Shown: in pieces, positions 1 through 30,060 of the stretch | Layout of the letters: each line of letters starts with the position of its first letter | How positions within the stretch are numbered: position 1 is the first letter of the stretch | The notes under the pieces: generated by a model | Seen by the model: the letters and a program-made list of their open reading frames with translations, nothing else | The model's database searches: none | What the model was told of the DNA's origin: nothing | Program-made: the position numbers and the translations under genes | Virus record (IMG/VR): IMGVR_UViG_3300000576_000012 | Coordinates: 1 to 30,060 of that record | Length of the DNA: 30,060 nt | Reading direction: 5' to 3' (one strand) | From: a virus

Positions 1-96
1 ACCGCAGGAACTGCGGAAATTAACGCCTGTGGAGATATGAGTATGTCGTTGGACAACTCAGCCCAGGAAGCTGCTAGAGCCGTGGCTCAGCAGTAG
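1..96 (+). CDS. 3' end of an unidentified gene (partial)
   Basis: The first 31 codons form an open frame that ends in TAG at 94-96. The start lies outside the window, and too little is visible to assign a function. The tail is rich in Ala, Ser and Gln and ends RAVAQQ. The gene converges on the gp25-like gene, whose stop lies at 98-100, so the two stops are one base apart. Its last seven codons lie inside a 26-bp sequence that recurs inverted at 15463-15488, so this end has been shaped by a rearrangement or doubles as a termination element. I infer a real gene from the open frame and the tight convergent spacing; it could be a chance frame. Confidence 0.45.
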   Translation, partial: TAGTAEINACGDMSMSLDNSAQEAARAVAQQ

Positions 97-101
97 TTCA
101 C
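76..101. repeat. 26-bp inverted repeat, left copy
   Basis: This sequence is the perfect reverse complement of 15463-15488; the bases flanking it on both sides mismatch. Read on the minus strand it starts one base before the TGA stop of the gp25-like gene. The other copy starts one base before the TGA of the tape-measure gene on the plus strand. It contains the small palindrome GAGCC-AC-GGCTC, which could fold as a short hairpin after both stops. Confidence 0.9.
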
Positions 102-478
102 AGTTCTTGTTGATTTCTACGATCATATTCAATTCGTAGTGTGTCTGTGACATCTAGTAGTAAGAAGTTCAACACAACATCCACCCTTAAAACCTGATCT
201 ATCTCAGTTATATTGATATTCACCAACTCTACTCTGGGTTCTCGATCTACAATTCTGCGAACGTCGCTAACCACATCTTGTTCTGTTATTTCATCAAGCG
301 GTTCCATGAGTAGATCAAAGATATCAGAACCGAAGTTTGGACGCATCACCCTCTCTCCACGACGGGTCTCAAACTCGTTAAGAAGGTCTCGCTTTACCAA
401 TTCAATACCTGTAACAGTATACTGACCACGTTCTGCACCTACCGTGCTGAAACCAGTGTAAATATCTCGTTTTGCCAT
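98..478 (-). CDS. 25: Baseplate wedge protein, gp25-like
   Basis: This 126-residue protein matches the GPW/gp25 family in length (T4 gp25 is 132 residues) and pattern. It has an N-terminal YTGFSTVG segment, a central GERVMRPNFGSDIFDLL stretch, and the conserved EPR motif in IVDREPRVEL. In T4, gp25 is a wedge component that primes sheath assembly. It is the last gene of the leftward baseplate block. A divergent sigma-70 promoter for two small rightward genes sits just upstream. The TGA stop falls within the 26-bp inverted repeat shared with the tape-measure gene end. I see no convincing late promoter immediately upstream: a GGTAAATA motif is only a few bases from the ATG. Confidence 0.92.
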   Translation of the reverse strand: MAKRDIYTGFSTVGAERGQYTVTGIELVKRDLLNEFETRRGERVMRPNFGSDIFDLLMEPLDEITEQDVVSDVRRIVDREPRVELVNINITEIDQVLRVDVVLNFLLLDVTDTLRIEYDRRNQQEL

Positions 479-514
479 ATCGTTATTTACCTGGAAAAAA
501 AGCTGATTTTTCGG

Positions 515-542
515 TTGACACCGTGAAATTTTGTGCTATACT
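515..542 (+). promoter_or_regulatory. Sigma-70 promoter for the 630-1060 operon
   Basis: TTGACA at 515-520 and TATACT at 537-542 are separated by 16 nt. This is a near-consensus host-type promoter with an expected start near 549. It points rightward, away from gp25, and is the only promoter visible for the two small genes at 630-1060. Confidence 0.8.
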
Positions 543-547
543 TGGGA

Positions 548-596
548 TGTGACTCATAGAAACCAGTCACAAATAGCCAGCATGTGAACCACGTGC
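548..596 (+). promoter_or_regulatory. Two stem-loops in the early leader
   Basis: TGTGACT (548-554) pairs with AGTCACA (565-571) around a 10-nt loop, right at the expected transcript start. A second hairpin pairs GCATGTG (580-586) with CACGTGC (590-596), with one G-U pair and a 3-nt loop. A stem at the extreme 5' end may protect the message; the second could attenuate transcription since TTTG follows. Function is inferred only. Confidence 0.5.
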
Positions 597-629
597 TTTG
601 TTAAATTGTTGATTATCAAGGAATTACTG

Positions 630-863
630 ATGAACCGCAATGAAATCACTGTTCGATTTGCAGAACTCACTGATCAGATGGAGCAAGTGAACACCTCCCT
701 CAAAACCAAGCGTTTTTACGCAATCCAAGAATACCGCAATGGTAAGCTGTTTGATTTTGGCATGTACGATGGCGTACGCAAAAAGTATGTTATCTGCAAC
801 GTCAGTGCCACAGATGCTGAAAACGCCCTCTCTGAAATCCAATCCATGGTGAACCAATCATGA
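630..863 (+). CDS. Small protein of unknown function
   Basis: This 77-residue protein is not a family I recognise. I chose the ATG at 630 because AAGGA lies at a good distance upstream (about 618-622); an in-frame TTG at 606 has no such site. The middle reads FYAIQEYRNGKLFDFGMYDGVRKKYVIC, which looks like two or three beta strands, and the ends look helical. It is the first gene after a sigma-70 promoter and shares an ATGA stop/start with the next gene, so the two are translationally coupled. Its position among late baseplate genes, on the opposite strand with an early-type promoter, suggests an inserted early operon. Confidence 0.75.
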   Translation: MNRNEITVRFAELTDQMEQVNTSLKTKRFYAIQEYRNGKLFDFGMYDGVRKKYVICNVSATDAENALSEIQSMVNQS

Positions 864-1060
864 GCATTGAGCAAGTACTTGAATGTAATATTCAAGAGCT
901 GAACAAGATGTACTATGATCAGCTACGAAAAACTGCTGAACTCAAAGAGCAATTGCAATGCTACAAAGCTTGCGTCAAAGAATTGCATGATACACTGAGT
1001 AACGGCGAAACCATCTCTGATGATCGTCTCCAAGAGATCAAACAGATGATTCAAGGTTAA
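860..1060 (+). CDS. Small helical protein of unknown function
   Basis: This 66-residue protein overlaps the upstream gene by 4 bp (ATGA). It looks almost entirely helical, with a heptad-like run MYYDQLRKTAELKEQLQC and three cysteines, so a short coiled coil is likely. No family is recognised. Its 3' end overlaps the end of the leftward gene 1038-1871 by 23 bp in convergent orientation, consistent with compact phage packing. Expression should come from the promoter at 515-542. Confidence 0.65.
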   Translation: MSIEQVLECNIQELNKMYYDQLRKTAELKEQLQCYKACVKELHDTLSNGETISDDRLQEIKQMIQG

Positions 1061-1871
1061 CAGGTAAGCAAACTGGAACAACAGGAACGCTCAAACCTGG
1101 CAAAGTATCATCAATGAACTCAACAATGGTTTGCAGCAATTCTGTTGGTAATGAGTTCACTACCATCTTCAGTATCTGACCTTTCTCATACTCTGGAAAA
1201 TCAAATCCAGGTATGAGAGGGTCAGGTACTGATAAATCTATTGAAAACCCCGAGAAAGATAGCCCTCTTGGTATCTGGTTGAGTATGTCTTGTGCATTCG
1301 GTATTTGTGGCAGTGAAGCCAAACTAGACACCTCAAGTATATCTGCAACTTCATTTGCCAACCCAAACAAAAAATTTATCATAATATCTTGATATTCTCC
1401 GATTAGAATCTGCAAAGAACTCAAGATTTCCATCTCTGGCCACTCTAAATCTTGATATAAACCAGGTATACTCATTGGTGAAATATTTGCCAATAGTACC
1501 TCAGGATTGAGTTGTAACAGTGTATCCAATGTTGCCCCAGGTATTCCAGGTATGCTGGGTAGCGGCAAACTAACCACACTTGATAACACTTGATATGCAG
1601 ACGACATAACACTTAACAGTTGAAAGCTTTGTAGTTGGTTAGCAAACATCTCCAATTCCAACCCAGGTGATGCAGTAGATGGCCATGCTATCTGAGGCAT
1701 ACCTGGCATTGGTGGTAGAACTATATTGGTGTCTGGTGGTTTAATAGAAATTTCTTGCACTTGTGATATAGAAAAAGATGCAGTGCTTTGTATTAATTGA
1801 AACAATCCATCTACTGAACTTCTAATTTGTGAATATGTTGGAAATGGACCTGGTGAACATATTACTGCCAT
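1038..1871 (-). CDS. Pro-rich putative baseplate/virion protein
   Basis: This 277-residue protein is rich in Pro, Leu, Ile and Ser, with recurring IPG, MPG and LPxIP motifs (for example SLPLPSIPGIPGA and LPPMPGMPQIAWP). There is no signal peptide or obvious membrane segment; hydrophobic runs alternate with helical segments. I do not recognise a family. It lies 2 nt downstream of the gp5-like spike gene in the same leftward operon, so a baseplate or tail role is inferred from context alone. The repeated Pro-Gly turns suggest an extended structural protein. Confidence 0.7.
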   Translation of the reverse strand: MAVICSPGPFPTYSQIRSSVDGLFQLIQSTASFSISQVQEISIKPPDTNIVLPPMPGMPQIAWPSTASPGLELEMFANQLQSFQLLSVMSSAYQVLSSVVSLPLPSIPGIPGATLDTLLQLNPEVLLANISPMSIPGLYQDLEWPEMEILSSLQILIGEYQDIMINFLFGLANEVADILEVSSLASLPQIPNAQDILNQIPRGLSFSGFSIDLSVPDPLIPGFDFPEYEKGQILKMVVNSLPTELLQTIVEFIDDTLPGLSVPVVPVCLPVNLESSV

Positions 1872-1873
1872 TT

Positions 1874-2998
1874 TTAGTTACTCTTGTGTGTTGGACTTGG
1901 TTCATGTGTTGGTAGACGAGGTACTATGGTCCCATCCACTGCTACCAACCTTTCAGCGCTACCAGTCTGTAACTTTAATCCTCTTGAAGGTGCGTCACTA
2001 TGTATACTTACATCACCTATACCTCTGATATTGAAATCTTGACCACTGTTTAGTGTGAAAGATTTATCAGATAGCATGTTGATGTTATTTCCTGCGAACA
2101 TATTGATATTATTATCTGCGTGTATATTAACGTCTTGTTCTGCTCTCACGGTATAGCTTTTTTCAGTGTAAGCATCTATGTTACCTTCAGCATCCATTTG
2201 CATCCATGCTGTTCCATCACGATTGATGATGTACACCAAACCATTTGTTTCATCAAGAAGAAGCTGAGCACCGCTGCGGGTTCTCAGTCTGATTTTTTCT
2301 TCACCTTCTTTGTCATCCATTACAAACTGTGACCCACCTTTTCTGCCACGACCGTTTGTACGCTTTGGCCCAGGTGTTGATATACCATAAACCTCTGAGG
2401 GTGATTCGCGCCTCGCACCACTGGTTGATATTCCACGAATGGGATCACCAAGCAACCCTTGTTTCTGTAGTGCATCACGAACTTCTTTTAGAACTGGTCT
2501 GCGTTTAGTTTGTTCTCGTAATGCGTCAATCCTTGCACTCTTTTTGTTGTGCTCTGCGGTTGGCACTTGACCATCACTGTATGATGTAGATGCTGGTATA
2601 CCAGGTACCATATTGTTCATGAACTGTTGATAGAGACAGCCAATCCATACACCTCTGCTGGTATCTCCATTTACAAACATAATTAGTACGATACTGTTTA
2701 TATCAGGTGGTACCATCCAAAAGCCATAGCTATTTTGTGACTCTTCGGCGTTTGCTGGATCATTGCCGATTTCTTCTGGATTTGTGGCACCAGCGAAAGG
2801 TGAGCAATAACTTACAGTGATCCATGAGCCTTCATTGTTTGGATTACCTCCGAACTCAGGAACGAACACACGCAATCTTCCCATGCGTTGTGCATCTTTG
2901 TTATCACGAACCACGCCTTGGTAAATACCATGCTTTAGTTTTAGTACACCATCTGGTTCAGTGTATCTTGGTTTTGAGGTTCTTCTGTTAAGTGCCAT
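1874..2998 (-). CDS. 5: Baseplate hub/spike protein, gp5-like without lysozyme
   Basis: This 374-residue protein has an N-terminal OB-fold-type segment (about residues 17-135; GIYQGVVRDNKDAQRMGRLR, then WITVSYCSPFAG and VPPDINSIVLIMFVNGD). This is the pattern of gp5/VgrG/gpV spike proteins. The C-terminal part (about 225-335) has short repeats of the type VNIHADNNINMFAGNNINM. Such repeats build the triple-stranded beta-helix of the T4 gp5 needle. The lysozyme domain of T4 gp5 is absent: the middle region is only about 90 residues of charged linker. It follows the 812-residue gene by 3 nt. It should form the membrane-puncturing tip at the centre of the baseplate. Confidence 0.85.
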   Translation of the reverse strand: MALNRRTSKPRYTEPDGVLKLKHGIYQGVVRDNKDAQRMGRLRVFVPEFGGNPNNEGSWITVSYCSPFAGATNPEEIGNDPANAEESQNSYGFWMVPPDINSIVLIMFVNGDTSRGVWIGCLYQQFMNNMVPGIPASTSYSDGQVPTAEHNKKSARIDALREQTKRRPVLKEVRDALQKQGLLGDPIRGISTSGARRESPSEVYGISTPGPKRTNGRGRKGGSQFVMDDKEGEEKIRLRTRSGAQLLLDETNGLVYIINRDGTAWMQMDAEGNIDAYTEKSYTVRAEQDVNIHADNNINMFAGNNINMLSDKSFTLNSGQDFNIRGIGDVSIHSDAPSRGLKLQTGSAERLVAVDGTIVPRLPTHEPSPTHKSN

Positions 2999-3001
2999 AG
3001 A

Positions 3002-5440
3002 TTAGTCTAGCCTGTCTCTTGTTAAGTCTTCTTTCGTGTTTTCCAATCTTTCTACCGCCTCATCCAAGACTCGTAATCTCCGGATAAGCCTTTCTCTTTC
3101 TTCGTCAGTTTCAGTTCTCGAAGTTCTTACCAACCGTTCTTGTTCTTGTCTCAGGCGTTCTATACCTCGCCTTATGTTCATTACTGCTTCAACTTCTGGG
3201 TCTATGGTCCTTATATCGGGAAATCCACTGGTATCTATTTCTTCCACAGAAGCCTCAACTTCCCCAGACGCTTCAACTTCCCCAGACGCTTCAACCTCAT
3301 CCCCCAACACAACAGGTATTCCGTTGGAAAATGTAACATCGTCATTAACATTTATACGCAAGTCTCTGATTGCATTTAGTGTTTGAGTAAAGATTCCATT
3401 GGAAAAGTCACTTACCACTTCTCTCACAAAATACAAGCCATTTATCACTGTGTTTTGACTACCACCTGGAGTTGAACCAGTTATTGGGTCTGGTGCATCA
3501 GGTAAAAAGCTCCTGAACAAAAAGTATGTCTGTGTGTAAGTGCTGTTGTTAGTACCTCTTGATCTTTTTCTTCTCCCAAGAAATCTAGAAAATTCATCTC
3601 TACTCAGTGACACAGGGTCAGGTTCCAACCAAAACGGATCTCCTTTTACCTTTAGTTCTATATTAACCAAGTCTCTTGCTGTTGGCGATATTAACTGTTC
3701 AAACAAACTACTCAGTAGTGCTCGACCAGGCCCATCGCTTCCTTCTATACCGACCATTGATTGACCTGGGTGGTCCTCGATGGTGGGTGGATTTATTAAA
3801 GTTCCTCTTCTTGATTGTTCTGTTATTTGTTCGCTTATTTGCTCAGCAAACACTGGGTTATCATCATTCAGTAAGTCTGATCTTGTCTGTCTCCAAGGTT
3901 CGCTGGTTTCTCTAAATCTTTGTTCAGACTCTATAGCTCTCTGTCTTTGTTCTCTTTGTCTTCTTGTACGATTGTCAGGTTCTTCACTTATTTGTTGCTC
4001 AGGTGCAAACGATACAGTAACTTGTTCAAATTGTTCAATCTGCGGGAACAGTTCGACTCGCTGTTCTGAATCATTAACTAATAAATCAAGTGTTGCAGCA
4101 TAAAAAGAATCTATAACAGATATTTGTTGTTCTGCGTCAGATAAATCTACTTCACTGGCACTATCAGTGGTATCACTCTGCGTTTTCTTACCACCTTGCC
4201 AAGGTAAGGCAATGTACCAGTTGAAATTAAACTGCATATTGAAGTCCAGTACTTGATCATTCAAACCAGTAAACAAATGGTTGTATACTTTTCTTATCTT
4301 TCCTTGTTGTATTCTTTCAGCCACTTCTTTTTCACTGTCTACGTCATCTAATTGTTTTGGATCTGAAATAACAGTTGATACTTCATAAAACACAATTTCA
4401 TACCGATAATCATACGAGTAGTTGTTAGATAAGAAATCAAAACCAGTTACCTCTACGCCACCAATAAGTCTGAACAAATCAAATACTGTTTTTTTCTTGG
4501 TTCCTCTTTTTTCTGTGTCATCTGGGGATTCGTTTGCTGTGACTTGCTCTTGGAAATAGTCTGTTGCACTCAAAACCATTCTTACCACAGTTTCAATAGA
4601 TGTTCCTGCTGGCATAGTTATATCTAAACCATCACCACCTTCTGTGGTTGTTGCGTCTCGTTCAAATCCTTCTAATTTTTCTTTTTTTATCTGTAATGAA
4701 CCTATTTGTTTGTTACCATTTTCGTTAGTATCAGACACGTCAAAAAAGAATCTATTTGGCTTCGTTTTTGTTGCTTCTTCCACTGAGTCTTGTTCTCTTT
4801 TGTTTAGTTCCGCTACAAACCCATCAAAGAATTCTTGAACTGTAGTTACGTTCTTGACAGTCATATCAGCTTTTAGTCGGGTAGTATCTTTAAATGCTGT
4901 ATCGTCATATAAAACTGCGTTTATGTTATACACACTACCAGATGGTGTAACATCTATGCTTGTGGTCGTGAATAGTAAAGGCCACACCCATCTTAGATTC
5001 GCTAACTCTGAGTTTTCAATGGGTTGTTGTGTGTCTGGATCTCTCGCCCTGAATGTTAGTTCTAGGTAGTAAGGTACAGTTAATAATTGTGGAATACCAA
5101 GTGATATTGCAGCATCAGATATGATATCAATAAGTGTTGCACCAAAGGGTTGTCTAAGTGTCATCTCAAACCTGGTGCTCATGCCAACACCTGTTTGTTT
5201 ATTCATACCACCTACACTAAAGATTTTCACATTGTCTATGCCTATGGTTGATGCAGCAGTTTCAGCGATAACCACTTCTCTGCCTTCAGTTTCACTTCGA
5301 CCTTTATATTTTGGCTCAACGAGGTATAATCTGAAATGGTAGTCATACTGTGTGTATTGATCAAGTATGTTTTCCAAGATGCCCTCAGCTTCGGATATTC
5401 TATCTAATGTTGTGGGCTTTGAAGTTGCTCCTCTTGGCAT
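3002..5440 (-). CDS. Large putative baseplate hub protein (gp27-like by position)
   Basis: This 812-residue protein begins with beta-rich sequence (YDYHFRLYLVEPKY, then TRFEMTLRQPFGATLIDII and PYYLELTFRARD). This resembles tail-hub proteins that mix beta barrels with inserted domains. Its place directly before the gp5-like spike gene is where a gp27-like hub would be expected, but T4 gp27 is only 391 residues, so the assignment is positional. Around residues 710-735 a Glu/Ala/Ser segment carries an 18-bp tandem repeat (EVEASG units). The last 90 residues are a charged coiled coil. Its ATG overlaps the gp53 stop by one base (TAATG). Confidence 0.65.
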   Translation of the reverse strand: MPRGATSKPTTLDRISEAEGILENILDQYTQYDYHFRLYLVEPKYKGRSETEGREVVIAETAASTIGIDNVKIFSVGGMNKQTGVGMSTRFEMTLRQPFGATLIDIISDAAISLGIPQLLTVPYYLELTFRARDPDTQQPIENSELANLRWVWPLLFTTTSIDVTPSGSVYNINAVLYDDTAFKDTTRLKADMTVKNVTTVQEFFDGFVAELNKREQDSVEEATKTKPNRFFFDVSDTNENGNKQIGSLQIKKEKLEGFERDATTTEGGDGLDITMPAGTSIETVVRMVLSATDYFQEQVTANESPDDTEKRGTKKKTVFDLFRLIGGVEVTGFDFLSNNYSYDYRYEIVFYEVSTVISDPKQLDDVDSEKEVAERIQQGKIRKVYNHLFTGLNDQVLDFNMQFNFNWYIALPWQGGKKTQSDTTDSASEVDLSDAEQQISVIDSFYAATLDLLVNDSEQRVELFPQIEQFEQVTVSFAPEQQISEEPDNRTRRQREQRQRAIESEQRFRETSEPWRQTRSDLLNDDNPVFAEQISEQITEQSRRGTLINPPTIEDHPGQSMVGIEGSDGPGRALLSSLFEQLISPTARDLVNIELKVKGDPFWLEPDPVSLSRDEFSRFLGRRKRSRGTNNSTYTQTYFLFRSFLPDAPDPITGSTPGGSQNTVINGLYFVREVVSDFSNGIFTQTLNAIRDLRINVNDDVTFSNGIPVVLGDEVEASGEVEASGEVEASVEEIDTSGFPDIRTIDPEVEAVMNIRRGIERLRQEQERLVRTSRTETDEERERLIRRLRVLDEAVERLENTKEDLTRDRLD
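3252..3300 (-). repeat. 18-bp in-frame tandem repeat
   Basis: Two complete 18-bp units (3252-3269 and 3270-3287, one mismatch) and a partial third (3288-3300) encode EVEASG repeats in the hub-like protein. The copies are nearly identical, which suggests recent slippage expansion of an acidic linker. Confidence 0.9.
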
Positions 5441-5730
5441 TAACGAATTTCCTTTATGTTGTCAAGTGCTGGTATGAATATTTCTAAACCAGCAACAAAA
5501 TCTTCTATTGGGTCTATCAGTTCATCGGGATTTCTGACAGCAAATACCCACCATAATCTTGGTGTTCCATATTGCTTCGCTGCTAATAGATCAGGCCTTC
5601 TTTCCATATCAGGTGTTATCGTATAGAGAATATCATTATCAGAAGGAGGTATTCTACGCAGATTCAACAAATCCAAGTAAAAGTCTCGGATGGGCGTATC
5701 CAAATACTGGCTTGTGTTTTTTTGTGTCAT
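5440..5730 (-). CDS. 53: Baseplate wedge protein, gp53-like
   Basis: This 96-residue protein has the gp53/LysM-like tail-protein pattern: ITPDMERRPDLLAAKQYG, then PRLWWVFAVRNPDELIDPI and a closing FIPALDNIKEIR. In T4, gp53 joins neighbouring wedges around the hub. T4 gp53 is about 196 residues, so this is a minimal form that keeps the LysM-like core. It overlaps the upstream gene by 4 bp (ATGA) and the downstream gene by one base, so all three are translationally coupled. Confidence 0.85.
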   Translation of the reverse strand: MTQKNTSQYLDTPIRDFYLDLLNLRRIPPSDNDILYTITPDMERRPDLLAAKQYGTPRLWWVFAVRNPDELIDPIEDFVAGLEIFIPALDNIKEIR

Positions 5731-6410
5731 AGATATCCTCTATTAAGTAGTTGGCCATTCTTGAACTTTGATAAGTTGAAGTTTTCTCTCACGTCTCTTG
5801 GGTTCTGTTGAACCAACAATGAAATAGTAACGAAAAGTTTAGTTGGTAAATTAACAACATTGTTCCCACTCAAATCAAAGCCAGTATCATCGAGTCCACT
5901 TAAAAATCTTTCTGCTGATATTTCTTCTGGTAATTGAACAGGCGTATAATCAACGTCTTTTTGTAAGTTATATGAAATTCTATTTACAACCACAGGAACA
6001 TTACTGAACATGTGTGGTCCAAGATAATTAAACCTTAACACAGGAGGCGGAGTTCCTCTTCTAGAACTTGGAGTCCTGAGTCCATATTCAATCATTGTCA
6101 TTGATTTTAAAAAATGAAGCACTGCCAACAAATATCTACCTTCACCATTAGTTTGTACGGTAAAGTCAGCATTAACTTGCAATTCGTCAGGTGCAGAGTT
6201 TTTAAACTGATAATAACTATAGTTTGTATGAGTGAAGCTAAAGTTCTCATATGACGCATTTCGGTTCACGAGAACGTCTGGTGTATACGGAAACAAAATA
6301 CCATTAGTTGGTATAAGCGGTTGGAGTAAATTACTATGCTCATTCTTACCTAATATTTCTTCTCTTGTGCCATTTGCTGGAACACCAAGTCTTGCTCTTT
6401 TATCACTCAT
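5727..6410 (-). CDS. Baseplate/tail-tube-like structural protein
   Basis: This 227-residue protein shows features common in myophage tube-initiator and tube-related proteins: ADFTVQTNGEGRYLLAVLHF, then SMTMIEYG, a PPPVLRFNYLG turn, and VPVVVNRISYNL followed by DVDYTPV. T4 gp48 or gp54 would be the positional counterparts, but I cannot tell which. It is the first gene of the leftward gp53-hub-spike operon. A CATAAATA late-type motif lies 28 nt upstream of its ATG. The assignment to a family is from pattern memory and should be confirmed by profile search. Confidence 0.65.
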   Translation of the reverse strand: MSDKRARLGVPANGTREEILGKNEHSNLLQPLIPTNGILFPYTPDVLVNRNASYENFSFTHTNYSYYQFKNSAPDELQVNADFTVQTNGEGRYLLAVLHFLKSMTMIEYGLRTPSSRRGTPPPVLRFNYLGPHMFSNVPVVVNRISYNLQKDVDYTPVQLPEEISAERFLSGLDDTGFDLSGNNVVNLPTKLFVTISLLVQQNPRDVRENFNLSKFKNGQLLNRGYL

Positions 6411-6438
6411 TTATTTTTAACCTTATATGTGTTATATC

Positions 6439-6446
6439 TATTTATG
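6439..6446 (-). promoter_or_regulatory. T4-type late promoter motif
   Basis: CATAAATA on the minus strand, one base from the TATAAATA late consensus, lies 28 nt before the ATG of the first leftward baseplate gene. Confidence 0.6.
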
Positions 6447-6509
6447 GGTTGATTTTTATGATTTTTTATGATACAGTTAATTATACTTTATTATTATTAT
6501 AGGAGAATG

Positions 6510-7349
6510 ATGGCTGGACAGAATTACCTTGCAAATAAAGATATGTTAGCAGAAATACATAAAAGTAAAATTTCATACTGTGAGTTCATTGACGAAGAAA
6601 AGTATCATCAACATGATATTATAGTAGACGACCTTTCTGAAATATTTGATTCTGAAACACAAGAACAAGCAAAACAAAATAAAGCAGATCGGCTATCTTC
6701 AAGTGGATACAAAGCTGCTATGGAGTTATTCAAGAAAAACGAACTCGTAACAAAACCCAAGATGGCAACTTACAAAGTTGACCCACAATCTTTCACGATA
6801 GACGATTTAATATTTCGCGTGTATACATTTGAACATATACCGCCAAACAACAAAAAGAAAAAGATCAAAAAAGAACGTGATAAGTACATGAGGACCAACT
6901 TTATTCCTTTCAAACACTACATTATTCAAAATGGCCAAGCAGTTGAAGTTGGGAGAAGTCACAGCAAAAACGGTGAGTTTTGCACAACCCACGGAAGTCT
7001 CACTGATAAATTATCAAGAATGATTATTCTACTCACTGAGCGTTATAGCCAAAGATATAATTGGAGAGGCTACACTTATTTAAGTGAAATGATCGGTGAA
7101 AGTTTATTACAATTAACACAAGTAGCACTTGAATTCAACGAGATGAAAAGCGATAACCCATTCTCGTATTACACCAAAGTGTTACAAAATTCATTCACAC
7201 GTGTTCTGAACTATGAGAAGAAGATACAAAAAGCAAAAGATGAAATTCTAATTGACATGGGTCAAAACCCAAGTTATAGCAGACAAATTGAACACGAAGA
7301 AGAAATGAGAATACTCAGAGAACAAAACTCAGACGAAACAGATTTTTAA
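6510..7349 (+). CDS. 55: Late-transcription sigma factor, gp55-like
   Basis: This 279-residue protein has a sigma-70 region-2-like core near residues 187-245: YNWRGYTYLSEMIGESLLQL, then NPFSYYTKVLQNSFTRVLN and EKKIQKAKDEIL. In T4, gp55 binds core RNA polymerase and recognises TATAAATA late promoters; matching motifs occur in this window. I prefer ATG 6510 to the adjacent ATG 6507 because AGGAG (6501-6505) is better spaced from it. T4 gp55 is 185 residues, so there is roughly 95 residues of extra N-terminal sequence with a basic PPNNKKKKIKKERDKYMR stretch. It is first in a rightward set with gp47 and gp46. A TATACT at 6482-6487 is a possible -10 element. Confidence 0.88.
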   Translation: MAGQNYLANKDMLAEIHKSKISYCEFIDEEKYHQHDIIVDDLSEIFDSETQEQAKQNKADRLSSSGYKAAMELFKKNELVTKPKMATYKVDPQSFTIDDLIFRVYTFEHIPPNNKKKKIKKERDKYMRTNFIPFKHYIIQNGQAVEVGRSHSKNGEFCTTHGSLTDKLSRMIILLTERYSQRYNWRGYTYLSEMIGESLLQLTQVALEFNEMKSDNPFSYYTKVLQNSFTRVLNYEKKIQKAKDEILIDMGQNPSYSRQIEHEEEMRILREQNSDETDF

Positions 7350-7365
7350 CTTCAAAGGAGAAAAT

Positions 7366-8379
7366 ATGCCGCGTGCATTTGATAAGGCAATGGTCTTTAC
7401 TGACCTGCATTACGGTCTTAAACACAATAGCCAACAACACAATCAAGACTGTGAAGATTTCATAAAATGGATGATTGATCTCGCAAAAAAAGAAAATTGT
7501 GACACTGCTTTATTCCTTGGTGACTATCATCATCACCGCGCATCAGTTAATGTGAGCACACTAAATTATATGGTTCGCGGATTAGAGCTTTTGAATGATA
7601 ACTTCAACAAAGTGTACTTCATCGTTGGCAACCACGATATGTTCTACAGAGAAAAGCGTGATGTGCATTCTCTTCCCATGGCCTCACAGTTTGAAAATAT
7701 CATTGTTGTAGATGAACAAATCGTTGAAAACAATATCGCCGTTGTACCTTGGCTAGTAAAAGACGAATGGAATGATGTTCTAAATCTCAATGTGAAATAT
7801 ATCTTTGGGCATTTTGAACTACCACACTTCAAGATGAATGCAATGGTAGAAATGCCAGATAATGGTGGGTTAAAAGCAGAACATCTACAAACACCTGAAC
7901 TGGTATTCACAGGTCACTTCCACAAACGACAAAAACGAGATAATGTGTGTTACATTGGAAACCCATTCGGTCATAACTATGCAGACGCATGGGACTTTGA
8001 GCGTGGATGCATGATTCTTGAATGGGATAAAGAACCTCAGTTCTACAACTACCCATACGGTCCACGTTATATCAGCGTAACTCTAAGTGACTTGATTGAT
8101 AATGCAGACTCTTACTTAACTCCAAGCACACACGCAAAGGTCTTGCTAGATATAGACATATCATATGAAGAGGCAAACTTCTTGCGAGAAACATTCATTG
8201 AGAAGTATAATATCCGAGAGTTGAAGTTAGTCCCACAGCGAGAAGACATTGAGTTCGAAGAAACCACTGGTAATATATCTTTCAAAACAGTAGATCAAAT
8301 CGTCAACGCAGAAATAAGAGAAATAGAAAGTGAAACTTTTGACACAAACAAACTATTGACAATTTACAACGAGCTTTGA
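7366..8379 (+). CDS. 47: Recombination nuclease subunit gp47 (Mre11/SbcD-like)
   Basis: This 337-residue calcineurin-type phosphoesterase has the ordered metal-binding motifs of the Mre11 family: FTDLH (D13, H15), LGDYHHHR (D53), VGNHD (N89-D91), FGHFE, and TGHFHKRQ. The length equals T4 gp47 (339). With gp46 it makes the nuclease-ATPase that resects DNA ends for recombination-dependent replication. An AAGGAG site precedes the ATG by a normal distance. The gp46 gene begins 4 nt after its stop. Confidence 0.95.
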   Translation: MPRAFDKAMVFTDLHYGLKHNSQQHNQDCEDFIKWMIDLAKKENCDTALFLGDYHHHRASVNVSTLNYMVRGLELLNDNFNKVYFIVGNHDMFYREKRDVHSLPMASQFENIIVVDEQIVENNIAVVPWLVKDEWNDVLNLNVKYIFGHFELPHFKMNAMVEMPDNGGLKAEHLQTPELVFTGHFHKRQKRDNVCYIGNPFGHNYADAWDFERGCMILEWDKEPQFYNYPYGPRYISVTLSDLIDNADSYLTPSTHAKVLLDIDISYEEANFLRETFIEKYNIRELKLVPQREDIEFEETTGNISFKTVDQIVNAEIREIESETFDTNKLLTIYNEL

Positions 8380-8383
8380 AACT

Positions 8384-10147
8384 ATGATAAAAATAAAATC
8401 AATGACAGCAAAAAACTTTATGAGCATAGGTGCAGTCACTCAAAGCATCAACTTTGAAGAAAGTGATCTTGTGCTTGTACTTGGCGAAAATATGGACCTC
8501 GGCGGCAACGCAAGTCGCAACGGAGTTGGTAAATCAGCCATACTAAATGCACTCAGCTATGCGCTATACGGATCAGCAATAACAAACATCAAGAAAAACA
8601 ATCTGATAAACTTAACTAACGGTAAGCAAATGTTGGTGACTCTTGACTTCTCTGTGTATGATAAAACATACCGAGTTGAAAGAGGTCGCAACCCAATGCG
8701 ATTCTCATTATATGTAAATGGGACTGAAGTAGACAACAGTGATTCTGACGAAGCACAAGGTGAAAATCGCAAAACACAAGAAGAACTAGAAAGAATCATC
8801 GGTATTAGTCACATTATGTTCAAAAATATTGTTGGCCTAAACACATACAGTGAACCTTTCTTGTCTATGCGTGCAGCAGACCAAAGAGACATAATTGAAC
8901 ACTTACTGGGTATCACCAAACTAAGCGAAAAAGCAACCAAGCTAAAAGAACAAATAAAGTTCACCAAAGATCAGATCAAACAAGAAGAGTTCAGAATCAA
9001 AGGTATTATAGAAGCAAACAAAAGAATTGAAGACAATATCAAAATGCTTCGTCTAAAAAGTACTAATTGGGAAAAGAAGATAAAGAAAGATGTTGAAGAT
9101 ACTGAACAAGCAATCAAAGTATTACGTGAGCTAGACATAACAAAAGAACTTGAAAACCACAAGAACTTGGCAAAATGGTCAGAAAATAACAGAACTTTAA
9201 AAGAAAAGCAAAGAGAACTAAAATCTCTTCAAAAACAACTGAAACAAATCAATACACAAATTCAAGACATAGAAAAACAACTACAAGACACTGAAGAAAA
9301 ATCGTGCCCAATGTGTGGTAGCGGACTTGAAGATCACAAGCATGAAGAAATTCAGAACTCACTTAGTGAACTACTAGAAAAAAACATGGCCACAAAAGAA
9401 AACACATCAAAAGAAATTGAAGAGTCTGAAAAACAACTTGATGAACTCAGTGAAATTGGTGACAAACCTGTTGTTTTTTATGACAACATTGAAGCTGCAT
9501 ACAAACACCAAAGCAGCTTACACACACTTGAGAGTGATCTGTCAAGACTACAAAAAGAGCAAAACCCACACAAAGAACAAATACAAGACCTTGAAGAAAA
9601 TGGTCTACAAGAAATAAGTTATGATCTGATAAATGAACTAACAAACACACAAGAGCACCAAGAGTTTCTGTTGAGGCTCCTAACAAACAAAGATAGCTTC
9701 ATCAGAAAAAAGATCATAGACCAAAATCTTGCACACCTAAATACCAGGTTGAAACAGTATATAGAAACTCTTAATCTACCACATGATGTGGTGTTCCAAA
9801 GTGATTTAAGTGTGGACATAACTGAACACGGAAGAAACTTAGATTTCCACAATTTGAGTAGAGGTGAAAGAACAAGACTTATTCTGAGCTTGAGTCTTGC
9901 ATTCAGAGATATCTATGAAAACCTAAACATGCCAATCAATCTGTTATTCATTGATGAATTGATTGACAATGGATTGGATACTTCAGGTGTTGAAAGTTCA
10001 CTGAGTATACTGAAGAAACTCAGTAGAGATAGCAGAAAAAATGTGTTTCTTATTAGTCATCGAGACGAACTGGTAGGTAGAGTAGATAATGTGCTGCGTG
10101 TAATAAAGAGCAATGGGTTTACTTCATTTGATAGCGAGGTAGAATGA
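8384..10147 (+). CDS. 46: Recombination ATPase subunit gp46 (Rad50/SbcC-like)
   Basis: This 587-residue SMC-type ATPase (T4 gp46 is 560) has a Walker A motif NGVGKSA (about residues 46-52). Two long coiled-coil arms surround a zinc hook CPMC (C308, C311). The C-terminal half has the ABC signature LSRGERTRL, Walker B LLFIDEL and an H-loop ISHRDEL. It pairs with gp47 as a DNA-end resection complex. Its stop TGA overlaps the ATG of a 24-codon frame (10144-10218). Confidence 0.95.
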   Translation: MIKIKSMTAKNFMSIGAVTQSINFEESDLVLVLGENMDLGGNASRNGVGKSAILNALSYALYGSAITNIKKNNLINLTNGKQMLVTLDFSVYDKTYRVERGRNPMRFSLYVNGTEVDNSDSDEAQGENRKTQEELERIIGISHIMFKNIVGLNTYSEPFLSMRAADQRDIIEHLLGITKLSEKATKLKEQIKFTKDQIKQEEFRIKGIIEANKRIEDNIKMLRLKSTNWEKKIKKDVEDTEQAIKVLRELDITKELENHKNLAKWSENNRTLKEKQRELKSLQKQLKQINTQIQDIEKQLQDTEEKSCPMCGSGLEDHKHEEIQNSLSELLEKNMATKENTSKEIEESEKQLDELSEIGDKPVVFYDNIEAAYKHQSSLHTLESDLSRLQKEQNPHKEQIQDLEENGLQEISYDLINELTNTQEHQEFLLRLLTNKDSFIRKKIIDQNLAHLNTRLKQYIETLNLPHDVVFQSDLSVDITEHGRNLDFHNLSRGERTRLILSLSLAFRDIYENLNMPINLLFIDELIDNGLDTSGVESSLSILKKLSRDSRKNVFLISHRDELVGRVDNVLRVIKSNGFTSFDSEVE

Positions 10148-10218
10148 TGGCGTTGTTCAACAGAGTATTAATTTCATCCGGTTCAAAAGTGACCCCCATA
10201 GCACCTATATATAAGTAA
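10144..10218 (+). CDS. 24-codon ORF coupled to gp46, possibly truncated
   Basis: The frame starts at ATG 10144 (or 10147) with an ATGA overlap of the gp46 stop and ends in TAA at 10216-10218. It encodes a short peptide beginning MMALFNRVLISSG and ending PIAPIYK. The overlap is what one expects of a real, translationally coupled gene, but the length is very small. It may be the N-terminus of a gene cut off when the GIY-YIG/RNA island entered. I do not recognise it. Confidence 0.35.
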   Translation: MMALFNRVLISSGSKVTPIAPIYK

Positions 10219-10231
10219 ATAATCAGCGGAT

Positions 10232-10708
10232 TCATTGGTGACAACTCTTGCATTCATGTTGAACAGTGGAATGTTTCATTTCTTTTTCAGTTGGTTGTGG
10301 TGGTAGAAATTTTACAGCGCCTATTTGTCCGTTGTAGTATTTTCTTTCACCATTGGGTTGTGTTGCACGAAGAACATCTTCAAGAACTTGAAGTCTAACT
10401 TCAGCATAATAAAGAGACGCTTTTGTTTCGTGGAGAGATAATATTCTAAACTCAAAGTTATCAATTGAATTTGTTTCTATTTGTTCATTGAGATGTTTAC
10501 TAGAGCTTGTATATGTTTGCCACTTTGTTTCTTTATATACAATTTTTCTATTTTTTTTACCAGGAATTTTCTTCCTAAGTCTTGACAGGAACTGTTTCTT
10601 TCCTATATAATGTTTACCATTATTGTGATCAATTATTCTATAGATGAATCCATACCATTCTGTAGGATCAAACTCAAAGTCACATATCCAATGTCCATAT
10701 CTATACAT
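10232..10708 (-). CDS. GIY-YIG family endonuclease (free-standing, Seg-like)
   Basis: This 158-residue protein has a GIY-YIG-type core at its N-terminus: YGFIYRI (residues 19-25) and KHYIGKK some 8 residues later, followed by a basic helix and the ASLYYAEVRLQVLEDVL segment with a conserved-type Glu. T4 carries similar free-standing Seg endonucleases that promote their own spread. I chose ATG 10708 because the frame upstream runs into the structured RNA region and shows no protein-like sequence. There is no clear ribosome-binding site. A CATAAATA late motif at 10717-10724 ends only 8 nt before the ATG, which would give a nearly leaderless message. The C-terminus has a CKSCH motif that may bind metal. 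It converges on gp46. Confidence 0.75.
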   Translation of the reverse strand: MYRYGHWICDFEFDPTEWYGFIYRIIDHNNGKHYIGKKQFLSRLRKKIPGKKNRKIVYKETKWQTYTSSSKHLNEQIETNSIDNFEFRILSLHETKASLYYAEVRLQVLEDVLRATQPNGERKYYNGQIGAVKFLPPQPTEKEMKHSTVQHECKSCHQ

Positions 10709-10776
10709 AGTGTTATTATTTATGGACTGAAAAAATGAGAAAGCACCAGTTGGTTCTGGTGTTAGGGAATACACAA

Positions 10777-11536
10777 TCAGCAACACATTGGTAAGATAGT
10801 TTACCCCTCTTGAGACTGCCACTATGTGATGTCGTCGGATCTGAGGAGCTGGCCTGAATAAGGAATTGGTTCTTATTCTTGTAGTGTTGATCCACATGGG
10901 CCCGAAAGGATTTCCCATGCTAACCAACACAACCAAAAAAGATTATGCTCTGGTAGAAAAAGATTGGTCATGAACCAAGCCAACATAGGCCCACTTGACA
11001 TAGCTCTCCAAACGAATCGCTGATAGTGGGTCGCGGCATAATGTGCTTTATGATTACAAGTCTACGACGTTGAAGAAACTGGTAACAGTGGATCTAAAAT
11101 GACGCCTTTGGAGTGAAACGGACATATAAGGGGAACCAGCCGTGAAGCTCAACCACAAAGTAACTATTTTATCCTGTGGCCCCACCGAGTGGGACAGCCA
11201 AATGAGGAGCGATATGAGGGTGGCCACCAAATTAGCCATGAGTAACTGAACGCAGAAGATTTTCTGTTAGTTCCAATTTTGTATCGTGTACCTCTGGACA
11301 ACTAGACTTACTTTGCTAATGCGAACCCGGGCAAAGTATAAAGTGCTACGGATAGGCTTAAGAGGATGATGGTGCCCGCCTCACGTTTAGTTGTATGTTT
11401 GGATTCGGTGCGCCTACGCGAAGGGCCTTACGGATATCCGCCCTGAAAGGGGCGGATTATTCCCACCTTGCGAAGGATGTAATAGATACACCTAGTAAAT
11501 CATTACCATTCATTACTGTGTTGCTGAAAATTTTTA
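10777..11536 (+). ncRNA. Candidate large structured RNA (about 750 nt)
   Basis: No convincing protein frame exists between the GIY-YIG start (10708) and 11667. On the plus strand TCAGCAACACA (10777-10787) pairs perfectly with TGTGTTGCTGA (11517-11527). Just inside, TGGTAA (10789-10794) pairs with TTACCA (11503-11508), and GTTTAC (10799-10804) with GTAAAT (11495-11500). Local hairpins include GAATAAG/CTTATTC (10856-10878), CATGGG/CCCATG with an inner GAAA loop (10895-10919), ACTG-GTAA-CAGT (11078-11089), CCCAC-CGA-GTGGG (about 11180-11192), TACTTTGC/GCAAAGTA (11309-11338), a 9-bp stem capped by GAAA (11436-11457) and CCTT-GCG-AAGG (11466-11476). Several GNRA tetraloops appear only in this orientation. 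AAATTTTT follows the closing helix. Size and setting recall the GOLLD/ROOL classes of phage RNAs, but I cannot match it to any class from memory. Confidence 0.7.
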
Positions 11537-11541
11537 TTGTA

Positions 11542-11666
11542 TTCCCCAAAATGATATTATCAAAAAGATGAATGAGTGAGCGAAGCGAACGAATGAATCT
11601 TTGCAGATAATACGGACGTGACACTTTGTGTCACTCCGCTTAATGATATTCATAATGAGGTAAATC
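11542..11666. other. Intergenic element with flanking direct repeats and hairpin
   Basis: AATGATATT occurs at 11550-11558 and 11642-11650, flanking about 83 bp. Inside are a mirror-like GAGTGAGCGAAGCGAACGAA stretch (about 11574-11593) and a bulged hairpin at 11613-11638 (CGGA-GTGACAC / GTGTCAC-TCCG, loop TTT). No poly-T follows, so this is not a standard terminator. It could be a small mobile remnant or leader structure for the gene at 11667. Confidence 0.4.
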
Positions 11667-12047
11667 ATGTTATTGATAGCTACACCCAGTAATAAATTCA
11701 TTTCACCACAGACCATGAAATGCGTTTATGACCTAGATATTCCAAAATATGTTGAGTACTACTACGGATATAAACCAACACAAGTTCTTAACCTCATAGC
11801 TGAATGGGGTAAGGGGTTTGATGGTGTGTTATTTCTCACACATGAGTCAGTGTTCACCAATGAACAAATACATGAAATGATTGAGTCTGAATATGATGTA
11901 ATCTGTAAACCAGATTCACTTGATTGTGCATTTGTTAGAGGTCATGTCTTTAAGACTTTGCCCTATCCACATTTCAGTGGTGAACAGTTCGTTGAGCGTT
12001 TCTTAAAGAATGTCAGAGGTCAATTTGCAGTGAAAATCTCATCATAG
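11667..12047 (+). CDS. Small protein, weakly glycosyltransferase-like
   Basis: This 126-residue protein has GAGG (about 11655) at a good distance before its ATG. The sequence FDGVLFLTHESVFTNEQIHE, then YDVICKPDSLDCAFVRGHVF and LPYPHF, resembles the central part of GT-A glycosyltransferase-like proteins, where a DxD-containing strand is followed by a dipping loop. Here the DxD motif is replaced (LTHES), and the protein is much too short for a full enzyme. The function is therefore unknown, and a degenerate or minimal fold is possible. Its last 6 bases overlap the end of the frameshift extension on the other strand. Confidence 0.6.
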   Translation: MLLIATPSNKFISPQTMKCVYDLDIPKYVEYYYGYKPTQVLNLIAEWGKGFDGVLFLTHESVFTNEQIHEMIESEYDVICKPDSLDCAFVRGHVFKTLPYPHFSGEQFVERFLKNVRGQFAVKISS

Positions 12048-13108
12048 TGTTTTCTGTGATGAGATTTTCTCCTGCATATCATTGACGTATTCAATCACAT
12101 TATTTCTTTGTAGTGGGCTCATGATCCAAGCCTCTGTCCAAGTGATCCCCCCATTCATGTTGTAACAGATATCCAATATTTGTTTTTCTATATTTTTGGT
12201 ACTTTTTTCAAGGTATTCAATGTGGTTCTGTATCTCTTCGGGGGTAGAAGAAGATAAGAACCTTATGAAAAATTTGTTTCATTGAATTCAATTGGAATAG
12301 TCCAACTGTGGTTACAACTTGTGCACACTGCTTCCATATCCTTTTGGACACCGTGAGAATTCACATCGTTTATTTTCTTTTCAATTTTTGATGAATCAGT
12401 CAATTCAATATTCTGCAAGAATTCAGATATGTATTTTTTGTTTGTGACTTCTTGCACCTCACCACTTGCTGTAGTAACAACTACTTTTACTATGGCGTCT
12501 ACCATCAATTCAAAATTGAGTTTTGATGCCTTTAGGAATGCATCCCCAAACATTTTAAGTCTTGCTTCATCTGATATTTGAGGGTCTTTTAGTATTCTAT
12601 CTAGCTTGCTGTTTTCAAAGTATGCTTTTTGTTGTTTTACTGTAGCTTCAAAAGTACTTGGTGCAATATAAACGCTTACACCGTTACTTAGTATGACTTC
12701 ATATTCTCTTTCTAGTTTTTCAGTGTTGTGTAGTAGAGCATCGTAATTGATTGCATATGAGTTTTCGTGCTCGCATTCTGGACATGTTGCGCTGATGCTA
12801 CTTTGTTCACCGTATGATGCTGCACGTATTCCGATAATTATTGCGTCAATATCACATGAAAGTAATTTTCTTGTATTTTTTACTGCTGGCACACAACTTT
12901 TGATGACAGAAATAATAGCCTCACCGTTAAGAAGTGCATCTGGGTTTTTCATTATTGCTTCATCTTTTGCGGTCATTGGGAGTATGCTTACTTCAAGATC
13001 ATCATTCAGATCTACTACACCTTGTGAGTAAAACAAACCTTGACTTGGTAGTTGTACATTGAGTTTTGCTACGCGGTAGAAATTTGCTAAAGGGTTTTGT
13101 TCAGTCAT
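12042..13108 (-). CDS. gp26-like -1 frameshift fusion product (355 aa)
   Basis: A -1 slip at A AAT TTT (12275-12269) joins residues 1-280 of the gp26-like protein to a 75-residue extension ending at TGA 12042-12044. The extension has no usual start codon before its conserved-looking part, and a stop precedes it in its own frame, so frameshifting is the simplest way to express it. It is helical and charged (EEIQNHIEYLEKSTKNIEKQ), then CYNMNGGITWTEAW and MSPLQRNNVIEY. A GGIxxxEAW segment of this kind recalls small proteins seen after baseplate chaperones in other T4-like phages (from memory). The architecture matches tail-assembly chaperone pairs such as lambda gpG/gpGT, and the tape-measure gene is the next gene, though divergent. 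Function is inferred. Confidence 0.75.
12224..12275 (-). promoter_or_regulatory. -1 programmed ribosomal frameshift signal
   Basis: In the gp26-like frame the heptamer A AAT TTT (12275-12269) fits X XXY YYZ. It is followed by a 6-nt spacer TCATAA that contains the zero-frame stop. A 15-bp stem-loop comes next: outer GGTTCT (12262-12257) with AGAACC (12229-12224), then TATCT/AGATA and CTTC/GAAG, with two single-base bulges and a 7-nt loop. Slippery site, spacer length and stem are all in the normal range for -1 frameshifting. Confidence 0.85.
12263..13108 (-). CDS. 26: gp26/gp51-family tail protein (zero-frame product)
   Basis: This 281-residue protein matches the T4 baseplate-hub assembly family (gp26/gp51 type): an LPSQGLFY motif near residue 20, then ILPMTAKDEAIMKNPDALLNG, then CPECE (about 145). 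A second Cys pair CTSC lies near the C-terminus, so two zinc-ribbon halves may pair. In T4 these proteins help assemble the baseplate hub. I start at ATG 13108, preceded by AAGAGGAG; the upstream frame to 13213 is spurious because it overlaps the start of the tape-measure gene. A GATAAATA late promoter motif lies 41 nt upstream. The 3' end carries a frameshift signal giving the longer product. Confidence 0.82.
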   Translation of the reverse strand: MTEQNPLANFYRVAKLNVQLPSQGLFYSQGVVDLNDDLEVSILPMTAKDEAIMKNPDALLNGEAIISVIKSCVPAVKNTRKLLSCDIDAIIIGIRAASYGEQSSISATCPECEHENSYAINYDALLHNTEKLEREYEVILSNGVSVYIAPSTFEATVKQQKAYFENSKLDRILKDPQISDEARLKMFGDAFLKASKLNFELMVDAIVKVVVTTASGEVQEVTNKKYISEFLQNIELTDSSKIEKKINDVNSHGVQKDMEAVCTSCNHSWTIPIEFNETNFS

Positions 13109-13149
13109 GGACTCCTCTTTTTTATTGGGTAAATAATCGTTAGTTGAAC

Positions 13150-13157
13150 TATTTATC
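13150..13157 (-). promoter_or_regulatory. T4-type late promoter motif
   Basis: GATAAATA on the minus strand, 41 nt before the gp26-like ATG at 13108, matches the late consensus at seven of eight positions. Confidence 0.6.
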
Positions 13158-13180
13158 AGCGATTTTTTGAGGTTATTAGT

Positions 13181-15466
13181 GTGTCCGAAAGTATTCACAT
13201 AGACAGTATTCAATTTGATGATGGTAGTACCAGTATACCCAAGTGGTCTACTGAAGCCACATTGGAGCGCGTGTTAGCGAAGCTGCCACGTGGAGGAAGA
13301 ATTGAGACTGATCTTCGTGCAGTAGTTGACACATTACGAGAGGCTAGAAATACGGATCGTAAAGCACACGCTGATGCCACAAAGTCCTTGAAATCAATTC
13401 AAGGTGCAATAGAAAGAAGTGGCGAAAAGATAAAGCGGGTAGAAACTGCTACTAAAAAAAGTTCACAGGAAGACCGCACCAAAGAACGAGAAGGTAGAAG
13501 AAAATTAGTTGAGGAACGCAGATCAAGACGAGAATTGAGTGGTATTGTGAGTCCAGTCACTGCATTGAGTTCTAATCTTTTTGAGTTGAACAAAGGTGTT
13601 GTTGATATTAAAGGGCCATTCAGAAGATTTCCAAATGTTCTTGCTCCGATATTAAAGAAGTTTCCTGCATTGGGATTAGTGACTGTTGGGTTGAGTGCTG
13701 TATTTGGCACTTTGACTACTTTGACTGGTCGTTATATATCCATACTAATGGACAGTGCTAATGTGTTTCGTGGACTCAATGAAGTGGGTCTGAGAGGAAT
13801 AGAAACGAGTTCTCAGTTGTATGGGAATTTACAAACACTAACAATGAGTTCAAGTGAATTTCAGAAAATCATGACTGATTATTCTACAGCGATGAACACT
13901 TTTGGTATGGAAAGCCTCAGAAACGTTATTTCAGCCACTGGTGATGCTGAACGCAAATTCAGTGACTTCGGTATGACCACTGCTGAAGGAACACAATTTT
14001 TGGCGAGACAACTACAGCAACAAAGATTATCAGGTGTATTTACTCTGAGATCTGAAGAAGAACAACGTGAATCATTAGAGAAATCTATAGAAACAGTTTC
14101 AGCCTTTAGTACAATGATGGGTATTTCACGTCAGAGAATAATGGAAAATCTCACGCAAATACTTGAACAAGACAGAATGAGAGCTGTATTTGCTTCTATG
14201 CGAGACAGAGAACAGCGCGAAGCTATATCACAGACAATTGGTACTGTGATAAAAATGTTTACTGCATTGGGTGGTCCTGGTGAAAGATTTGCTGACTTTT
14301 TCACAGAAATGACATCAGTGTTAGATCCTGTGATGGCAGAGAGCTTCCAACAGTTGGTACCATTTGCTGGTGAGACTGCCATGGTAATGGCTAATCTATC
14401 AAGAGAAGTTCAGAATCTTGAAAGCGCAATGAATCCAGACATGGTAACAGAAAGGATGTTTGCATTGGGTGAAGCTTTAGAAAGAGACAGAGACCGAATA
14501 ACCTTCATGGCGAGAATGGGTGACCAGACAGCGAGACAAGCTGCTTCTATGCTGATGCAGTTTGAAGAGATGCGTACCAACTTTGAACGAATTGCCAGAA
14601 GAGAAAGAATCAGTGTTCAAGAAGTTGCACGAAATCGAGCGAGAGCGGACGCAGAATTGGCTAGTAGTTCTGCAATACTACAAGATCAACTTGTGAGAAT
14701 AAGAATTGGATTTAACAGACTGTTAATAAATTTATTTGATGTGATACTTGGATCTAGAGATGCAGCCGAGACTATGCAGTTATTGGAGCGAATTGGTACA
14801 TCACTAGGTAATGCTTTTGTCAGGATGAGTGAGTGGTTAGAGAGCTTCTTTACTGAAGAACACAGCGCTTTAAGTTTTTTTGAACGATTAGGCCTTTTAT
14901 TCAGCAAAGGTGTTGAAGCTATGTTTCAAGCTGTTGCCGACACAATGGCAAGAAGTGATAACGTTTTAGTCCGCGGTGCAGGTAGATTATTGGGCGGTAT
15001 AGCGGCAACTGATCCAATTGAAAGAGAGCGAGAAAGACTTGGGATTACAGGTCAAGTTGGAGTAGTAAGAGGAATACGTGATGTGGTGAGTCCGCTTGGG
15101 CTTTTTAATCCATTAACACCAACTATTAGTTCCGTCACGAGTGATTGGAAAAGAGACAGAAAGCTTGGAGAGCTTGAAAGCCTATTAGGTCATGATGGTC
15201 TCAGTGGTGTAGATAGACAGCACATGGGGGTGATTAGAACTGCAGCCCTATCACAACTAACAGAAGGTGTTGACCCACAAGCAGCAGTGAAGAAAGCATT
15301 TAAAGAATCAACTGACTCACTAAAAAACGAAATTGAACTTCTAAATAAAAATATGAAAGACGCAAATGATGAAGAATTGGAAAGTCTGCGACAACAAATA
15401 GCAGAGCTAAGAGAAAATAAAGAAGCAATAAAGGCTGTTCGAAACGCAATCCGCGAGACCGAGTGA
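13181..15466 (+). CDS. Putative tail tape-measure protein
   Basis: This 761-residue protein starts at GTG 13181 with GAGG about 9 nt upstream. The N-terminal 120 residues are highly charged and helical. A hydrophobic stretch follows (about 155-190; LGLVTVGLSAVFGTLTTLTG), then long amphipathic helices with many Arg/Glu/Met, a second hydrophobic part near 510-525 (FNRLLINLFDVILG) and a C-terminal coiled coil. This layout, and the neighbouring gp26-family chaperone-like gene, fit a tape measure that sets tail length and may insert in the inner membrane; T4 gp29 is 590 residues. No catalytic motif is visible. The last codons and stop lie in the 26-bp inverted repeat shared with the gp25 gene end. 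Confidence 0.7.
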   Translation: MSESIHIDSIQFDDGSTSIPKWSTEATLERVLAKLPRGGRIETDLRAVVDTLREARNTDRKAHADATKSLKSIQGAIERSGEKIKRVETATKKSSQEDRTKEREGRRKLVEERRSRRELSGIVSPVTALSSNLFELNKGVVDIKGPFRRFPNVLAPILKKFPALGLVTVGLSAVFGTLTTLTGRYISILMDSANVFRGLNEVGLRGIETSSQLYGNLQTLTMSSSEFQKIMTDYSTAMNTFGMESLRNVISATGDAERKFSDFGMTTAEGTQFLARQLQQQRLSGVFTLRSEEEQRESLEKSIETVSAFSTMMGISRQRIMENLTQILEQDRMRAVFASMRDREQREAISQTIGTVIKMFTALGGPGERFADFFTEMTSVLDPVMAESFQQLVPFAGETAMVMANLSREVQNLESAMNPDMVTERMFALGEALERDRDRITFMARMGDQTARQAASMLMQFEEMRTNFERIARRERISVQEVARNRARADAELASSSAILQDQLVRIRIGFNRLLINLFDVILGSRDAAETMQLLERIGTSLGNAFVRMSEWLESFFTEEHSALSFFERLGLLFSKGVEAMFQAVADTMARSDNVLVRGAGRLLGGIAATDPIERERERLGITGQVGVVRGIRDVVSPLGLFNPLTPTISSVTSDWKRDRKLGELESLLGHDGLSGVDRQHMGVIRTAALSQLTEGVDPQAAVKKAFKESTDSLKNEIELLNKNMKDANDEELESLRQQIAELRENKEAIKAVRNAIRETE

Positions 15467-15488
15467 ACTACTGCTGAGCCACGGCTCT
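15463..15488. repeat. 26-bp inverted repeat, right copy
   Basis: This is the exact reverse complement of 76-101 and begins one base before the tape-measure TGA. It contains GAGCC-AC-GGCTC followed by TTGTGGTTTT, which could act as a weak terminator before the portal gene's promoter. Confidence 0.9.
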
Positions 15489-15510
15489 TGTGGTTTTCTG
15501 CGTGATACGT

Positions 15511-15518
15511 GATAAATA
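15511..15518 (+). promoter_or_regulatory. T4-type late promoter motif for the portal gene
   Basis: GATAAATA lies 29 nt before the portal ATG at 15548, with AGAGGA as the ribosome-binding site in between. Spacing is typical of T4 late genes. Confidence 0.65.
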
Positions 15519-15547
15519 CTTCAACAACACACAAATAGAGGAAAATA

Positions 15548-18500
15548 ATGTCTTGGAAGAAATACTTTAGACCTGTTAATTCAGCGTTGCCAGCACCAAC
15601 AGCATATTCAGACCCATCAAGTTCTGTTAGTAACTTTTCTAGCTGGCTACCTGAATACTATCAAGGTCCGCCAAATCGAATCATGCGTTACTTGCAGTAT
15701 GATCAAATGGATATGGATCATGAGATATCTGCTGCACTTGATACGTTGGCAGACTTCTCAACTCATTTAGATGAAGACACTGGTGTGCCGTTTGAAATTA
15801 ACTATTCAGAAGATGCAAGCCCAAGTGAGATTGAAGTATTAGAAAAAAGTCTAAAGCAGTGGTGCAATCTAAACGAATTTGATAGAAGATTATTCAGGAT
15901 TTTCAGAAGTGTTCTGAAGTATGGCGATCAGTTTTTCATACGACATCCTCGTACATATAAACTACATTGGGTAGATCCAAGTACAGTTGAGAAAGTACTT
16001 GTTAATGAAAGCCAAGGTAAGAAAGTAGAATCGTTTTTCATTAAAGATCTAGACTTGAATTTACAGTCACTGACAGCCAGCAACATGAATCGTAAAACAC
16101 AAAGGGGTTACGATAGTGCTGATACAGTATTTCCAAATGTGCCTTACACAGGCCAAGTTGGTGGTGGTGGATATGGAAATATGTCTAGCTATGGTGGTGT
16201 GGACTATGCAGAAGGCGAAGCATTTCAAGTAGATAGTACTCATGTTGTTCACATGACACTTTCTGAAGGCATGACTTCAAGCTGGCCTTTCGGTATCAGT
16301 ATACTTGAAACAGTGTTCAAAGTTTACAAGCAAAAAGAGTTACTAGAAGATAGTATATTGATATACCGCATACACCGTGCACCAGAAAGACGAATATTTT
16401 ACATTGACACAGGAACTATGCCTCCAAATAAAGCAGCACAGTACCTTGAACGAGTTCGTTATGAAGTACAACAAAAGAGAATTCCAAGCAGAACTGGCGG
16501 CGGGCAGTGCTTTGCAATGGATACAAAAGTACCTCTTTTAGATGGACGTACATTAACCATAGCAGAGTTAACCAAAGAGCATGCAGAAGGTAAGAAAAAT
16601 TGGGCATATAGTTGTGATCCTGTTACAGGAGAACCTATGCCAGGATTGGTATCTTGGGCAGGCGTTACTAAGAAAGATACATCTGTTATAAAAGTAACTT
16701 TAGACAATGGAGAAAGCATTATATGTACTCCAGAGCATAATTTTCCAGTACTAGGAAAAGGAAAAGTGAAGGCTAAAGATTTAGTTGTAAACGAAGACAA
16801 TCTAATTAGCTTTCATACCAGAATGAAATCAATAAATGAAAAAAACGATAATGCTAGTGAATATGAGCAAGTGTTTGATCATTCTGATAAAAAATGGAAA
16901 TTTACACATCGTGTAGTAGCACGATACATGAAGGAGCTTGGAAAGCATCAGGAGTTGATTTTTAGAAAAACAGCTAAAGACAAAAGCAAAAATGTAATTC
17001 ATCATGGTGATTATAATAAGTTCAACAACAATCCAGAGAATCTATATTTCATGAATGGTCGTGATCACTTTTATCTTCATGCTCGTTATAGTGGTTGGCA
17101 TATGTTCACTGAAGAGAGAAAAGCTGAAGCTATTAACAAGAGATTAGAGACACTGGCTAACAGGACAGAAGAAGAAAAAGCTCAAGCATCAAAACAGCGA
17201 AGTGAAATTGCGAAAACTTTCTGGGCTAAAATTAAGAGTGATCCAGTAGAATATAACAAACATAAAGAAAGACTAACAGAACACTTATCAAAAATTGAAA
17301 GTCCACCGTTTGATAATAAGTCTGTTGTAGTAAACGATAGAATGTTTGAAATTATAACGGAATATACTATTTCAGAAAATCCAACAAGAAAAGGTCTATG
17401 TGATCTACTTAAAAGTGATAAAGAATTTATGGAGCTATATGAAAATTTAAATTTTGATGATAGCAACAAAATTAATAAGATTGATCCAAACGGCATATCT
17501 AGAGATAGTATACTAAAGATTGTTAAAAATCATGGATATAAAGACTGGAGGCATTTTGTTAGAAGCCATGGACTAAAAACTATACAGCCAGTAAGAAAGC
17601 TTCGTTGGGAGCAAAAGCAATTGTCTTATTTTGTGGACATAGTTAAAAAAGAAGGAATATCTAGTAAAAACGATGCAGTAAAACGACTACAAAATGATTC
17701 AAAATTTATGAAATGGTTTGCTGAGTTAAATAAGAATATCAAAGGAAATTCAAAGACTACTAATTTTAGTGGCAACACGTTTAATGTATTCCTTAATGAA
17801 TTTGGATATGCAAATTGGTCTGATTTCAAAAACAAACTTGAATTGTTTAATCATAAAGTGGTTTCAATTGAATATCTAGAGGATAAAATTGATGTAGGTA
17901 CACTAACAATTGACAGGGATGAGGAGTTCCATCCTCATCATACGTTTGCATTAGAGACTGGAGTGTACACATATAATTCAATTACAGATGCTGCATATAA
18001 TCCTCTTTCTTCATTGGAAGATTATTACTTTGCTGTAAGTGCAGAAGGTCGTGGAAGTAAAGTAGAAACGCTCCCAGGTGGTGAAAACCTTGGATGCTTC
18101 TCACTTGATACCAAAGTCAAACTTATGGATGGTAGAGATTTATCTATATCTGAAATCAGTGAAGAACTAAAGCAAGGTGAAGAGTTATGGACATATAGCT
18201 GTCACCCTGTTACAGGAGAAGTTGCTCCTGGTTTTATTTCTTGGGCGGGAAAGACAAGAAGTCAAGCTGATGTCGTGAAGATAACTCTTGATAGTGGTGA
18301 TGAGATCGTCTGTACACCTGATCATAATTTCCCAATCAAAGGTGTTGGATTTGTTGAAGCCAAAGATTTATCAGTTGGTGAATCACTGATACCACTTTAT
18401 ATTGAGGGTGACTTGATATATTGCCCACATAAAAAAACTTGGGTGAGTAAAACAACGTTTGGTGTACCAACTCAAGAGCAAGAAAAAGATGTGGAACTAA

Positions 18501-19246
18501 ACCACAAGATTGCTGCAATAGAGTATCTTGAAGAAAAACTTGATGTTGGAACACTAACTGTTGATATCACTGAAGAATATCATGATTATCACACTTATGC
18601 ACTGAGTGTTGGTGTATTTGTTAAAAACTCCATTGATGATCTCAGATACTTCAACAACAAGATGATGAGAGCACTGGGTGTTCCAAGTGGATATCTACCA
18701 ACTGGTCCAGAAGATGGAACCAATGCTTACAGCGATGGTAGAGTTGGTGCAGCATTTATTCAAGAGTTCAGATTTTCTAGAGTATGTCAGCGCTACCAGA
18801 GGCTGATAGCTCCTGTGTTTGATAGAGAGTTTAAGTTGTTCTTGAAGCACAGAGGTATTGAAGTTGATAACTCAATATTTTCATTATCGTTTACACCTCC
18901 GCAGAACTTCTCAGAGTACAGAAAGTTAGAGTTGGATAGTGCTTATGCAAACTTGTATAACTCAGTTGCAGCGAACGAAAATCTGAGTAGAAGATTTGCA
19001 TTGAAGAAGTACCTTGGGTTGAGTGAATCAGAGATTGCAGAGAATGAAAGGCTTTGGAGAGAAGAAAATGATGTGAGCCATTTGACTCAAGATAAGAGAC
19101 CTGGGCTTGACATGAGACAAGCTGATATCAGAGCACCAATGGATACAGATTTTGATGACTTTGGTTTTGGTGATCCAGATATTGGGGAACCAGACATTGG
19201 GGGAATAGACGTTGGTGAACCTGATATAGGTGGAGATGAAATCTAA
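15548..19246 (+). CDS. 20: Portal vertex protein gp20 precursor with two inteins
   Basis: The 1232-residue precursor contains a T4 gp20-type portal (SWLPEYYQGPPNRIMRYLQY near the N-terminus; LLEDSILIYRIHRAPERRIF near 280; then LEDYYFAVSAEGRGSKVETL and the PGGENLG motif; IDDLRYFNNKMMRALGVPSG after the second intein). Residues 321-810 and 850-1027 are inteins. Both insertion points are followed by Ser, the splice nucleophile. Removing both leaves 564 residues, close to T4 gp20 (524). Gp20 is the dodecameric DNA entry channel of the head. The acidic C-terminal tail has four DIG(E/G) repeats. The stop overlaps the next ATG by one base. Confidence 0.92.
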   Translation: MSWKKYFRPVNSALPAPTAYSDPSSSVSNFSSWLPEYYQGPPNRIMRYLQYDQMDMDHEISAALDTLADFSTHLDEDTGVPFEINYSEDASPSEIEVLEKSLKQWCNLNEFDRRLFRIFRSVLKYGDQFFIRHPRTYKLHWVDPSTVEKVLVNESQGKKVESFFIKDLDLNLQSLTASNMNRKTQRGYDSADTVFPNVPYTGQVGGGGYGNMSSYGGVDYAEGEAFQVDSTHVVHMTLSEGMTSSWPFGISILETVFKVYKQKELLEDSILIYRIHRAPERRIFYIDTGTMPPNKAAQYLERVRYEVQQKRIPSRTGGGQCFAMDTKVPLLDGRTLTIAELTKEHAEGKKNWAYSCDPVTGEPMPGLVSWAGVTKKDTSVIKVTLDNGESIICTPEHNFPVLGKGKVKAKDLVVNEDNLISFHTRMKSINEKNDNASEYEQVFDHSDKKWKFTHRVVARYMKELGKHQELIFRKTAKDKSKNVIHHGDYNKFNNNPENLYFMNGRDHFYLHARYSGWHMFTEERKAEAINKRLETLANRTEEEKAQASKQRSEIAKTFWAKIKSDPVEYNKHKERLTEHLSKIESPPFDNKSVVVNDRMFEIITEYTISENPTRKGLCDLLKSDKEFMELYENLNFDDSNKINKIDPNGISRDSILKIVKNHGYKDWRHFVRSHGLKTIQPVRKLRWEQKQLSYFVDIVKKEGISSKNDAVKRLQNDSKFMKWFAELNKNIKGNSKTTNFSGNTFNVFLNEFGYANWSDFKNKLELFNHKVVSIEYLEDKIDVGTLTIDRDEEFHPHHTFALETGVYTYNSITDAAYNPLSSLEDYYFAVSAEGRGSKVETLPGGENLGCFSLDTKVKLMDGRDLSISEISEELKQGEELWTYSCHPVTGEVAPGFISWAGKTRSQADVVKITLDSGDEIVCTPDHNFPIKGVGFVEAKDLSVGESLIPLYIEGDLIYCPHKKTWVSKTTFGVPTQEQEKDVELNHKIAAIEYLEEKLDVGTLTVDITEEYHDYHTYALSVGVFVKNSIDDLRYFNNKMMRALGVPSGYLPTGPEDGTNAYSDGRVGAAFIQEFRFSRVCQRYQRLIAPVFDREFKLFLKHRGIEVDNSIFSLSFTPPQNFSEYRKLELDSAYANLYNSVAANENLSRRFALKKYLGLSESEIAENERLWREENDVSHLTQDKRPGLDMRQADIRAPMDTDFDDFGFGDPDIGEPDIGGIDVGEPDIGGDEI
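16508..17977 (+). mobile_element. Intein 1 with HNH homing endonuclease domain (490 aa)
   Basis: The intein runs from C321 (block A, CFAMDTKVPLLDGR) to N810, before S811. Block B reads ICTPEHNFP. The C-terminal blocks read VGTLTIDRDEEFHPHHTFAL and end VYTYN. The usual penultimate His is Tyr here. Between the splicing halves lies an HNH-like endonuclease: VIHHGDYNKFNNNPENL (H485, H486) and a further RDHFYLH. Two DNA-binding-looking repeats follow (SDKEFMELYENLNFDDSN... and NDSKFMKWFAELNKN..., each leading to a YKDWRHF or YANWSDF motif). It interrupts gp20 between GGGQ and SITDAAYN. The HNH assignment is strong; the repeat domain is described only. Confidence 0.92.
18095..18628 (+). mobile_element. 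Intein 2, mini-intein without endonuclease (178 aa)
   Basis: The intein runs from C850 (CFSLDTKVKLMDGRDLSISE) to N1027, before S1028. Block B is VCTPDHNFP and the end reads YHTYALSVGVFVKN, with Lys instead of the usual penultimate His. It is clearly related to intein 1: both share W-YSC-PVTGE and SWAG motifs after block A, and VGTLTVD before block F. No HNH or LAGLIDADG domain is present, only a short linker. It splits the conserved portal motif PGGENLG from SIDDLRYF. Confidence 0.92.
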
Positions 19247-19521
19247 TGAAAAAAAACGTATTTGAAAACTATTTTCCAGAGTTTGATGAATTTTCTCGTG
19301 AACATTTAGATGACTTAGGTGGCGATGAAAAGAGAAAGTTTGCAGATGCGATAGATGCTGAGAAAGCACCGAAGTTTGAGAAGCGTGCAAGATTGACATT
19401 TAAGCATTTGAACAGAATGAGGAAAATAAGAGAAGTAAAGAAGTTAGAAGCAGCCGCACATAGACAGTTTGTAAAAACCATGTATGGAACTAAAGCAGAT
19501 GATGAAGGTTTAGGCTTTTGA
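19246..19521 (+). CDS. Small basic protein after the portal gene (gp67 position)
   Basis: This 91-residue protein overlaps the portal stop by one base (TAATG), so it should be translationally coupled. It has an acidic N-terminus (YFPEFDEFSREHLDDLGG) and a basic helix ending RARLTFKHLNRMRKIREVKKLE. In T4 the slot between gp20 and gp21 is filled by the small core proteins gp67 and gp68. The helical RMRKIREV pattern is common here in distant T4-like phages (from memory), but sequence identity with gp67 is not evident. A head-core role is inferred. It ends just before a strong terminator. Confidence 0.65.
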   Translation: MKKNVFENYFPEFDEFSREHLDDLGGDEKRKFADAIDAEKAPKFEKRARLTFKHLNRMRKIREVKKLEAAAHRQFVKTMYGTKADDEGLGF

Positions 19522-19541
19522 ATTTTTGATTTTTTTTATAC

Positions 19542-19587
19542 AAAGCACACAAAACGGCGTTTTTTGCATCGTTTTGTGTGCTTTTTT
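19542..19587 (+). terminator. Strong rho-independent terminator
   Basis: A 15-bp perfect stem (19542-19556 with 19570-19584) encloses a 13-nt loop and runs into a T tract ending at 19587. It closes the tape-measure/portal transcription unit. Confidence 0.92.
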
Positions 19588-19597
19588 GTTTGAAATA

Positions 19598-19605
19598 TGT
19601 AAATA
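19598..19605 (+). promoter_or_regulatory. Late-promoter-like motif before the core-protein operon
   Basis: TGTAAATA followed by GTGTTATAT resembles the TATAAATA-GTGTATAAT arrangement at 23579. It lies 116 nt before the ATG at 19722 and directly after the terminator, so it is a reasonable candidate for driving the 19722-23521 genes. Confidence 0.4.
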
Positions 19606-19695
19606 GTGTTATATCGGAAAGATACTTTATCATGTATTTATCTGATTGTGTAATTTTAAGTGTTAGTGTTACCCTGCAGGTACATAATAAAATTT

Positions 19696-19707
19696 GTTGT
19701 TAACAAC
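19696..19707. promoter_or_regulatory. 12-bp perfect palindrome at the ribosome-binding site
   Basis: GTTGTTAACAAC is a perfect palindrome ending 2 nt before the AAAGGAG that serves the gene at 19722. It could bind a dimeric regulator or fold at the translation start. Function is unknown. Confidence 0.4.
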
Positions 19708-19721
19708 TAAAGGAGATTAAG

Positions 19722-20537
19722 ATGGCAGATCGTCAAAAACTAGAGCGCGTATTAGACTTGCTAATTAACGAAGAGCAAGACCAAGATCAAGCAACTGAAT
19801 TACTACATCAATATATGGTAGAAAAAGCACGTGAAGTGTATGAATCTTTGATGGACGAAGATGAAGATTTTGTTGATGAAATTGAAGATGACATGGAAGA
19901 AATCGAAGACGACGAAGTTGGAGATTTTGAAGATGACGTAGAAGTAGACGACGAAGTTGATATTGAAGATGAAGGTGAAGAAACAGAAGAACGCCTTGAA
20001 GATCTTGAAGCAGCGCTGGCGGATCTGCGAGCTGAATTTGATCGCCTGATGTCTGATGAAGAAGATGATGTTGAACTCGAACTAGATGATGAAGAAGTGG
20101 AAGTTGATTCCGAAGAAGAAGAATTTGATCTAGATGATGACGAATTTGATCTAGAGATGGAACTAGAAGAAGCTACAAAACTACAAGATCCAGTGGCTGA
20201 TCCTGGTATGGGAACAGAAGGCAAGTACACAGGCACAGGAAAAGGTTCCAAGAATGGTTCTGTAAACAAAGAAAGTCCTTACACAAACGTCCCACCACGC
20301 ACAACAGATGGTGAACCAACTGATTTTGTAGGTGATGACGAAACTGGTGAAAAAGCAGATTCCGCGAAAGACCATACCCCCACAAGTAATGTTGATGTAA
20401 AGAAAGCTGAAGTAAAGCATGGTCATGACGCACAAAAAGGTGAAGGCAAATACACTGGTACTGGTAAAGGTTCCAAGAATGGTTCTGTAAACACCAAGAG
20501 TGCACTTGGATCTGGTAAAAGTCCAAGAGGCAAGTAA
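19722..20537 (+). CDS. Highly acidic prohead core protein
   Basis: This 271-residue protein starts with a helical segment (QDQDQATELLHQYMVEKARE) typical of prohead core proteins in T4-like phages (from memory). An extremely acidic region follows (about residues 43-145, mostly Asp/Glu), then a Gly/Lys/Ser-rich tail with a 17-residue duplication (EGKYTGTGKGSKNGSVN, residues 166-182 and 241-257). Acidic peptides in the head core are usually degraded by gp21 and exit or stay as internal peptides. It is followed by gp21, gp22 and gp23. AAAGGAG precedes its ATG. The antisense Ser-rich open frame over it is a composition artefact. Confidence 0.75.
   Translation: MADRQKLERVLDLLINEEQDQDQATELLHQYMVEKAREVYESLMDEDEDFVDEIEDDMEEIEDDEVGDFEDDVEVDDEVDIEDEGEETEERLEDLEAALADLRAEFDRLMSDEEDDVELELDDEEVEVDSEEEEFDLDDDEFDLEMELEEATKLQDPVADPGMGTEGKYTGTGKGSKNGSVNKESPYTNVPPRTTDGEPTDFVGDDETGEKADSAKDHTPTSNVDVKKAEVKHGHDAQKGEGKYTGTGKGSKNGSVNTKSALGSGKSPRGK
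20217..20267 (+). repeat. 51-bp in-frame direct repeat, copy 1
   Basis: This segment and 20442-20492 encode the same 17 residues (EGKYTGTGKGSKNGSVN). They differ at several third positions in the first half and are identical in the second half, suggesting an old duplication partly homogenised or constrained at protein level. Confidence 0.9.
20442..20492 (+). repeat. 51-bp in-frame direct repeat, copy 2
   Basis: Second copy of the 17-residue repeat described for 20217-20267, in the C-terminal tail of the acidic core protein. Confidence 0.9.
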
Positions 20538-20546
20538 GGAGATATC

Positions 20547-21179
20547 GTGAGTAACAAGCTCTACGAATATAGAACGTATGACCAGGCTAATATTTTGTTA
20601 GAAAAAGACAAAACAACTGGCACTATGTTCATGAATGGAATTTTCATACAAGGTGACACAAAGAATCACAATCAGCGTGTTTACCCTGTTAGTGAAATAT
20701 CCAAAGCTGTTACAAGCATACAAGAAAGAATAAAAGAAAATGGTGGTGTACCTGGTGAACTAGATCACCCAGAAGAACTTTCAATAAACTTGGATAGAGT
20801 GAGCCACATGATAGAAAGCATGTGGCTTGAAGGTAAAAATGGGTGTGGAAAGCTAAAGATAATACCTACGCCGATGGGTAATATAGTAAAAGTTTTGTTA
20901 GAGAGTGGTGCCAAGTTAGGCGTAAGCTCTCGTGGTTCAGGCAACGTAGACGCCACTGGTTATGTCAGTGATTTTGATATAGTCACAGTGGATGTTGTAG
21001 CACAACCAAGTGCACCAGAAGCATACCCAAAAACAATCTACGAAAGCCTCTTCAATATGAGAGGTGGAGATAGAATGTTTGAAATGTCACAACAATACAC
21101 ACACAACAATGACAAATTGGCACAGAAGTATCTCGCAAAAGATATTGCAAAGTTCATTAGTGAACTTAAGAAGAGTTAA
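20547..21179 (+). CDS. 21: Prohead core protease gp21
   Basis: This 210-residue protein (T4 gp21 is 212) starts at GTG 20547, preceded by AAGGAG. It has the catalytic motifs of the gp21/herpes-protease fold: PGELDHP with H74, and GVSSRGSG with S127/S128. A further FDIVTVDVVAQPSAP segment is typical of the family. It cleaves scaffold and capsid proteins after (L/I)xE during head maturation, and a matching LAE site is present in gp23 downstream. It lies between a core protein and the scaffold gene, the canonical order. Confidence 0.95.
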   Translation: MSNKLYEYRTYDQANILLEKDKTTGTMFMNGIFIQGDTKNHNQRVYPVSEISKAVTSIQERIKENGGVPGELDHPEELSINLDRVSHMIESMWLEGKNGCGKLKIIPTPMGNIVKVLLESGAKLGVSSRGSGNVDATGYVSDFDIVTVDVVAQPSAPEAYPKTIYESLFNMRGGDRMFEMSQQYTHNNDKLAQKYLAKDIAKFISELKKS

Positions 21180-21193
21180 AGGAGAACAAACAC

Positions 21194-22318
21194 ATGTCTG
21201 TAAAGTTCGACAACTTGGCTGAAAGTATTGGACTTGACAAAGAAGCTCGTGAACTAATCACTGAAGCTTGGGAGTCAAAGTTAAAAGAAGCCAGAGATGA
21301 GATTACGGCTGAGCTTAGAGAAGAATTTGCTCAAAAATTTGAGCATGACAAAGCAACCTTGGTTAAAAGTGTTGATCGTTTCATTAGTGAAAAGGTTAAC
21401 GCAGAGATTGAGGAGTTTTCACAAGACAAGAAAGCATTGGCAGAAGAAAGAGTTAGAGCAAAGAAAAAGATCGCTGAACACGCAAAGATGGTTGAGCAAT
21501 TCATTACTGAAACTCTAGCAAAAGAAATTCGTGAACTAAAAGAAGATCGTGATTCTGCAAAAGCAAATGTCCAGAAACTAGAAGAATTCGTTCTAAAACA
21601 ACTAGCTGAAGAGGTCAAGGAATTCCATTCCGACAAGAAAGCACTTGTTGAACAACGAGTCAAGCTAGTTCGCGAAAACAAACGTCAACTAACTGAATCT
21701 AAGCAGGCATTAGTAAAGAAAGCAGCAAATGTACTAGAAGAAAAAGTAAACAAAGTAATTGCTTCTGAAATCAAACAATATCGCAGTGACATTGATATGG
21801 CACGCAAAAATGACTTCGGACGCAGAATCTTTGAAGCATTCGCAAGCGAATACATGACATCACACTTGAATGAAAGCAGTGAAGTCAGAAAAATACAAAA
21901 GACTGTTGAACAACTAAACCAAAAGTTAGAAGAATCACAAAGTCGTTTGAAAGAGCAACAAACATTACTTGAGTCTGAACAACGTAAAGTTCGTGCAGCA
22001 AAAGATCGTCTCGGACGTGACAAAGTAATGAGTGAACTAATGTCTCCTCTTGGTAAGCGTCAGCGCGCAATCATGGAGGAACTACTAGAAAACGTTAAAA
22101 CTGCTAATCTGCGTGAGAGCTTTAAAAAGTATCTTCCAGCAGTGTTAAACGAAAAAAACACACATCATCACACAGATAAAGAGGTTATCACTGAATCTGT
22201 TACAAGCATGAAAACTGGTGACAGAAGTGAATCTATATCACAACAAAACGATGACGCAGAATATGAACTAGAAATGAACCAGCTAAGAAAATTAGCAGGC
22301 ATCAAAGGCCAAAAATAA
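21194..22318 (+). CDS. 22: Prohead scaffold protein gp22-like
   Basis: This 374-residue protein is nearly all alpha-helical, with long charged coiled coils from about residue 10 to 300 (repeats of xKKALxEERVxxKKK type, for example DKKALAEERVRAKKK and DKKALVEQRVKLVRE). T4 gp22 is 269 residues. It should form the inner head core on which gp23 assembles. The C-terminal tail, after AAGIKG-like sequence, is likely the shell-contact end. Candidate gp21 cleavage sites such as ITE are present. AAAGGAG precedes the ATG. It is followed by gp23. Confidence 0.9.
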   Translation: MSVKFDNLAESIGLDKEARELITEAWESKLKEARDEITAELREEFAQKFEHDKATLVKSVDRFISEKVNAEIEEFSQDKKALAEERVRAKKKIAEHAKMVEQFITETLAKEIRELKEDRDSAKANVQKLEEFVLKQLAEEVKEFHSDKKALVEQRVKLVRENKRQLTESKQALVKKAANVLEEKVNKVIASEIKQYRSDIDMARKNDFGRRIFEAFASEYMTSHLNESSEVRKIQKTVEQLNQKLEESQSRLKEQQTLLESEQRKVRAAKDRLGRDKVMSELMSPLGKRQRAIMEELLENVKTANLRESFKKYLPAVLNEKNTHHHTDKEVITESVTSMKTGDRSESISQQNDDAEYELEMNQLRKLAGIKGQK

Positions 22319-22348
22319 GCTGGATTAAATTAAAAGGAGATATGAAAA

Positions 22349-23521
22349 ATGGCAAATAAGCTATTTGAAAGTAAGTGGGCAGGTGCAAAAGAAGCCCTCC
22401 TAGAAGGTCTAAATGGCACCCGCCGTGACAACATGAATGTTGTTTTGGAAAATACTCGCAAACACCTGGCTGAAAATGCAACCGCTGGTGCAACTCAAGC
22501 TGGTAACATTGCTACACTAAACAAGGTTATGCTACCACTGATTCGTCGTGTAATGCCAACTGTCATTGCAAACGAAATCATCGGTGTGCAGCCAATGACT
22601 GGACCAGTAGGTCAGATCCACACTCTACGTGTTCGCTACGCTGACACAAGTTCTGGTGTGACTGCTGGTACTGAGGCGCTAGGACCATTCGATTTGGCTC
22701 GTGCTTACTCCGGTAACGAAGATGCCAACAACCCAAGAGCTGCTAACGTTGCTGCTCTAGAAGGTACCGCTGGTAATCGCTTAAGCATCCAAATCTTGAA
22801 AGAGATCGTTGAAGCAAAAACTCGTCGTCTAAGCGCTCGCTGGACTTTCGAGGCTGCTCAGGATGCTAACGCTATCCACGGCATCGACATCGAAGCCGAA
22901 ATCATGCAGGCTCTAGCACAAGAAATCACAGTTGAAATCGACCAGGAAATGCTGAACAACCTACGCTCTCTAGCAGGTCCAGCTCCTGAAACATTCGACC
23001 AAGGTGCTGTAAGTGGTACTGCTACTTACGTCGGTGATGAACACGCCGCTCTAGCAGTTATGATCAACCAACAAGCAAACCTAGTTGCTGCTCGCACTCG
23101 TCGCGGCGCTGCTAACTGGGCCGTTGTTTCACCAACTGCTCTAACAATCCTACAAAGTGCTACAACTTCAAGCTTCGCTCGTACCACTGAAGGTACTTTC
23201 GAAGCACCAACCAACACCAAGCTAGTCGGTACCCTAAACAACAGCATGAAAGTGTATGTTGACCAATTCGCCGGCGCTGGTGAGGCTGTACTTCTAGGAT
23301 ACAAAGGTCCAAGTGAAACTGATGCTGCGGCTTTCTATTGCCCATACATTCCATTGATGAGCACAGGCCCAGTAATGGACCCACAGACCTTTGAGCCAGT
23401 GGTTTCATTTATGACAAGATACGGTTATCGTGAACTGTCTAACACTGCGAACTCTCTTGGTAACGCTGCTGATTATCTCAGCAAAGTTGGTATCAACGAT
23501 GCGACACTAACTTTCTTCTGA
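22349..23521 (+). CDS. 23: Major capsid protein gp23
   Basis: This 390-residue protein matches gp23: PLIRRVMPTVIANEIIGVQPMTGPVGQIHTLR near residues 65-96 (described here by its span) and PFISYMTRYG-type sequence VVSFMTRYGYREL near the C-terminus. An LAE motif at residues 40-42 is the probable gp21 site, so the mature protein would begin at N43. T4 gp23 is 521 residues, and this shorter form lacks some insertion domain. Codons are strongly biased to C-ending forms (ATC, AAC, TTC), unlike its neighbours, as expected for very high expression. A terminator follows directly. Confidence 0.95.
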   Translation: MANKLFESKWAGAKEALLEGLNGTRRDNMNVVLENTRKHLAENATAGATQAGNIATLNKVMLPLIRRVMPTVIANEIIGVQPMTGPVGQIHTLRVRYADTSSGVTAGTEALGPFDLARAYSGNEDANNPRAANVAALEGTAGNRLSIQILKEIVEAKTRRLSARWTFEAAQDANAIHGIDIEAEIMQALAQEITVEIDQEMLNNLRSLAGPAPETFDQGAVSGTATYVGDEHAALAVMINQQANLVAARTRRGAANWAVVSPTALTILQSATTSSFARTTEGTFEAPTNTKLVGTLNNSMKVYVDQFAGAGEAVLLGYKGPSETDAAAFYCPYIPLMSTGPVMDPQTFEPVVSFMTRYGYRELSNTANSLGNAADYLSKVGINDATLTFF

Positions 23522-23547
23522 TTGTTAGTATAGCACAAGTACCACAA

Positions 23548-23575
23548 AAAGCCCACCTCGCGTGGGCTTTTTTTT
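23548..23575 (+). terminator. Terminator after gp23
   Basis: AAAGCCCAC (23548-23556) pairs with GTGGGCTTT (23562-23570) around a 5-nt loop and runs into eight T residues. A near-identical hairpin follows the second endonuclease gene at 26737. Confidence 0.93.
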
Positions 23576-23578
23576 GCC

Positions 23579-23595
23579 TATAAATAGTGTATAAT
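23579..23595 (+). promoter_or_regulatory. Late promoter plus TATAAT element, endonuclease 1
   Basis: A perfect TATAAATA (23579-23586) is followed by TATAAT (23590-23595). The arrangement is repeated at 25284-25300 before the second endonuclease. AAAGGATAGG then precedes the ATG at 23615. Confidence 0.7.
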
Positions 23596-23614
23596 ACAAC
23601 AAAAAGGATAGGTA

Positions 23615-25267
23615 ATGCTAAATGAAACCGAAACAAAAATATTTTTAGAAAAGCACAATTGGATTTCTTACAGTAACAGATTAAAAGCTCAGCATCTGGA
23701 TTTAATTGAATATTTGAACTCAAAATATCCGCATAAAAGAATATCAGAGCAACTGTGGTTATATGTCAACAATCATAATAGTCCACCCACTTGTTTAGTT
23801 TGTGATAAGCCTTCACGATTTAAGAATATCAAATTAGGCTATTCTGATTTCTGTGGATCAAAAACGTGTTTCTCTCAATACCGAAAAGCAAACAGCAAAA
23901 GTGCAGCTGCGATTGCAAACCAATCAGTGAATCCCCCGCAGTGTAAGCACCCACAATGTGAAAAACCAGTGAAAAAGAACTCACAAGGTCTTTGGAGATC
24001 GTATTGTAGTTTTGAGTGCAGAGGCCAACACAACTCGTTAAAAAGCAGAGACAAAGCCAGAAAAACTTGGACTGAGAAGTATGGTGTTGATCATCCAAGA
24101 AAATCATCTGAGGTGAATGAGAAATTAAAACAAAAATGGATGGATGCACATGGAGTAGACAACCCAGCAAAACTTGATTGGGTTCAAGAAAAGATGCGTG
24201 CCACTTGTTTAGAAAAATATGGCAGAGAGAATGGTGGTCACATGAATCATCATCAGCAAAATGAAAACCTTTACTTGTTGAAAGACAAGACAGAGTTGCA
24301 GAAACTGTACCCATCTAATAGTCCATGTGATATTGCTGAAATAGTTGGATGTCATATCTACACTGTGTATGAGCATTTGCGTATGCATGGGTTGACTTCT
24401 TATGGGAAATCGTCTTTTGAAAAAGAAGTAGTCAATTTTTTGGAAGATTTGGGAGTTGAAAACATAGTTGAAAATGACAGAAAGATACTTAACGGAAAGG
24501 AACTAGACATAGTTCTGCCAGACTACAATATGGCAATAGAGTGTAATGGTCTGTATTGGCACACAGAGAAATACAAAGAAGGAAAAGAGTATCATAGGCA
24601 AAAATTTTTGGAGTGTGAGCAAGCAGGAATTCAGCTACTGTCTATCTTCAATGATGCGTGGGATGACAAAAAAGAAATAGTCAAGAGCATCATTAGACAC
24701 AAGATTGGCAAGAGCGGTAGACGAATATTTGCAAGAAAATGCACGCTAAAAAGAGTGAACAACAGAGACCTCAAACAGTTTTTGAATAGCAATCACATCC
24801 AAGGGTTTGTTGGTGCATCTTATGCATACGCTTTGTTTTACCATCAAGAGATAGTTGCAGTGATGACTTTTTCTTCTCCAAGATCAGGGATCGGTAAAAA
24901 TATAGAGAATTGCTACGAAATTGTGAGATATGCATCTTCTGTACCAGTAGTTGGTGGTGCAAGCAAATTACTTTCTAACTTTACCCGAGATCATTCACCA
25001 TCAGTGATAGTTTCTTACAGTGACAACGAGTGGAGCACTGGGGATTTGTATCTGAAATTAGGCTTTGAACTTGATAGAGAGTTGCCTGCTAGTTACAGTT
25101 ATTTGGCACCTGGTGGGAGAAAAATGTATCATCGTTACAGATTCGCAAAGCATCAATTGGTGAAAGAAGGTTTTGATCCAAGCAAAACAGAAAAACAAAT
25201 AATGCAAGAACGTAATTTTCTGAGAGTTTGGAATTGTGGGAAGCGAACTTGGAAACTTACACTGTGA
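23615..25267 (+). CDS. Homing-type endonuclease 1 (Vsr-like, EDxHD family)
   Basis: This 550-residue protein has, in order: two Cys-rich zinc-finger segments (CLVCDK...CGSKTC; CKHPQCEK...YCSFEC); KYGVDHP-type repeats common in phage homing enzymes; a helix-turn-helix (CDIAEIVGCHIYTVYEHLR); and a Vsr-like nuclease core (FEKEVVNFL, KELDIVLP, IECNGLYWHTE, then YHRQKFLECEQAGIQLLSIF). A C-terminal domain follows with a GNAT-like pattern (VGGASKL...SYSDNEWSTGDLYLKLGFE) ending VWNCGKRTW. It stands alone between gp23 and unrelated genes, a typical site for a free-standing homing enzyme targeting a conserved late gene. Domain names rest on pattern recall. Confidence 0.82.
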   Translation: MLNETETKIFLEKHNWISYSNRLKAQHLDLIEYLNSKYPHKRISEQLWLYVNNHNSPPTCLVCDKPSRFKNIKLGYSDFCGSKTCFSQYRKANSKSAAAIANQSVNPPQCKHPQCEKPVKKNSQGLWRSYCSFECRGQHNSLKSRDKARKTWTEKYGVDHPRKSSEVNEKLKQKWMDAHGVDNPAKLDWVQEKMRATCLEKYGRENGGHMNHHQQNENLYLLKDKTELQKLYPSNSPCDIAEIVGCHIYTVYEHLRMHGLTSYGKSSFEKEVVNFLEDLGVENIVENDRKILNGKELDIVLPDYNMAIECNGLYWHTEKYKEGKEYHRQKFLECEQAGIQLLSIFNDAWDDKKEIVKSIIRHKIGKSGRRIFARKCTLKRVNNRDLKQFLNSNHIQGFVGASYAYALFYHQEIVAVMTFSSPRSGIGKNIENCYEIVRYASSVPVVGGASKLLSNFTRDHSPSVIVSYSDNEWSTGDLYLKLGFELDRELPASYSYLAPGGRKMYHRYRFAKHQLVKEGFDPSKTEKQIMQERNFLRVWNCGKRTWKLTL

Positions 25268-25283
25268 AAGGTTTTTTTCTGCC

Positions 25284-25300
25284 TATAAATGTTGTATAAT
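25284..25300 (+). promoter_or_regulatory. Late-type promoter plus TATAAT, endonuclease 2
   Basis: TATAAATG (25284-25291) and TATAAT (25295-25300) repeat the layout at 23579-23595, including the preceding T tract and GCC. The ATG at 25289 lies inside this element. Confidence 0.55.
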
Positions 25301-25312
25301 ATACAAGGGGGT

Positions 25313-26737
25313 TTGTCACGGCAAGAAATAGAAAAACTCGTTAAAGACTATCCAAAACACTATGTTCAAAAAACAAAAGCCAACAGTGAACTGAGAGAGT
25401 GGGTAGAAAGTAATCATACTGTAGATTGTGATCACTGGCCTACCATGATCTACTCCGCTATTAATAACGTTAGTAACATATGTGAAAAAGGAAAATCGCA
25501 AACCATAAAAAGAATATCTCTTGGATTTACTGGTTGTGGACCCGCAAGAGACTGCGAATGTACACGCGACAAAATAGCCAGTAAAACAAAAGAGTCACTT
25601 CGTGAACTACTGACTGAAAAAAAACAATCAGCCAACGAGAAAAGAAAAGCCACGATGGTTGAAAAATACGGGTATGAATTCAATAGTCAGCGCCCAGACA
25701 TACACCATGTCTGGTGCAAACCCAAAATGAATGAACAAACTCACACACTGTTATCTGATCCAGAGTGGGTTGAGGATCAGTATGTAGTGCAAAGAAAATC
25801 TCTGACTGAAATAAGTAACGAACTAGGTGTGTACTATGGAACAGTGGGTGAGTATGTTAGAAAACATGGCTTTCATGTTAGGAGGGTTGTTAACCAATCT
25901 ATAGTGGAAAAGCAAGTAGCTGATTTTTTGAACGATATTGGGGTTGAGTACGCTACAAGTGACTGGGACACTCTTGATACAAAAGAGTTAGATATTGTAG
26001 TCCCATCTAAGAACTTGGCAATAGAAGTCAATGGTCTATATTGGCATAGTTATCACCCAAGTGGTGAATGTAAAGAAGACAAGTATCGTCATTTGTGTAA
26101 AACAAACGAAGCGGAGTCCAAAAACATCAATCTGGTGCACATAACAGACTGGGAGTGGAATAATAGACAGACGGCTGTGAAGTCACTTCTACAAAGCCAG
26201 TTGAAGTTAAACAAAAAAATAGGAGCCAGGAAAACAAAACTATTAGAAGTTTCTGCCAGTCAATGTAGAAACTTTTTAAACGAAAATCACACACAAGGAT
26301 TTGCTCCTGCCAAAAAACATATTGTGCTTGTCCATGATGACAAGATAGTTATGGCGTGTAGCATCGGTAAGAATCGTTTTTCTAAAAATAGCTACGACGA
26401 AGTGATTAGACTAGCCACAGCACAAGGTGTTACTGTAGTTGGTGGGCTGAGCAAAATCATAAAACATTTAGATTCACCACTGGTAAGCTACGTTGACAGA
26501 GACAAGTTTAATGGTAGTGGATATGAGTCAGTTGGGTTTGTGCGTAGAAAAACCACTAGTCCAGGTTATTTTTGGACTGACGGTAATGTTCCAATATCAA
26601 GATATCGTTGTCAAAAGCACAGATTATCAAAATGGCTTACAAGTTATGACAGTGAAAAATCAGAAAGTGATAATATGTTCTATGCTGGTTATAGAAGATA
26701 TTGGAACTGTGGTAACTGGGTGTATGTATTGGAGTGA
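25313..26737 (+). CDS. Homing-type endonuclease 2 (Vsr-like), paralogue of 1
   Basis: From TTG 25313 this is 474 residues (482 from ATG 25289). I prefer TTG because ATG 25289 lies within the promoter, and AAGGGGG sits just before the TTG; this start is uncertain. It shares with endonuclease 1 a helix-turn-helix (LTEISNELGVYYGTVGEYV), the nuclease core (VEKQVADFLNDIG, KELDIVVP, IEVNGLYWHSY, then KYRHLCKTNEAESKNINLVH) and the C-terminal GNAT-like domain (VVGGLSKI...SYVDRDKFNGSGYESVGF) ending YWNCGNWVY. The N-terminal zinc fingers are missing or diverged (a CGPARDCEC remains). Identity is modest, so the pair is an old duplication or two separate arrivals. Confidence 0.8.
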   Translation: MSRQEIEKLVKDYPKHYVQKTKANSELREWVESNHTVDCDHWPTMIYSAINNVSNICEKGKSQTIKRISLGFTGCGPARDCECTRDKIASKTKESLRELLTEKKQSANEKRKATMVEKYGYEFNSQRPDIHHVWCKPKMNEQTHTLLSDPEWVEDQYVVQRKSLTEISNELGVYYGTVGEYVRKHGFHVRRVVNQSIVEKQVADFLNDIGVEYATSDWDTLDTKELDIVVPSKNLAIEVNGLYWHSYHPSGECKEDKYRHLCKTNEAESKNINLVHITDWEWNNRQTAVKSLLQSQLKLNKKIGARKTKLLEVSASQCRNFLNENHTQGFAPAKKHIVLVHDDKIVMACSIGKNRFSKNSYDEVIRLATAQGVTVVGGLSKIIKHLDSPLVSYVDRDKFNGSGYESVGFVRRKTTSPGYFWTDGNVPISRYRCQKHRLSKWLTSYDSEKSESDNMFYAGYRRYWNCGNWVYVLE

Positions 26738-26760
26738 AAGCCCACCTCGTGTGGGCTTTC
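26737..26760 (+). terminator. Terminator after endonuclease 2
   Basis: AAAGCCCAC (26737-26745) pairs with GTGGGCTTT (26751-26759), nearly identical to the hairpin after gp23. The T run is short (CTTTC), so termination may be weaker. It also faces the end of the leftward operon and could serve both. Confidence 0.75.
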
Positions 26761-26770
26761 TGTAGAGGTC

Positions 26771-27178
26771 TTAACTTGATTTGAAGTTCTTTAATTTCAT
26801 TCTTCCCCTGATATAGTGGAGGTTGTTTAGTTTTTTTTGGTATTGTATTTCTTTGACTGTTCTGTAGTCATTCAGTAAATCTTGTTGTTCTTTTGTTTTG
26901 AATTTTGTTTTGCATATATGTGTTAGTCCCTTTACTTCTTCTTTGGTCATTTCAGCGAGATGAAATTTTTTGAATGTTTCATCAAAATAATGTGTATCAG
27001 TTATGAACCAACATTTTCCATCTACCTCAAACCAAGAAAGATCACCGTACTTGTACAGTCCATTCCTATGTAGTATGGGCAAAGATTTCTTGTAATGATG
27101 TGAATGATTATTCAGTAAAATAGTTCTAACATTGGGAATAGTCATCCATTTGCACAGCTTTAGGACCTTAAGATTCAT
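26771..27178 (-). CDS. Unknown protein, last gene of the small-gene operon
   Basis: This 135-residue basic protein is not recognised. It has a Lys/His-rich start (NHSHHYKKSLPILH) and a central beta-like part (YGDLSWFEVDGKCWFITDTHYF). Charged helices with an LTHICKTKFKTKEQQDLLNDY segment follow. It is not an obvious member of the five-gene paralogous array upstream, though the YGDLSWFEVDG strand could be a distant relative of their core. The AAAGGA overlapping the previous stop is about 13 nt from its ATG. A second in-frame ATG at 27145 is an alternative start. Confidence 0.6.
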   Translation of the reverse strand: MNLKVLKLCKWMTIPNVRTILLNNHSHHYKKSLPILHRNGLYKYGDLSWFEVDGKCWFITDTHYFDETFKKFHLAEMTKEEVKGLTHICKTKFKTKEQQDLLNDYRTVKEIQYQKKLNNLHYIRGRMKLKNFKSS

Positions 27179-27186
27179 TGGAAGTG

Positions 27187-27519
27187 CTATCCTTTGTCCT
27201 TTGCTTCTTCCAGAAGGTTATCAATTTGTTCTTGTGTCAATTCAATACAATTGACTTTTTTGTCTAACTGGCGTCTTAGTGTGGTATAGAGTTCATGTAC
27301 ATGCACTATGGAACCATGTGTGCACCAGTTGTAGACATCACCCCTGGTCATGTGAGTTCTCCAGTTCACCACACTTGAGTTAGGACTTATGTCTTGTAAG
27401 TCTAAGTATGCGTAGTGTATGGTCCATATGTCTTTTTTGCGAATTCCGTAATTGCCATCTTTGAACTTAACAATTGTTGGTTGCTCTTGCTTCAACATCT
27501 GTTTCAACATTTTAACCAT
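27187..27519 (-). CDS. Paralogous small protein, array copy E
   Basis: This 110-residue protein carries the array core: PTIVKFKDGNYGIRKK (about residues 14-29), YLDLQD, VVNWR, and VYNWCTHGSI, then a charged helix LTQEQIDNLLEEAK. The family is not one I recognise. The pattern of short strands with invariant Gly, Arg, Asp, Trp and Cys suggests a compact beta fold with a C-terminal helix. AAGGAAGG lies before its ATG inside the preceding gene. It is downstream in the operon led from 28842. Confidence 0.75.
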   Translation of the reverse strand: MVKMLKQMLKQEQPTIVKFKDGNYGIRKKDIWTIHYAYLDLQDISPNSSVVNWRTHMTRGDVYNWCTHGSIVHVHELYTTLRRQLDKKVNCIELTQEQIDNLLEEAKDKG

Positions 27520-27527
27520 TTTGTCTA

Positions 27528-27824
27528 TTACCTTCCTTTTAATCTTTCTGTGAAAAGTTCTTTATTTACTTCATCTTCGGTCATACCAGAAGGTTTCACT
27601 TTTTTGTGTTGTAGCTTGTTATAGATTCCATACACAACACCGATGCTACTTTCTGTACACCATGATGAATATGCAGGAATTAATACCACTCTCCAGTTGA
27701 TTTCATTTCTTGAACTTTTGAAGTCCTTTATGTCCAAGTAAGTGAACCACGGAATTGATATGCTAAATTTTCTAATACCGTAATTTCCATCGCTGAATTT
27801 AACAATTCTAAGCTTTTTAATCAT
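27528..27824 (-). CDS. Paralogous small protein, array copy D
   Basis: This 98-residue protein, the shortest copy, keeps RIVKFSDGNYGIRK, TYLDIKD, EINWR and SSWCTESSI, then the helix MTEDEVNKELF. The N-terminal extension is reduced to five residues, so the core starts at the KFSDG strand. It starts 3 nt after the stop of copy C, with AAAGGATG as ribosome-binding site. Confidence 0.75.
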   Translation of the reverse strand: MIKKLRIVKFSDGNYGIRKFSISIPWFTYLDIKDFKSSRNEINWRVVLIPAYSSWCTESSIGVVYGIYNKLQHKKVKPSGMTEDEVNKELFTERLKGR

Positions 27825-27827
27825 GGT

Positions 27828-28163
27828 TCATCCTTTTAATTTTTCACAAAACACTAGCTTATTGATTTCTTCTTCACTTAACCTTGATGAAATCACGGAT
27901 TTTTTTTGTTTTTCGCACAATTTTTTGTGTACTTTATGTACTATATCAAAGTCTGAGTGTGTGCACCATGAATATATACTATCAAGGTTAATACTCACTC
28001 TCCAGGTCACTTCACTTTGATTAGTATCTGTGAAATCCATAATATCTAAAAATATATAAGAACTTGTGAGACGTTCTTTTTTTCTAATTCCATATTTTCC
28101 ATCTGAAAATTTCACAATTGATGGATTCTCATGTCTGAAGTATTCAATGGCTTTTTTAATCAT
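27828..28163 (-). CDS. Paralogous small protein, array copy C
   Basis: This 111-residue protein has NPSIVKFSDGKYGIRKK, FLDIMD, EVTWR, IYSWCTHSDF and the helix RLSEEEINKLVF. It begins 6 nt after copy B. Close spacing and a shared C-terminal helix (xExEIxK) across copies imply descent by tandem duplication. Confidence 0.75.
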   Translation of the reverse strand: MIKKAIEYFRHENPSIVKFSDGKYGIRKKERLTSSYIFLDIMDFTDTNQSEVTWRVSINLDSIYSWCTHSDFDIVHKVHKKLCEKQKKSVISSRLSEEEINKLVFCEKLKG

Positions 28164-28169
28164 GCTCTG

Positions 28170-28478
28170 CTATCTCTTGTTGTCTTTTTCATCATTTAGT
28201 TCTTTCAGTATTTCTTTTTCAGACATAACTTTGACTTTTGTTATTTTTTTATCTAGTACATTTTTTAGTGCTGTATTAGCTTCTGTGATACTACTTGTTG
28301 TGCACCAAGAATACACACGCGGACAGCTGATGCGAGTACGCCAGTTCACTTCATTGCTGTTAAGCTGGTTGTCCGTGATATCTAAGTATGCAGAGAAGAA
28401 AAGCAGTCTTTTTCTGATCCCGTAATTGCCATCAGCAAACTTCACTATGGATGGTTTTTTTCTGATGAATTTGAACAT
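28170..28478 (-). CDS. Paralogous small protein, array copy B
   Basis: This 102-residue protein has KPSIVKFADGNYGIRKR, YLDITD, EVNWR, VYSWCTTSSI and the helix MSEKEILKEL, making it close to the family consensus. It is separated from copy A's stop by a single base. Function is unknown; basic N-terminus, no membrane segment. Confidence 0.75.
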   Translation of the reverse strand: MFKFIRKKPSIVKFADGNYGIRKRLLFFSAYLDITDNQLNSNEVNWRTRISCPRVYSWCTTSSITEANTALKNVLDKKITKVKVMSEKEILKELNDEKDNKR

Positions 28479-28479
28479 G

Positions 28480-28842
28480 TCATTCCCCCTTAGTCTTCTT
28501 TAGTCTTGTTGTGAACAAAAGCCGTTTTAGATCCTCTTTTGATACAGGAGTAGAAGATACTTGATTGTGTTGTAGTTCTTGGTACGTATCAAATGCTTTT
28601 TTAGTAGCAACAACACAAACATTTGAACAGCAAGAGTGAACTCTGTCACACGTGAGATTTGACCTCCAGTTAATTTCTTTGCTTTCTTGAGCATCAATGA
28701 GATCCAAATACTTGTACTCTTTTTCAAATCTAGTCTTTTTTCTGATTCTGTATCTTTCTTCTTGGAATTGTACGATTACAGGTTCTTCTTCAGTTAAGAA
28801 GAGATTTACTTTAACAAACTGGTCTTTCAGAATAGCAAACAT
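28480..28842 (-). CDS. Paralogous small protein, array copy A (divergent)
   Basis: This 120-residue protein is first in the operon. It keeps EPVIVQFQEERYRIRKK, YLDLID, EINWR and VHSCCSN, but the DGxYG turn has become EERYR and the WCT motif is CCS. Either this copy has a specialised role or it is drifting. It lies 6-25 nt below a 5' stem-loop and a good sigma-70 promoter, so it should be expressed early. The C-terminal helix VSKEDLKRLLF matches the other copies. Confidence 0.75.
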   Translation of the reverse strand: MFAILKDQFVKVNLFLTEEEPVIVQFQEERYRIRKKTRFEKEYKYLDLIDAQESKEINWRSNLTCDRVHSCCSNVCVVATKKAFDTYQELQHNQVSSTPVSKEDLKRLLFTTRLKKTKGE

Positions 28843-28847
28843 AGTCT

Positions 28848-28867
28848 ACTCGCTCTTTTGTGCGAGT
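28848..28867 (-). promoter_or_regulatory. 5'-terminal stem-loop of the array operon
   Basis: ACTCGC pairs with GCGAGT around an 8-nt loop, starting about 4 nt after the -10 element and ending 5 nt before the ATG at 28842. It may stabilise the message or mask the ribosome-binding site. Confidence 0.55.
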
Positions 28868-28871
28868 GAAG

Positions 28872-28900
28872 ATCATAGCATATTACAGAAATGATTTCAA
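28872..28900 (-). promoter_or_regulatory. Sigma-70 promoter for the paralogue array
   Basis: On the minus strand TTGAAA (28900-28895) and TATGAT (28877-28872) are exactly 17 nt apart. It overlaps the 3' end of the toxin-like gene, so it sits inside a continuous leftward gene row and gives the array its own early-type start. Confidence 0.75.
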
Positions 28901-29286
28901 CCGGTATGAGAATTTGTGTGATTCTGCTCAAGCTCAGATAGCTTTCTTGCCATCTGCTTTTGTTTTTTGATGTTTGCAGGTTGACCAGTGCCAAGTTGCG
29001 CATGAGAAAACACACCAATGAGTTTTACGACTGTTGGATTTTTGCCAGATAGCTCATATACGATTGAAAGGTCTTGCGTCAAGTGTGCTTTTCGAGCTTT
29101 AGGGAGTGCTTTTTTGTACACACCCCCTGATGTGAAGTGTTGGTCTTTTGCACCAAATGGTTCGAGAGGGTTATTTTGTTTAGTCTTTATGAAGTCTGTA
29201 ACTTTGTTTTCGACACCTGGTGTGTCTTGCATTGCTTTGCTTAGTGATTCAGTCCACAGACTTCCTTTTACGAACTGCACAGACAT
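28897..29286 (-). CDS. RelE/YafQ-like putative toxin
   Basis: This 129-residue protein has a C-terminal half that resembles RelE-superfamily mRNA interferases: KARKAHLTQDLSIVYEL, then a strand VVKLIGVFSHAQLGTG, as in YafQ-type HLxxDLxLIY and GxHSxLF. The sequence FGAKDQHF and GTGQPAN recur in unnamed proteins of marine T4-like phages (from memory). Its ATG overlaps the stop of the 62-residue upstream gene by one base, the coupled order of antitoxin then toxin. Typical catalytic residues cannot be assigned with certainty, so it may be a domesticated relative with another role. Confidence 0.55.
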   Translation of the reverse strand: MSVQFVKGSLWTESLSKAMQDTPGVENKVTDFIKTKQNNPLEPFGAKDQHFTSGGVYKKALPKARKAHLTQDLSIVYELSGKNPTVVKLIGVFSHAQLGTGQPANIKKQKQMARKLSELEQNHTNSHTG

Positions 29287-29474
29287 TAGAAACTATTGCT
29301 CATTGATTGAATTTCTTCAATGATCTGATCACCAGTGAAAGGACCTTCGCCTGCCTCACGAGAGCTTTTGATGATTGCCATCATGTCGTCATCGGAGAAC
29401 TCAGTATCGTTGGTCGCTTCTACATATTCACGAAGTTCTTGTTCGCTATTTTGAATCAGATCAAGAGTGTTCAT
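29286..29474 (-). CDS. Small acidic protein, putative antitoxin
   Basis: This 62-residue acidic protein (NDTEFSDDDMMAIIKSSREA and a C-terminal helix IIEEIQSMS) is placed and sized like the antitoxin of a type II pair, with a one-base stop/start overlap to the RelE-like gene. No DNA-binding motif is visible, so operator binding is not supported by sequence. AAGGA precedes its ATG. It is expressed from a consensus sigma-70 promoter with a palindrome in the spacer. Confidence 0.5.
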   Translation of the reverse strand: MNTLDLIQNSEQELREYVEATNDTEFSDDDMMAIIKSSREAGEGPFTGDQIIEEIQSMSNSF

Positions 29475-29534
29475 AAGTGTTTTCCTTTATTGGCTTGTGA
29501 CTATGTATTTACCGCTTTTTCATTCTATGTGAGT

Positions 29535-29563
29535 ATTATATCACCTGTAACAGGCCTTGTCAA
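29535..29563 (-). promoter_or_regulatory. Consensus sigma-70 promoter with palindromic spacer
   Basis: On the minus strand TTGACA (29563-29558) and TATAAT (29540-29535) are both perfect and 17 nt apart. Within the spacer, CCTGT-A-ACAGG (29544-29554) is an 11-bp palindrome placed like an operator that would block polymerase. It drives the 29474-28897 pair. Confidence 0.88.
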
Positions 29564-29591
29564 CACGTGAATGTTTTGTAGAAACAATTAC

Positions 29592-30056
29592 TTAGGACGT
29601 TCCGAATAGATCGTCGAACAGTTCCTCTTCGATGGTTTTGTTAGAGCCTGTGAAGCCATAATCGTACTTTAGGCCGTCTGCACATACGATGTTTTTGTTG
29701 GCTATTTTTTTGTTTTCTTCAGTGTCGCCGGCGATTTTTAGTAGACGTGCACGACAATCTTCTGTGTTGTCCTCCATAATGTCTACCCCATACACAGAAT
29801 CGATCACAGATTGGTGTCCAAGTTCGCGTTTGATGATGGCAACGGCAGCGAGAAACTGTCCGTTGCCACAAGTTGGATCGAGGAACGTTCGTCCATCCTC
29901 AAACATATCATCAGGTAACTGTTCGAGCATTTCAAGGACCAACGCTGTTGGTGTAAACACCTCACCGAGTAGCTTTGATCGTTCTGGATCAGTAGTACGG
30001 AACCATTCAATACTTTCAGCGTGGCATAGATCTTTGATTTCTTGTGATATTTTCAT
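29592..30056 (-). CDS. N6-adenine methylase-like protein lacking motif IV
   Basis: This 154-residue protein has the start of a type I/Eco57I-like methylase: LGEVFTPTALVLEML (the F-TP segment), then motif I FLDPTCGNGQFLAAV, and GVDIMEDN (motif II acidic residue), ending KNIVCADGLKYDYGF. The catalytic (N/D)PPY motif, which normally follows that segment, is absent; the protein stops about 20 residues later with an acidic tail ELFDDLFGTS. It could be a cofactor-binding remnant, a regulator or decoy, or half of a split enzyme. The ATG is 4 bases from the window edge, so its upstream signals are not visible. Confidence 0.75.
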   Translation of the reverse strand: MKISQEIKDLCHAESIEWFRTTDPERSKLLGEVFTPTALVLEMLEQLPDDMFEDGRTFLDPTCGNGQFLAAVAIIKRELGHQSVIDSVYGVDIMEDNTEDCRARLLKIAGDTEENKKIANKNIVCADGLKYDYGFTGSNKTIEEELFDDLFGTS

Positions 30057-30060
30057 TTTA

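Follow-up and report, generated by a model that had tools for sequence, protein, structure and literature searches.

A conserved −1 frameshift signal in a T4-type, jumbo-like myophage, at a probable locus for tail assembly chaperones

Organisation of the locus

The sequence analysed, referred to here as the window, is an IMG/VR virus record of 30,060 bases. The locus is read on its minus strand, and the features are as follows, TAC standing for tail assembly chaperone, the probable function argued below.

13117–13112, minus: Shine–Dalgarno-like GAGGAG, 5′ of the TAC-N ATG
13108–12263, minus: TAC-N (putative), gp26-family gene in the zero frame, 281 amino acids, from the ATG at 13108 to the TAA ending at 12263
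12275–12269, minus: slippery heptamer A AAT TTT, an in-frame X XXY YYZ
12268–12263, minus: spacer TCATAA, 6 nt, containing the zero-frame stop
12265–12263, minus: zero-frame stop TAA, 3 nt past the heptamer
12262–12224, minus: putative stimulatory stem-loop of 15 pairs, starting after the 6-nt spacer (from folding energy, z-score and covariation in the clade)
12269–12042, minus: TAC-C (putative), −1 extension of 75 codons, its TGA ending at 12042; predicted all-helical
11667–12047, plus: convergent ORF of 126 amino acids, overlapping the −1 frame by 6 bases; outside the system
13181–15466, plus: divergent gene with a GTG start for a structural protein of 761 amino acids, a likely tape measure (from its divergence and weak BLAST matches)

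The last codons of TAC-N are GAA ACA AAT TTT TCA TAA, and the predicted fusion is a protein of 355 amino acids (280 + 75). The original prediction had placed the heptamer, the 6-nt spacer with its stop and the 15-pair stem at exactly these positions, and its coordinates are all correct. Read directly, the −1 frame does stay open for the 75 codons claimed, and the overlap with the convergent neighbour, given as 3–6 bases, is 6 bases. This neighbour has no family match in Pfam or PHROGs. The sequence GATAAATA occurs at 13157–13150, 5′ of the TAC-N gene. A scan for T4 late promoters (TATAAATA, one mismatch) found matches in the window at chance level.

The 281-residue protein is a member of PF12322 (T4_baseplate), with 74.7 bits against a cut-off of 24.5 over residues 39–270 (E 1.1e-20), and matches phrog_150 (baseplate hub; E 1e-27). 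Its AlphaFold model is a confident alpha/beta fold (pLDDT 93.8), with BFVD structural neighbours that include T4-like baseplate hub proteins (E 1e-27). The 75-residue extension is modelled as four helices with no other secondary structure (pLDDT 92.5); on its own it has no significant match in Pfam or PHROGs. Sequence and fold searches of the PDB with both halves gave no significant match.

Elsewhere in the window, a T4-type portal protein (gp20) is encoded at 15548–19246 (plus) and contains two inteins, the first with an HNH endonuclease region. Two tandem genes at 23615–26737 (plus), directly 3′ of the major capsid gene gp23, have weak similarity to Vsr-like endonucleases, the first also to MTES_1575-type REase and DUF7487; they probably encode homing-type endonucleases. 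A SegE-like GIY-YIG endonuclease (PF19835, E 6e-33) at 10232–10936 (minus) lies between a gp46-like gene and the locus studied here. Five tandem, diverged paralogues of about 100–120 amino acids are found at 27187–28842 (minus), with 31–40% identity to the first and a shared IVKF.DG.YGIRK...YLD..D...NWR...WC motif; the three that were searched in PHROGs had no match.

Conservation of the slip site and the −1 extension

Relatives were gathered with the zero-frame protein alone, so features of the −1 frame are independent of the selection. They comprise eight named jumbo phages and 112 IMG/VR loci, one IMG/VR collection step having kept 80 of the 516 relatives found. A scan of viral_contigs with the window protein as single query found no relative. 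With the window counted, 114 loci gave a −1 extension, and 87 of these are distinct at <90% nucleotide identity. The seven fetched loci without an extension are six remote matches (L101–L106) and one truncated locus (L122).

An in-frame heptamer, TTTTTTC and/or AAATTTT, precedes the zero-frame stop in all 87 distinct loci with a readable C-terminus. The two overlap in 41 loci, TTTTTTC stands alone in 27 and AAATTTT alone in 17, while two loci combine AAATTTT with TTTTTTT. TAA, TAG and TGA all serve as the zero-frame stop, at distances from the heptamer that vary between 3 and 33 nt across all relatives. A homologous −1 extension follows in 87/87; the complete ones have 70–91 amino acids, and two (51 and 53) are cut by contig ends. 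As a control, 165 other long ORFs of the same loci were examined: 16 contain a heptamer, and none has a heptamer with a −1 extension of at least 60 codons. This comparison (87/87 loci against 0/165 control ORFs) makes chance an untenable explanation.

The −1 frame is under purifying selection, with a pN/pS of 0.27 over 36 independent pairs and differences concentrated at third codon positions (532/334/1081 by position). At the slip site the first Phe codon is invariably TTT (70/70), compared with 72% TTT elsewhere (P about 1e-10). The T run has six residues in 68 of the 87 loci, seven in two and five in 17; in this last group, the window and 16 other loci, the five T are preceded by AAA. A Shine–Dalgarno-like stimulator 5′ of the slip site was sought in the 87 loci and is present in one.

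The same two-part design is found in PA5oct, GAP32, 121Q, RaK2, Atu_ph07, Phosso, SCTP-2 and Vibrio 2.275, and the same signal in P-SSM2, HTVC008M, Cr30, phiM12 and KVP40. The heptamer with its −1 extension is also found in three contigs of more than 400 kb (L041, L092 and L093), which extends the signal to very large phages. Comparative sequence analysis confirms the −1 frameshift signal as real and conserved in all 87 distinct loci with usable sequence. What had been proposed from the window is borne out when relatives are aligned, in the heptamer, in the open and constrained −1 frame and, within a ten-member clade, in the covarying stem.

The downstream stem-loop

The 61-nt stretch with the hairpin has a folding energy of −17.2 kcal/mol (z −5.57); shuffled versions average −5.6, and none of the 200 is as good. 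Over the 87 loci, the 75 nt 3′ of the heptamer have a mean z of −1.66, compared with −0.03 to −0.51 at five control positions. The window and nine relatives with AAATTTT only form a gapless alignment. In this clade the stem (columns 13–23/42–53) pairs in 92% of cells, and four pairs have changed on both sides. Each measure is reached by 0–3 of 500 shuffles, and pairing drops to 27–53% in slid controls. The clade stem was also examined in an alternative register and with RNAalifold. The hairpin covaries within the ten-member clade of the window. Stem strength varies among the relatives, and a significant stem is absent from several enterobacterial jumbo phages.

Access to the −1 frame

A −1-frame stop is present 2–27 codons 5′ of the slip site in 87/87 loci; the frame can therefore be entered only at the slip site or through a new start. 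Between that stop and 20 codons past the slip site, 57 of the 87 loci have no ATG and 42 have no ATG, GTG or TTG, the window belonging to both groups. The original prediction had described an extension without a usual start, and in the window there is none of any kind. Some start with a Shine–Dalgarno-like four-mer is found in 16/87. No readable relative lacks the heptamer, and relatives that give the extension its own start and ribosome-binding site are few.

It is very improbable that translation of the downstream part, as a small gene in its own right, depends on termination and reinitiation at a start overlapping the zero-frame stop. This layout does occur, as TAATG in 121Q and as ATGA in Phosso and Atu_ph07. 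A separate CDS is annotated in the records of P-SSM2, phiM12, HTVC008M, KVP40 and GAP32, and the database label for the downstream part is gp51, ‘baseplate hub assembly catalyst’. The many loci without any start, the window among them, argue against it, as does the conserved −1 peptide, which starts at the slip site; the heptamer is conserved and start codons are not. Since an ATG at the stop is confined to a minority, coupled reinitiation may add product there but is not the general mechanism. Slippage of RNA polymerase on the T run, producing both forms in place of ribosomal slippage, deserves even less credence. The run of six T in 68 loci, and of seven in two, would suit it; the 17 loci with five T after AAA keep the tandem-slippage heptamer all the same, and five T is short for transcriptional slippage. 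A positioned downstream stem is, moreover, expected for ribosomal shifting and not for polymerase slippage. A sequencing error, or a recent mutation breaking the frame of one long gene, might be suspected at a short homopolymer in a metagenomic contig. The same layout recurs in 87 divergent loci and in isolates obtained by many laboratories, with three different stops at varying distances, and this conservation already refutes an error, leaving that reading the least credible of all.

The neighbouring gene

The longest upstream ORF is divergent in 80/81 loci. In the window, its 761-residue product has weak BLAST similarity to PA5oct gp335 (1.6e-8), RaK2 ORF088 (8e-4) and a number of relatives, and the RaK2 record labels ORF088 tape-measure-like. 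In phiM12 and HTVC008M the pair is followed by genes annotated as tape-measure-like. From its divergent position and weak similarities the product of 13181–15466 is likely to be the tape measure; it has no significant match in Pfam or PHROGs, for which reason the identity is one we infer. The original prediction had set the locus beside the tape-measure gene: the conserved, divergent large gene is there and the assignment is plausible, with the tape-measure identity itself depending on weak homology.

T4 genes 26 and 51

There are two PF12322 genes (26 and 51) in T4 and RB49 and one in P-SSM2, HTVC008M, KVP40, phiM12 and Cr30. In each of these five phages the single gene closes with T TTT TTY, and a −1 extension follows. 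Gene 26 of T4 and RB49 has no slip site, and gene 51 is the long form fused in frame. The two genes are on opposite strands in the T4/RB49 loci (L010, L135–L137), where the tail of 51 looks like the portion to which relatives gain access by frameshifting.

HMM comparison pairs the cyanophage-type −1 extensions with the gp51 tails of RB49 (28.4 bits) and T4 (18.4 bits), with an hhalign probability of 94.7%. Jumbo-type extensions match the cyanophage type moderately (73%) and the T4 gp51 tail weakly (hhalign 15%). An ‘S..E...M...ER’ segment is common to the jumbo-type extensions and their cyanophage and T4 matches. Between the window-type extension and the T4 gp51 tail, the connection is made by way of the cyanophage-type extensions. 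In the records of P-SSM2, phiM12 and HTVC008M the −1 part has its own entry as ‘baseplate hub assembly catalyst’ (gp51); the KVP40 record remarks on its similarity to a stretch of 40 residues at the C-terminal end of T4 gp51. These comparisons support a reading of T4 gp26 and gp51 as a split chaperone pair, in which duplication with in-frame fusion would replace the frameshift. The original prediction had the gp26/gp51 family act here as a frameshift-type chaperone pair. T4 itself has no slip site; its two genes are paralogues, with 51 as the fused long form.

Proposed function

Very probably, this is a T4-type (jumbo-like) myophage whose tail assembly chaperones, TAC-N and TAC-NC, are encoded here by way of a −1 frameshift. 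For the original prediction, which had put forward both the frameshift and the chaperone pair, the comparative evidence is strong support. Most ribosomes would stop at the TAA and produce the 281-residue short form (TAC-N). A minority, with the aid of the hairpin 6 nt downstream, would shift back by one base at A AAT TTT and produce the 355-residue long form (TAC-NC), its C-terminal domain predicted to be helical. On the model of lambda gpG/gpGT, whose mechanism has been reviewed (PMC5009743), the N part would coat the tape-measure protein and the C part would recruit tail-tube subunits. The occurrence and efficiency of slippage, tape-measure binding and chaperone action are all inferred.

A reading in which the frameshift is real and its product is a component of the baseplate hub, not a tape-measure chaperone, is unlikely, if less so than those weighed above. 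The family is named ‘baseplate hub’, and database labels for relatives conflict, the copy of Pectobacterium phage CBB being labelled a structural protein. Some genetic work places T4 gp26 in the hub (PMC3004832); this and the CBB label fit poorly with a pure chaperone. On the other hand, the layout of a short and a long form is that of tail assembly chaperones, and the locus adjoins the likely tape-measure gene in 80/81 loci. T4 gp26 and gp51 are also tabulated as hub assembly chaperones (PMC3004832).

Within the chaperone reading, it is possible, though somewhat doubtful, that in this jumbo-type T4 clade TTTTTTC and AAATTTT have replaced one another as slip site by way of forms in which the two heptamers overlap (AAATTTTTTC), the covarying hairpin being kept. 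Such switching would imply that the short:long ratio is under selection and tuned in each lineage. If so, these phages, together with the duplicated 26/51 of the T-even phages, would be natural experiments on how the tail-chaperone ratio is set.

Comparison with known systems

As in lambda gpG/gpGT, a −1 shift shortly before the short gene ends would yield a minority long form, here beside a likely tape measure. The lambda system differs in that its tape-measure gene is downstream, whereas the candidate in the window is divergent. Lambda slips on GGGAAAG. Lambda-type frameshifting is reportedly also found in P2 E/E′ and Mu-like phages, in work ascribed to Xu et al. in 2004. No homology of the lambda type was detected as a significant PDB match by sequence or fold, and each of the best BFVD matches listed is either a T4-like hub protein or an unnamed phage protein, with no lambda-type name among them. 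The locus would work like gpG/gpGT, a likeness of strategy without detected sequence or fold homology.

Genes 26 and 51 of T4 and RB49 are homologous members of PF12322, with a gp51 tail homologous to the cyanophage-type −1 extension, but are two separate genes on opposite strands with no slip site. The jumbo phages PA5oct, RaK2, GAP32, 121Q, Atu_ph07 and Phosso share the heptamer and the −1 extension, usually with a divergent structural gene. They differ in having TTTTTTC in place of AAATTTT and are 28–40% identical, and their frameshift is unannotated in the records examined. The phage of the window is absent from the annotated phage collection that was searched.

The original prediction had regarded the idea as undescribed in T4-type phages, and this does not stand. 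The abstract of Vladimirov, Gautam and Davidson is said to name genes 26 and 51 and to report frameshifting in several T4-like groups. In 2016, Atkins et al. still excepted T4 (PMC5009743). As cited in two later papers (PMC10885494, PMC12846349), T4-like TAC genes were identified by Vladimirov, Gautam and Davidson (Virology 2022;566:9–15). The PRFect paper (PMC10885494) cites that study for T4-like phages with a short gene and a fused long gene and no frameshifting; PMC12846349 refers to it for the polyT −1 signals that T4-like phages carry in their TAC-N genes. As reported, the T4-like TAC-N/TAC-NC system agrees with the present one in its gp26/gp51 family, its short/long logic and, for several T4-like groups, a −1 signal where the short gene has its 3′ end. 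Differences lie in the 17/87 loci, the window included, with AAATTTT alone and five T as the slip site, and in the hairpin covariation documented for the clade of the window.

With the general point published in 2022, the value of the present analysis is in its breadth, the AAATTTT variant, the evidence for RNA structure and correct annotation, the records examined either annotating the extension as a separate gene or missing it. T4-type TAC frameshifting is already described; what is new is the jumbo-type clade, together with a variant slipping on AAATTTT only and a stem that covaries, all modest additions. The lambda-type chaperone frameshift would extend through T4-type jumbo and marine phages, and T4 gp26 and gp51, for long described as hub proteins whose role was unclear, may be read as a split chaperone pair.

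Follow-up and report, generated by a model that had tools for sequence, protein, structure and literature searches.

Two portal-borne class 1 inteins of a single clade, probably acquired independently, in the T4-type portal gene of an uncultured virus

A portal gene broken by two inteins

Two related inteins separated by only 39 residues in a single portal gene raise the question of whether one of them was copied from the other, as the original prediction for this locus proposed, or whether each arrived separately. In the window (the whole stretch of 30,060 nucleotides that was analysed), a T4-type portal (gp20) ORF at 15548-19246 on the plus strand, 1232 codons and a stop in length, contains two in-frame class 1 inteins. 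The gene with both inteins matched Pfam Portal_T4 (1.2e-92) and PHROG 213 (1.3e-91), and it is the only portal gene in the window. When the inteins were skipped, the whole length of the Portal_T4 profile was covered by three abutting pieces, each above the cut-off and all on the plus strand: the N-extein (15548-16507, ending in RTGGGQ; profile positions 3-244), a middle extein of 39 aa (17978-18094; positions 245-281; 74% identical to that of PA5oct) and the C-extein (18629-19246, starting with SIDDLRYF; positions 281-433). Insert-free homologues of this conserved portal protein exist for both in-frame inserts.

Both inserts scored above the cut-offs of Pfam Intein_splicing (2.7e-12 and 1.6e-11) and TIGR01445. 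As expected of class 1 inteins, both are in-frame inserts that start with Cys1, carry a block B TxxH (TPEHNF and TPDHNF, respectively) and end with Asn followed by a +1 Ser; the penultimate His, usual but not obligatory, is replaced by Tyr in intein 1 and by Lys in intein 2. The extra motifs YSC-PVTGE, SWAG and DVGTLT are common to both. On all these points, including coordinates, lengths, the spacing and the presence of an HNH domain in only one of two inteins of the same family, the original prediction proved exact.

Intein 1 (490 aa; 16508-17977, plus strand) is inserted after portal residue 323 in PA5oct numbering. Its N-terminal (residues 1-103; 16508-16816, plus strand) and C-terminal (residues 447-490; 17846-17977, plus strand) splicing parts are 54% and 59% identical to those of intein 2 over 103 and 44 aa, respectively. 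The HNH core (residues 146-203; 16943-17116, plus strand) was matched clearly by PHROG 7545 (E 2.6e-6) and weakly, under the cut-off, by Pfam HNH_3 (E 0.012). It displays the core letters HHGD..N..DH, and in the structure model (pLDDT 87.9, pTM 0.67), which matches inteins as well, residues 163-195 form the strand-strand-helix of a beta-beta-alpha core. A repeat of a helical module within intein 1 is suggested by a score of 45, where shuffled sequences averaged 28 and 3 of 500 scored as high; no DNA repeat was found in this region. Intein 2 (18095-18628, plus strand; after portal residue 362) is a mini-intein of 178 aa that has lost the HNH domain. Its AlphaFold2 model (mean pLDDT 92.5) shows the Hint fold, and the structures it resembles most in the PDB are inteins, with SspDnaB at E 7.5e-8. 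Intein 2 does lie at the PGGENLG motif, as had been proposed, yet at its downstream end (PGGENLG/S, the slash marking the insertion point) and not within it; related inteins elsewhere are placed within the motif (PGG/SNLG).

A clade of portal inteins

The relatives examined were the best 80 of 327, 143 and 90. In the main tree (106 rows, 151 columns; bootstrap not settled, 33 forks open and outgroup branches long), 94 portal inteins including both inteins of the window form a firm clade apart from non-portal inteins (support 97/97), and four inteins at position 344 join it with support 98/86, making a set of 98 rows. Support for the base of this clade is soft: in a quick tree, the branch with all 98 had a support of only 14 once one more distant portal intein was added. 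Of 174 portal-borne blocks, 170 scored above all 28 non-portal ones, with L147 (57 bits) and L149 (45 bits) among the four portal ORFs that fell short of the best non-portal one. Three inteins were set aside, namely L147 (a distant intein at position 386, placed outside the clade by the 106-row tree), L136 (a cut record aligned to 362, although the context EDYWLPRSEG/ suggests about 346) and L206 (position 321, cut by a contig end).

Intein ends were snapped, within two residues, to Cys and to Asn before Ser/Thr/Cys, so that the counts of terminal residues lean towards these: Cys1 in 99 of 99, final Asn in 97 of 98, and Ser (93), Thr (4) or Cys (1) at +1 in 98. Block B reads TP.H in 78 of 99 members and differs in 21, H[TN][FYA] occurs close to the C-terminal end in 96 of 99, and the HNH core HHx[DN]...[DE]H is kept in 68 of 99. 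Most residues of the YSC-PVTGE, SWAG and DVGTLT motifs recur in other portal inteins. As the penultimate residue is Lys in 77 of 98 relatives and His in 5, the missing penultimate His is a family trait, with Lys as the norm. The loss of this residue has already been described for phage inteins, where an upstream block F His can stand in for it [PMC5050341].

Positions within the portal gene

The inteins of the clade, from uncultured phages, occupy some ten positions from portal residue 318 to residue 362, i.e. a stretch of ~45 codons for the DNA-facing clip and channel loop, with up to three inteins per portal gene. Position 318 pools two contexts, YDA/STGE and PNR/SGGG, put in one alignment column. 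Mapped on the tree, the position labels require 16 changes, compared with 55.2 in shuffles. The intein-free portals nearest to that of the window (L215, L216 and L218) are empty at both positions, the original prediction having proposed a check of related portals for empty sites. L201, the closest portal with an intein, has just 62% identity to the window's portal; it contains a single intein, at 333, and is likewise empty at the positions of inteins 1 and 2. Furthermore, some portal alleles are 83-90% identical in their exteins, yet have other positions filled.

Could these inteins be retained as switches, holding back portal maturation by conditional splicing, rather than as mere parasites? 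An unspliced portal should fail when interrupted in the clip and channel loop, and two stress-responsive DnaB inteins of one protein have been described [PMC6195587]. However, the patchy presence just described, with similar portals lacking inteins or having other positions filled, makes such a role improbable. Inteins often reside in conserved regions anyway, which also counts against it.

The distribution of positions further suggests, although only tentatively and with the odds somewhat against it, that HNH inteins can be re-seated over short distances, stepping one to four codons (322 to 323, 333 to 335, 358 to 359 and 362) and nearly always onto serine, besides making long jumps (318, 322, 333, 344, 358). 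The ~45-codon portal stretch would then be a standing habitat of a single clade with about ten berths. If this were true, cut site and insertion point would not be strictly coupled, and such loose coupling could allow intein positions to drift.

As a separate matter, jumping by means of DNA likeness between positions was considered and found no support. In 87 of 88 intein-free portals, the 24-base stretches around position pairs resembled each other no more than many other pairs from that gene did; for the best-matching pairs, 323/359, 318/344 and 322/358, a median of 10%, 12% and 13.5% of other pairs, respectively, were equally alike.

Separate origins of the two inteins

The identity of the splicing parts and the common extra motifs could indicate that one intein was copied from the other in this lineage of the gene and that the HNH domain was then lost. 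The shared motif residues, however, are mostly those found in other portal inteins too, and the tree places the two inteins apart. Intein 1 groups with portal inteins at the same or the adjacent codon (322/323; 7 rows, support 100/99), being one codon away from most of its closest relatives, while intein 2 groups with L015 and L016 at position 362 (3 rows, support 100/98), both in the 106-row tree. Holding the two together was rejected by the AU test (p 1.7e-7). The same pattern applied across multi-intein genes: among the inteins of 12 such genes, two pairs of which are near-copies, the nearest relative was found in the same gene in 0 of 25 cases and at the same position elsewhere in 24 of 25. 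The synonymous choice at 51 shared residues also argues against copying, as the same codon was used in 25, against 22.1 expected from codon usage; with agreement this close to expectation, no recent duplication or gene conversion is visible. Copying as a recent event is thus refuted, contrary to the original prediction, for which separate clades had been named as counter-evidence. What remains is an ancestor that preceded the split of the position-specific lineages, and copying within this gene lineage has very little probability left. Inteins 1 and 2 share only an older common ancestor.

Gene conversion between inteins 1 and 2 was rejected as well (longest exact shared run of 15 bases, synonymous agreement near chance). 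As for co-conversion of flanks, no clear rise of DNA identity near the sites was detected in eight portal pairs with different inteins, which is no evidence either way. Inteins at position 362 measure 531, 314 and 178 aa, and the two longer ones keep the HNH core. This size series indicates that intein 2 arose by decay of an HNH intein within a separate line.

A model of acquisition, splicing and homing

We therefore favour, with a probability of roughly 0.85, the interpretation that two class 1 inteins, both from a single portal-borne clade, entered the portal gene independently at two positions, with roles in splicing and homing that we infer. Both inteins would leave the precursor by ordinary splicing via Cys1, Asn and the +1 Ser, so that the three exteins are ligated to give a normal-length portal. 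As the positions belong to the part of the portal that touches DNA in T4, each intein would need to be gone before the gate could work. Intein 1 would spread by homing, its HNH endonuclease probably cleaving portal alleles without an intein in co-infecting phages, whereas intein 2 would have originated from an HNH-bearing intein at position 362 and, with its endonuclease lost, would persist only by splicing. Most positions would be dominated by a lineage of their own, with shifts to new sites uncommon, and multi-intein genes would have been assembled from separate invasions, not by duplication within the gene.

This interpretation presumes functional splicing. Were one or both inteins splicing-dead, the gene would be a relic and the portal would be made elsewhere; the absent penultimate His might point that way, and the record may be a fragment, so that another portal copy could exist outside it. 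This is nonetheless highly unlikely: the frame is open through all 1232 codons, the catalytic residues are present, penultimate Lys predominates in the relatives, the splicing parts of the relatives are under purifying selection (median dN/dS 0.145 over 48 non-independent pairs), and no other portal is found in the window. An assembly artefact fusing unrelated pieces, conceivable for an uncultured virus record, can practically be dismissed, as architectures of this kind are seen repeatedly, across separate records: for example, a single two-intein portal is common to L016-L020, and L008, L009 and L128 (the last two being one contig) share a three-intein portal.

How inteins come to occupy new sites is not well understood. 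Here, many closely related inteins fill adjacent but distinct positions, ranging from full through shortened to mini forms, and intein-free alleles occur alongside them. Such variety in one gene makes target choice, movement by a few codons, endonuclease decay and competition between neighbours directly testable.

Comparison with known systems

The nearest named portals, those of PA5oct, Atu_ph07 and Phosso (L012-L014; 47-57% identity in the N-extein), are intein-free, unlike the window's portal. For the splicing parts, the best curated sequence matches were NCBIfam NF052663 (RtcB_rel_intein2) and TIGR01445 (intein N-terminal region); NF052663, however, describes RtcB proteins, and the match was far under its cut-off. 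A tblastn comparison of four query inteins with 50,697 phage records matched 3 records with intein 2, 3 with intein 1, 5 with L103 and 8 with L027, at identities of at most 37.4%. Only one portal intein was found among these, in LR756508.1 (L295), and it is distant and outside the firm clade. This record from an uncultured phage contains a portal ORF (profile E 5.6e-30) whose related intein, 39% identical at best, is inserted farther downstream, near position 399 of the portal profile. Upstream in the same portal, a second, dissimilar intein was noted on visual inspection. Host genes of the other records were assigned by annotation where identified; in the SP-15 ORF, the intein was the sole Pfam match and no portal match was obtained.

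Haloarchaeal MCM inteins a to d likewise occupy four close positions in one gene, two neighbours often co-occurring, and the models described there lend no support to co-homing [PMC10643990]. They differ in having LAGLIDADG endonucleases and a cellular helicase as host, instead of HNH and a phage portal [PMC10643990]. Closer in setting are the PORT (cluster C1) and TerL inteins of mycobacteriophages (Kelley et al. 2016) [PMC5050341], which also reside in phage head and packaging genes and, as here, keep the penultimate His inconsistently; TerL1 sites a to e similarly represent several positions in one gene family. PORT, however, is one table entry with 6 inteins in that report [PMC5050341]. 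In the present sequences, by contrast, a single clade is spread over about ten T4-type portal positions.

Two inteins in a portal gene

The portal gene of this 30,060-base virus record is of the T4 type (15548-19246, plus strand, 1232 aa; Pfam Portal_T4, 1.2e-92), and its profile match falls into three abutting pieces (profile ranges 3-244, 245-281 and 281-433). The first gap between them holds intein 1 (16508-17977, plus strand, 490 aa) and the second intein 2 (18095-18628, plus strand, 178 aa), separated by 39 extein residues. Both matched Pfam Intein_splicing above cut-off (2.7e-12 and 1.6e-11) and TIGR01445, and identity between them is 54% in the N-terminal part (103 residues) and 59% in the C-terminal part (44 residues). 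The AlphaFold2 model of intein 2 is a Hint domain (pLDDT 92.5) whose best structure matches are solved inteins, and in that of intein 1 (pLDDT 87.9, pTM 0.67) the Hint ends recur, with the HNH core plus a helical region between them. The abutting pieces, splicing matches and Hint models thus bear out the original prediction of two related inteins in one portal gene, one with HNH and one mini. Within intein 1, a helical module may be duplicated (17408-17827, plus strand; LKSDKEF...GYKDWRHF / LQNDSKF...GYANWSDF; 3 of 500 shuffles as high).

Neither intein carries the usual penultimate His, as had been remarked, and this is a habit of the family: among 98 inteins the residue is Lys in 77, Phe in 5, His in 5, Tyr in 3 and others in 8. 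A phage intein with penultimate Gly has been reported to splice (PMC5050341). Beyond the sequence anatomy, fold prediction, relationships and empty alleles established here, we propose that both inteins would splice out of one precursor, that intein 1 would home through its HNH, and that intein 2 would persist through splicing alone.

Relatives and phylogeny

Five overlapping IMG/VR scans gave 6, 2, 327, 90 and 143 relatives, of which at most the best 80 per scan were taken; 2 came from the set of bacterial and archaeal genomes. An N-terminal splicing block was present in 202 ORFs among the matches listed; the portal profile also matched 174 and did not match 28, and 170 of the 174 portal-borne blocks scored above the best of the 28. 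A Pfam scan of seven non-portal inteins allowed two host genes to be named, family A DNA polymerase and class II ribonucleotide reductase. A separate portal scan, biased to uninterrupted portals, listed 80 loci with a portal ORF in all and an intein block in none. The window portal ORF was matched by 2006 of 50,697 phage records, in which four query inteins (E <= 1e-5) found a sole portal intein, that of uncultured phage LR756508.1, which is distant (39% identity at best) and does not fall within the firm clade described below. In the portal ORF of this 484 kb phage (L295:527-4687) the downstream intein spans residues 659-1116, and an upstream stretch (CLAPETKV... to VVSHN/TLLEDAM) looks by eye like a second intein of a different kind.

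Removal of same-position near-copies reduced 180 inteins with both ends to 99, which with 7 non-portal inteins made a 106-row tree. One branch (98/86) set apart 98 portal inteins, that is all except the distant L147 (L147:5864-7192), which maps to about position 386 of a portal ORF, has Cys at +1 and lies outside the clade. The 94 not at position 344 (PA5oct portal numbering, the intein following the residue named) formed a firm clade (97/97) including inteins 1 and 2. The 344 inteins are tentative members, since in a quick tree with LR756508 added the 98-intein branch persisted with support 14, against 97 for the split placing the 344 group beside the outgroups.

Intein 1 (position 323) was placed among seven inteins at 322/323 (100/99; closest identity 68%, L098), and intein 2 (position 362) with L015 and L016, also at 362 (100/98; L015 identity 74%), this trio being nested in a 358/359/362 group (98/97). 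Constraining the two together lowered the log-likelihood by 98 and was rejected (p-AU 1.7e-7). Of 51 synonymous-capable residues common to both, 25 use the same codon, where usage predicts 22.1. The proposal that one intein arose from the other, drawn from their similarity, is therefore not supported: they fall in separate groups, 322/323 versus 362. Twelve genes contain two or three intact inteins, 25 in all (two pairs of these genes are near-copies). None of the 25 has its nearest relative within its own gene; for 24 it sits at the identical position in another gene, and for intein 1 it lies one codon away. Position labels required 16 changes on the 106-row tree (minimum 11; shuffles 55.2), and DNA likeness between positions did not account for the moves.

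Lineages at 362 come in three sizes, 531, 314 and 178 aa. Because the two longer forms keep HHxD...N...DH and intein 2 retains only scraps of it, the most likely history of intein 2 is loss of an HNH of its own, not the trimming of a copy of intein 1.

Gain, loss and empty alleles

Some related portals are empty at both sites. The best-scoring relative of the window portal, L201 (62%), carries a single intein, at 333, and the next, L215, L216 and L218 (61-63%), are intein-free; L216 reads TGGGQNIVD and ENLGDIDD versus TGGGQ/SITD and ENLG/SIDD in the window. Of 98 inteins, 93 have Ser at +1, 4 have Thr and 1, L147, has Cys. Ser follows the site in 86 of 88 intein-free portals at 333, in 12 at 358 and in 1 at 362, and L201 and Atu_ph07 have a native Ser at 362 without an intein there. 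Either Ser alleles were selected as targets, or the Ser was brought by the intein.

Among portals with 83-90% identical exteins, different positions are filled (L187 at 323 versus L105 at 333; L098 at 322 versus L008 at 322, 333 and 358), from which intein gain and loss seem to be frequent. In 48 non-independent same-position pairs of related inteins (dS 0.05-1.2), the splicing parts had a median dN/dS of 0.145, i.e. purifying selection, and intein dS was below half of extein dS in 7.

Insertion positions

When the exteins were joined and aligned to the PA5oct portal, the insertion points came out after residues 318, 321 (in a single cut record), 322, 323, 333, 335, 344, 358, 359 and 362; for another cut record, L136, the position indicated is about 346. 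By alignment to 3ja7 (offset 69 to the full-length chain), T4 gp20 equivalents are about 316/317 for 318, 328/329 for 333, about 338/339 for 344, and 353-358 for 358-362. The T4 clip domain is described as residues 279-358, with R338 and K342 in the inner clip loop, and the channel loop as 350-359, both loops being set against DNA (PMC4493910). By this alignment and these limits, the positions lie within the clip domain and channel loop.

Two or three inteins, cut ones included, occur in 14 of 134 distinct intein-bearing exteins; fragments or near-copies are among the 14 (L016/L021, L181/L182, probably L063/L068). The portal of L008, L009 and L128 holds three, at 322, 333 and 358 (156, 254 and 346 aa), each below the 420-490 aa of many relatives.

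Other mobile elements and comparison with known inteins

The major capsid gene (22349-23521) is immediately followed by two related tandem free-standing homing endonucleases (23615-25267 and 25289-26737, plus strand; PHROG 3339; 36% mutual identity over 375 aa), so the head-gene cluster holds several mobile endonucleases. A SegE-type GIY-YIG endonuclease is encoded at 10232-10936, minus strand (Pfam SegE_GIY-YIG 6.2e-33; PHROG 7363 2.1e-23). By eye, a row of small ORFs with a YGIRKK...WCT-like motif (27187-28842, minus strand) has the look of a tandem gene family.

Two inteins per gene, portal inteins and clustered positions have each been reported singly (PMC5050341, PMC10643990), and no description of the present portal-intein clade was found in the open-access literature searched, judged by titles and abstract openings. 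What seems new is that a single clade occupies about ten positions within a short part of one gene, some of them just 1-4 codons from each other.

Follow-up and report, generated by a model that had tools for sequence, protein, structure and literature searches.

Five consecutive small genes (W1–W5) in the IMG/VR record IMGVR_UViG_3300000576_000012, which was analysed over its whole length of 30,060 bases (hereafter, the window), are true paralogues and very probably represent a lineage-specific tandem expansion of a more widespread phage gene. Judged from sequence, the array belongs to a broad family of small basic phage proteins that share a YxVRK / W / C pattern and are without prior description.

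The five-gene array and its surroundings

The window is a fragment of a T4-like phage genome, with baseplate genes and genes for a late sigma factor, a portal, a head protease and a major capsid protein; the capsid protein of the jumbo phage PA5oct is 77.7% identical to that of the window. The five-gene array is encoded on the minus strand and faces the head genes. Two homing-endonuclease genes (23615..26737, plus strand) stand in tandem directly 3' of the capsid gene, between it and the array, and a methyltransferase-like ORF is found at the record's end, upstream of the array and of two further co-directional genes. The relevant features are as follows.

23615-25267, plus strand: free-standing homing-endonuclease gene 1 (phrog_3339; the matches of the two endonuclease genes have E 1e-124 and 1e-87)
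25289-26737, plus strand: free-standing homing-endonuclease gene 2 (phrog_3339)
26771..27178, minus strand: 135-aa gene, probably the sixth in the unit, 8 nt after W5, not homologous to the five
27187..27519, minus strand: paralogue W5, 110 aa
27528..27824, minus strand: paralogue W4, 98 aa
27828..28163, minus strand: paralogue W3, 111 aa
28170..28478, minus strand: paralogue W2, 102 aa
28480..28842, minus strand: W1, the first and most divergent paralogue, 120 aa
28848..28867, minus strand: 5' leader hairpin with a 6-bp stem and a loop of 8 nt; its start is close to where transcription is predicted to begin
28872..28900, minus strand: sigma-70-like promoter, TTGAAA-17-TATGAT with extended TG, 10/12 consensus matches
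28897..29286, minus strand: upstream co-directional gene, 129 aa, product unassigned, 54 nt before W1
29286..29474, minus strand: upstream co-directional gene, 62 aa, overlapping the next gene by 1 nt, with a sub-threshold Pfam match only
29535..29563, minus strand: perfect sigma-70 consensus, TTGACA-17-TATAAT with TG, 12/12, upstream of the two co-directional genes

The preliminary description of this DNA had reported five tightly spaced consecutive genes of 98–120 aa, and their lengths, intergenic gaps (1, 6, 3 and 8 nt from W1 to W5) and homology proved to be as described. All 10 pairwise alignments among W1–W5 reached z scores of 16.6–34.9 against shuffled sequences (300 per pair), compared with z <2 for flanking genes against array genes in the same test, and pairwise protein identity was 32–48%. 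Across the five, 15 alignment columns are invariant; the common motif pattern that had been proposed is incomplete in W1, which is without several motif residues, among them DG and the Trp of SWCT. The acidic C-terminal helix had to be abandoned, as the helix is of mixed charge, and each of the five proteins is basic overall (pI 8.5–9.8). The gene at 26771–27178 was considered as a sixth copy and ruled out (shuffle z <2; hhalign probability 0.2%); since this unrelated gene follows after 8 nt, the transcription unit may run past the array into it.

A sigma-70 promoter with a 5' stem-loop had also been proposed, and both were recovered: the 10/12 site with TG at 28900–28872, and a hairpin of −8.8 kcal/mol (z −4.3), which is beaten by a competing fold when the leader is folded together with part of the coding sequence. 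Sites with at least 9/12 matches in the array promoter region numbered 10, against 10.4 expected by chance. Among the 66 sigma-70-like sites listed over the window, only three combine at least 10 matches with TG, and two of these three precede the array. Read-through into the array from the promoter at 29563–29535 is possible, since this 12/12 site with TG precedes the two co-directional upstream genes. Given the sigma-70 sites, the phage's own late sigma factor and a strand opposite to that of the head genes, it can fairly be inferred that the array is transcribed early by host RNA polymerase, in line with the timing originally suggested.

Several further observations concern the rest of the window. 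In PA5oct, the position matching the window's endonuclease pair is occupied by a single Hef-like homing endonuclease. Just upstream of the first endonuclease gene lies TATAAATA (23579-23586), which we take to be a T4-late-like motif (one match vs 1.2 expected by chance). The portal gene (15548-19246) encodes 1232 aa, and its portal match is split into three stretches, apparently by two insertions that resemble inteins, the first of which contains an HNH-like stretch (phrog_7545); the intein motifs were assigned by eye and are presumptive.

Relatives in other phages

A profile built from the window proteins alone retrieved single genes in L010, L006 and L009 (E 2e-9, 8e-9 and 3e-7, respectively), and a profile of the window proteins and these singles, together with the later finds L014, L015 and L106, retrieved L120, L115 and L117 (E 3e-13, 2e-10 and 4e-10, respectively). 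L117 contains two tandem family copies, and tblastn with one of them led to Limnohabitans phage DC31 (E 6e-6) and, weakly, to Curvibacter phage P26059A (E 0.07); the membership of both was confirmed afterwards. A five-protein alignment of these relatives matched 50 IMG/VR loci, one of which was the L010 record again, closing the search loop. In total, 74 ORFs from IMG/VR contigs and the two isolated phages matched the iterated profile, corresponding to 58 distinct proteins with the window's five included. Members, the window copies among them, combine a significant profile match with a common core (the strands and an invariant Arg). The iterative profile search from the five copies, which had been suggested at the outset, reached relatives beyond the window phage and matched no known family.

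The claim that the family is unrecognised was upheld, with no convincing match in Pfam, PHROGs, NCBIfam, PADLOC or the PDB, and a profile match to a well-known structural family, which would have spoken against the original reading, was looked for and not found. No match above cut-off was obtained in the first four databases for W1–W5 or the relatives searched, and none in the PDB sequence search for the family; the PADLOC library, in which W1–W5 found nothing, consists of defence rather than counter-defence proteins. When 53 members were searched against NCBIfam, the best matches, listed without the cut-offs of these families, were to the HAH_0734 family (two members, E 2e-4) and S2_P23 (one member, E 0.0086). 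Rfam gave no match. Direct tblastn of single window proteins against 50,697 phage records returned nothing or chance matches, so that intermediates were needed. Searches of plasmids with one member and of the literature by family peptide strings and topic yielded nothing on the family, and pattern scans of genome contigs, with patterns that fit only the IVKFxDG subfamily, yielded no relative.

Some candidates were rejected. The tblastn matches in CR9 and POP17 (E 6) were attributed to chance: the CR9 match lies on the strand opposite to a gene annotated as primase/helicase, and neither stretch (L121 and L122) was matched in a profile search. Matches in Vibrio breoganii (E 0.6-4) were dropped because the gene that contains them, 2.6 kb long, belongs to a structural region. 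Two pattern scans gave nine matches each, of which those falling within long ORFs were discarded as fortuitous.

The members in the isolated phages, P26059A gp77–gp78 (ASJ79229 and ASJ79230) and DC31 XLZ15419, are all annotated as 'hypothetical protein' and iterated profile searching places them in one family with the window copies. The two copies in P26059A overlap and stand in tandem, resembling the array in arrangement, and the sheet-plus-helix model of a near relative agrees with the fold predicted for W3. They differ from the window copies in number (one or two), in length (85–88 aa), in an N-terminal YNPFK(P/A)H motif and in having no C-terminal helix extension; the DC31 member, unlike the window copies, adjoins a deaminase.

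AlphaFold2 models of W3 (pLDDT 83.6, pTM 0.65) and of a compact relative (pLDDT 83.8, pTM 0.70) agree in having three strands and one more short strand, as well as a short helix and a main one, and W3 has an extra second C-terminal helix; each copy is predicted to form a small antiparallel beta-sheet of three to four strands followed by helices. Within W1–W5, strands 1, 2 and 4 show the least entropy (0.35–0.66 bits; strand 3, 0.86), and the 30–35 and 57–60 loops and the main helix the most (1.7–1.9); on the predicted model, the strands are thus conserved and the loops and helix divergent, which supports this part of the original interpretation. Residue counts and the tree below used 53 of the 58 distinct proteins, leaving out that of DC31 and one each from L141, L154, L169 and L174. 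The strand-2 Arg is invariant in 53/53 members, window copies included, and is followed by K or R in 92%; the other predicted strands have recurrent aromatic residues. The pI exceeds 8 in 54 of the 58 members, compared with 31% among 298 small non-member ORFs from these loci (the p-value of this test, 3e-16, is too small because members are related and not independent).

Fold searches of the PDB with the models found no confident relative (best Foldseek E 1.6), and a BFVD search with the second model gave one confident match, an unnamed 85-aa protein (E 1.4e-5). NMB1088 (3bid; Z 4.7, rmsd 6.2, 57 aligned residues) and the AP2 DNA-binding domains 6sy0 (Z 2.9, rmsd 4.4, 48 aligned) and 1gcc (Z 2.6, rmsd 3.5, 44 aligned) were weak matches tied with unrelated folds. 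They resemble the model as a small three-stranded sheet with a helix, which we take to be the architecture of the AP2 domain, and are set apart from the family by Z scores that are all <5 and by the lack of a PDB sequence match.

The neighbours of the relatives often point to DNA or nucleotide metabolism. A cytidine/dCMP-deaminase homologue lies ≤60 nt from a member in 34 of 61 loci, where gaps were measured from stop-to-stop ORF edges and near-duplicate loci were counted. Most of these loci form one DC31-like clade with a common gene order, but members also stand next to divergent deaminases (29–56% identical to the DC31 probe) in L140, L144, L145/L156 and L158/L161, with Pfam confirming those in L140, L144 and L145. 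Other neighbours include NrdB, whose gene the member in L012 overlaps, T4-type RNase H, Toprim/DnaB primase-helicase, RecT and a PD-(D/E)XK nuclease. Such settings, and in particular the recurrence of deaminases in several lineages and the NrdB overlap, could indicate a protein dedicated to enzymes of nucleotide metabolism (dCMP/cytidine deaminase, ribonucleotide reductase), as their partner or regulator, that was later recruited and multiplied in the window phage. We regard this as improbable, since the association comes mostly from one clade, many members have other neighbours, and neither a deaminase nor a reductase is found near W1–W5 in the window, where they lie instead near the two homing endonucleases.

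In the DC31-like loci (L133 3667-4893, L123 3652-4697 and similar), two deaminase genes flank the member with overlapping ends in a compact conserved cassette. Elsewhere, in the 156-kb contig G001 that contains the L006 relative, approximately 17 small proteins (L182 125-1180, L183 4871-11576 and L188 17462-19305), many Cys-rich and some apparently unrelated, end in a largely similar C-terminal tag, roughly (I/L)P(K/E)(E/D)xF(K/E)(I/L), which could be a targeting, packaging or turnover tag; the L006 family member has a similar ending, SEDVFKI. In the L115 contig, several different small proteins, the family member included, have a common C-terminal helix like ILEELDEAVEERDK (L115 6989-9816; G077 29235-32062 and 50069-50317).

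Copy number and age of the expansion

The 50 records counted, which were chosen for holding a member and are mostly fragments, contain one copy in 43 cases, two in seven and never more than two, compared with five in the window. Twelve of the 61 profile-searched loci were not entered by name: eight near duplicates were left out (L129, L142, L150, L154, L161, L164, L166 and L168), the records of L006, L016 and L117 were entered via L011, L175 and L160, respectively, and the L014 record was counted separately (one copy). The seven two-copy records represent five lineages (G035 repeats P26059A, and G051 and G060 share copies), in four of which the pair is adjacent and in one approximately 3 kb apart. 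The preliminary description had named a finding that would count against its own reading, namely homologues confined to single copies and to housekeeping roles. The family comes about halfway to this: most homologues are single-copy genes, often beside genes of DNA or nucleotide metabolism, which speaks partly against that reading, and the pairs depart from it.

W1–W5 form one clade (support 99/99; 200/200 bootstrap trees), and the adjacency of these homologous genes agrees with the tandem amplification of a small gene suggested earlier. Pairs in other phages are mostly not sisters in the same tree, which has few columns and many unresolved forks. No family member was found in the 28 records with a related capsid, PA5oct included (28 of 81 capsid-bearing loci, mostly fragments), no significant one in the flanks of 80 capsid loci, and no other member when the C-terminal half of the window subfamily was searched against IMG/VR viral contigs; an empty answer in the capsid-relative records is no proof of absence. 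The single clade, taken together with these searches, is the ground on which we consider the expansion lineage-specific.

The expansion is old: nucleotide identity among W1–W5 is 47–57% and dS ranges from 1.0 to infinite, with synonymous sites near saturation. In T6, anti-defence genes are reportedly amplified as segments through the homing endonuclease SegB (PMC13096335), and tifA is amplified in T4 (PMC9391042). The likeness to the array lies in the extra copies of a phage gene, with homing endonucleases also near the array, and the difference in that those amplifications are recent, segmental and under laboratory selection, whereas the array copies are old and diverged; near-identical repeats of the kind left by such events were looked for among W1–W5 and not found. 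As the copies are unlike recent segmental repeats, the link between the endonucleases and amplification is one of proximity only. A precedent for lineage-specific expansion of a small protein is the zinc ribbon of Bacillus phage G, with about 35 copies (PMC7824862): there, too, a small protein was multiplied in one large-phage lineage, but the proteins are unrelated, the window copies being without a zinc-ribbon pattern and numbering five.

These comparisons bear on whether the array is a set of host-takeover or anti-defence factors, in which each copy would inhibit a different host protein and the array would have grown under host-defence selection, perhaps helped by the adjoining homing endonucleases. 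The tandem arrangement, the early-type promoter, the divergent loops and helix, the failure to find a copy in the 28 capsid-relative records and the two endonuclease genes next door, in view of what the SegB report describes (PMC13096335), are all in its favour. Against it stand the base divergence just given, the relatives, which are mostly single genes and often in DNA-metabolism neighbourhoods, and the lack of a PADLOC match, although that library covers defence proteins. Anti-defence use of the array proteins is possible, and we rate the reading as a whole somewhat unlikely, while treating it as the foremost alternative to the one preferred below.

The same divergence could mean that the genes are duplicates, redundant or in decay, which persist through drift or because of dosage and have no divergent function. 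The copies are old and diverged, positive selection cannot be read from W1–W5 because dS is near saturation, and W1 has lost several family residues; yet all five ORFs are intact and tightly packed with no internal stops, and pN is below pS in all 10 pairs, which makes this explanation quite improbable.

Functional interpretation

The reading that we tentatively prefer, short of an even chance, is that of an accessory protein that is early, basic and nucleic-acid-associated, with the divergence among its copies concentrated in loops and a helix. The array genes would be transcribed early by host RNA polymerase, and their products would act as accessory factors of phage DNA metabolism, with the basic sheet binding DNA or RNA; through old serial duplications, the copies would have kept the sheet and changed the loops and main helix, and hence reach different partners or sites. 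A nucleic-acid-associated role was judged the likeliest core role because of the basic charge, the invariant Arg and the DNA-metabolism neighbours. On the other side, a basic pI equally suits binding of acidic proteins or membranes, the deaminase context belongs mostly to the one DC31-like clade with none beside the window copies, and the matches of the predicted model to DNA-binding folds are weak (AP2, Z 2.6 and 2.9). The loop and helix divergence of W1–W5 may also be mere relaxation, given the near-saturated dS and the unreadable signal of positive selection.

A wider proposal would give the widespread family of small basic beta-sheet proteins, with its invariant strand-2 Arg, a general accessory role in the DNA and nucleotide metabolism of phages. 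It would make the five-member early operon a paralogue toolkit rather than a dosage array, with one nucleic-acid-binding sheet and with loops and helix varied for the recognition of different sites or partners; in this full form we hold it to be unlikely. The evolutionary description is secure: the array is a real, diverged five-gene expansion, which is more than ordinary and less than a demonstrated new system.

Overall, hypothetical proteins that looked isolated have been joined into one family with defined sequence features, which is now tied to a recurrent setting and to two phages in culture, namely P26059A, whose two copies are a tandem pair occurring in nature, and DC31, which has one copy; its function is therefore open to direct testing. 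With five natural variants of one predicted fold, the array stands at the extreme of the family and offers a way to ask whether small early genes are expanded for partner change or only for dose.
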